The notes under the pieces are model-generated. The model was not told where the DNA came from. It did not search any database and saw only the letters and a list, made by a program, of their open reading frames with translations. A stretch of DNA of 51,344 nt. Origin: Candidatus Saccharimonadota bacterium (GTDB lineage Bacteria > Patescibacteriota > Saccharimonadia > Saccharimonadales > Saccharimonadaceae). The stretch spans positions 1 to 51,344 of the forward strand of contig JAFWMY010000019.1 in assembly GCA_017545485.1 (NCBI GenBank), written 5' to 3'. Made by a program: the position numbers and the translations under genes. Positions 1 through 51,344 of this stretch are shown here, piece by piece. Positions within the stretch are counted from its first letter, which is position 1. The number at the start of each line of letters is the position of its first letter.

Positions 1-846
1 AATACTATTAACTTTTATGCTGTGGCGAATCCGGAACCAATGACTATCCATGATGTTGTTTATATGCAAAATTTTGCTACTATGACTGCGAGCGATAAGG
101 CCGATGTACTTAACTCTATGACTACAGGCGCTCAATATCAACTAAAAGACAATCGTGATGAAAAATCTTACTATATTTCTAAGCTGGCTGATGGAAATGT
201 TTGGATGACACAAAATCTAGATCACAACATTGTTACTACTGCCAATTTCTATACTCCTGCGAATACTGATATTCCAACAAACTGGACTGCTTCTACTGCA
301 ACTTACCTTTCGGGTGATACAACTTGGAATTGGTCAAACGTTGTCCCAGAGTCTTATGACCCTGGTAATGTCTATTGGAGTGGCACGCTAGGTGATTCTA
401 CGCCTGCATCTTCAGGAAATGCACACTACCATTTAGGTAATTACTACAACTGGACTGCGGCTGTTGCTATGAACGACAGTAGTAGTGCTGTCTCTCAATA
501 TACTGACGTTAATCAATCCATTTGCCCGGCTGGTTGGACATTACCAAAAAGTGGGAATATTACTATCTCTGGTTCCTTTCAATACTTAGTAGAGCAATAT
601 GGATGGAACAGTAGCACAAATAAACTAAGTGGCGACAAAATGATTTGGGAGTCTCCTATTTTCTTTAGCCTGTCAGGTTTTTGGCGCGGGTGGGGAGATT
701 TTGGCAGTGAAGCATACTATTGGTCATCGGTAGCAAACTATAGCGAAGTATCTTCTCTTTTGAAAACATTTTCTGACGGTTTCGTTTATCCAAATGGTTA
801 TTATAATTGTCAAGATGGCAATACAATTCGTTGTATAGTACGATAA
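1..846 (+). CDS. FISUMP-domain surface protein, 3' part
   Basis: The reading frame is open to the left edge, so the gene begins before the window and a GTG at 22 is only an internal codon. The visible 281 residues form a Fibrobacter succinogenes major paralogous (FISUMP) domain: YYISKLADGNVWMTQNL near the front, GNYYNWTAAVAMN in the middle, SICPAGWTLPKSG, and a C-terminal YYWSS...NTIRCIVR ending. The same landmarks occur in the complete protein at 17000-18910. The family is secreted or surface-exposed, rich in Asn, Thr, Ser and Trp, and of unknown biochemical role; in Saccharibacteria it is probably exposed to the host cell. No downstream terminator is obvious. The family assignment is firm, the function is not known. 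Confidence 0.85.
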   Translation, partial: NTINFYAVANPEPMTIHDVVYMQNFATMTASDKADVLNSMTTGAQYQLKDNRDEKSYYISKLADGNVWMTQNLDHNIVTTANFYTPANTDIPTNWTASTATYLSGDTTWNWSNVVPESYDPGNVYWSGTLGDSTPASSGNAHYHLGNYYNWTAAVAMNDSSSAVSQYTDVNQSICPAGWTLPKSGNITISGSFQYLVEQYGWNSSTNKLSGDKMIWESPIFFSLSGFWRGWGDFGSEAYYWSSVANYSEVSSLLKTFSDGFVYPNGYYNCQDGNTIRCIVR

Positions 847-877
847 TATACTACATATAATATATAGTAAGTGCTGG

Positions 878-924
878 ACGCTATATCTAGTAGGTTAATT
901 ATTTCTAAAAACGCTATATCTAGT
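878..924. repeat. 14-bp direct repeat pair
   Basis: ACGCTATATCTAGT occurs at 878-891 and again at 911-924, 33 bp apart start to start (about three helical turns). The pair lies in the 147-bp gap between the FISUMP gene and the DHH phosphoesterase, about 55-100 bp upstream of the latter's -10 box. The arrangement would suit a regulator binding the same face of the helix, but no regulator is identified. Confidence 0.6.
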
Positions 925-978
925 GTATTCCCGTACAAAAGCCGAACAAACCACTAATTTTATGTAGAATTCATATTA

Positions 979-987
979 TGCTATAAT
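979..987 (+). promoter_or_regulatory. Extended -10 promoter (TGC-TATAAT)
   Basis: TGCTATAAT ends only 6 nt before the ATG at 994, so transcription would begin at or next to the start codon. No Shine-Dalgarno fits in between. No clear -35 box is visible. Confidence 0.65.
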
Positions 988-993
988 TATTGT

Positions 994-1977
994 ATGTATA
1001 CAAAATTTAGTAATTTTTTGAAAGACAAAGAGAAAATTTGTATTATCCAGGCGGAAAATCCGGATGGAGATTCACTTGGTAGCGCAATCGCTTTAGACTA
1101 CTTACTAGACGGTAAGGATGTTTCTTTGTATTGTCCGATTGATGTCCCGAAATATCTGCACTATTTTTCTGATTGGTCTAGAGTAACTAACGAATTTGAT
1201 TACAAAGCAGATGGATATATTATCGTAGATACTGCTGCTAGTATTCTGCTTTCTAAACTCTTAGAAGATACCGCTATTCGCAATCGTCTGTTTTCTGCTC
1301 CGGTTCTCGTGATTGATCATCATGAGACACCTGATGATATTGAGTTCACGCATGAGAGCATAATTGAAATTAGACCTGCCTGTGCCGAATTGATATATCG
1401 TATTGCTAAAGGGCAGAAAATGACTATTAATAAAGAGGCTGCAGAAGCTATTTTCCAAGGGATTTTGTCAGACACTTTAGGGTTAACTAGTTCGTCAGTA
1501 ACGGCTGAAACTTTTGAAATCGCTGCTGAACTTACAAATCTAGGCGCCGATGTGTCGGTATTAGAAGATAAACGCCGTGAATTTATGAAAAAATCACCAC
1601 GCATTTTGGATTATAAAGCAGACTTAATCAAACGAATTGAATACTCTTTAGATGGGGAGCTAGCAACTGTTCATATCCCATGGGATGACATTCGTGAATA
1701 CTCGGATGAATACAATCCTAATGTATTAATTCTAGAAGAAATGCGCTTAGTAGAAGGGGTGAAAGTCGCCGTAGCTGTAAAAACATATCCCGATGGTAAA
1801 ATCACTGGCAAAATACGTACTGGCACAGATGCTCCAATTGCCGACAAAATTGCTGGCTATTTCGGCGGAGGAGGCCATCCGTTTGCGGCAGGATTTAGAA
1901 CATATGATATGTCTTACGAGGACGTTGTGCATGATTTAGTACAAATAATAACGGAGATGTTAAATGATGCAGCATAA
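994..1977 (+). CDS. DHH/DHHA1 family phosphoesterase (NrnA-like)
   Basis: This 327-residue protein has the two-domain layout of bifunctional oligoribonuclease/pAp phosphatases. Landmarks are NPDGDSLGS (residues 22-30), a central IIVDTAA, the DHH signature in VIDHHET near residue 108, and the C-terminal DHHA1 glycine motif GGGGHPFAAG near residue 290. The family uses Mn2+ to hydrolyse nano-RNA or 3',5'-pAp. Oddly, the motif-I histidine that usually sits three residues before the PDGD proline is Ala20 here, so metal binding may differ. It heads a plus-strand group with a hydrolase and cysS, each overlapping the next. The ATG at 994 is chosen because the -10 box is immediately upstream. Exact substrate cannot be read from sequence. 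Confidence 0.85.
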   Translation: MYTKFSNFLKDKEKICIIQAENPDGDSLGSAIALDYLLDGKDVSLYCPIDVPKYLHYFSDWSRVTNEFDYKADGYIIVDTAASILLSKLLEDTAIRNRLFSAPVLVIDHHETPDDIEFTHESIIEIRPACAELIYRIAKGQKMTINKEAAEAIFQGILSDTLGLTSSSVTAETFEIAAELTNLGADVSVLEDKRREFMKKSPRILDYKADLIKRIEYSLDGELATVHIPWDDIREYSDEYNPNVLILEEMRLVEGVKVAVAVKTYPDGKITGKIRTGTDAPIADKIAGYFGGGGHPFAAGFRTYDMSYEDVVHDLVQIITEMLNDAA

Positions 1978-2695
1978 ACTTACTTTGTTTAAGACTTACG
2001 ATAAATGCGCCAATGCTAAGCCAAAATTAACTGTTGTGCTGATACATGGTATTGCTTCAGATTCTAGCACATACAATACTGCCTTAAAGCACTTTGAAAA
2101 AATGTCCGATCTTAAAGATGTGAGATTTGTTACTTTTGATCTTTTAGGTTCTGGGAAGTCATTAAAAAGTGACGAGTTAAACTATGATTACAATGATCAA
2201 CTTAGTGCTCTGAAAAAAAGCATTAAACAGCTGAAATCCAAAACGCCGTTAATACTTGTTGGTCATTCGTTAGGAACATTTATTGTAACTAGATTCACAA
2301 ATAAATATCCGAAAAGTGTATCGCGACTTATTTTAATATCTCCGCCAATTTATACAAAGGCCGATTTCGCTAATCCTGCTTTTGCGGTTGGGATTGATGC
2401 CTTTAAAAAAGCAGTTAGCGTAAAAAATCGTGATATTTTGAAAGAAAAGTCGTTCATTAATTCTATGGATAAAATTGTGCTGGATAAAAATAATTACGAC
2501 GTGCTTGCTCAAATTAAAGTTCCTACCACATTAATCTATAGCAAGGAAGACCAATTAATAGCTCCTTATAATGTGCCTGGTATAATAAGAAAGAATTCGT
2601 CACTTCACGCTATCGGAACTCATGGCAGGCATGGCGTGACTGAAGATAAATTTAAGGAATTAGCAAAAATACTAGTCAAGGAGGTTAATGCTTAA
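1964..2695 (+). CDS. Alpha/beta hydrolase
   Basis: A 243-residue alpha/beta-hydrolase fold protein. It has the oxyanion-hole segment LIHGIASDSSTY (27-37), the nucleophile elbow GHSLG with Ser102, a candidate acid Asp196 in YSKEDQL, and a candidate base His220 or His223 in THGRHGVTE. There is no signal peptide or membrane segment, so it should be cytosolic. The start overlaps the DHH gene by 14 bp and a GGAG lies 7 nt upstream at 1953-1956; a second ATG at 1967 is possible. The substrate is unknown; esterase, lipase-like and haloperoxidase-like proteins all share these motifs. Confidence 0.82.
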   Translation: MMQHKLTLFKTYDKCANAKPKLTVVLIHGIASDSSTYNTALKHFEKMSDLKDVRFVTFDLLGSGKSLKSDELNYDYNDQLSALKKSIKQLKSKTPLILVGHSLGTFIVTRFTNKYPKSVSRLILISPPIYTKADFANPAFAVGIDAFKKAVSVKNRDILKEKSFINSMDKIVLDKNNYDVLAQIKVPTTLIYSKEDQLIAPYNVPGIIRKNSSLHAIGTHGRHGVTEDKFKELAKILVKEVNA

Positions 2696-4031
2696 AATCT
2701 ACAATACTGCCACACGAAAAACTGAAGAGTTAAAGCCTTTGTCTGATGTGGTAAAAATTTATACTTGTGGACCGACTGTATATTCCGAAGCACACATCGG
2801 TAACCTAACGGCATATATTTATTGGGATTTATTAGTACGGGCTTTATTAGCTAATGGCTACAAGGTTAAAAGAGTTTTGAATTTAACTGATGTGGGACAT
2901 TTGGTTTCAGACGGTGATGAAGGTGAGGATAAGTTGGAAAAAGGAGCGGAGCGCGAAGGAATGGACGTTTGGCAAATTGCGGAAAAATATATTGCCAAAT
3001 TTAAAGAAGACTATAAAGCGTTGGAGCTATTAGCCCCGGAAGTTTGGGCACGAGCAACTGATTATATTGCAGAAGATATTTCAGCCGTAGATGCAATGAG
3101 TGCAAATGGTTTTACTTACGAAACTGCGGATGGAGTTTATTATGATACATCACTGTTTGAACATTATGCGGATTTTGCGAGACTAGATTTAGCTGGTTTA
3201 CAAGCGGGAGCAAGAGTTGGTTTTTCTGACGAAAAGAAAAATGTTTCTGATTTTGCAGTTTGGAAGTTTATTCATGAAGGCGAAAAACATGCAATGCGTT
3301 GGGACTATCTTGGACGGCCGGGATATCCTGGATGGCACTTGGAGTGTTGTTCAATTATTCATAAAGAGCTTGGTGAGCCAATTGATATTCATTGTGGTGG
3401 GATTGACCATATCCCAGTCCATCATACTAACGAAATTGCTGAATGCTATGGTGCTTACGGAACAAAATTAGCAAATAATTGGATGCATTGTGATTTTATT
3501 ACTGTGGAAGGCGAAAAGATTTCTAAGTCTATAGGAAATACATTCAGCTTAGCAGACTTGAATGAACGCGGTTTTTCTGCAATGGATTATAAGATGTGGG
3601 TTTTGTCTGGGCACTATCAGGGTACACGGAACTTTACTTTTGATTCGCTTGAGGGGGCAAAGGCACGAAGGCTAAATTGGCGGAATCAAATCGCAGAGTG
3701 TTACCAAAATAAAGTAGCAGAAACAAATTTTGATTATACAACAATACTAGGAGCAATCAATAATAATCTTGGCTCACCAGAAGCATTTGCTTTAATTGAT
3801 GAAGCTAAATTATCCTTAGACGACTGGAAGAAAGTTGATGAATTATTTGGCCTTAGATTAATTGCCGATTCGCCTAATATTAGTGACGAAATTCGTGAAC
3901 TAATTGATGAACGACAACTTGCAAGAGACAAACGAGATTTCGGTAAATCTGATGATTTTCGTGATTTATTGGCCAGCAAGGGAATTACTGTAAAAGATAC
4001 TGCAGATGGCCCTGTGTGGCAATATATTTAA
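2688..4031 (+). CDS. cysS: Cysteinyl-tRNA synthetase
   Basis: CysRS charges tRNA-Cys. This 447-residue protein is near family length (about 460). It has the class I HIGN signature at residues 36-39, the zinc ligand Cys27 in YTCGPT, the downstream zinc region HLECC, and the KMSKS-type loop EKISKS. The start overlaps the hydrolase by 8 bp, and a full AAGGAGG at 2678-2684 lies 3 nt before the ATG, so translation is probably coupled. It is the last gene of the plus-strand group; its stop codon directly abuts the stop of the convergent tgt gene with no room for a terminator. Confidence 0.97.
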   Translation: MLKIYNTATRKTEELKPLSDVVKIYTCGPTVYSEAHIGNLTAYIYWDLLVRALLANGYKVKRVLNLTDVGHLVSDGDEGEDKLEKGAEREGMDVWQIAEKYIAKFKEDYKALELLAPEVWARATDYIAEDISAVDAMSANGFTYETADGVYYDTSLFEHYADFARLDLAGLQAGARVGFSDEKKNVSDFAVWKFIHEGEKHAMRWDYLGRPGYPGWHLECCSIIHKELGEPIDIHCGGIDHIPVHHTNEIAECYGAYGTKLANNWMHCDFITVEGEKISKSIGNTFSLADLNERGFSAMDYKMWVLSGHYQGTRNFTFDSLEGAKARRLNWRNQIAECYQNKVAETNFDYTTILGAINNNLGSPEAFALIDEAKLSLDDWKKVDELFGLRLIADSPNISDEIRELIDERQLARDKRDFGKSDDFRDLLASKGITVKDTADGPVWQYI

Positions 4032-5159
4032 TTATTTGTGATAATAGCGATTTAGAAATTCTTTTTTATAGTCTTGAAAAGTTCCGTTCTGAAGTGATTT
4101 GCGGATTTGGTCTGTAGTATGAACAACGAAGTATTCATTATGTATAGATGCAAGAACTTTTGCCGTTATTTCATCTGTCTTAAATAGGTGATGGAGATAA
4201 GCTTTGTTGTAATTTTTACAACATTCACAGGCGCAATCTTTTTCTAGTGGCGTAAAATCATGTGTGTACTTTGCGTTTTTGATGTTGATGCGGCCATCTT
4301 TAGTATAAAGAGAGCCATTTCGCGCCATGCGAGTAGGGCCAACACAATCAAAAGTATCGCAGCCAAATTCTGCACCTATAAATAAATCCACTGGTTCTTG
4401 CCCCATACCTAGAAGGTGGCGTGGCTTATCTTCTGGTAAAATTGAGTTCACAGTTTTTAACATTTCATCCATACCATCCGCCGTAAAAACGCCACCAATG
4501 CCAAAACCATCTACTGGCTGAGTGGCACAGTATTTTGCTGATTCGGCACGTAAATCGTTGAATGTACCACCCTGCACAACAGCATACAAAAATTGGGGGT
4601 TCTCGGCGAGTCCTGCCGATGTAACACTCTTTGCTAAACGCTGATGTTCGGCTACACAACGTGACAGCCAACAATGCGTGCGGTCCATGGCTTCTTTCAT
4701 GTCCTCATAACTTTCGGATTTTGCAAGGTGGTCAAACGCCATGTGAATATCAGCTCCAATTGCCCACTGAGCCTGCATAGATGATTCTGGAGTAATCTCA
4801 AAGTTTGCGCCATCAATATGAGATTTAAATTTTACGCCTTTTTCAGTAATTTTGACATTCGGAAGACTGAAGATTTGAAAGCCACCCGAATCGGTAAAGG
4901 TTGGTTTATGCCAACTACTAAACTCCGCTAAACCACCGGCTTCTTTAATCAGTTCAGTGCCAGGACGAAGAATTAAATGATAAGTGTTTGCAAGAATAGC
5001 CTGCGAGCCTAGTTCATTCATTTCTTTCATAGTGAGAGCTTTAACAGTGGCACGAGTAGCGGCGCCAACGAATGCTGGCGTATGAATGTCGCCGTGCGGA
5101 GTATGGATAATACCGGTGCGAGCTAAGCCATCGCGATGAGTAATTTCGTATTTTAACAT
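4032..5159 (-). CDS. tgt: tRNA-guanine transglycosylase
   Basis: Tgt exchanges G34 of GUN-anticodon tRNAs for preQ1. The 375-residue sequence has the catalytic base Asp90 in TDSGGFQ, the nucleophile Asp271 in DCVGPTR, and zinc ligands Cys309, Cys311, Cys314 and His340, all at a constant offset of about +1 to +7 from the E. coli enzyme. It is the last gene of a minus-strand unit: its start overlaps queA by 7 bp. With queA and queH it covers preQ1 insertion through to queuosine. No preQ1 biosynthesis gene is present in this window, so the precursor may be salvaged, which is an inference. Confidence 0.97.
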   Translation of the reverse strand: MLKYEITHRDGLARTGIIHTPHGDIHTPAFVGAATRATVKALTMKEMNELGSQAILANTYHLILRPGTELIKEAGGLAEFSSWHKPTFTDSGGFQIFSLPNVKITEKGVKFKSHIDGANFEITPESSMQAQWAIGADIHMAFDHLAKSESYEDMKEAMDRTHCWLSRCVAEHQRLAKSVTSAGLAENPQFLYAVVQGGTFNDLRAESAKYCATQPVDGFGIGGVFTADGMDEMLKTVNSILPEDKPRHLLGMGQEPVDLFIGAEFGCDTFDCVGPTRMARNGSLYTKDGRINIKNAKYTHDFTPLEKDCACECCKNYNKAYLHHLFKTDEITAKVLASIHNEYFVVHTTDQIRKSLQNGTFQDYKKEFLNRYYHK

Positions 5160-6142
5160 ATTAGCACCGAGTCTCCATAGCTTAAGAAATTATACTTTTC
5201 GGCAATGGCGTGGTCGTAGGCATTTTTGAGATGATCCCAACCAGCAAAAGCTGAAGCGAGCATGAGAACAGTGGATTTAGGAGCATGATAATTTGTAAGC
5301 AACGCATCTACAAGCTGGAATTTGAATCCTGGGTAAATAAAGATGTCGTCTTCGCCTTCTGTTTTACCGGTTTTGGCGTAGTATTCAAGAGTACGTGCAA
5401 CTGTAGTACCAACTGCAACAATGCGTTTATCGTGATTTTTAATGACTTTTAGAGTATCTTCTGGAATATGAAACCATTCGGAATGCATGTGGTGGTCTTC
5501 AACATTGTCAGTACGCATAGGCAAAAAGGTGCCGAGACCAACATGGAGAGTAATATATTTAATAATTATACCTTTTTGCTGAAGTCTGTTTAGTAAGTCT
5601 TCCGTCATGTTGAGACTGGCAGTTGGGGCAGCGGCGGAGCCCATGTTCTTGGCCCAAATGGTTTGGTAGCGTTTTTTATCATCTTCTGTGGCGTCGCGGT
5701 GAAGATAAGGCGGTAGGGGAACGGTACCATATTTTTCGGCAAGCTCGGCAAGTGGAGCTTCAGATTCTACTTCCGCAATACCATTGCCTAAAATTTTTGA
5801 AATTGTGATTTGGTGTTTGTCAATTGACAATATATCACCATCATGGAGTTTGCCACGATACATCACACGTTGAGGCTCATCTCCGTGTTTTTCTAAAACT
5901 ACCAACTCGCGTTTGCGACCATCTGGAAGAGTACAAAACAAGCGCGATTGCATCACACGCGTATCGTTTAAGATTAAAACATCGCCCGGGTTTAAAAAAT
6001 CATCTAGATTACGATAAAAAGAATCCTGAATAGCGCCGGTTTGACGGTTTAAAACTAAAAGACGCGTTGAACCGCGCTCTTTAGGAGGGAACTTTGCAAT
6101 GCGTTCGTCGGGTAAGTCATAGTTGTAATCAGAAACTAACAT
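5153..6142 (-). CDS. queA: tRNA preQ1(34) S-adenosylmethionine ribosyltransferase-isomerase
   Basis: QueA transfers and isomerises the ribosyl part of SAM onto preQ1 in tRNA, making epoxyqueuosine. The protein is 329 residues, usual for the family. Recognisable blocks are the N-terminal YDLPDERIAKFPP with RGSTRLLVL, a central LHVGLGTF, and the C-terminal TNYHAPKSTVLMLASAFAG. It lies between queH and tgt in one minus-strand unit, 8 nt after queH and overlapping tgt. No anomalies were noted. Confidence 0.96.
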   Translation of the reverse strand: MLVSDYNYDLPDERIAKFPPKERGSTRLLVLNRQTGAIQDSFYRNLDDFLNPGDVLILNDTRVMQSRLFCTLPDGRKRELVVLEKHGDEPQRVMYRGKLHDGDILSIDKHQITISKILGNGIAEVESEAPLAELAEKYGTVPLPPYLHRDATEDDKKRYQTIWAKNMGSAAAPTASLNMTEDLLNRLQQKGIIIKYITLHVGLGTFLPMRTDNVEDHHMHSEWFHIPEDTLKVIKNHDKRIVAVGTTVARTLEYYAKTGKTEGEDDIFIYPGFKFQLVDALLTNYHAPKSTVLMLASAFAGWDHLKNAYDHAIAEKYNFLSYGDSVLIC

Positions 6143-6150
6143 AAAAAATA

Positions 6151-6729
6151 TTATATACTATTTTTACTAATTTGGCAATTGGCGCTCTCTTTAGCAATTT
6201 GTTTTTTATAACGATCTTCTTCGGAAAAAATGCAACCGCAGTACTTCTGCATATATAGACCGGCTTCGCGAGCTTTTTGTTGACCTTCACGGAACCCGAC
6301 ACGAAAATCACGATATAAGAATTCCACGCCGGAAAGAGAGGACAATTCTTCACATACTTTTATTATTTCTTCGTGTTTTTGATATGGTGAAACTAATAAG
6401 GTTGTAGTAAAAGTATCGTAGCCGTGCTTGGCGGCATATCGCACAGTTTCTGTAAGGCGTTTTTTGTAGCAATAGTTAACACAACGATTCGGAATATCAT
6501 TAACTACACTACGACAAAATTCATCAAGCCCATATTCTTCATCTATAATTAGCTCAACTTTAGTTTTTTCGGCATAATCTTTGAGGCAATCGCGTCGGGC
6601 TTTATACTCAGTATACGGATGAATATTCGGATTGTACCAAAAAAGAGTTGGCTCAATCTTTTCAGCACGCAAACTATCTATACAATACACACTACATGGT
6701 GCACAACACGTATGCATTAATAATTTCAT
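6151..6729 (-). CDS. queH: Epoxyqueuosine reductase QueH
   Basis: QueH (formerly DUF208) reduces epoxyqueuosine to queuosine and replaces the unrelated cobalamin-dependent QueG. The 192-residue protein shows the expected cysteine groups: Cys8-Cys9 and Cys12 in HTCCAPC, Cys83/Cys87 in RCVNYC, and Cys164/Cys166 in KYCGC, which in the family bind iron-sulfur and iron centres. It is the first gene of the queH-queA-tgt unit. Its TATAAT ends 7 nt before the ATG, so its mRNA is predicted to be leaderless. The promoter is divergent from that of the permease gene at 6777. Confidence 0.95.
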   Translation of the reverse strand: MKLLMHTCCAPCSVYCIDSLRAEKIEPTLFWYNPNIHPYTEYKARRDCLKDYAEKTKVELIIDEEYGLDEFCRSVVNDIPNRCVNYCYKKRLTETVRYAAKHGYDTFTTTLLVSPYQKHEEIIKVCEELSSLSGVEFLYRDFRVGFREGQQKAREAGLYMQKYCGCIFSEEDRYKKQIAKESANCQISKNSI

Positions 6730-6736
6730 TGTTATT

Positions 6737-6745
6737 ATTATAACA
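6737..6745 (-). promoter_or_regulatory. queH extended -10 promoter
   Basis: On the minus strand TGTTATAAT lies 7 nt before the queH ATG. No consensus -35 is seen. The spacing leaves no room for a ribosome binding site. Confidence 0.65.
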
Positions 6746-6749
6746 TTTA

Positions 6750-6758
6750 TGCTACAAT
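6750..6758 (+). promoter_or_regulatory. Extended -10 promoter (TGC-TACAAT) of permease gene
   Basis: TGCTACAAT is followed 18 nt later by an ATG, and an AAGGAGG Shine-Dalgarno (6767-6773) fits in the short leader, only 3 nt before the ATG. This is the contrasting, Shine-Dalgarno-bearing promoter type of the window. Confidence 0.55.
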
Positions 6759-6776
6759 AAGTATATAAGGAGGTGT

Positions 6777-7883
6777 ATGTCTAAAAAGTACGAAACAGAT
6801 TTAAGGACATTTATTAAATTTTGGTTAGTGCCGTTAGGTATCGTGGCAACACTTTTCATTTTGAATAAAGCGTTGACTGGGTTAATTATTATTGGTATCT
6901 CTATTTTTCTTGCACTAGCTTTAAAGCCGTTGGTTAGAAAAGTGAACGGATTTTTCACTAAGGCTTTTGGCAAGGACAAAAAACACCAAACTTTGTCAGC
7001 AGTTTTTGCTTATCTTATCGTTGTGTTAGTGATAGGTGCTATTGTTGCGATTGTCGGCCCAGTTGTCGTAAATGAAACTGCAAAATTTGTTCAACACTTC
7101 CCGGAAACATTTGAAAATACTTTCGGTGGATGGGATGGAATTAATAACTTTGGTAGAAATATTGGCATAGAAAATTTACAGGGTGAACTGACTGGTTTTG
7201 TAGATAATATTTCAAACAATCTAATGGGCTTTTTGGGCCATAACCTAATTTCTAGCGTGAGCGGTGTCGCCGGCGTAGTAATGGACATTGTGCTAATTCT
7301 TGTCTTAACGCTCCTGTTCCTACTGGAAGGCCCGCCTATGCTTGATGAGCTATGGAAGAATTTGGGTTCTGATGAAGAAGACAAGAAATCTACTGGCGTA
7401 GCTAGAAAGATAGTGACACGTATGGCTAATGTAGTATCAACTTATGTCTCTCATCAAATTATTGTAGCTATCATTGATGGTTGTGCTGCTATGATTATTG
7501 TATTTGTACTCTCGTTAATTTTCGGTTTGTCAGCTAATCTCGCAATTCCAATGGGGATGATTACGATGATGTTCTATTTAATCCCGATGTTCGGCCAGTT
7601 TATTGGTGGCACTTTAGTGACCGTGCTATTGTTCTTCTCAAATCCAATTGCTGGTGGCATTTTTGCAATCGTTTATATTCTATATTCACAAGTAGAAAAT
7701 AACTTAATAGCTCCAAAAATTCAAGGCAGCGCATTGAACTTACGGCCAGTAATTATTTTATGCGCAGTTACAATTGGTATGTTTATGTTTGGCCTGCTTG
7801 GTGCAATTATTGCAATTCCAATTGCGGGCTGTATTAGGGTGTTGATTGAAGAATATCCAAATATTAAAGCCCTTAGGAAGTAA
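6777..7883 (+). CDS. AI-2E family transporter (PerM/YdiK-like)
   Basis: A 368-residue polytopic membrane protein with about eight hydrophobic stretches. The N-terminal pair (around 15-55) and a helix near 75-95 precede a soluble loop, and the C-terminal half carries the family's repeated Gly/Pro-rich helices, including IPMFGQFIGG and GALIAIP-like segments (GAIIAIPIAG). Members of this family export AI-2, or act as Na+/H+ antiporters or permeases of unknown substrate, so the substrate cannot be assigned. The start follows a strong Shine-Dalgarno. The flippase-like gene begins 2 nt after its stop, suggesting one operon. Confidence 0.85.
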   Translation: MSKKYETDLRTFIKFWLVPLGIVATLFILNKALTGLIIIGISIFLALALKPLVRKVNGFFTKAFGKDKKHQTLSAVFAYLIVVLVIGAIVAIVGPVVVNETAKFVQHFPETFENTFGGWDGINNFGRNIGIENLQGELTGFVDNISNNLMGFLGHNLISSVSGVAGVVMDIVLILVLTLLFLLEGPPMLDELWKNLGSDEEDKKSTGVARKIVTRMANVVSTYVSHQIIVAIIDGCAAMIIVFVLSLIFGLSANLAIPMGMITMMFYLIPMFGQFIGGTLVTVLLFFSNPIAGGIFAIVYILYSQVENNLIAPKIQGSALNLRPVIILCAVTIGMFMFGLLGAIIAIPIAGCIRVLIEEYPNIKALRK

Positions 7884-7885
7884 AA

Positions 7886-9010
7886 ATGTCCGAAAAAAAA
7901 TCCATCCCTGCTGATAACTCTGATGTTGACCAAAAGAAGTTAATCCCGAAAAAACTATTAAAGAAACCTATTCTGATTTTGATTTTTATTCTAATTAATG
8001 TGGCAGTAATTGCAATTACAGCCTTTTCGGAATTTGGCAATTCGGAAAATGCGGCAGCACTTTCTGAAGTTAGAATTAACTGGTGGTTTTTGGTACCAGC
8101 AGCAATTTGTTTTCTTGCGGCATTATGGTTTGAGATTCATAAATATGTTTTGATGATGCGCGAAATGTCGCCAGACAAATCTAAATTTGATAGAAGAAAG
8201 GCGAGAAAAGTAGCAAGAAGAACTGTCTTATTGGGGAAATACTATGACAATATCACACCGGCGGCAATTGGCGGACAACCATTTCAAATATATTATATGC
8301 GTAAAAACAGTGGTTTACCGAATGGCGTTTCAACTTCGGTACCAATTTTTGGAATGATTTCGGGGCAGATTGGCTTTATTATTATTGCGGTTTTATGTTT
8401 TCTGTTTGGAAGCTTATCTATTAATAACGCAGTACTAATTGGCACAGCGTGTTTTGGGCTAATCTTTTATGCATTTTGGCCAATCGTGGTAATGATTGCG
8501 ACTTTTTTGCCTAAAGCAACGACGGAAATTATTGGAATTTTTGTAAAATTTTTGGCTAAAATTCGTATTGTGAAAGATGTGAAAAAAACTCGTGAAAAAA
8601 CCGAATATGAAATCAACGAATATGCTAAATGTGTACGTAAAATCTTAAAAACACGTGGGCTGTTTTTAAAGACCGTGGCGATGTCATTGGCATTTCAAGT
8701 TTTAATTTCCGTAATTCCTTTCTTCGTACTGACCGCTTTCGGTGGAGAAGTAGATTTCTTACCTTGTTTTGTAACTACCGTAGCGGTAACGTCTGCCGTG
8801 TATTTTGTGCCAACTCCAGGTAATGCAGGAGCAGCGGAGGGGACTTTCTTCATAGTATTCTCGGCCTTGTCTTCTGGTTATATATTCTGGGCAATGTTAG
8901 TTTGGCGATTCTTCTCCTACTATGTGTATATTTTATTGGGGCTTATTATTTATTTTGTGATGCATTTAGAAAAGAAAAATGATGGGAATAAAGAAACTAT
9001 TAAGGAATAA
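7886..9010 (+). CDS. YbhN/LPG-synthase-type flippase-like membrane protein
   Basis: A 374-residue integral membrane protein of the lysylphosphatidylglycerol synthase transmembrane-region family (UPF0104/YbhN). Diagnostic segments are NITPAAIGGQPFQIYYMRK (about residues 125-143) and PTPGNAGAAEGTFF (about 311-324). There is no C-terminal acyltransferase domain like that of MprF, so only the flippase-like part is present. Related proteins move or anchor lipids and polyprenyl-linked sugars; the substrate here is unknown. AGGAAG overlapping the previous stop serves as ribosome binding site. The following DD-peptidase overlaps its end by 32 bp, linking it with cell-envelope work. Confidence 0.85.
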   Translation: MSEKKSIPADNSDVDQKKLIPKKLLKKPILILIFILINVAVIAITAFSEFGNSENAAALSEVRINWWFLVPAAICFLAALWFEIHKYVLMMREMSPDKSKFDRRKARKVARRTVLLGKYYDNITPAAIGGQPFQIYYMRKNSGLPNGVSTSVPIFGMISGQIGFIIIAVLCFLFGSLSINNAVLIGTACFGLIFYAFWPIVVMIATFLPKATTEIIGIFVKFLAKIRIVKDVKKTREKTEYEINEYAKCVRKILKTRGLFLKTVAMSLAFQVLISVIPFFVLTAFGGEVDFLPCFVTTVAVTSAVYFVPTPGNAGAAEGTFFIVFSALSSGYIFWAMLVWRFFSYYVYILLGLIIYFVMHLEKKNDGNKETIKE

Positions 9011-10976
9011 AAAGCTCTTCATTTTTGGCGCCATCGGTGTGGTGATGATTGGTTTTTTGACTTGGTTTTTGATAAGTCTTTTGACGCTTAATACCGACTT
9101 GCAAATCACTTTGAAATATGATTTTCCTTCAGCCGCTTCTGTTAAAAATTTAAAGGAGGTTGATGCACGCGATTATGCCGTGGCGATAGACGGCGACGTA
9201 ATAGCAGGGAAAAGCATAAACGCAGGTGAAAATTATACTCAGCCTACAGCAAGTACTGCGAAAATGATTTTAGGTTTAGCTATAATGAAAGCTAAACCAT
9301 TCGGCCTTGGTGAATCAGGTGAAACAATTACAATTAATAACGAAATGTATAAACGCTATCTTTGGTATGCGTCTCATAATGGTTCAAATTCACGCGTTAG
9401 ATTAGGGGAAGAGATCAGTGAATATGATGCTTTAATGTCAGTGTTTTTAGTTTCCTCTAATAATATGGCAGATTCATTGGCGATTTGGGCGTTTGGGTCC
9501 TTGGACGAGTATCGGGAATATGCAACTTCATTGTTAAATGAATGGGGGCTTAACGATACTACGATTGGCGAGGATGCTTGTGGTTTTAGTGAAACAACTG
9601 TAAGTTCGGCGAGCGATTTGGCGATAATTGGTAAAAAAGTGATGGACGAGCCGGTGCTGGCCGAAATAGTAAAAACCAAAAGTTACGAGGTTCCGGTGGC
9701 TGGGCTTTTAGAGAATACTAATAAAATATTGGGGGATTTGGAGATATCTGGTATAAAGACCGGTTATATCGGTGACGCTTCTGGATATTGTTTGATTTCT
9801 GGCTATCGGAACGATAATCATGTCGTGACGGTAAGCTTACTAGGTGCCCCAACAAGAGATAGCTCGTTTAATGAAAGTTTAGCCTTGGTTGAGGCAATAC
9901 AAAATGCTACAGCTAAGAGTAAGTTGGTTTCTGAGGGGCAAATTGTGGGCTATTACGAGAGTTGGTGGACGGGTCCGGTAGCAATCAGAGCTACTGATGA
10001 TTTTAATGAAATGATTTGGGAAGAGGCAGAAAAAAATAGAGAATTAATAATGGATGATGAGAACGGTACCTTAGCGTTAAAAATTGCTCAAAATGAATAT
10101 GAACTTGCTGTGAAAGCAGATGATTATAATAGGTCACCCAGTTTTTGGGAAAGAGTAATGAGGGTTTTTGGATGGGAAAAAGGCGGTGAAATTGTGGAAG
10201 ATAATGGGAGTGCAACAGAAGAACAAAGCGCGGTTGAAAGTTCCGAAATAACAGATGTAAATGAGTCAGAGCAGGAAGAACAAGAGCAACCTGTTTTAGA
10301 GCCTGTCACCAATGTTCCATCTGGTAATTGTACTATTAAACTTGGTTATTTAATGTTGATAAATCCAAATTTTACGGTTGATACAAATTTTATTGATGCA
10401 AGAAGAGCTGAATTAGTTAGTATTTCGCAGCGATATGGCATAGTGGAAGGCAATCCTTATAATGGTGATAATTTGCTAGATGCAGAAGCAGCCGAACATT
10501 TAAATGAAATGGTGAAAGCATACGAGGCTGATTATCCAGGCCATACTTTTGAAACGCGTTCGTGCTATCGGGCACGTGGGACTACATGCGGAAGACTTTG
10601 TGCAGCGACCGGCGCGTCCGATCACCATACTGGCTTAACTTGTGATTTATTAGATCCGGTTTATGGGACTTCGCTAGACACAGATACTTACGATCAGCAT
10701 CTTGATTGGCAATGGCTGTATGCAAATTCTTATAAATATGGCTTTATTGATAGATTTCCGTACGAGTGGGCGGGTGGGCCAATGAGTGCACCATTAAATG
10801 TAGACGAAAATGGCTCCACTGGGTTATTTGAAACCTGGCATTATCGTTATGTAGGAGTCGGGCCAGCAACTGAGATAGCCTTAGGAAAATATAATAACGG
10901 CGCGTATGATTCACTTGAACATTATTTAAAGGCTAGGGGATTGGTTTCTGATTTAAAAAATGGTTTATGTGAATAA
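8979..10976 (+). CDS. Dual DD-peptidase: S11 serine carboxypeptidase fused to M15 VanY-type metallopeptidase
   Basis: This 665-residue protein carries two different catalytic modules. After a membrane anchor (about 14-37) comes a peptidase S11 (D-Ala-D-Ala carboxypeptidase) domain with the SxxK motif Ser92-Lys95, SxN around 160-162 and KTG at 260-262. An acidic Glu/Ser linker (about 405-442) leads to a peptidase M15B/VanY domain with Ser547, His549 and Asp556 in SDHHTGLTCD and His621 in ETWHYRYVG. All catalytic residues appear intact. Both act on peptidoglycan stem peptides outside the membrane. An insertion of about 90 residues (310-400), ending in a Trp-rich segment, separates S11 from the linker. 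The start may be 8979 or 8982. The fusion is unusual; separate genes are the norm. Confidence 0.9.
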   Translation: MMGIKKLLRNKKLFIFGAIGVVMIGFLTWFLISLLTLNTDLQITLKYDFPSAASVKNLKEVDARDYAVAIDGDVIAGKSINAGENYTQPTASTAKMILGLAIMKAKPFGLGESGETITINNEMYKRYLWYASHNGSNSRVRLGEEISEYDALMSVFLVSSNNMADSLAIWAFGSLDEYREYATSLLNEWGLNDTTIGEDACGFSETTVSSASDLAIIGKKVMDEPVLAEIVKTKSYEVPVAGLLENTNKILGDLEISGIKTGYIGDASGYCLISGYRNDNHVVTVSLLGAPTRDSSFNESLALVEAIQNATAKSKLVSEGQIVGYYESWWTGPVAIRATDDFNEMIWEEAEKNRELIMDDENGTLALKIAQNEYELAVKADDYNRSPSFWERVMRVFGWEKGGEIVEDNGSATEEQSAVESSEITDVNESEQEEQEQPVLEPVTNVPSGNCTIKLGYLMLINPNFTVDTNFIDARRAELVSISQRYGIVEGNPYNGDNLLDAEAAEHLNEMVKAYEADYPGHTFETRSCYRARGTTCGRLCAATGASDHHTGLTCDLLDPVYGTSLDTDTYDQHLDWQWLYANSYKYGFIDRFPYEWAGGPMSAPLNVDENGSTGLFETWHYRYVGVGPATEIALGKYNNGAYDSLEHYLKARGLVSDLKNGLCE

Positions 10977-10987
10977 TAAAAAAGTAG

Positions 10988-10993
10988 TATAAT
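10988..10993 (+). promoter_or_regulatory. -10 box for ABC exporter operon
   Basis: TATAAT lies 9 nt before the ATG at 11003, directly after the DD-peptidase stop. There is no TGn extension and no good -35, and no Shine-Dalgarno between the box and the ATG. Confidence 0.5.
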
Positions 10994-11002
10994 ATAACAT
11001 AT

Positions 11003-12778
11003 ATGTTTAAACTTTTTCGGTTTTTGAAGCCATATTGGTGGCAGGTTATAATTCTAGTCGCTGCAACTGGTTTGCAGGTTTGGACTACTTTGAGGTTGCC
11101 AGCGTTAATGGCTCATATTATCAATGATGGCATAGTCCCTGGAAATACCGATTATATTTGGCAAACTGGCTTGATGATGGTAGGTCTTGCTATTGTTTCG
11201 GCTGCTGCATCGCTTATTTCTAGTTTTTTCTCAGCGAGAGTAGGGACGAGCTATGCACGTGATATTCGTGCGGCAATTTTTACTAAAGTTATTAATTTAA
11301 ATATTTTAGACGTGAAGGACTTTAGCACAGCATCTTTGCTCACTCGTACTACAAATGACGTTAACCAAGTTCAAACTGTAACGATAATGATTTTGTCAAT
11401 GATGGTAAGAGCGCCACTCTTTTGTATTATTTCTATCATAATGGCGATTCAAACTGCACCAGACATGTCGTGGATTATTTTAGTCGGGGCGGCGGCGATT
11501 CTTGGAACTGTGATTTTAATAATGTCCCTCGTTGTGCCAAAGTTTAAGATTTTCCAAGGTCTAATAGACAAAATCACTTTGCTAACTCGCGAAAACTTAA
11601 CTGGACTTAGAGTCGTACGAGCATTTAATAATGAAAAAGTTGAGAAGAAAAAATTTACAAGCACTAACGATAAATTAACAAAATTATTAATCTTTATTGA
11701 TCGCATCATTGAGCTACAAAATCCATTAATCAATATTATCTTTAATGGAACTACGCTACTTTGTTCCTGGATTGGTATATCTCTTTTAACTAAGGATTTT
11801 GCGTATTTAGGGAATATGACTGCTTTTGCACAATATGTTACCCATGTAATGATTTCGTTTTTGATGATGTCAATTTTATTTGTGATGCTGCCAAGAGCTA
11901 ATGTGTCTGCCCATCGTATTAATGATGTACTTGGTAAAAAATCTAAAATTAACTGGCTTGATAAAACGAAAGGCATTCCTAGTAAAGACGCTTCTGTAGA
12001 ATTTAAAAATGTTGATTTTGCATATCCAGATGCAGAAGAAAAAGTACTAGATAATATCTCCTTTAAGGCTGAAGCAGGAAAGACTACAGCATTTATTGGT
12101 TCAACTGGTTCTGGTAAATCTACTTTAATTAATTTAGTACCAAGGTTTTATGAGGCGACTGGTGGCGAAATTTTGGTTAATGGGCTGCCAGTTAAAGACT
12201 ATGAAAAGAACGACCTAATGAAAAGAATTGGTTTTGTGCCGCAACGAGGGATGTTGTTTGCTGGTTCGGTCAAATCTAATATAAAATTTGGAGCACCGAA
12301 CGCCAGTGATGAACAAATGCATAAAGCAGCACGTATTGCTCAGGCTGAAAACTTTATAGAAAAATTACCAGAAAAATACAATTCTCATATTGCACAAGGC
12401 GGGACAAATGTTTCAGGTGGGCAAAAACAAAGATTATCTATTGCACGAGCGATTTGCAAAAACCCAGATATCTTTATATTTGATGATGCGTTTTCGGCGC
12501 TAGATATGAAAACCGATGCAAAATTAAGAACAGCTTTAAAAGAAATAACCGCAAATGCTGTAGTATTAATTGTGGCTCAAAGAGTGAGTACTATTAAGGA
12601 CGCTGAACAAATTGTCGTCTTAGATAATGGGCGTGTAGTAGGGAAAGGCAAACACTATGAACTTTTGAAAGACTGTAAAATTTATCAGGAAATAGTGAAG
12701 TCACAATTGTCAGACAAAGAATACTCTAGCGAATTAAAACTAGCAGCTAAGTACAGGAAGGAGGTAGAGCATGCCTAA
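11003..12778 (+). CDS. ABC exporter half-transporter, degenerate-site subunit
   Basis: A 591-residue ABC transporter with an N-terminal six-helix exporter domain (about 15-310) and a C-terminal ATPase domain. Walker A is GSTGSGKST (from about residue 366), the signature is NVSGGQKQR, and Walker B is IFIFDDAFSALD. Asp494 is followed by Asp495 where the catalytic glutamate is expected, so this subunit contributes a degenerate hydrolysis site. Its partner at 12771 has the canonical Asp-Glu. This asymmetry is typical of heterodimeric exporters such as TM287/288 and BmrCD. The two genes overlap by 8 bp. The substrate, possibly a drug, lipid or peptide, is unknown. Confidence 0.93.
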   Translation: MFKLFRFLKPYWWQVIILVAATGLQVWTTLRLPALMAHIINDGIVPGNTDYIWQTGLMMVGLAIVSAAASLISSFFSARVGTSYARDIRAAIFTKVINLNILDVKDFSTASLLTRTTNDVNQVQTVTIMILSMMVRAPLFCIISIIMAIQTAPDMSWIILVGAAAILGTVILIMSLVVPKFKIFQGLIDKITLLTRENLTGLRVVRAFNNEKVEKKKFTSTNDKLTKLLIFIDRIIELQNPLINIIFNGTTLLCSWIGISLLTKDFAYLGNMTAFAQYVTHVMISFLMMSILFVMLPRANVSAHRINDVLGKKSKINWLDKTKGIPSKDASVEFKNVDFAYPDAEEKVLDNISFKAEAGKTTAFIGSTGSGKSTLINLVPRFYEATGGEILVNGLPVKDYEKNDLMKRIGFVPQRGMLFAGSVKSNIKFGAPNASDEQMHKAARIAQAENFIEKLPEKYNSHIAQGGTNVSGGQKQRLSIARAICKNPDIFIFDDAFSALDMKTDAKLRTALKEITANAVVLIVAQRVSTIKDAEQIVVLDNGRVVGKGKHYELLKDCKIYQEIVKSQLSDKEYSSELKLAAKYRKEVEHA

Positions 12779-14546
12779 ACCTCGTTCGGATGGTCAAAAG
12801 CCTAAAAATATGTTCGCTTCATTTAAGGTTTTCCTGAAGTCTTTGGGTAAATACCGTTGGCCAATCTTGGCATGCGTACTCCTTACCATTGGGTCGGCAT
12901 TGCTCGGACTATTTATTCCAAAAATCTTAGGTGATATGACAACTATTGCCGTTAACTCTTATCCAGAGCTAGATTGGTCGGCGTTGGGCGGTAAGGCAAT
13001 TCTAATAATTGGTTTATTCTGCGCTTCTGCGGCTTTGAATTATGCACAGGCGTATATTTTGGCTGTTGTTTCGGCAAAATATACAAGAGATATGCGCGAA
13101 AAAATACTTGATAAAATATTCCGTTTGCCTATTTCTTATTTTGATAAACATCAATATGGCGATACATTGTCGCGAATGTCTAACGATGTAGATGTGCTCA
13201 CTACGTCAATGTCGCAAGAAATTGCGGACGTTTCGTTGTCGCTTACAACGCTTATCGGCGTGATGACAATCATGTTGACTATTTCGGTGCCACTTTCGCT
13301 GATTGCCTTTATCGTGGTACCTGTGTCGGTAATCGTAGTTGGCAGGATAATGAAATTTGCCCAAAAATACTTCCGTGAGCAACAAACCACTTTAGGGGTA
13401 TTAAACAGCGAAATAGAAGAAGATTACTCCGGGCAAATCGTCATTAAGTCTAACTCTTACGAAGACGATGCTAAAGCTGAGTTTGATAAAATTAATGGCA
13501 AACTAACCACAGTCACAAGAAAGGCACAAATCTTTTCTTCTTTGTCATTCCCGGTCACCCACATATTTACTAATCTTGGCTACGTAGCGGTATGTGCGCT
13601 AGGCGGCGTGTTTGTAGTACAAGGGCGAATTAATATTGGTGATATCCAGGCGTTTATACAATATGTTTCTCGTTTTAATCGGCCTATTACGGAGATTGCT
13701 TCTACAACTTCTACTTTACAATCTTTACTTGCCGCTAGCGAAAGAATTTTTGAATTCTTAAATGAAGAAGAGGAAGAACCGGATATAGAGCCGGCAAGCA
13801 AACTTAATTCCGTAAAAGGTGAAGTAGAATTTCATAATGTAAACTTTGGTTATTTGCCTGGTCAAACAATAATCCGTGATTTTTCTGTAAAAGTTAAGCC
13901 TGGGATGAAAGTAGCGATTGTTGGACCGACTGGTGCTGGTAAAACTACCTTAATTAATTTATTGATGCGTTTTTATGAACCAAACTCTGGTTACATTTCA
14001 ATAGATGGCGTACCAACGCGCGAAATGAAACGATCGGATGTGCGACAACTATTTGGAATGGTGCTTCAGGACACTTGGCTATTTTCTGGCAGTGTAGAAG
14101 AAAATTTACGCTATGGTAATTTACATGCGACCTTGGATGATATCAAAAAGGCAGCCAAAGCTTCTAATGTAAACCATATTATTGAGGCTTTGCCAAAATC
14201 CTATCATTCAGAAATTTCTGAAGACTCTGATAATATCTCTGCCGGCGAAAAACAACTTCTTACAATTGCGCGCGCTATGGTGGCTAACCCGCCAATGATG
14301 ATTTTAGATGAGGCAACTTCCAATGTTGATACAAGAACTGAACAATTAATTCAAGACTCGTTTGAAAAACTAACTCGTGGTAGGACTTCATTTGTAATTG
14401 CGCATCGTTTATCCACGATTCGTAATTCGGATTTAATCCTGGTAATGCGAGATGGTGCGGTAGTGGAACAAGGGAACCATGATGAGCTCTTAAAACTTAA
14501 TGGATTTTATGCAGAACTATATAATTCACAATTTGCCGAGAACTAA
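12771..14546 (+). CDS. ABC exporter half-transporter, consensus-site subunit
   Basis: A 591-residue partner of the preceding gene, starting within its last codons and served by a GGAGG in AGGAAGGAGG just upstream. The exporter membrane domain occupies about residues 20-325. The ATPase domain has Walker A GPTGAGKTT, a signature variant NISAGEKQL, and Walker B MMILDEATSNVD with Asp513 and catalytic Glu514, followed by the H-loop AHRLST. The paired subunits should form one heterodimeric efflux or lipid exporter. Its 3' end overlaps the convergent tmk gene by 21 bp. Confidence 0.94.
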   Translation: MPKPRSDGQKPKNMFASFKVFLKSLGKYRWPILACVLLTIGSALLGLFIPKILGDMTTIAVNSYPELDWSALGGKAILIIGLFCASAALNYAQAYILAVVSAKYTRDMREKILDKIFRLPISYFDKHQYGDTLSRMSNDVDVLTTSMSQEIADVSLSLTTLIGVMTIMLTISVPLSLIAFIVVPVSVIVVGRIMKFAQKYFREQQTTLGVLNSEIEEDYSGQIVIKSNSYEDDAKAEFDKINGKLTTVTRKAQIFSSLSFPVTHIFTNLGYVAVCALGGVFVVQGRINIGDIQAFIQYVSRFNRPITEIASTTSTLQSLLAASERIFEFLNEEEEEPDIEPASKLNSVKGEVEFHNVNFGYLPGQTIIRDFSVKVKPGMKVAIVGPTGAGKTTLINLLMRFYEPNSGYISIDGVPTREMKRSDVRQLFGMVLQDTWLFSGSVEENLRYGNLHATLDDIKKAAKASNVNHIIEALPKSYHSEISEDSDNISAGEKQLLTIARAMVANPPMMILDEATSNVDTRTEQLIQDSFEKLTRGRTSFVIAHRLSTIRNSDLILVMRDGAVVEQGNHDELLKLNGFYAELYNSQFAEN

Positions 14547-15125
14547 CTGAAAAACTTCTTCAATAGTGCCAGAAGCGTCAATTAAATTTAAATTAAAATC
14601 TTTAGCGATTTTAGGGTAGGCAGCATTTACTTTTTGTTGGAAATCGTCTGGCTTTTTTTCAAAAGTTTCTTTGGCTTTACCACGATTGCCTTGACGGGCC
14701 AGGCGGACTTCATCTGAAACAGTAAGAATAAAACCGTAGTCAGGAGTAAAGTATTTGGCGGGAAGTAGTTCTTTAGTTATCTTGATTATTTTGCTGCGGG
14801 AGACGCCTTCACCGTAGCCTTGGTAGGCGAGGGTAGACCAATAATTTCGTGCTGAAATCACAATGCCACCGTTTTTCAAAACTGGTTCGGCGATTTTTTT
14901 CCATAGTTCATTACGGGCAGCTGTAAATAATAAAACATTTGTAAGCGGCTCCAAATCGTAACCACGAGTTAAAATCATGTCGTGTAAATCATGGGCCTGC
15001 GGGAGATCTCCATCCGGCTCTTCTAATATAACTACTTGTTTGCCCTGGGACTCGTAGTGTTTTTTTAGTAGCTCCGCTTGAGTGGATTTACCGGTGCCGT
15101 CCTGGCCCTCTATTACGATGTACAT
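14526..15125 (-). CDS. tmk: Thymidylate kinase
   Basis: Tmk phosphorylates dTMP to dTDP. The 199-residue protein starts with the P-loop IEGQDGTGKST, has the DRxxxS-equivalent region SARNYWSTLAYQGYG, and a lid region RQGNRGKAKETFEKK. Length is close to the family norm (about 205). Its start overlaps the end of tdk by 13 bp, so the two genes form a minus-strand thymidine salvage unit (thymidine to dTMP to dTDP). The last codons overlap the convergent ABC exporter gene by 21 bp. Confidence 0.94.
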   Translation of the reverse strand: MYIVIEGQDGTGKSTQAELLKKHYESQGKQVVILEEPDGDLPQAHDLHDMILTRGYDLEPLTNVLLFTAARNELWKKIAEPVLKNGGIVISARNYWSTLAYQGYGEGVSRSKIIKITKELLPAKYFTPDYGFILTVSDEVRLARQGNRGKAKETFEKKPDDFQQKVNAAYPKIAKDFNLNLIDASGTIEEVFQLVLGKL

Positions 15126-15703
15126 TTTAAATACCTTTCATAGCAAGCAGGGCAGAGAGCACGATACTCTATTTTGCTTTTACCATCGTCTATAAGAATA
15201 TCTGGGCCGTCAGTCATAAGTTTTCCGTTTAAGAAACGACAATTTAATGTGGCTTTGTGCCCACATTCGCAGATAGTTTTAATCTCTTCAATGTCGTGAG
15301 CAATTTGGAGAAGTCTGGTGGCACCTTCAAACCCGCCGTCTTCGCGACGGAAGTTTAAACGTAAACCATACGCCATTACTGGAATATTAAAATCAATTGT
15401 AATTTTCATTAATTGGTCCGCTTGTTTCGGAGTTAAAAACTGCGCTTCATCTACTAGCACACAGTGAACATCTTTGTATTTTTGTGCGATAGTTTTATAA
15501 AGATTAGTACGACGGTCAAAACAAAAATCGGTCTCACGCTCTGGGCCAATGCGGGTTAATAGCTTAGTGCCATTTTTGGTATCGGTATTAGGCTTAATCA
15601 CGCAAACTTTGTGACCACGCTCTTCATAATTAAAAGCGACCTGCAAAAGTTGCATAGTCTTGCCACAACCCATCGCTCCATATCTAAAGTATAACTTTGC
15701 CAT
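15113..15703 (-). CDS. tdk: Thymidine kinase (type II)
   Basis: Tdk makes dTMP from thymidine and ATP. The 196-residue sequence has the P-loop GAMGCGKTMQ, the Walker-B-like VLVDEAQFL with catalytic Glu, and two C-terminal zinc half-sites, CECG and CPACYERYLKC. Length matches bacterial type II thymidine kinases. It is first in the tdk-tmk unit. Its start codon and its -10 box are both inside the perfect 24-bp palindrome shared with ung, and its mRNA is predicted leaderless. Such salvage suits an organism that takes nucleosides from a host. Confidence 0.95.
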   Translation of the reverse strand: MAKLYFRYGAMGCGKTMQLLQVAFNYEERGHKVCVIKPNTDTKNGTKLLTRIGPERETDFCFDRRTNLYKTIAQKYKDVHCVLVDEAQFLTPKQADQLMKITIDFNIPVMAYGLRLNFRREDGGFEGATRLLQIAHDIEEIKTICECGHKATLNCRFLNGKLMTDGPDILIDDGKSKIEYRALCPACYERYLKCTS

Positions 15704-15724
15704 ATGCTATAATTATAGCATATG
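15701..15724. promoter_or_regulatory. Perfect 24-bp palindromic divergent promoter/start region of tdk and ung
   Basis: The 24 bases are exactly their own reverse complement; the left half is CATATGCTATAA. The first three bases are the reverse-complemented ATG of tdk and the last three are the ATG of ung. The two TATAAT boxes (15708-15713 plus; 15717-15712 minus) overlap at the centre, each preceded by TGC as an extended -10, and each ends 8 nt from its ATG. Symmetry stops exactly at the start codons. Confidence 0.85.
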
Positions 15725-16369
15725 CACGAGAGTTGGAAGCCGTTTCTTAAAGCGGAATTTGAGAAGCCGTATTTTAAAGAATTGGCGGATTTTTTGCATG
15801 GTGAATATGAGACTAAGACGATTTTTCCAAGGAAGGAATTAGTGTTTCGGGCGTTTGCGACGGATTTAAATGAAGTTAAAGTGGTGATTTTGGGGCAAGA
15901 TCCTTATCATACACCGGGAGCGGCGGAAGGATTGGCGTTTTCGGTGCCAAATTCTCAGCCAATACCGCCTTCTTTAATAAATATATACAAGGAAATTGAT
16001 GCGGATGTGGGGAGACATGCAAATCCACGAGGGAGTTTAGCTTCGTGGCAAAAGCAGGGCGTGCTACTACTTAACACTGTATTGACCGTGGAGGCACATA
16101 AACCTAAATCACATAGTGGAAAGGGTTGGGAGATTTTTACCACAGCGACGATTGAATACTTAAATCGGGAGAGGCCACATTTGGTGTTTATTTTGTGGGG
16201 GCGCGATGCGAGAAATAAAAAATCTTTAATTGATACTTCGCGACATTTAGTGTTGGAATCAGCGCATCCTTCACCGTTGTCGGCTTATAGTGGGTTCTTC
16301 GGAAGCCGGCCATTTTCTAAATGTAACCAGTTCTTACGAGAAAATGGTTTAAAAGAAATAGTCTGGTAG
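15722..16369 (+). CDS. ung: Uracil-DNA glycosylase
   Basis: Ung removes uracil from DNA in base-excision repair. The 215-residue protein carries the family I water-activating motif GQDPYHTPGAAEGLAFS with the catalytic Asp, a Ser/Pro loop region, and the leucine-intercalation motif HPSPLSAYSGFFG. Length is typical. It is transcribed divergently from tdk out of the shared palindrome, and its stop lies 3 nt from the stop of the convergent dCMP deaminase gene. Placement next to dUMP-generating deamination makes biological sense, but coregulation is only inferred. Confidence 0.96.
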   Translation: MHESWKPFLKAEFEKPYFKELADFLHGEYETKTIFPRKELVFRAFATDLNEVKVVILGQDPYHTPGAAEGLAFSVPNSQPIPPSLINIYKEIDADVGRHANPRGSLASWQKQGVLLLNTVLTVEAHKPKSHSGKGWEIFTTATIEYLNRERPHLVFILWGRDARNKKSLIDTSRHLVLESAHPSPLSAYSGFFGSRPFSKCNQFLRENGLKEIVW

Positions 16370-16372
16370 GTA

Positions 16373-16921
16373 TTAAAGCCACTTTGCAAGTTTGGCGTAT
16401 TCTTCGGAATCTTTTGAATAAGAGTCCAGAATATCTTCGGTGTAAGTTTTGCCGTTAGTGAGATTTAGAGTTTCTACTTCAGGCATAGCGGCTAGCAAAC
16501 GTACGACCGCTTCGTCGGTGTCGTAATTAGTCATGGATTTTTTAGGGTCGGTAGAATGAGAGTGCACGCGAAGTTCCCTGTAAACGAAGCGCTTAATCCC
16601 GGCCTGAAGACAATATTTGAGACAGTTTTCGCAGGTGGCAACACGGTTGTATATCGTGCAGCCGGTAAGATCTTGATGTGCAAATAAGAGTGCGTTCATC
16701 TCGGAATGAATAGCAAAATAGTATTTCATCGGGCGTTCGCTCAACGTCATTTTTGATTCATCAGAGCCTTGAACCATGCCATTGTAACCGAGCGAAACTA
16801 CGCGCTTATTTTGGTCCACGATCACACAGCCCATTTTGGATGAAGGATCCTTGGATTTTGCAGCGACTGCTTCAGCGATATTCATGAAATATTCATCCCA
16901 CTCGCGTTGTTTTTTATTCAT
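16373..16921 (-). CDS. Deoxycytidylate deaminase (ComEB family)
   Basis: This enzyme deaminates dCMP to dUMP, the substrate for thymidylate synthase. The 182-residue protein shows the zinc-cytidine deaminase signature HSEMNALLFA (zinc His, catalytic Glu) and ATCENCLKYC, supplying the two zinc cysteines. A C-terminal extension of about 45 residues follows the core fold and shows no motif I recognise. An AGGAGG sits 4 nt before the ATG, and TGTTATAAT lies 19 nt upstream, so this is one of the Shine-Dalgarno-led genes. It neighbours tmk, tdk and ung, a nucleotide-salvage cluster. Confidence 0.92.
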   Translation of the reverse strand: MNKKQREWDEYFMNIAEAVAAKSKDPSSKMGCVIVDQNKRVVSLGYNGMVQGSDESKMTLSERPMKYYFAIHSEMNALLFAHQDLTGCTIYNRVATCENCLKYCLQAGIKRFVYRELRVHSHSTDPKKSMTNYDTDEAVVRLLAAMPEVETLNLTNGKTYTEDILDSYSKDSEEYAKLAKWL

Positions 16922-16940
16922 TTAACCTCCTGTTTGTTGT

Positions 16941-16949
16941 ATTATAACA
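16941..16949 (-). promoter_or_regulatory. Extended -10 promoter of dCMP deaminase
   Basis: Minus-strand TGTTATAAT lies 19 nt before the ATG, leaving a short leader containing AGGAGG at 16931-16926. Confidence 0.6.
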
Positions 16950-16963
16950 CGAAAAAAACCGTA

Positions 16964-16993
16964 TTGCATTTTTTAAATGGCTTATGTTATAAT
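16964..16993 (+). promoter_or_regulatory. Promoter of FISUMP surface gene
   Basis: TTGCAT (16964-16969), an 18-bp spacer and TATAAT (16988-16993) with TGT extension. The -10 box is only 6 nt from the ATG at 17000, which predicts a leaderless mRNA. Confidence 0.65.
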
Positions 16994-16999
16994 AAGAAC

Positions 17000-18910
17000 A
17001 TGTTAAAGGCCATAAGCAATTTTTATGTAGTAACGTTACTATTTTGTACGCTTACTGTCGGTCTTATCCTCTCTTCCTCTACAACTTCCTCCGCTTCCAC
17101 CACTGCTGATGCAGCAGTCACAGTAGGCTCAGCCTGTTCCATGACTGCTACGGTAGACACTCCACATAATGCAGAAGTGCCTAATGGTACTAATAGGACA
17201 GAAATAGGTACTACCACACTAAATACTATATGTAATGATAGTGGAGGATTCGCTATTTATGCTGTAGGTTATTCTAACAATGAATATGGTAATAATACTA
17301 TGATAAACCAAGCAGATAGTAATATTACCTTTAACACAGGTACTGCTACTTCAGGCAGTAATTCTAACTGGTCTATGAAATTATCACAAGTTACTACTGG
17401 CACCTTTGCTACTACCATAGATAATAGCTTTAATAACTATCATAATGTACCAGCTACTTATACTAAAGTAGCCCATAGAGACTCTGCTACTGATGCAGTT
17501 TCTGCTAATCCTGCTACTGGTACGTCTATTAGTGCTACTTACCAGACTTTCATCTCTCCTACCCAGGCTTCTGGTACTTATCAAGGTAAAGTAAAGTATA
17601 CTATGGTGCATCCAGCGAGTGAGATACCGGCGCAACCACAAACCGCTACATCTGGTTGCATTAATTATTTCGCGAATACAACTACGGCGGAAGGTACTAT
17701 GGGCTGCCAATCCATTTCAGCCTCGGCTACTTCTGCTACACTGCTTGCTTCTAACTTTTCTAGGACTGGCTATGGCTTTGCTGGCTGGTCTGACGCCTAT
17801 GACTATGAGACTAATCCAAATGCTCACTTTTACGGTCCGCAGGAAGATATTACCTTTACCGCAGGACAATATACTGGCGCTAACAATGGTCTAGCTCTCT
17901 ATGCCGTATGGGTGAAGTCTGCTGGTAGCTTGCAGGACGCCTCTAAGGTCGCCACACTCTGCGGTACTGGTACCGGAAGCCTCACCACTGCACCAACTGA
18001 CGGCACGGCTAACCTCGCTTCAGTCTCTGCCCTTACCGATGAGCGTGATAATGAGACTTACGCCATCGCTAAACTCGCGGATGGTAAATGTTGGATGATA
18101 GAAAACTTAAGACTAGAAGCTGAAAACACCAGAACTGCCGAGAAACAGGCTCTCGCACAGGGCTATGGTGCATCTACTACTTATGGTAATTTCTCTGGTC
18201 TCGCGGATGCGGAATCTGCTAGTTTCTCATCTACCTATTCTGCCAATAGTCTTTATTATTCTGGTACTCAAAGCGGTACTGCTAGTATAAATATCGGTAC
18301 ATATAATTATCCAGGCAATCGTATGCCTCGTTACAATAACTTAAATACTCAATCTAGAGCGTCTAACCCAACTAGTAACATATTCTCAAGCGACAATACT
18401 GTTGGTGGTATGTATAGTTATGGCAACTATTACACTTGGCACGCCGCTATCGCTAATCTCACTTATAATGGTTATAATAATATTAGTACGATAAGTACAT
18501 CTCTTTGCCCTACTGGTTGGAGATTACCAAGAAGCGGTGATAAGACTAGAATAACATCAAATGATGATAATGATTTTTGGAATCTCATAGTAGACGCAAT
18601 AAATGGCGGCACAAATCCAGCTAACTATGATAGCCAAACTATGCCATATTACACTGATGCTAGTGAGGCTGGTCCAGTAGTAGCCAAACTCAGGAATTAT
18701 CCTAATAACTTCATCTACTCTGGCTACTTTCGTGGGTCGTCTGCCTATGGTAGAGGTAGTGGTGGCGATTATTGGTCATTTACTGCGTATGATTACAGTA
18801 GTTCGTATGCAATGGACCTAAATAATTCCCCGCGCGCTTACCCAGGTACGGCTAATGATAGTAAGTATGAAGGCCACAGTATTAGGTGTACGGTATCGGC
18901 CAGTACTTAA
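17000..18910 (+). CDS. Secreted InlB-repeat and FISUMP-domain surface protein
   Basis: A 636-residue surface protein. An in-frame start at 16907 is rejected because it precedes the promoter; ATG 17000 gives a signal peptide (about 1-35: Lys-Ala start, hydrophobic YVVTLLFCTLTVGLIL, then Ser/Thr/Ala). Residues 40-195 are a Thr/Ser/Asn-rich beta module with repeated Gly-Thr motifs. Around 225-300 lies a Listeria-Bacteroides (InlB B-type) repeat, with FSRTGYGFAGWSDA and LALYAVW. The C-terminal 330 residues are a FISUMP domain (LADGKCWMIENLRL, GNYYTWHAAIA, SLCPTGWRLPRSGD, HSIRCTVS). There is no sortase motif or C-terminal anchor. The likely location is the cell surface; the ligand is unknown. It resembles the truncated gene at the left edge. 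Confidence 0.9.
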   Translation: MLKAISNFYVVTLLFCTLTVGLILSSSTTSSASTTADAAVTVGSACSMTATVDTPHNAEVPNGTNRTEIGTTTLNTICNDSGGFAIYAVGYSNNEYGNNTMINQADSNITFNTGTATSGSNSNWSMKLSQVTTGTFATTIDNSFNNYHNVPATYTKVAHRDSATDAVSANPATGTSISATYQTFISPTQASGTYQGKVKYTMVHPASEIPAQPQTATSGCINYFANTTTAEGTMGCQSISASATSATLLASNFSRTGYGFAGWSDAYDYETNPNAHFYGPQEDITFTAGQYTGANNGLALYAVWVKSAGSLQDASKVATLCGTGTGSLTTAPTDGTANLASVSALTDERDNETYAIAKLADGKCWMIENLRLEAENTRTAEKQALAQGYGASTTYGNFSGLADAESASFSSTYSANSLYYSGTQSGTASINIGTYNYPGNRMPRYNNLNTQSRASNPTSNIFSSDNTVGGMYSYGNYYTWHAAIANLTYNGYNNISTISTSLCPTGWRLPRSGDKTRITSNDDNDFWNLIVDAINGGTNPANYDSQTMPYYTDASEAGPVVAKLRNYPNNFIYSGYFRGSSAYGRGSGGDYWSFTAYDYSSSYAMDLNNSPRAYPGTANDSKYEGHSIRCTVSAST

Positions 18911-18922
18911 TATCAACTTCCA

Positions 18923-19126
18923 TTACTTCGAGCTTAAGTGCCAGTGGCCGCCGTATTCACATTTATAAACTGTGAGTTCGGGTGAGCCGTGGTCGTACTG
19001 GGCGACTTTCGCAGCAAGCTCGGCTTCTTCCTTGGTAGCATAGCAAATTTTATGAGTATCACCAACCCAGCAACGCTGGGGCTCGTAAGCCTGATTCGGA
19101 TTTAAGTGTTTATTTCGATTCGCCAT
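18923..19126 (-). CDS. Small Cys/His protein with C-terminal WHL motif
   Basis: A 67-residue protein. The centre ICYATKEEAELAAKVAQYDH resembles the helical part, and YKCEYGGHWHLSSK the tail, of small actinobacterial and phage proteins that end in CxxCxxWHLT; this comparison is from memory. The second cysteine of that motif is Gly here (CEYGGHWHL), so a classical zinc ribbon would need His or the upstream Cys residues. It has a very strong promoter of its own (TTGACA, 17 bp, TATAAT) placing the ATG 8 nt from the -10 box, so the gene looks real and well expressed. It is divergent from typA. Function is unknown. Confidence 0.7.
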   Translation of the reverse strand: MANRNKHLNPNQAYEPQRCWVGDTHKICYATKEEAELAAKVAQYDHGSPELTVYKCEYGGHWHLSSK

Positions 19127-19134
19127 ATCTTATT

Positions 19135-19163
19135 ATTATATCACAGATTGTAATTTTTGTCAA
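19135..19163 (-). promoter_or_regulatory. Perfect consensus promoter of the 67-residue protein
   Basis: On the minus strand TTGACA (19163-19158), exactly 17 bp, then TATAAT (19140-19135), with TGA before the -10. The ATG follows 8 nt later. It overlaps the divergent typA promoter. Confidence 0.8.
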
Positions 19164-19176
19164 TTTATGGTAAAAT
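19148..19176 (+). promoter_or_regulatory. typA promoter
   Basis: TTGTAA (19148-19153), 17-bp spacer, TAAAAT (19171-19176) with TGG extension. The -10 box ends 7 nt before the ATG at 19184. Confidence 0.65.
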
Positions 19177-19183
19177 AGCCCTT

Positions 19184-20998
19184 ATGACTTTAAACAAAGA
19201 CAAAATTCGGAATGTGGCGATTATCGCACATGTTGACCACGGGAAGACCACGCTAGTTGATGGTCTACTTAAGCAGTCTCATACTTTTCGCGATAACCAG
19301 GCGGAAATGTCGCAGACGCTGATTATGGACTCGTTGGACCAGGAACATGAGCGGGGAATTACTATCACCGCGAAGCAGACCTGTGTGTATTATGATGGCT
19401 ATAAAATAAATATCATTGACACGCCAGGGCATGCGGATTTTTCGGGCGAAGTAGAGCGGACTCTAAATATGGCAGATGGGGTACTGTTAATCGTAGATGC
19501 TCAGGAAGGGCCGATGCCACAGACGAAATTCGTGTTATCTAAAGCGTTGGCGTTAGGTTTGAAGCCAGTGGTAGTAATCAATAAAATTGATAAGCCAGCT
19601 GCGCGAATTAATGAGGTTTTAAGCGAAGTTGAGTCTCTATTTTTGGAGCTTGCAACAGATGAATCGCAATTATTTTATCCGGTATATTATGCGATTGCAC
19701 GCGAAGGCCGGGCTGGAAAAACTACAGAGCTAGATGATGATTTACATGTGATATTTGATTCAATCATTAATGATATTCCGGCACCGGATGTGGATGAAAA
19801 TGCCGAGTCGGCACAGTTGCTGGTCGCGGCACTTGCAGGCGATAATTATCTTGGTAAGTACTGCATCGGTAAAATTTTTAAAGGTAAATTAAAGAAGAAT
19901 CAAAATGTAAAAATTCTGCATAATAATGAAATCAAAAATAGCAAGATTGATAATTTGTTTATCTATAAAGGGCTTGGTAAGGAAGAAGTGGCGGAGGCGG
20001 TTGCGGGGGATATTGTGGCAATTACTGGAGTTTCGGAAGCAAATATTGGAGATACGATTGCGACCGGTGACAATCCGGAGGCTTTGCCTGGGATTGAGCT
20101 AGAGGCTCCGACTCTGTCGGTATATATCGGGCCAAATACCTCGCCGCTAAAGGGACGTGAAGGCGAATTTACGACTTCACGACAAATTGCTGAGAGATTA
20201 GAAAAAGAGCTTGAAACCAATATTGCGTTAAAAATCCAGCCGGATGGTTTGGGTTATAAAGTGTCTGGTCGGGGTGAATTGCATTTGTCTGTACTAATTG
20301 AAACAATGCGCCGTGAAGGATACGAAATGGAAGTAGGCCGACCGGAAGTAGTTTATCGTGAAATTGACGGAACAAAATGCGAGCCAATTGAAGACTTGAC
20401 GATTGAAGTGGATCCGGAATTTGTCGGTGCAGTGTCACAGGAACTCGGTATTCGTAAAGCGGAGCTAAAGACACAAGAAATGACAACGACTGGTGCAACG
20501 CGTTTTGTCTATGAGATATCTACAGCAGCATTAATCGGACTTCGTAATAATTTGCTGACGGCTACTAAGGGTACGGCAATCATGTCGTCGCTTCCTTCGG
20601 GATATCGTCCAGTGGAAGGACGCTATAAACCAGAGCGAAATGGTGCTTTAGTATCATTTGAGAGTGGCGTTTCTACTGCGTATGCGTTGGATGCAGCTCA
20701 GGCTCGTGGTATTTTGTTCATTCCGCCGCAAGTGCCTGTGTATCAGGGGATGATTGTGGGCCTTTCAAATAAAAAAGATGACCTTGATATTAATATTTGT
20801 CGTGAAAAACAATTAACAAACATGCGAACTCACGCTTCTGACGGAGCGATTCAACTAACGCCTTATACGCAATTGTCTTTGGAACAATGTTTAGACTTCT
20901 TGCTAGACGATGAGCTGTTAGAGGTGACACCAAAATCTTTGAGACTACGCAAAAGACAACTAGACCCAATTAAAAGGAAAAGAGAGAATCGCAATTAA
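19184..20998 (+). CDS. typA: Translational GTPase TypA/BipA
   Basis: TypA/BipA is a ribosome-binding GTPase involved in 50S assembly and stress or low-temperature growth. The 604-residue protein matches family length. G motifs are AHVDHGKTTLVDG (G1), RGITITAKQ (G2), DTPGHADF (G3) and NKIDKP (G4). The later EF-G-like domains include GRGELHLSVLIETMRREGYE, and the C-terminal domain ends with a basic RLRKRQLDPIKRKRENRN tail. The upstream in-frame start at 19157 is rejected since it lies before the -10 box. The DUF262 gene follows after 20 nt with its own Shine-Dalgarno, possibly cotranscribed. Confidence 0.97.
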   Translation: MTLNKDKIRNVAIIAHVDHGKTTLVDGLLKQSHTFRDNQAEMSQTLIMDSLDQEHERGITITAKQTCVYYDGYKINIIDTPGHADFSGEVERTLNMADGVLLIVDAQEGPMPQTKFVLSKALALGLKPVVVINKIDKPAARINEVLSEVESLFLELATDESQLFYPVYYAIAREGRAGKTTELDDDLHVIFDSIINDIPAPDVDENAESAQLLVAALAGDNYLGKYCIGKIFKGKLKKNQNVKILHNNEIKNSKIDNLFIYKGLGKEEVAEAVAGDIVAITGVSEANIGDTIATGDNPEALPGIELEAPTLSVYIGPNTSPLKGREGEFTTSRQIAERLEKELETNIALKIQPDGLGYKVSGRGELHLSVLIETMRREGYEMEVGRPEVVYREIDGTKCEPIEDLTIEVDPEFVGAVSQELGIRKAELKTQEMTTTGATRFVYEISTAALIGLRNNLLTATKGTAIMSSLPSGYRPVEGRYKPERNGALVSFESGVSTAYALDAAQARGILFIPPQVPVYQGMIVGLSNKKDDLDINICREKQLTNMRTHASDGAIQLTPYTQLSLEQCLDFLLDDELLEVTPKSLRLRKRQLDPIKRKRENRN

Positions 20999-21018
20999 AA
21001 TCTAATAAAGGAGGAAAA

Positions 21019-23142
21019 ATGAAAGCGATTGATGAAAAAATAGGAAAATTTGTCGGCAACAGCGACACGGTATTTATTATTCCACCTTTTCAAAGGAACT
21101 ATTCATGGGATGAAGAGCAATGCGAAGAGCTATTCAACGATATACTAGATTCTGTCGCGAAAGGGAAAAGTCACTATATCGGTAACATCGTATATTATGT
21201 GGGGGAGAATAATCGTGCAGGGTTTAGTGAATACATCTTGGTGGACGGTCAGCAAAGAATTACTTCAATTTTGTTATTGCTTTCGGCAATTAGAAATAGG
21301 CTACCAAAAAATGAAGCAGATAAGTTGGAACGAAAATTTCTAATAAATGAAGACGAAGACGATGAAAGATTTAGAGTTAAATTAAAACAAACCGAAAACG
21401 ACTCAAGGGTATTTGAAAAAATTATTGAAAAAGATAAATTTTCAGGTGATGGTACCACTAAACATGCAATTACTAATGAAGAGAAGAAAAATCGTCTCTT
21501 TCAAAATTATATGTATTTTTCAGATCGTTTATCTGAACTGGACGAGGATAAAATAACGGAATTTTATAATGCTACAGCTAACCTAGATATCGTAGATTTA
21601 AACTTGAAGATAGAAGATGATCTTGAAGCAGTTCAAAAAATATTTGAAAAAATAAATTCAACCGGCAAAGAACTCTCAATCGCTGATTTAATTAGAAACT
21701 ATCTTTTGGTGTCGAAAAGTTCAGATATTCAACAAAAACTTTATAACGATTATTGGGTGAAGATAGAGGACCTCTACGAAGACAAAGAAAAAATTTCGGA
21801 CTTTGCTAAACATTATTTAATTACAAAGAGAGGTATTTGGGCGGAAGAGAAAAAGATTTATAGTACCTTTAAGTCATATTTTGATAACGCAGATATGGAA
21901 AAAGAAGAAATTTTGAGTGAAATTCTTAAGTATTCAAAATATTATAACTGGTTGATTAGCGAAAAATGCCCAGACGATGGTATCAATATTATTGTTAAAG
22001 AGTTGAATGTTTTAAAATCCGATGATATGTATAGCCTACTCTTAGTATTATTTGATAAAATGTACAATACTGACAGAGTTACTTTCAAAAAAATATTAGA
22101 TGTTCTGACTGATTTTATGATAAGATACCGCATCGTGTCTCCTGTTAATGGTAGTGGCGACATCCGAAAGACCTTATTCACTTTGCTCTCTAAAATTACT
22201 AATAATGAAATTGAACTAAGCTATGATGCAATTCTACATGAATTATCAAATAGCCCATCACCGGGTGGACGTTTCCCAGATGATAATGAATTCAAAGCCG
22301 CACTAAGAGAATACGTAAATACTGGTTATGCTAGAGCTTTGCTTTATAAACTAGAATATAAAGAGATAAAAAATATTCCAGTAGATATTAGAAAAGCTAC
22401 GGTGGAACATCTCATGCCTCAAACTCTTTCTGAAAAGTGGAAAAAGTATTTGGGTGGCGAAGAAAAGGCCTCTTTGATTTATAACACTTATATTAATAAT
22501 ATTGGGAATCTAGCTTTATTATCTAGGCCATTAAATTCTGAAAATTCTAATGATGTTTGGAAGAATAAAAAGAAAAACATCGCTGCATCTCAATTTATTT
22601 TAACTAATACAATTGATATGAATTGCAAATGGGATGATACAGCTATAATTAACAGGTGCAATTATTTGACCGAGCTTGCTTTGAAACATATTACAGCTCC
22701 TTTGCCACGGGATAGGGACTATGAAACGGTTGAAGTGACTGATGATTTTCTATCAGGATTATATGATGCTAAAGATATAAATTTCAATGTAACTGGTAGA
22801 GCGGTGAAATCTGTAATATTTGATAATCACCCTTATGCCGTAGGTGGGTGGTTTGAACTAGTTCCAAAAGTTTGTAAAATTTTATATGAACACAATAAAG
22901 ACAAGTTTGATGATATAGTTAGAGAAAATAGAATTCATAAATCAACATTCAAAACATCTTATTATAGAGGAAAAGACCCAATTATTTGTACAGAAGAAAA
23001 ATACCTGATTAGTTCTTACCATTTGAAAGGGACGGAATATTATATAGAGTCTGCTCTGAGTGCAAACCGAGCAATTTATTACGCTTTAGAGTTTATGAAA
23101 GAGTTTGGTTTATTAGACAGTTTTAAAGTTGAAATTGAATAG
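21019..23142 (+). CDS. DUF262/DUF1524 protein, GmrSD-like (putative defence nuclease)
   Basis: A 707-residue protein. The N-terminal DUF262 (ParB/Srx-like NTPase) domain has PPFQRNYSWDEEQ (22-34) and DGQQRITS (76-83). A DUF1524 (HNH-like) domain follows, with His464 in VEHLMPQ and IGNLALLSRPLNSENSN, the usual His-Asn pattern. This pairing defines the GmrSD type IV restriction enzymes that cut modified DNA, and is shared with some phosphorothioate-linked defence proteins. The last 120 residues, containing YYIESALSANRAIYYALEFM, resemble a module I remember recurring at the end of such nucleases. AAGGAGG (21008-21014) lies 4 nt before the ATG. It is the only evident defence gene here; activity and target are inferred. 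Confidence 0.82.
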   Translation: MKAIDEKIGKFVGNSDTVFIIPPFQRNYSWDEEQCEELFNDILDSVAKGKSHYIGNIVYYVGENNRAGFSEYILVDGQQRITSILLLLSAIRNRLPKNEADKLERKFLINEDEDDERFRVKLKQTENDSRVFEKIIEKDKFSGDGTTKHAITNEEKKNRLFQNYMYFSDRLSELDEDKITEFYNATANLDIVDLNLKIEDDLEAVQKIFEKINSTGKELSIADLIRNYLLVSKSSDIQQKLYNDYWVKIEDLYEDKEKISDFAKHYLITKRGIWAEEKKIYSTFKSYFDNADMEKEEILSEILKYSKYYNWLISEKCPDDGINIIVKELNVLKSDDMYSLLLVLFDKMYNTDRVTFKKILDVLTDFMIRYRIVSPVNGSGDIRKTLFTLLSKITNNEIELSYDAILHELSNSPSPGGRFPDDNEFKAALREYVNTGYARALLYKLEYKEIKNIPVDIRKATVEHLMPQTLSEKWKKYLGGEEKASLIYNTYINNIGNLALLSRPLNSENSNDVWKNKKKNIAASQFILTNTIDMNCKWDDTAIINRCNYLTELALKHITAPLPRDRDYETVEVTDDFLSGLYDAKDINFNVTGRAVKSVIFDNHPYAVGGWFELVPKVCKILYEHNKDKFDDIVRENRIHKSTFKTSYYRGKDPIICTEEKYLISSYHLKGTEYYIESALSANRAIYYALEFMKEFGLLDSFKVEIE

Positions 23143-23146
23143 TTCT

Positions 23147-23896
23147 ATGGGATACTTAATTGATAGCCATTGCCATTTGCATGATAGAGAATTCTTTACT
23201 GCTGAGCAGGCAGAAGAGATGTTGAAACGAGCAAATGAGGCAGGCGTAAAGAAAATCATATGCATTGGAACATCTCATGAAGATTCGTTGGCTGCACGAG
23301 ATTTTGCAGCCCAGCATGATAATGTATTTTGGACCTATGGGGTACACCCGGAAGGAGCCGCCAAAAAGGACAAGAATGAACGGCTAGTTTTCCAAAAGGT
23401 TAAATCTCAGCTCCCTGTAGCAATTGGTGAAGTGGGGCTAGATTATCACTACGATGGATATAATCGTGAAGCGCAAATTAAGTTATTTGAGAAAATGCTA
23501 CAACTAGCTCAGGACAATGACTTACCAGTTTCGTTCCATATAAGGGAAGCATATCAGGATTTTTTCCCAGTAGTGGCAAATTTCCCTAAAATCAGAGGCG
23601 TAGTACATTCATTTACAGACAGCAAGAAGGTCTTAAAGCGAGTTTTAAACGAAACCGAGTTTTATATAGGGGTAAATGGGCTTGCGACATATTCTACTTT
23701 GCCAACTCCTCCACTAGAGAGAATTTTACTTGAAACAGATGCTCCGTTCTTGACACCTGTACCGTTTCGTGGTATAATTAATGAACCGGCCTATATTCAC
23801 GAGATAGCCGAATGGCTAGCTGCGAAATTAGGCACAGAGTTCAAAATTATAGAGAGGGAGACCACGAACAATGCAAGAAAACTATTCGGAATTTAA
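23147..23896 (+). CDS. tatD: TatD family metal-dependent hydrolase
   Basis: TatD proteins are TIM-barrel metal-dependent deoxyribonucleases. Motifs are DSHCHLHD near the N-terminus (His-x-His), GEVGLDYHYDGYNREAQ, HIREAYQDF, a histidine in VVHSFTDS, and the terminal LLETDAPFLTPVPFRG. The 249-residue length fits the family. ATG 23147, 4 nt after the DUF262 stop, is preferred to an overlapping TTG at 23129; neither has a clear ribosome binding site. The stretch encoding the LTPVPFRG region also holds a consensus promoter (23750-23778). Its end overlaps a small ORF by 26 bp. Confidence 0.93.
   Translation: MGYLIDSHCHLHDREFFTAEQAEEMLKRANEAGVKKIICIGTSHEDSLAARDFAAQHDNVFWTYGVHPEGAAKKDKNERLVFQKVKSQLPVAIGEVGLDYHYDGYNREAQIKLFEKMLQLAQDNDLPVSFHIREAYQDFFPVVANFPKIRGVVHSFTDSKKVLKRVLNETEFYIGVNGLATYSTLPTPPLERILLETDAPFLTPVPFRGIINEPAYIHEIAEWLAAKLGTEFKIIERETTNNARKLFGI
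23750..23778 (+). promoter_or_regulatory. Consensus promoter inside tatD
   Basis: TTGACA (23750-23755), exactly 17 bp, TATAAT (23773-23778) with TGG extension, all within the coding sequence. It points at the three small genes starting at 23871, 24002 and 24389. Confidence 0.6.
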
Positions 23897-24023
23897 GGTA
23901 CCGTCTTTTGCTAAGCCAGAGGCTTATAATTATGAAGCTATCACTAGTGACAGCAAGTCTGTTTTTGATGAATTAAATGCTATTTCTGAGGAGATTGAAA
24001 AATGTCGCTTAAAGAATTGTTAA
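23871..24023 (+). CDS. Small hypothetical protein (50 aa)
   Basis: A 50-residue reading frame starting MQENYSEFKV and ending in EEIEKCRLKNC. It is soluble, acidic in the middle and has no motif I recognise. Support comes from arrangement: a purine-rich GAGAGGGAG lies about 10 nt before the ATG, it overlaps tatD by 26 bp, and it overlaps the next gene by 22 bp, as expected for coupled translation. Its C-terminal region carries the GAGGAG ribosome binding site for the next gene. The chance that it is only a linker between its neighbours remains. Confidence 0.5.
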   Translation: MQENYSEFKVPSFAKPEAYNYEAITSDSKSVFDELNAISEEIEKCRLKNC

Positions 24024-24379
24024 AAGAGCCTTTTGCTATTTTTAAGGAAGCTCCTGCTCGTTATTCCTCTAAGATGAGCTATGACGATTTGGTGAATGCG
24101 GAGTCTGAGCTTGGTAGAACTCTTTTTGGCCCAATACCAATGGGACATCAGAGAGAGTTTTTTATGGCAAAAAGAAATGTTTGGATTTGGCATGAAAGTT
24201 ATTTAAACCATCAAGGCTCAATGGAAGAAATGACAATTCGCTACGAAGTGCGTCCAGCTGGAGTTTATAAGAGGGTCGGGAAAAATGGCTACGAAAAAAT
24301 TACTGGTAATGAGTTAGAAAACTTTCGTAAAGCCACTAAATCATATCTTGAACTTGTCAAAACAAAACTCTATTGCTAA
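24002..24379 (+). CDS. Conserved hypothetical protein (125 aa)
   Basis: A 125-residue soluble protein with no signal peptide or membrane helix. It is rich in aromatic residues around REFFMAKRNVWIWHESY and contains a charged C-terminal helix (ENFRKATKSYLELVKT). I associate proteins of this type with Saccharibacteria but know no function. The ATG at 24002 is supported by GAGGAG about 8 nt upstream. It lies between the 50-residue ORF and a membrane protein, and could be expressed from the promoter inside tatD. Confidence 0.75.
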   Translation: MSLKELLKEPFAIFKEAPARYSSKMSYDDLVNAESELGRTLFGPIPMGHQREFFMAKRNVWIWHESYLNHQGSMEEMTIRYEVRPAGVYKRVGKNGYEKITGNELENFRKATKSYLELVKTKLYC

Positions 24380-24388
24380 AATAGAGTT

Positions 24389-25000
24389 ATGGTAGACAAA
24401 GTAAGCGCTGAGGACTTAGCTAAAGCTTTTCAGGCGGAGGAGCCAGAAGAGGTAGTGGAACCTCAAGAAAAACCTTTAAAAAAGAACAAAAAAACAAAAT
24501 CTTCACGATTTACTATTTCTTTGATTGTGTTTGTGATTGGTCTAATCTCCCTAGTCGCTGGGCTTGTTTTTTTGGTTTTAAATATAATTAGTGCGCCTGA
24601 TACACCTGATGCGTTTTTCTTAACTAATGCGGAAGAATGGGTACTTGATGAACAAACTAATTGCGTGTCAGAAAATACCGAGGCAGCAACGAACTGTATT
24701 GGCGGGTCGGGCGTGATTTGGAAATTTACAGAGGTCGGTAAAGGCACTTTAACCACGAATAATCATATAAATGACTACGATTTTATTTGGGCAATAGATG
24801 GTGATACACTAAAGATTGAGACGGATTGGCTTTATACACTAAATAATGAGTATAAATATGAACTTAATCAGAGGGATGGAGTTCTAACTTTAACAGATGA
24901 AGATGATACTTTCAGATTTATAATGACAAAAAAGAAAGATGGGGGAGAAAAAGACAGCGAAAAAGTAGAGAACAGCAAAGAAGAAAATAGCGAAGAATAA
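24389..25000 (+). CDS. Single-pass membrane protein, hypothetical
   Basis: A 203-residue protein with an acidic N-terminal segment (1-25), a Lys-rich stretch (27-37), one hydrophobic helix (about 40-66, FTISLIVFVIGLISLVAGLV) and an exported domain of about 110 residues containing two cysteines (NCVSEN, NCIGG) and a repeated D/W-rich beta pattern, then a Lys/Glu tail. The topology is probably N-in, C-out. The domain resembles small DUF-type beta folds of CPR membrane proteins, without a firm match. A bidirectional terminator follows 20-45 nt after the stop. Confidence 0.7.
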   Translation: MVDKVSAEDLAKAFQAEEPEEVVEPQEKPLKKNKKTKSSRFTISLIVFVIGLISLVAGLVFLVLNIISAPDTPDAFFLTNAEEWVLDEQTNCVSENTEAATNCIGGSGVIWKFTEVGKGTLTTNNHINDYDFIWAIDGDTLKIETDWLYTLNNEYKYELNQRDGVLTLTDEDDTFRFIMTKKKDGGEKDSEKVENSKEENSEE

Positions 25001-25019
25001 GATAAAGGAATAAAACAGG

Positions 25020-25047
25020 AAAAAACCGCCTTTAGGCGGTTTTTTTC
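25020..25047. terminator. Bidirectional intrinsic terminator
   Basis: ACCGCC (25025-25030), loop TTTA, GGCGGT (25035-25040), flanked by A-run and T-run so that it works for both the plus-strand membrane protein and the minus-strand transglutaminase-like gene, whose stop is at the edge of the T-run. Confidence 0.9.
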
Positions 25048-25772
25048 TATAAGCTGTTTATAACATCAATAAGAGCTTCAGCCAAGTCCGTGGTTTCCTG
25101 TGTTGGTTCAGTTAACCAAGGTCTAGTAACAAACTCTTCCAATATTGAAGAACTGAGTGGCTTACCGTTTCTCTTATACGGGCAGAAGATATCCGGATTT
25201 GGGACATTACGCCCGACTCCAGACATAAAGCCATAGTCTTCTTTGTTTATGTCATACGACTTGCCATATTCTTCTAGCGCTTCAAATACGCCCTCTGAAG
25301 TTGCACGAGTTTTCATGCATTTGTATAGCGATTCACTAAGAGGATAGCTCCAAAAGGTATTGTATTCACAAAACCATTTTGGCTCTATGAGGTCAAAATG
25401 CTTTTTATACAATTCTTTCGGAACAACAAATGGAATGTTCCAAGCCGGATCTGCTACAAAATCTTCGTGACCGAAGGTAAATTCTACCCAGGCATGGCGG
25501 AAGATTGTATCGCTTTCCGTGATAAGTCCTTGCACAATTTTTGTGGTCGGAATCCCTCTTAAGGCGATCATGGCAAGTGCAGAACACTCGTAGCTTAAAT
25601 CGTCTTCAAGATAATTCTGTAACCTTCTGAACCAATTGGTTTCAGGGTCCAAATACCGCGAAAACTCAACTCCACAAAGATAAAGATATTGATTATCTTC
25701 CAGAATTAAGTTAATGGCGTGCTGATTAAGGCTAATTTTGCCATAATCATAATAGTTTCTTCCTTTTGACAC
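25047..25772 (-). CDS. Predicted transglutaminase-like (Cys-His-Asp) protein
   Basis: A 241-residue soluble protein. It matches the transglutaminase-like core pattern: Cys63 in YECSALAMIALRGIP, His93 in RHAWVEF and Asp108 in FVADPAWN, with the typical spacing and the GIP-hydrophobic strand between. This fold includes proteases, transglutaminases and peptide N-glycanase-like enzymes, so a cysteine hydrolase or acyl transferase is plausible. No signal peptide is seen. The GTG at 25772 must be the start because an in-frame TAA precedes it; a GGAG lies about 12 nt upstream. The promoter is a perfect TTGACA-17-TATAAT with a leader of roughly 55 nt. Specific function is unknown. Confidence 0.72.
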   Translation of the reverse strand: MSKGRNYYDYGKISLNQHAINLILEDNQYLYLCGVEFSRYLDPETNWFRRLQNYLEDDLSYECSALAMIALRGIPTTKIVQGLITESDTIFRHAWVEFTFGHEDFVADPAWNIPFVVPKELYKKHFDLIEPKWFCEYNTFWSYPLSESLYKCMKTRATSEGVFEALEEYGKSYDINKEDYGFMSGVGRNVPNPDIFCPYKRNGKPLSSSILEEFVTRPWLTEPTQETTDLAEALIDVINSL

Positions 25773-25833
25773 TTAAACATCACTCTCCTTTTTGTAAAGA
25801 ACTCTAAAATACTAAACAGCTATAGATTTGTTT

Positions 25834-25862
25834 ATTATATCATACTTGTCCATTTTTGTCAA
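25834..25862 (-). promoter_or_regulatory. Consensus promoter of transglutaminase-like gene
   Basis: On the minus strand TTGACA (25862-25857), 17 bp, TATAAT (25839-25834), TGA before the -10. It overlaps the divergent nifS promoter almost completely. Confidence 0.8.
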
Positions 25863-25874
25863 AGATGGTATAAT
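25846..25874 (+). promoter_or_regulatory. Promoter of cysteine desulfurase gene
   Basis: TTGTCC (25846-25851), 17-bp spacer, TATAAT (25869-25874) with TGG extension, ending 6 nt before the ATG at 25881: predicted leaderless. Confidence 0.7.
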
Positions 25875-25880
25875 GTTTTT

Positions 25881-27116
25881 ATGATTTATCTTGATCATGC
25901 GGCAGCGACGCCGGTATCTGAGAAAGTATTAGAGGCAATGAAGCCGTATTTTTCTGATGAGTTTTTTAACCCGTCTGCAGCGTACTTGCCGGCGAAAAAA
26001 GTGGCGCATGATTATGAAAAGGCTAAGGGCGTAATTGCTCATGCAATTGGGGCTAAGGCGTCTGATCTTGTTATCTCCGCGGGAGCGACTGAAGCGAATA
26101 ATCTTGCATTTACAGCTATACTAGACGGACAAATATCTCACTCGGCGCCGCGTCCGGCCGTCCCGTCGGCACGGGCGGCCGGCGCTAAATCTCGCGCTGC
26201 CGCGCTCCGAAATGCGCCGAGTCAAGATATTTGTCCTGTCTTGTATCTCGCAACTGAGCATGATTCGGTGAGATGCGTAGCGGAGCAATTTGGAGGAACA
26301 GCGATTAGCGTCCTTCCAAATGGTCTGATTGATTTAGAGGACTTAAAAGCAAAAATTACTGATGATACGGAATTGATTTCTGTGAGTTTGGCTAACAATG
26401 AACTTGGAACAATTCAGCCACTAGCTGAGATTGCAGCAATCGTTCGTGAAGTTAAATTAGATAGAATGAAGCGGGGAATTAAAAAACAATTATTGCTTCA
26501 TTCAGATGCTTCGCAAGCCTTGAACTTACTAGACATAAATGTAGCGAGGCTTGGTGTTGATCTTCTTACTCTTAATGCGGCTAAAGTTTACGGTCCAAAA
26601 GGAGTAGGGGCCTTATATGTATCGCATGATGCCAAATTAAAACCTTTAACGGTTGGTGGTGGTCAGGAAAACGGTCTGCGTTCTGGGACTGAAAATGTGC
26701 CTGGAGTAATTGGTTTTGCAAAAGCGGTAGAATTAGCTAAAGAACACTTAAATGGAAATCGCAAAAAATATGCGACTTGGCGAAAGATACTGATTAAAGA
26801 ATTACAGGGGTGTGAGTTAATAAATAAAAAGCACTCTCTTGACAATTTTATTGTAATATGCTATAATAAGATAGATGCGGAACGATTAGTGTTCCTTCTT
26901 GAAGAAAAAGGAGTTTATGTAGCGACTGGTGCTGCTTGTGCGGCCAGCAAGGGCGTGCGTTCACATGCTTTAAAGGCAATTGGGCTATCCGATGAGCAAA
27001 TTGCGGGCTCATTAAGATTGACACTTGGGGAAACTAATACCGAAGAACAGATCCATGAGGCCGCCCAAATTATCAATACTGTTTTAGAGCAAGAGCAAAA
27101 CAGGTTAATAAGCTAG
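25881..27116 (+). CDS. Cysteine desulfurase (NifS/IscS-like) with in-frame palindromic insertion
   Basis: A PLP-dependent enzyme that releases sulfur from cysteine for tRNA thiolation or Fe-S clusters. It begins MIYLDHAAATPVS, has AGATEANNLAF, the PLP lysine Lys235 in NAAKVYGPKG, and active-site Cys353 in GAACAASKGVRSH. The His usually preceding the PLP Lys is Ala234, a mild oddity. The 411-residue length exceeds the usual 380-390 because residues about 83-119 form an Ala/Arg/Pro/Ser-rich insertion encoded by a GC-rich inverted repeat (26127-26236). The downstream mnmA is a natural sulfur acceptor. Its end overlaps the convergent surface-protein gene by 4 bp. Confidence 0.93.
   Translation: MIYLDHAAATPVSEKVLEAMKPYFSDEFFNPSAAYLPAKKVAHDYEKAKGVIAHAIGAKASDLVISAGATEANNLAFTAILDGQISHSAPRPAVPSARAAGAKSRAAALRNAPSQDICPVLYLATEHDSVRCVAEQFGGTAISVLPNGLIDLEDLKAKITDDTELISVSLANNELGTIQPLAEIAAIVREVKLDRMKRGIKKQLLLHSDASQALNLLDINVARLGVDLLTLNAAKVYGPKGVGALYVSHDAKLKPLTVGGGQENGLRSGTENVPGVIGFAKAVELAKEHLNGNRKKYATWRKILIKELQGCELINKKHSLDNFIVICYNKIDAERLVFLLEEKGVYVATGAACAASKGVRSHALKAIGLSDEQIAGSLRLTLGETNTEEQIHEAAQIINTVLEQEQNRLIS
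26127..26236. repeat. GC-rich inverted-repeat insertion in nifS-like gene
   Basis: Left arm 26127-26147 begins GGACAAATATCT; right arm 26215-26236 ends AGATATTTGTCC. The arms pair over 12 and 8 bp around a small mismatch. The core (26148-26214) is about two-thirds G+C in an AT-rich gene and contains CCCGTCGGCACGGG (26162-26175), a near match of the 14-mer in the mnmA and obgE insertions. The reading frame stays open throughout. Confidence 0.8.
26839..26867 (+). promoter_or_regulatory. Consensus promoter inside nifS-like gene
   Basis: TTGACA (26839-26844), 17 bp, TATAAT (26862-26867) with TGC extension. Transcription would run through the last 80 codons and antisense into the convergent surface-protein gene. 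Confidence 0.5.
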
Positions 27117-28345
27117 TCTGCAAAAGTCACTGTTACTGTTTGGCTGCTAATAGTGATGCCAGCGCTAAATGAATCACTTTCTGTGCCAATCGTAAAGCTT
27201 ACATTACTAGAACTTGGAATATTGAGATTATTGAATTGGGCAAGTGCTAAATGTTGATTTGTGACTTTTCCTCTTGGCACGGAGACTGGAGATGCAGTAT
27301 ATTCTGTACCATTAATATTCAACTTACCAACTAGATAACCGCTAGTTGAGCCTTGGTTTTGTTTAGAATAGACTATTTCTACCGATATAGACGAAATGGT
27401 GCGACCAGTGTTATTAGTATAAGCGAATATTTTGGTGACATATTCTGATGGCGTCATTCCATGGTTGCCAGTTGTTAGACTAGTGGTCACAGAAGCAGTA
27501 GAACCGGTCGCAGTAGAAAACTCTTCGGTATAATCCGCTATTACTGGTTCTGGTTCATATTCCCAAATGGCATAAAGAGAAATACTATTTGCCTGAGTAG
27601 GTTCCAAATCTATAACGTTGGTATTACCGGTGGGATAGGTAGGAGTAGTAGCGGTAGAGTTTGTGTCCCAACCAAGGAAAGTGTAACTCGTGCGAGAAGG
27701 CACTGTGTCAGGCAGCGTGAATGTACCTGTGCTGGAAATTATAGCGCTTTGATTATTTGGCATATTCGTAACCGTATCTGTGCCGGCGTTTGCATCATAA
27801 GTTACAGAATATTGTGGATTATTTACGATTGCCGTCACAACAAATGTCTTAATATATGTCCCGGCGTTAGTGCTGGTATCTGGCTTGACGCCGAAAGTAA
27901 GGATGTGGGAGCCAGTGCCAGATGTGTTATTTGAACCAATTTGAATATTATTGGGTGACGTAGGGGCTGGAACGAAATGCGTATTATCGGTACTTATCCC
28001 ATAACCGCTGGTAAAATCACTAGAAACAATACTAGTCGTGCCACTTGGTAAAGTAATAGTTGGGATGACGAGAGTATTGTCGGATGTATGCACTAAGTCT
28101 GTGGAATTAGTCGGGTTGGTAAGAGTTGAGGTATAGCCGGTATAATTATTAGTTGTGACACTTATAGTTTGGGATACAGAATCAAAGTGCCCTGGAGTAA
28201 CATCAAGTGGCGAAAGGGTGCTTAGACTAATGGAAATGGTTGGGGCGGTAGCACCAAAAACTGGCGTTCCAAAAACAATTTGTCCGCCTAACAGAGCCAT
28301 CAAGGCCAAGACTAAACCAAAAACGATTTGCCGTCTTTTCCCCAA
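27113..28345 (-). CDS. Secreted InlB-repeat surface protein, short paralogue
   Basis: A 410-residue secreted protein. TTG at 28345 is chosen: AAGGGAG lies 5 nt upstream and it gives a signal peptide (about 1-32, VFGLVLALMALLGGQIVFG, cleavage near VFGATA). Residues 33-175 form an N-terminal Thr/Ser-rich domain, 178-262 an InlB-type repeat (SYTFLGWDTNST, SLYAIWEYEPE), and 265-410 a C-terminal beta domain rich in Ser/Thr. The first 260 residues closely match the neighbouring 939-residue protein, so the two are tandem duplicates. No sortase motif is seen. Likely surface adhesion or host contact, by analogy only. Confidence 0.85.
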   Translation of the reverse strand: MGKRRQIVFGLVLALMALLGGQIVFGTPVFGATAPTISISLSTLSPLDVTPGHFDSVSQTISVTTNNYTGYTSTLTNPTNSTDLVHTSDNTLVIPTITLPSGTTSIVSSDFTSGYGISTDNTHFVPAPTSPNNIQIGSNNTSGTGSHILTFGVKPDTSTNAGTYIKTFVVTAIVNNPQYSVTYDANAGTDTVTNMPNNQSAIISSTGTFTLPDTVPSRTSYTFLGWDTNSTATTPTYPTGNTNVIDLEPTQANSISLYAIWEYEPEPVIADYTEEFSTATGSTASVTTSLTTGNHGMTPSEYVTKIFAYTNNTGRTISSISVEIVYSKQNQGSTSGYLVGKLNINGTEYTASPVSVPRGKVTNQHLALAQFNNLNIPSSSNVSFTIGTESDSFSAGITISSQTVTVTFAD

Positions 28346-28388
28346 TTAAACTCCCTTAATTTACTCTACGCGTATACGCCAAAAATGG

Positions 28389-28413
28389 GCGCAATGCGCT
28401 TATTTTTATTGTA
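28389..28413 (-). promoter_or_regulatory. Promoter and leader hairpin of short surface paralogue
   Basis: Minus-strand TGTTACAAT supplies an extended -10 (TACAAT at 28413-28408). The leader of about 56 nt starts with an A-rich run and the GCGCATTGCGC hairpin (28399-28389), a pattern repeated upstream of the long paralogue at 31329-31357. Confidence 0.6.
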
Positions 28414-28469
28414 ACATGAGACACGATGCTTTGGCGTTTTGTTTTTGAATGGTTTTATGTCATAAAATA

Positions 28470-31289
28470 TTATTCGTCATCGTACGGCACCATGCCGCTA
28501 ATCACGCCTTGAGAGGTGAGATATTGCTTGAACATTTCAAGCGTAATGCCATATCTCTGAAGGTATGAGGCCTCGCGCAAACGTAGGTCGTTAAACATTC
28601 TAAGCGGAACACCAATATCAGCAAAGTCTTCATAAGTATATAGATTTTCTGGGTGAGACAAGAACTCATTGCGGGCTTCTGGCCACATGATATTGTGGTC
28701 AGTAAAGCCATAGAAGTTAGAAGTGAGGGTAAACCCATCAGTCGTCAGGATATCATTTGCTACCACATTATAGTATTGGCTGGATAGGAGATGGTAAACG
28801 GTAACTTCTTGATTAATTATCTCGACTTTCTCTACTTTTCTTGCGATTAGCTGGTCTCCCTCAACCTTATAAATTTCGACACCTTCATGGAACTTTATGG
28901 AATCATCAACTGAGATGAACTCATTGGCTTCAACATCAAATACACCATGCCAACCAAAGGTACCAAGAGTAGTGCCATCGTCTAGAGTTGCTAATTGATA
29001 GTATGGTTTCACGCTAGCTTTTTCAATACGGGCTGGATGTTGATAGTCTATAGTACCAGTTTCGTGATTCCAAACTTTCACTAAATCCTTATAAGTAATG
29101 TCTTCGATTGGTTTGGTGGTCTCATTACCATTTTCATCTAATACTGGTATTAGTGTTCCGGCAATTAAACAAGATTGCTCTAGAGTTGCCGATATAGATA
29201 TATCACCAGATGCATTGCTAACTTGTACTTGATAATTGTTAGTGTTATAGGTGAAGTCAGTATAAGGATTATTATCCATCGTAACCGTAAAATCGTTTTT
29301 ACTATCTGGACGAACATAGCCCTGATTAGCGGTTACGGTTCCTTGCCAAGTTCCACCTGCACGCACGGTAGTACCGGAGGTATTTGTCATGCCACCATTC
29401 CTAATGTTATAGGACACATTATAGAGCCAACTTAGCGATTGGTTGCCGGTACTTGAGGCAGGACCTGGGTCAGTATTGGCGCTGTTGATTTGATTTTGTG
29501 TGGCAGTATTACCTTCATCATCGTAGCCTACCACAATAAAGTGATATGTTCCGTCCGATAGGTTTGAGAAAGTGTATGAGTTAGTTACCCCACTAACGGA
29601 AATCATATTATCACAAATGTTGGTACACTTGTAAATACCATAGCTGGCCACACCTACGTTGTCGGTGCCAGTCCAGCTTAAGGTTGCTCGGCCATCAGTG
29701 GCTTTGTCTCTAGTAATCGTGACACCACTTATCGTTGGAGCTTGATCATCGTGGTAAGACGGATCTTTATCAACCTTGATTTTTACTTCGCCGACATTTG
29801 TGTAGGTGCTGTTATATGAGATAGTAATACCGGCTGTAGCAGTTTCAGAAGCAAATTGAGCTCCACTTGCTTTCTTCATATAAAATGTATAGGTCGTGGT
29901 AGCTCCGGCGGCGATAGATTGTGCTCCTAATGGGTTACCCGAGGAGTTCACAATTTCAAAGTCAGAGCTCAGGGAATTAATTGTAAATGTGTTTGATTCT
30001 TCAAAAGTACTTTCTACGGTAATTTGGAATGGAGTTAGGGTATTGCTACCAGAAAGATCGCCAGTATTGCTGCCATATATGCTGCCGACTAAGCTTGGCG
30101 TAGTTTGATCAACAGGCTCAACATCAATGCCACCTTCTGCGCTGTGCTCACCAGAAACATAATCGGTGTTTAGAATCATATCAAAAGTGACAGAACCGCC
30201 TCTTCCCGGAATAGTATCTCCTACCGCAATACCACTAAGTTCATACGAAATATCACGTACTTCTGTAGGTGAAATCCTTAGAGTTAAATTGGAGGCTGGC
30301 GCAGTGAACGAATAATCGCTTGGGGTAGTGTTTGTTACGGTTATTCTATAAATCGCTTGCAATGTACTATTATTATCTAGCCCACCTTTAAATGTTAAAT
30401 CAAAGTTGACGTTGCCACTACTATCTACGGTTGGATTTGGCGTGCCAAGAACGTTGGTCCCAGAAACATACGAAACATTAGTTATTTGCACAGTGCCAGT
30501 CGCACCCCAAATTGCATAAAGTGTAGTAGCATTGGATAGAGTTGGATCTAGACTGATAGTGTTCGTGCTGCCGGTAGGATAAGTTGGGGTAGTAGCAGTA
30601 GGGTCCGTGTCCCAACCAAGGAATGTGTAGTACTCACGAGTGGGAACATCGTTAGGCAGTGTAATCGTATCAGTAGTCGTAATAGTGATACCTTGGTCGT
30701 TTGGCATACCACTTACCGTGTCACTGCCGGCGTTTTTGTTGTAAGTGATGGAATACTGCATATTGTTTACTACAGCTGCCACAACGAATGTCTTAACGTA
30801 GGAGCCGGAAATAGTGTCGGCAGCCGGTTTAGCACCAAAGGTGAGAGTGTGAGAATTTGTGCCAGCGGCATTATTTGAACCAATTGGCATATTTGTGGCT
30901 GTGGTAGGAGATGGTACGAAATTTGTCCCGTCTGTGCTAATACCATAGCCACTATCAAATGCGGAAGAAGTAATGCTACTAGAACCTTGTGGCAAGGTGA
31001 TTGTAGGAATTACTAAAGTGTTGTCTGTAGTGTTTACTAAATCGGTAGAGTTAACGGGGTTAGAAAGCACAGCGGTATAACCAGTGTAATTATTTGTAGT
31101 AATGCTCACGGTTTGCGAAGTGGAGCCAAAATGCCCAGGCATCAAATCAAGCGGGGCGAGAGTGCTAAGATTGATTGATATCGTTGGGGTCGTGGCAGCA
31201 AAAACTGGCGTACCGAAAATCAGATGTCCGCCTAATAGGGTTAATAATGACAACACCAAATTAATCAAAAACTTTTGGAGTTTTCTCAC
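28470..31289 (-). CDS. Large secreted surface protein with InlB repeat and Hint domain
   Basis: A 939-residue secreted protein. GTG 31289 is preferred over a TTG at 31334 because the latter lies in the leader hairpin and GTG aligns with the paralogue's start; AAAGGG sits just upstream. Order: signal peptide (about 1-32), N-terminal domain and InlB repeat matching the 410-residue paralogue (to about 265), several Thr/Ser-rich immunoglobulin or fibronectin-like modules (265-700), then a Hint (hedgehog/intein) domain from Cys707 in SCLIAGTLIP through VYHLLSSQYYNVVANDILTTDG, and a tail of about 100 residues. The usual terminal His-Asn of inteins is replaced by Thr-Thr, so splicing is unlikely, but Cys-driven cleavage is conceivable. 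Confidence 0.83.
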   Translation of the reverse strand: MRKLQKFLINLVLSLLTLLGGHLIFGTPVFAATTPTISINLSTLAPLDLMPGHFGSTSQTVSITTNNYTGYTAVLSNPVNSTDLVNTTDNTLVIPTITLPQGSSSITSSAFDSGYGISTDGTNFVPSPTTATNMPIGSNNAAGTNSHTLTFGAKPAADTISGSYVKTFVVAAVVNNMQYSITYNKNAGSDTVSGMPNDQGITITTTDTITLPNDVPTREYYTFLGWDTDPTATTPTYPTGSTNTISLDPTLSNATTLYAIWGATGTVQITNVSYVSGTNVLGTPNPTVDSSGNVNFDLTFKGGLDNNSTLQAIYRITVTNTTPSDYSFTAPASNLTLRISPTEVRDISYELSGIAVGDTIPGRGGSVTFDMILNTDYVSGEHSAEGGIDVEPVDQTTPSLVGSIYGSNTGDLSGSNTLTPFQITVESTFEESNTFTINSLSSDFEIVNSSGNPLGAQSIAAGATTTYTFYMKKASGAQFASETATAGITISYNSTYTNVGEVKIKVDKDPSYHDDQAPTISGVTITRDKATDGRATLSWTGTDNVGVASYGIYKCTNICDNMISVSGVTNSYTFSNLSDGTYHFIVVGYDDEGNTATQNQINSANTDPGPASSTGNQSLSWLYNVSYNIRNGGMTNTSGTTVRAGGTWQGTVTANQGYVRPDSKNDFTVTMDNNPYTDFTYNTNNYQVQVSNASGDISISATLEQSCLIAGTLIPVLDENGNETTKPIEDITYKDLVKVWNHETGTIDYQHPARIEKASVKPYYQLATLDDGTTLGTFGWHGVFDVEANEFISVDDSIKFHEGVEIYKVEGDQLIARKVEKVEIINQEVTVYHLLSSQYYNVVANDILTTDGFTLTSNFYGFTDHNIMWPEARNEFLSHPENLYTYEDFADIGVPLRMFNDLRLREASYLQRYGITLEMFKQYLTSQGVISGMVPYDDE

Positions 31290-31328
31290 TTTACCCTTTA
31301 TTTTAAACTCTATACGTATGGCACTAAA

Positions 31329-31357
31329 GCGCAATACGCTTATTTTTTATTTTAGCA
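31329..31357 (-). promoter_or_regulatory. Promoter and leader hairpin of long surface paralogue
   Basis: Minus-strand TGCTAAAAT (31357-31349) is followed by an A-rich run and GCGTATTGCGC (31339-31329), mirroring the leader of the 410-residue paralogue. The GTG start lies about 55 nt downstream. Confidence 0.6.
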
Positions 31358-31408
31358 TAATAGCTATCCTTTTTTAATAGTTTTATGTTTTATTTTTGAG
31401 CTGTTTTA

Positions 31409-31417
31409 TGTTATAAT
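31409..31417 (+). promoter_or_regulatory. mnmA extended -10 promoter
   Basis: TGTTATAAT ends 7 nt before the ATG at 31425. No consensus -35 or Shine-Dalgarno is present; a leaderless mRNA is predicted. Confidence 0.65.
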
Positions 31418-31424
31418 ATTTTTT

Positions 31425-32660
31425 ATGAAAACAGTTTACGTCGGGATGAGTGGCGGAGTAGATTCTTCCGTGGCAGCCTTGCTTTTAAAAGAGCAGGGTT
31501 ATCATGTTGTTGGCGTATACATGAAAAACTGGTCGCAAGATTTGCCGGGTATGAAATGTCCTTGGGCGGAAGATTTGGCTGATGCAAAACGTGTAGCGGT
31601 AAAACTGGGAATTGATTTTGAAGTGTGGGATTTTGAAAAAGAATACCGTGAAAAAGTAGTTGAATATATGCTTGATGAATTTCGGGCAGGGAATACGCCA
31701 AATCCTGATGTAATGTGTAATCAAGAGATAAAATTTAAATTGTTTTATGAGAAAGCGATGGAAGCTGGGGCGGATTTTATTGCTACGGGACACTATGCGA
31801 GAGTGCAGCATTTCGGAGATGTTTCTTTGGGGACCGGCGTCGCTCCGGCCCGTCGTTACGGGCGGAGCGCGCCTTCATCCTCGGTCGTAACCTCCGGACA
31901 TCCCCCAAAAAACATCTCCGAATCTGCCCAGCTTTTGCGGGCGGTGGATGAAAATAAGGACCAGACTTATTTTCTTTATCGGATTTCTGATGAGGCGTTA
32001 GCTCATACTTTGTTTCCGGTCGGTGAGATGCTAAAACCAGATGTGAAAAAATTAGCTGAAAAAAATGGGCTTCATAATGCATACAAAAAAGAGTCTATGG
32101 GGGTATGCTTTGTCGGTGAAGTTGGAATGAAAGATTTTTTGAAGGAGTATATTGATGTTGCCCCTGGCGAAATTCGTGAGATGGAAAGCGACCGCGTACT
32201 AGGTTATCATGAAGGCGCTGTGTTTTACACGATTGGGCAAAGACACGGTTTATATCTTGATGGTGAAAAAGGCGTGATAAATGACGGCTTGCCTTACTAC
32301 GTTGTTAAAAAAGATGTTGCAAAAAACATTGTTTATGTATCAAAAAATCTAAACAATGCAGAAATCTGGACGAAGAAATTAGATTTAAAAGATATATTTC
32401 TACGTTCTGTTCCGCCTATTAATGGTAAAATGCAAGATTCGGCGTTGGCTAAGCGAGATAGTAAAGCGACTGGGAACGACAAAAAATGGAGTGAGAAAAT
32501 ATCCGTTTCGGTGCGCTTGCGTCACAGAGCACCACTCGTTCCAGCAACTTTTGATGGCAAAACATTACATTTTGAACATGAAATTAAAAGGCCAGCAAGT
32601 GGACAATCGGCCGTGTTATACGATGGTGAGATTTGTCTAGGTGGAGGCATTATAGCATAA
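31425..32660 (+). CDS. mnmA: tRNA-specific 2-thiouridylase MnmA with in-frame palindromic insertion
   Basis: MnmA thiolates U34 of Lys, Glu and Gln tRNAs using sulfur relayed from a cysteine desulfurase. The PP-loop is SGGVDSS (9-15), the catalytic cysteines are Cys98 in DVMCNQEIKF and Cys228 in GVCFVGEVGMKDF, and ATGHYARV and DENKDQTYFLYRI are conserved. The protein has 411 residues, against about 360 in the family. Residues about 130-166, between ATGHYARVQH and LLRAVDENKDQ, derive from a GC-rich inverted repeat. A second, non-palindromic extra loop (about 329-350, Lys/Ser/Asp-rich) precedes the C-terminal barrel. The desulfurase gene 4.3 kb upstream is a likely partner. Confidence 0.95.
   Translation: MKTVYVGMSGGVDSSVAALLLKEQGYHVVGVYMKNWSQDLPGMKCPWAEDLADAKRVAVKLGIDFEVWDFEKEYREKVVEYMLDEFRAGNTPNPDVMCNQEIKFKLFYEKAMEAGADFIATGHYARVQHFGDVSLGTGVAPARRYGRSAPSSSVVTSGHPPKNISESAQLLRAVDENKDQTYFLYRISDEALAHTLFPVGEMLKPDVKKLAEKNGLHNAYKKESMGVCFVGEVGMKDFLKEYIDVAPGEIREMESDRVLGYHEGAVFYTIGQRHGLYLDGEKGVINDGLPYYVVKKDVAKNIVYVSKNLNNAEIWTKKLDLKDIFLRSVPPINGKMQDSALAKRDSKATGNDKKWSEKISVSVRLRHRAPLVPATFDGKTLHFEHEIKRPASGQSAVLYDGEICLGGGIIA
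31812..31922. repeat. GC-rich inverted-repeat insertion in mnmA
   Basis: The 21-nt arms (31812-31832, starting TTCGGAGATGTTT; and 31902-31922, ending AACATCTCCGAA) pair at 20 of 21 positions. The core 31833-31901 is strongly GC-rich and holds CCCGTCGTTACGGG (31849-31862), flanked by CGCTCCG and CGGAGCG, which can form an inner hairpin. The reading frame is uninterrupted. Confidence 0.85.
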
Positions 32661-32662
32661 AA

Positions 32663-32682
32663 AATGCCCCAGTCGGGGCATT
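32663..32682 (-). terminator. Intrinsic terminator, mainly for the minus strand
   Basis: AATGCCCC, 4-nt loop, GGGGCATT. On the minus strand it is followed by a run of T, ending the 67-residue membrane miniprotein gene; on the plus strand only TTGTT follows the mnmA stop, so plus-strand termination is weaker. Confidence 0.8.
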
Positions 32683-32705
32683 GTTAAATGCTAGAATTCG
32701 TTAAA

Positions 32706-32909
32706 TTAAACAATCATCATAGCTGCATTAGCGCAAAGCAAAATTCCCGCAATGATGCTCATACCAGCAATAATGTAAACATGCATTTTATCTTGCCTAG
32801 AGATAGTTTTCTTTGCAGTGCGAGTGCAAGCTTGTTTACGACACTGGGTTTTGCGTGCGGTAGTTTTCTTCGCAGTTCTTGTCGCAGTTTTCTTTTTTGC
32901 TTGTGCCAT
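32706..32909 (-). CDS. Lys/Thr-rich membrane miniprotein
   Basis: A 67-residue protein with a strongly basic N-terminal 40 residues made of Lys, Thr, Ala and Arg (AQAKKKTATRTAKKTT), two cysteines (QCRKQAC), and one C-terminal membrane helix (about 44-65, VYIIAGMSIIAGILLC). The basic part resembles histone H1 or HU tails, and could bind DNA, RNA or anionic envelope polymers while held at the membrane; this is inference from composition. It has a good promoter (TTGACA-17-TAGAAT), a Shine-Dalgarno (AAGGAG 5 nt before ATG) and a terminator, so it is a complete single-gene unit. Confidence 0.75.
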   Translation of the reverse strand: MAQAKKKTATRTAKKTTARKTQCRKQACTRTAKKTISRQDKMHVYIIAGMSIIAGILLCANAAMMIV

Positions 32910-32946
32910 TTTGGCTCCTTTTTGTTTAAATAATATCCTTATGTTT

Positions 32947-32975
32947 ATTCTAGCACTTATTTAAAACATTGTCAA
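32947..32975 (-). promoter_or_regulatory. Promoter of membrane miniprotein
   Basis: Minus strand: TTGACA (32975-32970), 17 bp, TAGAAT (32952-32947) with TGC extension. It is divergent from and overlaps the alaS control region. Confidence 0.7.
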
Positions 32976-32982
32976 CAGTTTG

Positions 32983-32991
32983 TGATATAAT
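32983..32991 (+). promoter_or_regulatory. alaS extended -10 promoter
   Basis: TGATATAAT ends 7 nt before the ATG at 32999; no Shine-Dalgarno can be fitted, so the mRNA is predicted leaderless. Confidence 0.6.
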
Positions 32992-32998
32992 TGGTTTC

Positions 32999-34879
32999 AT
33001 GGATGCAAATACGATTAGACAAAAATTTTTAGATTTTCAAGTTAAACGAGGACACAAAGTAATTCAACCGGCGCCTTTAGTACTTGAGGGTGACCCAACG
33101 ACTTTATTCACCGGCTCTGGGATGCAACCACTGCTACCGTATTTATTAGGAAAAGAGCACCCAGAGGGCACGCGGCTTTGCGATTCGCAGCCTTCGCTTA
33201 GATTGCAGGATATTGAGGATGTAGGCGACCCGAGGCATACTACGGTCTTTGAAATGCTCGGGAATTGGTCTTTAGGTGACTACTTTAAAGAAGAACAAAT
33301 TCGTGGTTTCTTTGAATTTTTAACGCATGAAGTCGGTTTGGACCCTTCACGGATTTATGTGACTTGTTTTATTGGCAATGAAAAATACGGTATTCCTAGA
33401 GACACTGAAGCGGCAGAAATTTGGAAAAAAGTGTTTGAGGAAGCTGGGATTAAAGCTGAAATCGCCGAAATTGGTTCAGCCTCAGAAGGAGATAAGCGTG
33501 GGATTAAGCCTGGTGAGCGTATTTTCTTTTATGATGACCATGAAAACTGGTGGTCACGTGGTGGCGGATGCGATTCTACGCCAATTGGCGATCCGTGTGG
33601 GCCAGATTCTGAAGTATTTTATGACTTTGGTGAAGACTTGCAAGATGAAGAAAAATATGGTTTAGCTCATCCAGCTTCAGATGGTGCAAGGTTTATGGAA
33701 ATCGGCAACCAGGTCTTTATGCAATATCGTAGATTAGAAGATGGAACTTTCCAAGAATTAGCTAAGAAAAATGTGGATTTTGGTGGTGGGCTAGAAAGAA
33801 TTGCAGCAGCTGCGATTGGTTCATATGATGTCTTTAAGATTTCGCTAATGAAGCCAATAATTGAAAAATTGGAAGAAATTTCCGGAAAATCATATGACAA
33901 TAATACCGATGAGATGAGAGTAATTGCAGACCATATTCGTGGTGCATATTTACTGGCTGCTCAAGGTTTAGCTCCCTCCAATAAAACGCAGGGTTATGCG
34001 ATGAGGAGGTTGCTGCGTAGAGCAATTTTGAGAGCTTTGGATCTCGGGATTTCGGATAATTTCTTAGCAGAAATAGTGCCAATTGTCGCTGACAATTATG
34101 CAGATTTGCCAGATTCTATTTTGACGCATCGCGAGGTAGCGCTTGAGGTAATGCTTCACGAAGAAATTGCCTTCAGAAAAACTCTAAATAAAGGGTTGAG
34201 AGAATTAAATAAGCTAGTAAAAGCAAACAAAATTTTGGATGGTAGAGAATTGTTTAAATTGCAAGATACATATGGATTCCCGTTTGAACTATCGGTTGAA
34301 GAATGCTATCGTGAGGGGATTGCTTTAACGGAAAATTATCGCAAAGAGTTTGAAGAAGCACTCGCAGAACAGCGCGAACGTTCCCAAACTGCAAGCAAGG
34401 GGATGTTTAAAGGCGGGTTGGAAGATCATGGCGAGCAAACGATTAAGTATCATACGGCCACTCATTTGCTATTGGCAGCTCTACAGAAGCTAGTTTCGCC
34501 AGATATCGTGCAAAAAGGTTCCAATACAACTGCCGAAAGATTGCGTTTTGATTTCAATTTGGACCATAAAATGGCTGACGAAGAAAAGACTGCCGTAGAA
34601 AACCAAGTTAATGAATGGATTGCTGCGGATTTACCAGTTGTTTATGACGAATACGATAAAGATTATGCACGTAATGAACTAAAGGCGCATGGCCAGTTTT
34701 GGGATAAATATCCTGAAAAATTAAAAGTCTATACAATTGGAGATTTTGATAACCCTATTTCGCGAGAGGTTTGCGGTGGGCCACACGTAGAGCATACTGG
34801 TGTAATTGGTCATTTTAAGATTACAAAAGAGGAATCTTCCTCGGCTGGCGTCCGTAGAATAAAAGCTGTCATTGATTAA
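32999..34879 (+). CDS. alaS: Alanyl-tRNA synthetase, short form lacking C-terminal domain
   Basis: AlaRS charges tRNA-Ala. The 626-residue protein contains the class II catalytic core (TGSGMQPLLPYL, HTTVFEMLGNWSLGDYF, GGGLERI) and the editing domain with zinc ligands HTATH and CGGPHVEHTG. It stops right after the editing domain (RIKAVID), whereas typical bacterial AlaRS has about 870 residues and a C-terminal C-Ala/DHHA1 domain. The ATG at 32999 is chosen over an upstream in-frame codon at 32969, which precedes the -10 box. Truncation appears natural, not a frameshift: the end is clean and the next gene converges 5 nt later. Confidence 0.96.
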   Translation: MDANTIRQKFLDFQVKRGHKVIQPAPLVLEGDPTTLFTGSGMQPLLPYLLGKEHPEGTRLCDSQPSLRLQDIEDVGDPRHTTVFEMLGNWSLGDYFKEEQIRGFFEFLTHEVGLDPSRIYVTCFIGNEKYGIPRDTEAAEIWKKVFEEAGIKAEIAEIGSASEGDKRGIKPGERIFFYDDHENWWSRGGGCDSTPIGDPCGPDSEVFYDFGEDLQDEEKYGLAHPASDGARFMEIGNQVFMQYRRLEDGTFQELAKKNVDFGGGLERIAAAAIGSYDVFKISLMKPIIEKLEEISGKSYDNNTDEMRVIADHIRGAYLLAAQGLAPSNKTQGYAMRRLLRRAILRALDLGISDNFLAEIVPIVADNYADLPDSILTHREVALEVMLHEEIAFRKTLNKGLRELNKLVKANKILDGRELFKLQDTYGFPFELSVEECYREGIALTENYRKEFEEALAEQRERSQTASKGMFKGGLEDHGEQTIKYHTATHLLLAALQKLVSPDIVQKGSNTTAERLRFDFNLDHKMADEEKTAVENQVNEWIAADLPVVYDEYDKDYARNELKAHGQFWDKYPEKLKVYTIGDFDNPISREVCGGPHVEHTGVIGHFKITKEESSSAGVRRIKAVID

Positions 34880-34884
34880 ATAAT

Positions 34885-36108
34885 TTACTTTTGTAAAAGT
34901 TTGGCAATTTTAGCCTTGAGTTTGTGCTCTTCTGGAGCACCGGCTAAGGTATCGGTACCAACACGTAAAAGCCCCAGTGCGGTGGCAAAGGAATGATCTA
35001 GTTCAAAATCCTCCTCGTTTTCAAGATTTGGAAGTTCAGCCACGTCTATAAGATGAATAACTGGGCGACGAGGAAAAGGTAAAGATTTATACCAATCTGA
35101 AACCGCCAGAGTTTCTTGAATCATTGATAAACTAGCGCCGCCACCACACAATAACACATTTTTTGGAAAACTACCGATATTTTCAAAATCCTCCAAAGCG
35201 ACTTCTACGCCGGTAAGCCAAACACTGAGATTGCGAGAAAGGGCAGATTCGGTTTTTGCTTTGATTCGGTCATCTAATTTTGTAGTATCGTAATCTAGTT
35301 TGTATTGCTCGGCTGTTTCAAAATCAACGCCGAGGGATTCTGCAATTTGGTGCGTAAAACTACGTCCACCAATGGAAAACATTTTGGTACCTTCTACACC
35401 ACCATCTTCTACTACGGCAATGTCAGTCGTGCCGCCACCAATATCCATGACTATTCCCGAAAAATTGGAATCTAAATCGTCACCAAGACAAGCACGACAC
35501 ACTGCAAATGGTTCAACTGCTACTGTAAGTAAATCCAAATTAAGCTCAGCACATACTTTTTCTATGGCGGCAACGTGGATTAATGGAGCAAAGGCGGTAT
35601 AAAACTGGATAACAACGTCCGACCCTTTAAAACCAATGGGGTTACTGATTTTATAACCATCTATAGTGAGTGAAACTATCGCTGAATTAATTAATCTAAC
35701 CTCAACATTATCGTTACCAGTCTCTAGCGCAACGGTTTTTTTGGCGACTTCGCCAGATTTTTGCTGGACCTTTTTGATAATTTCTTGCATTTCATTGTCG
35801 GTAATAGGCTTATTAGGGTTTTTGCGATTGTAATTAACTGTAGTAGTAGAACCTTTAATTAATTCACCGGCAACTCCGACTACCGTCAGTTCGGCGCGTT
35901 CACCGGCCTGTTCTTCAACTTTAACCAAAGCTTCTTCGCATACGCCGACTACGGCAGGTATGTCAGCAATAGCGCCATTGTACATATTGCCTTCGGTTTG
36001 TTTGGCTTTACCTACACCTAAAATCTTTAAGTTGCCTTTTTTATCTGGGCGTGCTAAAACAGCCTTTACGAATTCCGTACCAATATCTAAACCCAGAATA
36101 GTGCTCAT
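34885..36108 (-). CDS. FtsA/PilM-family actin-like ATPase
   Basis: A 407-residue actin-fold protein. Phosphate 1 motif is GLDIGTEFVKAVL (5-17), phosphate 2 DIGGGTTDIAVV, and the adenosine motif LLCGGGASL. The SHS2-like insert expected of FtsA/PilM lies around residues 85-180. The final residues EEHKLKAKIAKLLQK could form the amphipathic membrane-targeting helix seen in FtsA. Length matches FtsA (about 420), and no pilus genes adjoin, so an FtsA-like division role is favoured over PilM. It is last in a minus-strand group after the pseudouridine synthase, overlapping it by 4 bp. Confidence 0.82.
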   Translation of the reverse strand: MSTILGLDIGTEFVKAVLARPDKKGNLKILGVGKAKQTEGNMYNGAIADIPAVVGVCEEALVKVEEQAGERAELTVVGVAGELIKGSTTTVNYNRKNPNKPITDNEMQEIIKKVQQKSGEVAKKTVALETGNDNVEVRLINSAIVSLTIDGYKISNPIGFKGSDVVIQFYTAFAPLIHVAAIEKVCAELNLDLLTVAVEPFAVCRACLGDDLDSNFSGIVMDIGGGTTDIAVVEDGGVEGTKMFSIGGRSFTHQIAESLGVDFETAEQYKLDYDTTKLDDRIKAKTESALSRNLSVWLTGVEVALEDFENIGSFPKNVLLCGGGASLSMIQETLAVSDWYKSLPFPRRPVIHLIDVAELPNLENEEDFELDHSFATALGLLRVGTDTLAGAPEEHKLKAKIAKLLQK

Positions 36109-36773
36109 GGCTTTATTATAACATATTTTTCTGGCGCCAAATTGCCGAGCTCATACTTACCGAAGTGAGTACGATGAAGCTTGGTCACTTTGTAGCCTAA
36201 TGCGGCAAAAGTACGACGAATTTGGCGATTGCGACCTTCGGTTAGTGTGACGATATAACGGTTCTGCTCATCCTTGATGACTTTAAACTGGCTAGGGCCA
36301 TCGTCTAGCATTACGCCATAGTCGCTAATCATCTGCTGGTGGAGTGGTTCTAAGGCTCGGTTTAGCTCAACTTCATATACTTTGGTTTTGCGAAACTTTG
36401 GGTGTGTCATTTGAAAAGCGAAATCACCATCGTTGGTAAGTAGAATAAGTCCAGATGAATCTTTATCAAGCCTGCCGACCGTTTTTAGATGCTGGTATTT
36501 TTGGGGCAACAATTCATATAGTGTAGGTGCAGAGCCTTGAGCACGACGAGAACAAACATACCCTACAGGTTTATGAAACATAATATAAAGATATTCCGCT
36601 TGTTGCGGAACTATCTTATTATTATAGCATACTTTGTTATTTTTGTCAATTTTAACACCTAACTGCGCTATTTTACCATCAACAGTCACTTTGCCATCAG
36701 AAATTATTTCGTCGGCTTCACGACGAGAAATGCCAAGTCGCTCGGCTAAAAATTTATTGAGCCTGGTCTCCAT
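36105..36773 (-). CDS. rRNA pseudouridine synthase (RsuA/RluB family)
   Basis: A 222-residue enzyme with an N-terminal S4 RNA-binding domain (METRLNKFLAERLGISRREADEII onward, about 1-60) and the catalytic domain with GRLDKDSSGLILLTNDG carrying the essential Asp, then EGRNRQIRR. RsuA/RluB/RluE enzymes modify a single uridine in 16S or 23S rRNA; the target cannot be decided from sequence. ATG 36773 is chosen because the family starts at the S4 domain; this overlaps the response regulator by 20 bp. Codons for KIDKNNKVCYNNK also form a consensus promoter (36621-36649). Confidence 0.9.
   Translation of the reverse strand: METRLNKFLAERLGISRREADEIISDGKVTVDGKIAQLGVKIDKNNKVCYNNKIVPQQAEYLYIMFHKPVGYVCSRRAQGSAPTLYELLPQKYQHLKTVGRLDKDSSGLILLTNDGDFAFQMTHPKFRKTKVYEVELNRALEPLHQQMISDYGVMLDDGPSQFKVIKDEQNRYIVTLTEGRNRQIRRTFAALGYKVTKLHRTHFGKYELGNLAPEKYVIIKP
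36621..36649 (-). promoter_or_regulatory. Consensus promoter inside pseudouridine synthase gene
   Basis: Minus strand: TTGACA (36649-36644), 17 bp, TATAAT (36626-36621) with TGC extension, inside codons. It could drive the FtsA-like gene separately from the two-component genes. Confidence 0.5.
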
Positions 36774-37512
36774 TATCTGCCTCTGGAACTGCTGGTCCTT
36801 CAGCAAAAGCATCCGCTATTGCAGCGTCAACTGCTTGTGCATCTTGTGGAGTAGTTTCTGGAACTGTGGATTCTGGAGCTGGGGCTACTTCAGGTGCTGG
36901 AGCTTCTGGAGCTGGTTGTTCTGGTGCAGGCTGGTCAGTTGCTGGCATTTCTGGAGCTGGTTGCGCTTCTGGGACGGGTTCAGCTGGTAGAGGTTGCTCG
37001 GGAGCTGGTTGTGCTTCAGGAGCTTGAGTTAGATTTGCTTCAGGAGCTGGTGCGGCTGCAAATCCAGGTGCTGCTGGAGCAGGAGCTGGAGCTGGAACGG
37101 CTTCTGGAGTTGGTGCTGCAGGTGTTTCGGCCGCTGGAGCTGGACGGTCTCCGAGCACTTCATGAATTGTGTTAATAACATCTTCAATGCCAACTTGTGA
37201 TTTAACTAAATAGCGGTTGGCACCTAAACGTTCGCCACGTTGACGTTGGTCCTCAGCTGAAAGTGCAGTCATCATTACTACTTTGATATTTGCAGTTTCT
37301 GGTGTAGAGCGTAAAATATCTAGCATATCAAAACCAGAAATTTTTGGCATCATAACGTCACTTAAAATTAGGTCAGGCTTTTCACGGACAGCTACCGCGA
37401 GAGCCTCTTCACCATCCCCAGCCGATACTACGTCGTAGCCTTCGGCGGTGATACGGATACTGTAGATTTCACGAAGCGATGCATCGTCTTCAACTACCAT
37501 TACTTTACTCAT
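36754..37512 (-). CDS. Response regulator, receiver domain with Pro/Ala/Glu-rich tail
   Basis: Residues 1-122 are a complete receiver domain: acidic pair Glu8/Asp9-Asp10, phosphoacceptor Asp52 in ILSDVMMPK, Thr82 and Lys104. There is no DNA-binding or enzymatic output domain. Residues 124-252 are a low-complexity tail of Pro, Ala and Glu (repeats like APEAPAPE), probably extended and flexible. The gene overlaps the histidine kinase by 4 bp, so they form a pair. Output is likely protein-protein contact, since no other effector is fused. The tail is GC-richer than its surroundings because of GCT/CCA codon bias. Confidence 0.9.
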   Translation of the reverse strand: MSKVMVVEDDASLREIYSIRITAEGYDVVSAGDGEEALAVAVREKPDLILSDVMMPKISGFDMLDILRSTPETANIKVVMMTALSAEDQRQRGERLGANRYLVKSQVGIEDVINTIHEVLGDRPAPAAETPAAPTPEAVPAPAPAPAAPGFAAAPAPEANLTQAPEAQPAPEQPLPAEPVPEAQPAPEMPATDQPAPEQPAPEAPAPEVAPAPESTVPETTPQDAQAVDAAIADAFAEGPAVPEADNGDQAQ

Positions 37513-39068
37513 TGTTTTCCTCCATTTATGTTAATATCGACTTGGTTTTTTACTGATTGATTAGTTTGTAAAGGCGGGCTTACGGGCGGAGCCGGAGGAG
37601 CAGAGCCTGGTGGCGCCGTGACCGAATTTGTAACGGGCGGAGAAGTAGGCTGAGCGGGTTGGGTAGGTTGAACTGGCTGAGTAGGTTGGGTAGCAATTGG
37701 CTGGACTGGAGCTTGCGGGACTGGGGCAATTGGTTGAGCTGGAGCTTGCGGAGTAGGTATCGGGGGCTGAACAAGTTGAGGTTGCTGACTAATTTGATTA
37801 GGTGCGCTAGCTACTTGAAAAGCATTTTGTGATGCTACAGGCTGTGGCTGAGCGGCATTTGCTTTCATCATTTGCTCTTGTGCTTCACGATTTCGCACCA
37901 TAATCATACGCTTTTCGTATTCGTCAGAAGAAAGCCGCGGCAAAGAAACATAGAATGTAGAGCCTTCACCAAATGCCGATTCGGCCCAAACCTTACCACC
38001 CATGGCTTCGGCGCGCTGTTTGACTAAATATAAGCCAAGTCCTGTACCACCAATAGTGCGCGTATCAGAATTATCTACACGATAGAATTTTTGGAAAATA
38101 TGGGTAAGATCATCGGCGGAAATACCAATCCCAGTGTCCGTGACATTAATTAATACACGGTCGCCATCACCACGTACATTAACATAAACCGAACCACCTT
38201 CCGGAGTGTACTTAAGGGCATTTTCAATTAAATTATCTAATATTTCTCGCATAAAGTTTAAATCTACGAAGCTATAAACAACTTGTTGCATTTTGCGGCC
38301 AGCGCCAAAACTGTTTTGGTCTTCTGAACCAAAAGTATAGTTGAGCTTGGATTCTTGAGCACGTGGAATAAAGTCATCAGAGATTGTTTTAACTAGACTC
38401 ACCATTTCAACTGGCTCAAAATGAGGTTTGATTTTGCCATCATCTAGTTTTGTTACGTCAAGCAAATTCTGGAATAATTGGCCTAAGTGTTTGGAAGCCT
38501 TTTCGGCTGCAGTCAAATAGCCTCTAGCTCGCTCATCAATTGTAGCAGTCTGAGGGTTTAAAGCTAGCGACAAGTAACCGTCTATGGTTGCTACTGGTGT
38601 GCGCATTTCATGCGAGGCTGTGGAAATGAACTCGGTCTGCTCGCCTTCCTCTTCAAGTTCCTTAGTGATATCACGGAGAGTGATTACACGATTACCACCA
38701 GCCCCTTCAGCTTGTAAGACGGAGATTGCTACGGGCAGGCGTTTGTCCGAAGTAGCGTTAATCAATGAAGCCTGATATCGCTCTAATGGCTGATTTGTAC
38801 TCATTGCCTGAATAAGTGGGTTCTCTTGCTCGGATAATTCGCGGCCTTCTTTACTTTCTAATTTAATAACTAAACCATAATCTAGGCCTACCGCAGCGTG
38901 AGCAGAATTTACACCAGTCATAATTACCGCAGCAGGATTAATAAATTGAACGACGCCATTTTTGTCGGCAATAATAACGCCGTCATGAATAGAATTTAAG
39001 GCCAACTCAGACATTAATGAGTTGTCAGATTGGTTATTAGCTGATTTTTTACGCTTAAACATATTCAT
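37509..39068 (-). CDS. Soluble PAS-histidine kinase with Pro/Gln-rich tail
   Basis: A 519-residue sensor kinase without membrane segments. A PAS domain (about 22-135, DGVIIADKNGVVQFINPAA) is followed by HisKA with phospho-His153 in TASHEMRTPVA, and HATPase_c with the N box ENALKYTPEGG, DTGIGI and GTGLGLYLVK. The last 110 residues are rich in Pro, Gln and Ala, matching in style the tail of its partner regulator. The cytosolic location implies sensing of an internal signal through PAS. The ATG at 39068 follows a TAAAAT box by 8 nt, so the mRNA is predicted leaderless. Confidence 0.93.
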   Translation of the reverse strand: MNMFKRKKSANNQSDNSLMSELALNSIHDGVIIADKNGVVQFINPAAVIMTGVNSAHAAVGLDYGLVIKLESKEGRELSEQENPLIQAMSTNQPLERYQASLINATSDKRLPVAISVLQAEGAGGNRVITLRDITKELEEEGEQTEFISTASHEMRTPVATIDGYLSLALNPQTATIDERARGYLTAAEKASKHLGQLFQNLLDVTKLDDGKIKPHFEPVEMVSLVKTISDDFIPRAQESKLNYTFGSEDQNSFGAGRKMQQVVYSFVDLNFMREILDNLIENALKYTPEGGSVYVNVRGDGDRVLINVTDTGIGISADDLTHIFQKFYRVDNSDTRTIGGTGLGLYLVKQRAEAMGGKVWAESAFGEGSTFYVSLPRLSSDEYEKRMIMVRNREAQEQMMKANAAQPQPVASQNAFQVASAPNQISQQPQLVQPPIPTPQAPAQPIAPVPQAPVQPIATQPTQPVQPTQPAQPTSPPVTNSVTAPPGSAPPAPPVSPPLQTNQSVKNQVDININGGKQ

Positions 39069-39076
39069 TTACAATT

Positions 39077-39085
39077 ATTTTACCA
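39077..39085 (-). promoter_or_regulatory. -10 promoter of histidine kinase operon
   Basis: Minus-strand TGGTAAAAT, 8 nt before the kinase ATG. It is divergent from an identical TGGTAAAAT on the plus strand at 39102-39110. Confidence 0.6.
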
Positions 39086-39101
39086 TAATCTTAATAAAAT
39101 G

Positions 39102-39110
39102 TGGTAAAAT
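39102..39110 (+). promoter_or_regulatory. -10 promoter of baseplate-J-like gene
   Basis: TGGTAAAAT ends 6 nt before the ATG at 39117. It forms a back-to-back pair with the kinase promoter. Confidence 0.6.
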
Positions 39111-39116
39111 TAAATT

Positions 39117-40934
39117 ATGAATAAGGATGTTATTTATATAGAACCAGAAGATGATATCACGGATATTATCGCTAAAATTGAAAAATCAAAGGAAAAAATT
39201 GTTGCTTTAGTCCCACCAAAAAAGGCTGGAGTTTTTCGTAGTGTAGTAAACATTAAACTAATTCATAAAGCCGGTAAATCTGCCGACAAAACTATTGTTC
39301 TCGTAACAACCGACCCATCAATCGTGAAACTTGCGGCAGCCACAAAATTACCAGTAACGAAAGATTTACAAACTGCACCCGTGATTCCAACCGAACAAGA
39401 CGAGCCGGAGGGAGAAGTTGTTTCCAAAGAGGAGTTGGTGGAGGAGCCAGATGGCACCGTAGAATCAGAAGAAGACACCAAAGAGCAGGATGACGAAGAA
39501 GAAAGTGACAATACTGATGAGGATGAAGATGAAGAGGAAGAGGAAGAAAAAGCACCTGCTAAATCCAAGAAAAAACCAGCTAAAAAACGTTCGGCTAATT
39601 TGAGTAGCAATAAGCTAATTGCTTGGATACAAGAACATAAGAAAATTGCAATTCTTGCTGGTGTTGGCGTATTAGTTCTGATTCTATTATTGGTTTGGGC
39701 GTTAGTAATTGCTCCCGCCGTCACTGTGACGGTTGGCGTTAGAGCATCTTCAAATAATTTCTCGGAAGCAGTAACTTTCACTACGAAATTGGAAGAAGAA
39801 GATGCTGAAAAAGGTAAGTTTTACTTAGAAGAAAAGAAGATAGAAACATCCGAAAAAGTTGAATTTGAAGCTACCGGTAAGAAAAATGTAGGCGAGAAAG
39901 CGACTGGAAATGTAGTTGTGTACGCATTCTTTAAGAATAAAGGAACTGTGCAGGTTAGTAGCGGGTCTAATTTTACATTTAATGGCCTTACATTTACATC
40001 TAATGCTACGCAGACTTTATCTTGGGACGGCGAGACAGCAAGCGATTGCGAAAATAACGGCGAGGCATCAGCTATTACTTCTGGTTGTTTAATTTATGGA
40101 AGAGTTGAAGTAACGGCCGTAGAACCAGGTTCTAAATATAATGTCGCTCCATCTAATTCGGGATGGAATACTACTGCTCCAGTAGGCGTATACTCAGACA
40201 AGCAAATAGCTGGCGGAACTGATAAAGAAATCATCGTAGTCCAGCAATCTGATATTGACAAAGCTAAAACTTCTTTAAGTGAAACAAATTTGGAAGACAA
40301 TAAAGCTAAATTATTGGAAGATATAGATGACGGCGTGATCGTTCTAGAGTCTAGCTTAAAGCAAACAGTATCAGAAGCGGAGTCTTCACCAAAAGTAGGT
40401 GAGGAGGTGACAGAAGGTACTAAACCTACCATCAAAGTGACTACGACCACTTCTATTTATGTAATTGACAAGACAAAAGTTGAAGAATTTATTACCAAAA
40501 AAGCCAATCTCAAGGATGACCAGAAGATTTATGAAATGAAAGACCCATTTATTGAAAACTTTTCTGAGACCGAGAATGGCTATACTGGAAAACTAAAGAC
40601 TTCTTACCTGACCGGGCCAAAGCTTACTACAAGTAGTATTGTTGATTTAATTAAAGGCCGCGGGTTAGGTGATGCTCAACATGTATTAAAAGATATTGAT
40701 GGCGTTACTGAGGTAAAAATAAATGGTTCAGTGCCTTGGGTTACCACCGTACCAAACGATACTAATAAAGTTACTGTAAATCTAGAAATAAAAGATCAAA
40801 ACGGTAATAAAGTTGAGCAAAAAACAGATGGCTCTGAAGACTCAGACGAAGAAGAGAAGCAAGATGAGAGCGCGGATGAAAGTTCCGAAAAAAGCGAGAG
40901 TAAAGACGATAAAAAAGAAGAGAAAAAAGAATAG
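39117..40934 (+). CDS. Baseplate-J-like membrane protein with CPR-type N-terminal domain
   Basis: A 605-residue single-pass protein. The N-terminal domain (about 1-92, DVIYIEPEDDITDII...VALVPPKKAG) is one I remember as common in Saccharibacteria and other CPR, cytosolic. A Glu/Asp-rich linker (95-145) and Lys-rich stretch lead to a membrane helix (about 176-198). The outer part (200-470) resembles baseplate J/gp47-like proteins, with GNVVVYAFFKNKGTVQVSSG and VEVTAVEPGSKYNVAP. It ends in an acidic/lysine tail. Its role is unknown, perhaps in a surface machine or pilus-like structure. It precedes the RuvX-MltG gene by 22 nt and may form an operon with it. Confidence 0.82.
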   Translation: MNKDVIYIEPEDDITDIIAKIEKSKEKIVALVPPKKAGVFRSVVNIKLIHKAGKSADKTIVLVTTDPSIVKLAAATKLPVTKDLQTAPVIPTEQDEPEGEVVSKEELVEEPDGTVESEEDTKEQDDEEESDNTDEDEDEEEEEEKAPAKSKKKPAKKRSANLSSNKLIAWIQEHKKIAILAGVGVLVLILLLVWALVIAPAVTVTVGVRASSNNFSEAVTFTTKLEEEDAEKGKFYLEEKKIETSEKVEFEATGKKNVGEKATGNVVVYAFFKNKGTVQVSSGSNFTFNGLTFTSNATQTLSWDGETASDCENNGEASAITSGCLIYGRVEVTAVEPGSKYNVAPSNSGWNTTAPVGVYSDKQIAGGTDKEIIVVQQSDIDKAKTSLSETNLEDNKAKLLEDIDDGVIVLESSLKQTVSEAESSPKVGEEVTEGTKPTIKVTTTTSIYVIDKTKVEEFITKKANLKDDQKIYEMKDPFIENFSETENGYTGKLKTSYLTGPKLTTSSIVDLIKGRGLGDAQHVLKDIDGVTEVKINGSVPWVTTVPNDTNKVTVNLEIKDQNGNKVEQKTDGSEDSDEEEKQDESADESSEKSESKDDKKEEKKE

Positions 40935-40956
40935 TATTTTAGCATTGGAGTGATGG

Positions 40957-42440
40957 ATGAAAATAATTGGTCTAGATGTTGGTGAAAAACGGATTGGCGT
41001 AGCGAAAGCAGACTCGGGTACTAGGATTGCTGTCCCAGTAGGGTTTGTAAATGTTGACGGTAATGAATGGCAGGAAATTGCAAAAATCGCTAGCTTAAAC
41101 AATACAAAATCATTCGTGCTTGGTTTACCGAGAAGCAACGAAGGTAACGAAACAAAACAGTCATTGTATGTTCGTAATTTTGCTAAAACTCTGACAGAAA
41201 AAATCCCTGGGGCTAGAGTACGTTTTCAAGATGAGTCTTTTACCTCTGTCGTAGCAGAAGAACGATTAAAAGCCCGCAAGAAAAAATACGAAAAAGGCGA
41301 AATTGATGCCGAGGCATCAGCAATAATTTTGCAAGATTTTATGGAAAACATTGCTGAAACTGTAGAAAACGAGGAAAAATCTGAAACCGTAGAACCAAAA
41401 CCTGTTAGAACTGGCGTAGCTGGAGTGGCGGATAATGTAAAAACCGCCGTTATTGGAGCGAGTGAAGCAGTAACTGGTGCAACAAAAAAAGAAGCTGATA
41501 AGGTTAAATTAAACTCTGCTAAAGTAAAACATAAAATTAAAACTTCTACAAAATGGATTTCCGGTGCAACCGCTCTTGTAATTTTGATTGTTGGAGCAGT
41601 AGGAGGGTTCTTTTTAATACAGCATATTAGAGCTGAGCGGGCTAGAGAACGCGCTGAAGAGTATGCTAGACAAGAAGCAGAAATGAAAGCTGCAACTTTT
41701 GATTTTACGATCCGCCCTGGAGAAACAATTTACGATATTAAGGCAAATCTATTAAAAGTGGACCGCAATGGAGAGTCTAACAGAGAAGAGCCTCTACCAA
41801 ATTATACGGCGGAGGAGATTGACGAAGCATTTACAGCACAATATGATTATAGCTTCTTAGCTGGACGACCAGAAAACTCTACATTGGAAGGTTTTTTGTA
41901 CCCAGAAACGCATAATTTTTACGGAGAAAGTACTGTAAAAGAAGTTTTAAATGTTTTCTTAAAAGAGATGGAAAAAATAATAACAGAGAACGATTTAGAA
42001 AGTAAATATGCCGCACAAGGATTGTCTTTATATGAGGGAGTTACTCTAGCTTCAGTAGTGCAAAAAGAGGCTTCTTCCCCTGAACAACCTACCGTAGCAC
42101 AGGTGTTTTTATCACGTTTGGGACTGGGAATACCGCTTGGGAGTGACGTAACGGTATCTTATGCGCTTGATACCGTAGATCCTGATAGAGTAACATATCG
42201 TGATAACCAGGCTGCTCTAAAGGTAAATTCTTGCTATAATACAAGAATTTACGGAGGTCTGCCTTGTGGACCCATCTCTAATCCAGGGCTTTCGGCATTA
42301 TTAGCCGTAGCATCGCCTACCGATACTTCTTATCTTTACTTCTTGACAGGAGACGACGGTTTGATGTATTATAGTTATACAGAGGCTGAGCATATTCGGA
42401 ATATTTACAGTCATTGCCAGAAACTCTGTAACGTATCATT

Positions 42441-42444
<4 letters not shown>
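40957..42444 (+). CDS. RuvX-MltG fusion: Holliday junction resolvase-like domain plus endolytic transglycosylase
   Basis: A single 495-residue reading frame holds two proteins normally separate. Residues 1-132 are RuvX/YqgF (IGLDVGEKRIGVA with Asp7, Glu93 in DESFTS, Asp117 in IDAEASAII), involved in pre-16S rRNA processing. After a Lys/Ala linker and a membrane helix (203-224) comes MltG/YceG (about 248-488), with YPETHNF, catalytic Glu371 in VVQKEAS and CGPISNPG. MltG cleaves nascent glycan strands outside the membrane. The topology, RuvX inside and MltG outside, is self-consistent. In Firmicutes ruvX (yrrK) and mltG (yrrL) lie in the same region as alaS, so fusion of neighbours is plausible. 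GGAG lies 6 nt before the ATG. Confidence 0.92.
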
Positions 42445-45031
<2,587 letters not shown>

Positions 45032-45037
45032 TAGCTT

Positions 45038-45185
45038 AAGCTGGTACGCTTCACAGGGGTTCCACTGAATTTAGTGGAGTGTGGAGACTTACATTAAAAA
45101 CAAACAGCGGATTAAAACAAACCAATGTGCCCCACGGGTGGGCGCGCATCAGCGCGAAGGACGACCGAAAGGTCGTTCTTTTTTT
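45038..45185 (+). ncRNA. Candidate structured non-coding RNA (about 148 nt), unassigned
   Basis: Bounded by a near-consensus promoter and a strong intrinsic terminator, with no plausible coding sequence. Predicted stems: an interrupted helix CTTCACA (45049-45055) with TGTGGAG (45080-45086), enclosing TCCACT (45061-45066) with AGTGGA (45073-45078); then an A-rich single strand with two copies of an ATTAAAA(A)CAAAC motif (45093-45122); GCCCCACGGGTGGGC (45129-45143); CGCGC-ATCA-GCGCG (45144-45156 region); and the terminator hairpin. I do not recognise SRP, tmRNA, RNase P or 6S RNA signatures. Function is unknown. Confidence 0.65.
45157..45185 (+). terminator. Intrinsic terminator of candidate ncRNA
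   Basis: AAGGACGACC, GAAA tetraloop, GGTCGTTCTT: a ten-base-pair stem with one G-U pair, followed by a T-run to 45185. Confidence 0.9.
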
Positions 45186-45191
45186 GCTGTG

Positions 45192-45200
45192 TGGTATAAT
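45192..45200 (+). promoter_or_regulatory. Extended -10 promoter (TGG-TATAAT)
   Basis: TGGTATAAT lies right after the ncRNA terminator and 16 nt before the ATG at 45217. AAGGAGG fits in the leader, 3 nt before the ATG. Confidence 0.65.
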
Positions 45201-45216
45201 GAAGAAAAGGAGGTTT

Positions 45217-45408
45217 ATGGACCAATTAAATTTAGTAGAGATTCTTCAGGATAAAGTAATAGACTCTTTGCCAGATGAGGCTATTATTAAGCTCGCCGAA
45301 ATGCCGGAAGATACCGACAACGAGACGTTGCGTAAATTTTTAGCAGACTATGGTGTTTATATAGAAGAAGTTGCAAAAAAGGTTGCAGAGGAGGCAAAAC
45401 ATGAATAA
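45217..45408 (+). CDS. Small acidic hypothetical protein (63 aa)
   Basis: A 63-residue helical, acidic protein (MDQLNLVEILQDKV..., ending VAKKVAEEAKHE), no membrane segment. A longer frame from 45079 is rejected, because it would read through the ncRNA terminator and promoter. The Shine-Dalgarno AAGGAGG lies immediately upstream. The next gene overlaps by 8 bp. The pattern LPDEAIIKLAEMPEDTDNETLRKFLADYGV resembles small helical proteins in CPR genomes, with no known function. Confidence 0.75.
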   Translation: MDQLNLVEILQDKVIDSLPDEAIIKLAEMPEDTDNETLRKFLADYGVYIEEVAKKVAEEAKHE

Positions 45409-45967
45409 TAATGAAAAATTTCGGGGCCCAGATTTTATCCCTGTAACGAGTAACCATAAAAATGGCGAAGAAGCTGAATTATCTGAAGACCATAGAGAAC
45501 GAGATAGAAAACTAGGAAATTTGGCCTATAACAATAGCACTCCAGAAAGGCGAAAAGCTTCCGATATAGAAAAAGCTAAAGCTAAGAACAAAATAAAAAA
45601 GATAGTTACTGAAACTTTAATTGGAATTGGTGTTGGCGCAGCCTTAATCGGACTTGCCTCTATTGACGGAAAACCAGAAAAAGGCACCCTGCCTAAAGAA
45701 GAGTGGACAAATACCGTAGTAAACGAATTAGCTGGTTGTAGCGATATATATACAGATTACAATCCTGAGGGCGGAAGCTATTTTGAGATGACTAAAAATG
45801 ATGAATATGGTAATACGATTTATTATTCTTTTAATGACGCTGATACCGATGGACAACCGGAGAGCGGTAGCGCCTCAGGCGAACGTGGAGTGGCCGAATT
45901 CAATAATGAGCAAGGTATCCCAATCAAAGCTGCCATCTCGCGACTGGATAAAGAATTAGGAAATTAA
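45401..45967 (+). CDS. Hypothetical single-pass membrane protein (188 aa)
   Basis: A 188-residue protein starting at ATG 45401, served by GAGGAGG just upstream inside the previous gene; an earlier in-frame codon at 45371 lacks that support. The N-terminal 65 residues are charged and cytosolic in character, followed by one hydrophobic helix (about 69-86, IGIGVGAALIGLASI), and an exported acidic domain of about 100 residues with a D/E/G-rich pattern (ETADTDGQPESGS-like). No family recognised. It probably forms a unit with the 63-residue gene; trmD follows with its own promoter. Confidence 0.72.
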   Translation: MNNNEKFRGPDFIPVTSNHKNGEEAELSEDHRERDRKLGNLAYNNSTPERRKASDIEKAKAKNKIKKIVTETLIGIGVGAALIGLASIDGKPEKGTLPKEEWTNTVVNELAGCSDIYTDYNPEGGSYFEMTKNDEYGNTIYYSFNDADTDGQPESGSASGERGVAEFNNEQGIPIKAAISRLDKELGN

Positions 45968-45983
45968 ATATTTTTTACCGAGG

Positions 45984-45992
45984 TGGTATAAT
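45984..45992 (+). promoter_or_regulatory. trmD extended -10 promoter
   Basis: TGGTATAAT ends 6 nt before the ATG at 45999; leaderless arrangement for the trmD-recG-rsmD group. Confidence 0.65.
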
Positions 45993-45998
45993 ATAAAT

Positions 45999-46736
45999 AT
46001 GATTAAATTTACGATTATAACGCTGTTTCGGGAAGCGATAGAGCCATATCTAAAAACATCTATGATGTGGAAAGCGGTAGAGAAAGGTTTAGCAGAGTTT
46101 GATTTTGTTAATCTGAGAGATTTTGGGCTAGGGCCACACAAGTCCGTAGACGATGCGCCATATGGGGGTGGAGACGGAATGTTACTTCGGTGCGAGCCTG
46201 TTTTTGCGGCAATTGAATCAGTAAAAGCATCTGATCCTGATGCAAAAGTCATTTTACCTACCCCTGTAGGGGAGATTTGGAATCAAGAGATGGCAAGAGA
46301 GTTTGCAAGTGGGGAATTTGAAAAGATTTGCTGTCGGGAGCGCTCCGGGGCGCTAGCCCAAGTCTCACTCCCTCCATCAAACTTTTCAAATTCCTCTGGC
46401 AATTGCCATTACATCATCCTGTGCCCACACTACGAGGGGTATGATGAAAGGATTTTGAGTATTGTAGATTATAAGATTTCACTAGGGAAATATGTCTTAA
46501 CGGGTGGAGAACTACCAGCGTTGATTATTATTGACTCTGTAGTACGTTTGATCCCTGGGGTATTAGGTGGAGAGCAATCCGCAGAAATTGAATCTTTTTC
46601 AGACGGCGATAACCTAGAATACCCACAGTATACGCGACCGGAAGAATTTCGTGGAATGAAGGTGCCAGAGGTGTTACTTTCTGGAAACCATGGTGAAATT
46701 GCTAAATGGCGCGAGGAACATAGTGGAACTGTCTGA
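45999..46736 (+). CDS. trmD: tRNA (guanine-N1)-methyltransferase TrmD with in-frame palindromic insertion
   Basis: TrmD methylates G37 next to the anticodon and prevents frameshifting. This 245-residue protein has the N-terminal FTIITLFREAIEPYL, YGGGDGMLLRCEPVF, the knot-forming LCPHYEGYDERI, ISLGKYVLTGGELPALI and IPGVLGGEQSA. Residues about 105-132, just before LCPHYEGYDER, are an extra loop encoded by an inverted repeat (46313-46394). The C-terminus ends at NHGEIAKWREEHSGTV, about 15-20 residues shorter than usual, because recG begins inside it. The stop is UGA. Confidence 0.95.
   Translation: MIKFTIITLFREAIEPYLKTSMMWKAVEKGLAEFDFVNLRDFGLGPHKSVDDAPYGGGDGMLLRCEPVFAAIESVKASDPDAKVILPTPVGEIWNQEMAREFASGEFEKICCRERSGALAQVSLPPSNFSNSSGNCHYIILCPHYEGYDERILSIVDYKISLGKYVLTGGELPALIIIDSVVRLIPGVLGGEQSAEIESFSDGDNLEYPQYTRPEEFRGMKVPEVLLSGNHGEIAKWREEHSGTV
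46313..46394. repeat. Inverted-repeat insertion in trmD
   Basis: Left arm 46313-46330 (GGAATTTGAAAAGATTTG) and right arm 46378-46394 (CAAACTTTTCAAATTCC) pair over 17 bp with a single bulged A. The core (46331-46377) is GC-rich and includes GGAGCGCTCC. It lacks the 14-mer of mnmA and obgE, but shares the GGAGCG/CGCTCC words. The frame stays open. Confidence 0.75.
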
Positions 46737-48780
46737 TCCGGTAGAAAAATTAAAGGGGATAGGTCCAAAGACCGCAGAAACATTACGAAAGTTTGGCATT
46801 CGCACAATACGGGATTTTTTTTATAATTTGCCGAGAGATTATGAAGTATACGAAGCTCCAACCTCTATTTCAGAGATTAAACCAGGGAAAGTAGTTATAA
46901 AAGGGAAAATTGATTCTTTGACCTCGCGGCAAGCAAAAAGGCGAAATTTGTTTGTAACCGAGGGAGTTGTAAGAGATGGAACAGGGGCGGTAAAAGTAGT
47001 ATGGTTTAACCAAAGATATCGTTTAAAACAGTTTTCACCAGATAAAGAATACTATTTCACAGGCAATTACGAGCTCAAAAATGGGCGATACAGCATTATT
47101 TCGCCTTCAGCGGCTGAAGTAGCCGAGGTTGACTTAAAAACCGGTCTAAGCCCCGTTTACGTGGCTCATGGGGCATTAAAATCGCATGACTTTAGACGTT
47201 TAATGAGACTTTCGCGGGACAAATTCCATTTCATCCCTGATTTATTGCCTACTGTGCCGAAAGATACCAGAAAAAAAGCCCTTTTTAACGCTCATTTTCC
47301 GAATTCATCAAAAACTGTAGCTTCTGCGAGAGATTATCTTGCATACGAGGAATTATTTGAATTAATTCTAGCGGCTAGATTAAACAGGCGAGAAAATGAT
47401 AAACTAAAAGCTATTTCGGTACCTTTTAACCAGGAAAAAACCAAGGAATTTATATCTAACTTACCTTTTAAGTTGACAAATGCACAGAGGTGGGCGATTT
47501 GGACTATTTTTCAAAACATTCAAAACCATACTCCTATGAATCGCCTGTTACAGGGAGATGTTGGTTCAGGTAAAACTATGGTGGCTACTTTAGCGTCATA
47601 TGGGGTAGCTCTTGCCGGAGGGCAGGTAGCGATTTTGGCGCCAACTGCGATTTTAGCTTCACAGCACTATGCGGGAATATCCGAGACTCTATGGGAGTAT
47701 GGAATAAGAGTAGCACTTCTGACAGGGGCGACAAAACATAAAGAAGACCTAAAAAAGCAAATTGCAAAGGGGGAAGTAGATATAGTAATAGGGACGCACG
47801 CATTATTGACCGACGACACAGAGTTTGCGCGACTTGAGCTAGTCGTAATTGATGAACAGCACCGTTTCGGAGTGGAACAGAGACAAAAACTGATGCTAAA
47901 ATCTCCAGCGGGGCTAGCGCCGCATCTGTTATCTATGACGGCTACACCAATCCCGCGTTCTTTGCAATTGACGGTATTTGGAGATTTGGATGTATCTGTA
48001 CTTAACGAATTACCATCTGGCAGAAAGCCAGTAACTACAAAAATTTTAACAGAGTTAGAAATACAGGAAAAATTGTACCCTCAGATGTTGAAAATACTAG
48101 AATCGGAACCAGATAGTAAAAAACACGGAGAAATGGCCCGCGGCCAACAGATTTATTGGATTTGCAAAGCAATTGAAGATGGGAATAGTGCAGTATCTGA
48201 AGCAACATCTGTAAAAACACGCACTAGAAGGCTAAAAGAGGTATTTCCGCAATATAGAGTAGAATATTTACATGGAAAAATGAAACCATCAGAAAAAGAT
48301 GAGATTATGGAGCAGTTCGCCTCTGGCGAAATTGACATTTTGGTTTCAACTACGGTAGTGGAAGTTGGAGTTGACGTGCCAAATGCGACCTTAATGGTAA
48401 TAGAAAATGCCGAATCTTATGGCTTAGCACAGTTGCATCAATTAAGAGGGCGAGTCGGGCGAGGCACATCGGAGGCATACTGTTTTCTTTTGACCTCTGG
48501 AGATATTCCGCCTTCGCGACGACTACGTGAACTAGAGAAATCTAATGATGGATTTTATTTGGCGGAAGTAGATTTGAAACTACGTGGACCAGGGGAAATT
48601 TATGGAGCTTTGCAACATGGGGCATTGGACTTGCGCATTGCTTCTTTATCAGATACGAAACTGATTGCTAGGGCGCAAAAAGACGTAATGGAGTTTTTGC
48701 AAAATCCTGAAAATATGGTAAAATATACGGAATTAATGAGCGGGATAAAAAAATATCAGCAAATTACTACTTTAAACTAA
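46723..48780 (+). CDS. recG: ATP-dependent DNA helicase RecG
   Basis: RecG remodels stalled replication forks and Holliday junctions. With GTG 46723 as start the protein has 685 residues, near the family norm. GAGGA lies 5 nt upstream; an in-frame ATG at 46690 lacks a site. The wedge/OB region occupies about the first 190 residues. Helicase motifs: LLQGDVGSGKTMVA (I), APTAILASQ (Ia), VIDEQHRFG (DEQH box, II), MTATPIPRSL (III), VSTTVVEVGVDVPNA (V) and QLRGRVGRG (VI). It overlaps the end of trmD by 14 bp and precedes rsmD by 15 nt. Confidence 0.96.
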   Translation: MELSDPVEKLKGIGPKTAETLRKFGIRTIRDFFYNLPRDYEVYEAPTSISEIKPGKVVIKGKIDSLTSRQAKRRNLFVTEGVVRDGTGAVKVVWFNQRYRLKQFSPDKEYYFTGNYELKNGRYSIISPSAAEVAEVDLKTGLSPVYVAHGALKSHDFRRLMRLSRDKFHFIPDLLPTVPKDTRKKALFNAHFPNSSKTVASARDYLAYEELFELILAARLNRRENDKLKAISVPFNQEKTKEFISNLPFKLTNAQRWAIWTIFQNIQNHTPMNRLLQGDVGSGKTMVATLASYGVALAGGQVAILAPTAILASQHYAGISETLWEYGIRVALLTGATKHKEDLKKQIAKGEVDIVIGTHALLTDDTEFARLELVVIDEQHRFGVEQRQKLMLKSPAGLAPHLLSMTATPIPRSLQLTVFGDLDVSVLNELPSGRKPVTTKILTELEIQEKLYPQMLKILESEPDSKKHGEMARGQQIYWICKAIEDGNSAVSEATSVKTRTRRLKEVFPQYRVEYLHGKMKPSEKDEIMEQFASGEIDILVSTTVVEVGVDVPNATLMVIENAESYGLAQLHQLRGRVGRGTSEAYCFLLTSGDIPPSRRLRELEKSNDGFYLAEVDLKLRGPGEIYGALQHGALDLRIASLSDTKLIARAQKDVMEFLQNPENMVKYTELMSGIKKYQQITTLN

Positions 48781-48795
48781 TTATGGGCTACTAAT

Positions 48796-49398
48796 ATGAA
48801 AAATGTTGTTAAAATTACATCTGGAAAACTAAGAGGGCGCGTGATTTCTACCCCTGGCGGAAAAACTCACCCGATGGGTGAAAGGGAACGTTTGGCATTA
48901 TTTAACATGATTTCTAGTGACGTGCCTGGAGCCGTGGTTTTAGATGCTTATGCAGGATCTGGGGCATTAGGATTTGAGGCACTATCTAGGGGCGCGAAAG
49001 AAGTACTATTTATTGATAGCAATCATAAATCCGAGAGCTGTATTATGGATAATATGCTTTCCCTTGGATATTATGAGCTATTAGACAAGAATTTGGTGGA
49101 TGAGCTGATACGTAATGCTGAGGACAAAAAACCAATTCACGAAGAAACTGCCGATGTGATGCGAATAAAAGTGTCACAATTTGAGAGCAAACGAAAGTTT
49201 GATTTGATTTTGGCGGATCCTCCTTATGATAAGTTTATTTTAGATGATATTCAACATTTAGTGCAATTTCTAACTAACGATGGGGTTTTTGTGCTTTCTC
49301 ATCCTGGAGATGCACCCGAATTACAGGGGTTGTCCCTACGAAAAAGCCATAAATATGCAGGTGCCACAATTTCTGTTTATGTCAAGAGTGGGGACTAG
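48796..49398 (+). CDS. rsmD: 16S rRNA (guanine-N2-966) methyltransferase RsmD
   Basis: RsmD methylates G966 of 16S rRNA. The 200-residue protein has KITSGKLRGRVISTPGGKTHPM at the start, the SAM-binding motif LDAYAGSGALGFEALSRGA, and the catalytic motif LADPPYDKF. An extra charged segment (about 100-125) lies before the DPPY motif. It follows recG after 15 nt and probably ends the trmD operon; no strong terminator hairpin is seen after it. Confidence 0.92.
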   Translation: MKNVVKITSGKLRGRVISTPGGKTHPMGERERLALFNMISSDVPGAVVLDAYAGSGALGFEALSRGAKEVLFIDSNHKSESCIMDNMLSLGYYELLDKNLVDELIRNAEDKKPIHEETADVMRIKVSQFESKRKFDLILADPPYDKFILDDIQHLVQFLTNDGVFVLSHPGDAPELQGLSLRKSHKYAGATISVYVKSGD

Positions 49399-49432
49399 GT
49401 TGACTAACTGTATATTTATGTCATAAAAACAC

Positions 49433-49461
49433 TTGCGTTTTTTGGTAATGTGTGGTATAAT
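49433..49461 (+). promoter_or_regulatory. Promoter of MPNTG surface protein
   Basis: TTGCGT (49433-49438), 17-bp spacer, TATAAT (49456-49461) with TGG extension. AAGGAG (49470-49475) is the Shine-Dalgarno, 7 nt before the ATG. Confidence 0.75.
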
Positions 49462-49482
49462 TAAAGAATAAGGAGTTTTATT

Positions 49483-49950
49483 ATGTATTATCAAGAGGAG
49501 GCGGAACGTAAGGAACGCCGTAAAATCATCGCAGTTGCCATCGCAGCCGTTATAATCATTTTACTTTTGATTATTGCGATTGTTGTAGTAGCCACTAGAA
49601 AAACTACTAAGACAGTAACTGTTAATAATGACACTACTTCTTCAGAAGTTGCGGCTAAAGATGATAACACTAAAGAGACGTCTGAAAAGAATGAGTCTGA
49701 AAAGGAAGAGAATTCTAAGGAGAGCACTGATTCTAAGGCTTCCAGTAGCGTAAGCGCAAGCTTATCTACTGAAACTACAGCTAGTAGTTCGTCTAGTAGC
49801 TCAGCTAGCGCCAATGTTAGCGTAAATGCAGGCAGTAAAAGCTCCAGTATGCCTAATACTGGTCCAGAAGACATAATCCCATTTGCTTTAGTTGGTGGTG
49901 CTTTAGTAACATACTTATTGTCTAGAAAACTAGCCAAAGAAGAAGCTTAA
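49483..49950 (+). CDS. Ser-rich surface protein with LPXTG-like MPNTG sorting signal
   Basis: A 155-residue protein. The N-terminus (EEAERKERRK) is charged and followed by a long hydrophobic helix (about 14-37), then a Thr/Ser/Glu/Lys-rich stalk (40-130) with many consecutive serines. At 133-137 comes MPNTG, an LPXTG variant, followed by a hydrophobic stretch (141-155, IIPFALVGGALVTYLLS) and a positive RKLAKEEA tail: a sortase substrate layout. The N-terminal helix looks more like an anchor than a cleaved signal peptide. No sortase gene is in the window. A terminator follows directly. Confidence 0.75.
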   Translation: MYYQEEAERKERRKIIAVAIAAVIIILLLIIAIVVVATRKTTKTVTVNNDTTSSEVAAKDDNTKETSEKNESEKEENSKESTDSKASSSVSASLSTETTASSSSSSSASANVSVNAGSKSSSMPNTGPEDIIPFALVGGALVTYLLSRKLAKEEA

Positions 49951-49951
49951 C

Positions 49952-49979
49952 AAAAATAGACCCTTAGGGGTCTATTTTT
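49952..49979. terminator. Bidirectional intrinsic terminator
   Basis: AAAAATAGACCC, loop TTAG, GGGTCTATTTTT: a 12-bp stem with A/T runs on both sides, ending the surface protein gene and also facing the minus-strand recombinase frame, which stops inside it. Confidence 0.9.
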
Positions 49980-51344
49980 GTGGTATAATAGGTACAGGCC
50001 CGGGTGGTGGAATTGGTAGACACGTATGCCTTAGGAGCATATGCCATTCGGTGTGCAGGTTCAAATCCTGTCCCGGGCACCATCATGGAACAAAATTCCG
50101 GATCTTCGCGCGAAAGCGCGTTTTTTATTGCCGAGCGGAGCTCGGAATAATGGCGAAAATGGGCTCGCGGTGCGGGGGTCGCGAGCCCATTTTCGCCTGC
50201 CCCTTGCCCGACTTCATAGCCTGCCAAGTGGATTTTCTTACCGCTTAAAATGAGGTTCGAGCCGAACATTTCTAGCGCGAGTTGCTTTTTCTGGTTTGGA
50301 TTGCCATTTTCAACGATTTTACGGATAGAGCCGAGCGTTTCTAGCCATTTTCGCATTAGTTCGAGCCAAGCATTTTGCCCACTTTCTAATGATGCGAGTT
50401 TTTCTTTTAATGATTGCTTTTCTTTCACAATTTGCTCTTTTTTAGCAAGAAATGTTGTGCGATCAATATCTTGTTCTAAGTAACTATCTACAAGTCGATT
50501 CTGCTTAATGCCAAGATTAGTTATTTGGTCAGATAGATTTTTGCGCAACATTTCTTGCGAGTTATTGCTGTCGTTAGTGTCTTTTTCTAATCTAGTGTTC
50601 AGCCAATCCAACATATCATTGGTTGGCGCGAAACTGAGTAGGAATTCGTCTAATTCTCGGTTTAAGATTTCGGCACGCACCGCTGGCTCGGTACAATTCA
50701 CAAATCTATGTTTCTTGGTACATCTATAATAGACATATTCTGGGCTATTTCCGTTTTTGAAGTGTTTAATGTGTTTCTCGGCAGTAATCATCATCCCACA
50801 AGGACAATGGAACAAACCGCAGTAAGCGAATTGTTTCTTGACCTTCGGCACAGCGTGCCCGCGCTCATCCAAAATATGCTGAACTTTATCAAAGAGAGAT
50901 TTCTCTATTATAGGTGGATGCGAGCCTTCATGAATCTCCCCACCATAATAGAACAACCCAACATAGAAGGGGTTTGATAGAATCCACCGCACTTTGCTTG
51001 GATGGAAAGGTTTTTTATTACGGGTTATCGCTCCTTTTTCTTTTAAAAGGAAAGAAATCTCTCGGAGTGTATAGCGCCCACTGGAATAAGTTTTGTATAT
51101 TTGTCTAATAACGCCCGCAAACTGTGGATCTGGCACTATTGTTTTGGTGCGGTAATCATTTAAGTAACCGATAGGTGCCGGTCCGGGAAACTCGCCACGC
51201 CGAACTTTCTCTCGTAAGCCACGCTTTGTATTCTCGGACAAACTATCTACATAATACTTGCTTTGCCCAAAAGCCATATTCAACATAAACTTACCTTGTG
51301 GTGTAGGCTCAAACCAAAAGGTTGGAAAAACTAATCTTGTAATG
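49964..51344 (-). CDS. Large serine recombinase, C-terminal part (5' end outside window)
   Basis: The frame is open to the right edge, so the N-terminal resolvase domain with its catalytic Ser is outside; visible are the end of that domain (PTPQGKFMLNMAFGQSKYYV), the recombinase domain (RGLREKVRRGEFPGPAPIGYL...NPFYVGLFYYGG), a zinc ribbon (CGLFHCPCGMM...RCTKKHRFVNC), and a long coiled coil. From about 50200 leftward, the sequence derives from a GC-rich hairpin (50131-50197) and then from the antisense of tRNA-Leu (VPGTGFEPA). The frame finally stops at 49964. Real translation past the tRNA is doubtful. It would catalyse integration and excision of an element lying to the right. Confidence 0.85.
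   Translation of the reverse strand, partial: ITRLVFPTFWFEPTPQGKFMLNMAFGQSKYYVDSLSENTKRGLREKVRRGEFPGPAPIGYLNDYRTKTIVPDPQFAGVIRQIYKTYSSGRYTLREISFLLKEKGAITRNKKPFHPSKVRWILSNPFYVGLFYYGGEIHEGSHPPIIEKSLFDKVQHILDERGHAVPKVKKQFAYCGLFHCPCGMMITAEKHIKHFKNGNSPEYVYYRCTKKHRFVNCTEPAVRAEILNRELDEFLLSFAPTNDMLDWLNTRLEKDTNDSNNSQEMLRKNLSDQITNLGIKQNRLVDSYLEQDIDRTTFLAKKEQIVKEKQSLKEKLASLESGQNAWLELMRKWLETLGSIRKIVENGNPNQKKQLALEMFGSNLILSGKKIHLAGYEVGQGAGENGLATPAPRAHFRHYSELRSAIKNALSREDPEFCSMMVPGTGFEPAHRMAYAPKAYVSTNSTTRACTYYTTKIDP
49981..49989 (+). promoter_or_regulatory. tRNA-Leu promoter
   Basis: TGGTATAAT ends 8 nt before the first base of the mature tRNA, so the primary transcript could begin at or within 1-2 nt of the mature 5' end. 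Confidence 0.6.
49998..50082 (+). tRNA. tRNA-Leu (anticodon UAG)
   Basis: Acceptor stem GCCCGGG (49998-50004) pairs with CCCGGGC (50072-50078), with encoded ACCA at 50079-50082. The anticodon arm has a 5-bp stem TATGC/GCATA around loop CTTAGGA, giving anticodon TAG at 50032-50034. The D-loop contains GGTAGACA, the T-arm GGTTCAAATCC, and the long variable arm marks a class II tRNA. The 3' end serves as integration site for the neighbouring recombinase element. Confidence 0.97.
50053..50082. other. Inferred attachment site (tRNA-Leu 3' end)
   Basis: The serine recombinase frame on the minus strand abuts and reads into the tRNA 3' end, the standard layout of elements integrated at tRNA genes. 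The exact crossover and the second att copy lie outside what can be seen, so the boundaries are approximate. Confidence 0.4.
50107..50126 (+). terminator. tRNA-Leu terminator
   Basis: CGCGC, GAAA tetraloop, GCGCG, followed by six T (50121-50126), 25 nt after the tRNA 3' end. Confidence 0.85.
50152..50197. repeat. Perfect 18-bp inverted repeat with GC-rich loop
   Basis: GGCGAAAATGGGCTCGCG (50152-50169) is exactly complementary to 50180-50197, with loop GTGCGGGGGT. A small neighbour hairpin, CCGAG-CGGAG-CTCGG (50131-50145), lies between it and the tRNA terminator. No T-run follows on either strand, so it is not an intrinsic terminator. It lies inside the C-terminal coding extension of the recombinase. 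Confidence 0.85.

Follow-up and report, generated by a model that had tools for sequence, protein, structure and literature searches.

The mnmA gene of a Saccharibacteria genome carries, in frame, a 111-nt palindromic insert (31812-31922 of the window, as we call the whole 51,344-nt stretch of DNA analysed), which is almost certainly one member of a family of dispersed palindromic elements inserted in frame. The copies share a core, whereas the arms are specific to each site, and in obgE one arm is native to the host gene. We therefore favour, with reasonable though not high confidence, the reading in which a non-autonomous mobile hairpin core acquires its arms by snap-back copying of the left flank, and the arms are maintained by the same copying.

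The window features referred to below are the following.

25881-27116, plus strand: gene of a NifS/IscS-like cysteine desulfurase, host of the third element
26127-26236, plus strand: element of the same architecture, related but with another core (CCCGTCGGCACGGG), in the cysteine desulfurase gene
31425-32660, plus strand: mnmA (tRNA 2-thiouridine(34) synthase), host gene, with the reading frame open across the insert
31812-31922, plus strand: family I palindromic element of mnmA, its core oriented as the gene
31812-31832, plus strand: left arm of the mnmA element, its outermost TTCGGA being native MnmA loop
31836-31873, plus strand: hairpin 1 of the mnmA element, apical CCCGT-CGTT-ACGGG, containing the 14-mer at 31849-31862
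31878-31898, plus strand: hairpin 2 of the mnmA element, apical GGT-CGTA-ACC
31902-31922, plus strand: right arm of the mnmA element, complementary to the left arm and read as an inverted copy of the flank
43523-44965, minus strand: obgE (GTPase ObgE/CgtA), host of the second element
44553-44669, plus strand: second family I element, inside obgE, with the same Y-shaped fold

The mnmA insert ranks first among the inverted repeats of the window. Its 22-nt arms (31812-31833 and 31901-31922) are 91% complementary without gaps; over the first 21 positions 20 match, as the first-pass annotation had reported, and the inner hairpin CGCTCCG...CGGAGCG that it described inside the arms is present, nested with the 14-mer CCCGTCGTTACGGG, which occurs in the window here and at 44592-44605. 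The predicted RNA fold (-68.9 kcal/mol, z = -8.5) was equalled by none of 200 shuffles, and the DNA fold has z = -8.0. The apical hairpins are closed together by a long outer stem, and this Y-fold is common to all three copies in the window. Another inverted repeat, a perfect one of 18 nt with a 10-nt loop, lies at 50152-50197, shortly past a tRNA match (49998-50079).

The MnmA frame encodes 411 aa and includes, as claimed earlier, the peptide RRYGRSAPSSS. In the PDB structures of MnmA the loop at the insert site is short, with only about 3 residues in solved MnmA vs about 36 in this protein. Among 30 orthologues, 17 have extra residues at this loop, belonging to several families, and 13 have a short loop, all with open frames; since the orthologues were ranked by similarity to a filled query, the filled ones are over-represented. 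No direct repeat indicative of a target-site duplication flanks the mnmA copy, other copies having been judged by eye only. Compared with solved MnmA, the protein has one more insertion, at 32430-32515 (residues ~335-362); near this site several congeners bear palindromic elements (L097, L112, L206), whereas the segment here is of low complexity, lacks clear arms and may be a decayed copy. The three element-bearing genes of the window all encode conserved enzymes, and mnmA and the cysteine desulfurase are both tied to tRNA thiolation, which could be chance.

Exact copies of CCCGTCGTTACGGG number five in the 885-kb genome, those in mnmA and obgE and three beyond the window, and blastn places the sequence at about eight positions, a lower bound as regards diverged relatives. 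Of 147 congeners, 103 contain the 14-mer, at most 21 times per genome, while the reversed-pattern control gave no matches across the same 147 genomes. Its 19-mer extension matched at least 118 stretches in a species-level genome collection; the 80 matches listed all come from Candidatus Saccharibacteria, mostly of the mammalian gut, and in a sample of 380 Patescibacteria genomes only one of 313 genera had it. Judging by these matches, the tests so far confine the family to a single genus of gut Saccharibacteria. Thus the suspicion of a repeated family was borne out, and an assembly error at the hairpin, which the annotation had named as a possible objection, is excluded, as is chance, by the presence of the core in more than 100 independent genomes and in many genes, with no match to the reversed pattern. 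The genus-wide distribution had not been noted earlier, nor had the fact that the arms are site-specific and unshared between copies. In the open-access literature, subscription journals and preprints being outside the search, we found no report of palindromic elements in Saccharibacteria or Patescibacteria; hairpin elements of about 110 bases in frame in essential genes apparently constitute a family unreported so far.

The architecture is constant over 152 elements, with a GC-rich two-hairpin core of about 70 nt and outer arms of about 20 bp. The outer stem consists of about 8-9 outer pairs, a frequent 1-nt bulge in the right arm, and about 11 inner pairs leading to the core, in many elements through a 2x2 mismatch. 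The bulge lies 32-33 nt before the core hairpin (at 31-34 in 74 of 152), and pairing drops past 40-42 nt. Compensatory changes between sites are seen in hairpin 1; the consensus fold of a MAFFT alignment contains this hairpin only, because the arms do not align between sites. A spanning ORF is present around 105 of 147 distinct elements, compared with 52% of random windows. Of these 105 coding copies, 81 have the core antisense to the gene and 24 have it sense, and none of the 81 uses the antisense frame that would read the TAA of the core.

These observations bear on two readings in which the element would act as a structure. It could be a functional RNA or DNA structure (a regulator, terminator or processing site) kept by selection in each gene, as the very stable fold on both strands, the fixed place of the bulge and the antisense bias would suggest. 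However, the host genes and positions vary among species, empty orthologues are frequent (13 of 30 for mnmA), both orientations occur, and the Rfam covariance models gave no match to the element, so that we consider this explanation improbable. Even less credible is translational bypass or RNA removal, in which the stem would allow the insert to be passed over by the ribosome or a nuclease and so remain untranslated: the long closed stem with site-specific arms is what a hop or excision structure would look like, but a bypassed insert would need neither the open frames, which are kept, nor the avoidance of the TAA-containing antisense frame. Under the snap-back reading, the surviving copies would be those that are in frame, stop-free and situated in tolerant loops, where they would be translated as extra, presumably neutral, loops of essential proteins.

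For 199 non-orthologous pairs with core identity of at least 95% the mean arm identity is 0.41 (random expectation, 0.26), compared with 0.85 for orthologous pairs. Two copies in one genome (G155, L169 and L187) have cores almost alike and different arms. Such a pattern might be produced by an ordinary palindromic MITE-like element, similar to the Rickettsia palindromic elements, which moves together with its arms, the arms diverging fast under selection for pairing and the core being conserved by function or gene conversion. The left arms do have a weak consensus (rich in A at -32 to -29 and in T at -24 to -20), and in one lineage, with the inner arm CGAGAATACCC, similar arms are found at unrelated sites, although the outermost pairs (2-8) still depend on the site. 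Two subfamilies with the same core hairpin (L023/L064/L099/L122 and L053/L094/L106) have arms conserved at unrelated sites and are classical palindromic repeats. Given this lineage and the two subfamilies, arms sometimes travel. On the other hand, the arms are not simply faster-ticking, as orthologues with core identity of 0.87-0.97 share 0.65-0.85 of arm positions, and non-orthologous copies with core identity of 0.98 share 0.41.

Arm changes in 16 filled orthologous pairs are mainly double (55 double, 12 one-sided); three of these pairs (L093/L137, L065/L029, L259/L256) may compare independent insertions, and when all three are dropped 31 double and 9 one-sided changes remain. Compensatory changes in orthologues would also be expected of a MITE-like element under pairing selection, but G-U and A-C mismatches in the mRNA sense are equally frequent (39:39), without the G-U excess expected from selection on an mRNA stem. 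The first-pass annotation had taken the high arm identity as a sign of recent insertion. This does not hold: orthologous copies with flanks 81-94% identical keep the same or nearly the same arms, and the arms change in pairs. Thus arm identity is maintained or constrained and provides no clock; paired change fits template switching, hence high arm identity does not date the insertion.

The origin of one arm is seen most clearly in obgE. The empty site L273 reads ...AAC CAA GAA AGA ATC TTT TTA GCT GAT, and the filled site L265 reads ...AAA ATC AGC ACA AAA AGT TCT TTC GAA (core) CGA GAA AGA ATC TTT TTG GCT GAT; the respective proteins are Y K V N Q E R I F L A D L and Y K I S T K S S F E G ... 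A P R E R I F L A D L. In L265 the arm on the C-terminal side, GAAAGAATCTTTTTGGCTGAT, is identical to the empty site at 20 of 21 positions, and the arm on the N-terminal side, ATCAGCACAAAAAGTTCTTTC, repeats it in inverted form, with one base extra and one missing. The core of L265 is a related one, not the 14-mer CCCGTCGTTACGGG itself; in the 14-mer family, comparison of L250 and L253 (KDLIADL) with the empty L260 (KKALIADL) shows the same side to be native. An arm that is native in an empty homologue argues against the MITE-like element, which we regard as possible but rather doubtful.

The same asymmetry is seen over 99 coding elements, where the share of the arm covered by protein homology is 27% on the left and 0% on the right. 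Homology reaches deeper into the left arm in 60 elements and into the right arm in 30 (Wilcoxon p = 2.8e-4, elements sharing one gene being not fully independent), with the same direction in both gene orientations; at the DNA level the ratio is 47 vs 21. For the mnmA copy of the window only the outermost TTCGGA, corresponding to the MnmA loop V-Q-H-F-G (compare VEHSG and VKPFSG at empty sites), is callable as native. In most elements, mnmA included, only a part of the arm is callable, because the empty sites are mostly 70-84% identical and the loops are variable. Genomes G150 and G151, as well as others considered as close presence/absence pairs, proved too diverged or fragmented. Separately, G151 has intergenic hairpin insertions after obgE (L207:3680-3790) and after ychF (L197:2950-3060) at places empty in G150, the flanks being 92-97% identical and the cores unrelated to the 14-mer family.

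In the mechanism that we propose, the spreading unit would be the GC-rich core of about 70 nt with its two-hairpin fold. On arrival at a new site, a stretch of about 20 nt from one flank (the left one in the core orientation) would be copied, inverted, to the other side by snap-back, or template-switch, DNA synthesis, with priming at the core hairpin. The element would thereby be closed by a long stem particular to that site, and the arms may later be kept complementary in the same way. Template switching is described as able to create and maintain hairpins (PMC8794818). A simple copy would, however, be exact, yet the bulges recur at fixed positions. One may also think of a new kind of transposition, in which dedicated machinery would insert the two-hairpin core and build an inverted flank copy of fixed length (about 21 nt), bulges included; we hold this to be a minor possibility.

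As for enzymes, neither of the two families sought, Y1_Tnp and RVT_1, provided a dedicated enzyme or a partner transposase. An origin by REP/RAYT was rejected, as Y1_Tnp is absent from this genome (G000) and occurs in only 2 of 80 congeners. Dependence on a reverse transcriptase was rejected as well: RVT_1, found in 50 of 80 congeners, gave no hit in this genome, and copies occur in 20 genomes that lack it, the mean copy number being 4.2 with a reverse transcriptase and 2.3 without (p = 0.06). Many of the reverse transcriptases in these 50 congeners are of about 380-400 aa and possibly belong to diversity-generating retroelements.

The family would add protein-coding mobile palindromes to the Candidate Phyla Radiation, from which none is described in the literature searched. 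It would separate the mobile part, the core, from arms made at the site, and thus offer a countable natural record of hairpin-primed template switching in bacteria; the filled genes may serve as many natural experiments on the acceptance of 30-40 foreign residues by conserved enzymes (MnmA, ObgE, cysteine desulfurase).

By our analysis, the family resembles the Rickettsia palindromic elements, which are palindromes of about 100-150 nt in a reduced genome, many of them in frame in unrelated conserved genes (PMC10969869); the Saccharibacteria palindromes likewise sit in frame in coding genes. In contrast to them, the arms are not conserved between the Saccharibacteria copies (0.41 at near-identical cores) and one arm belongs to the host gene, the insertions use several orientations and frames, and the phylum is different. 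The Rickettsia elements are reported to lose repeat identity over time (PMC6649704), whereas the Saccharibacteria elements keep it. No sequence relation to the Rickettsia elements came up among the core matches listed, all of which are from Saccharibacteria; as the arms proved not to be conserved, we do not assign the family to them. Near-perfect coding inverted repeats are known from the mitochondria of Nematomorpha, with identity kept by proposed repeat conversion or template switching (PMC6649704), but these have no shared mobile core, while the Saccharibacteria elements have a conserved two-hairpin core between the arms. Similarly to REP/BIME sequences with RAYT, the elements are short multicopy palindromes with a CGTC motif in the core; unlike them, they are mostly intragenic, and Y1_Tnp is rare among the congeners. 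They are small, non-autonomous, palindromic and dispersed like MITEs, but have no terminal inverted repeats common to the copies, and no target duplication is seen. Unlike in known small bacterial mobile elements, the arms appear to be built by backward copying of the neighbouring gene sequence.
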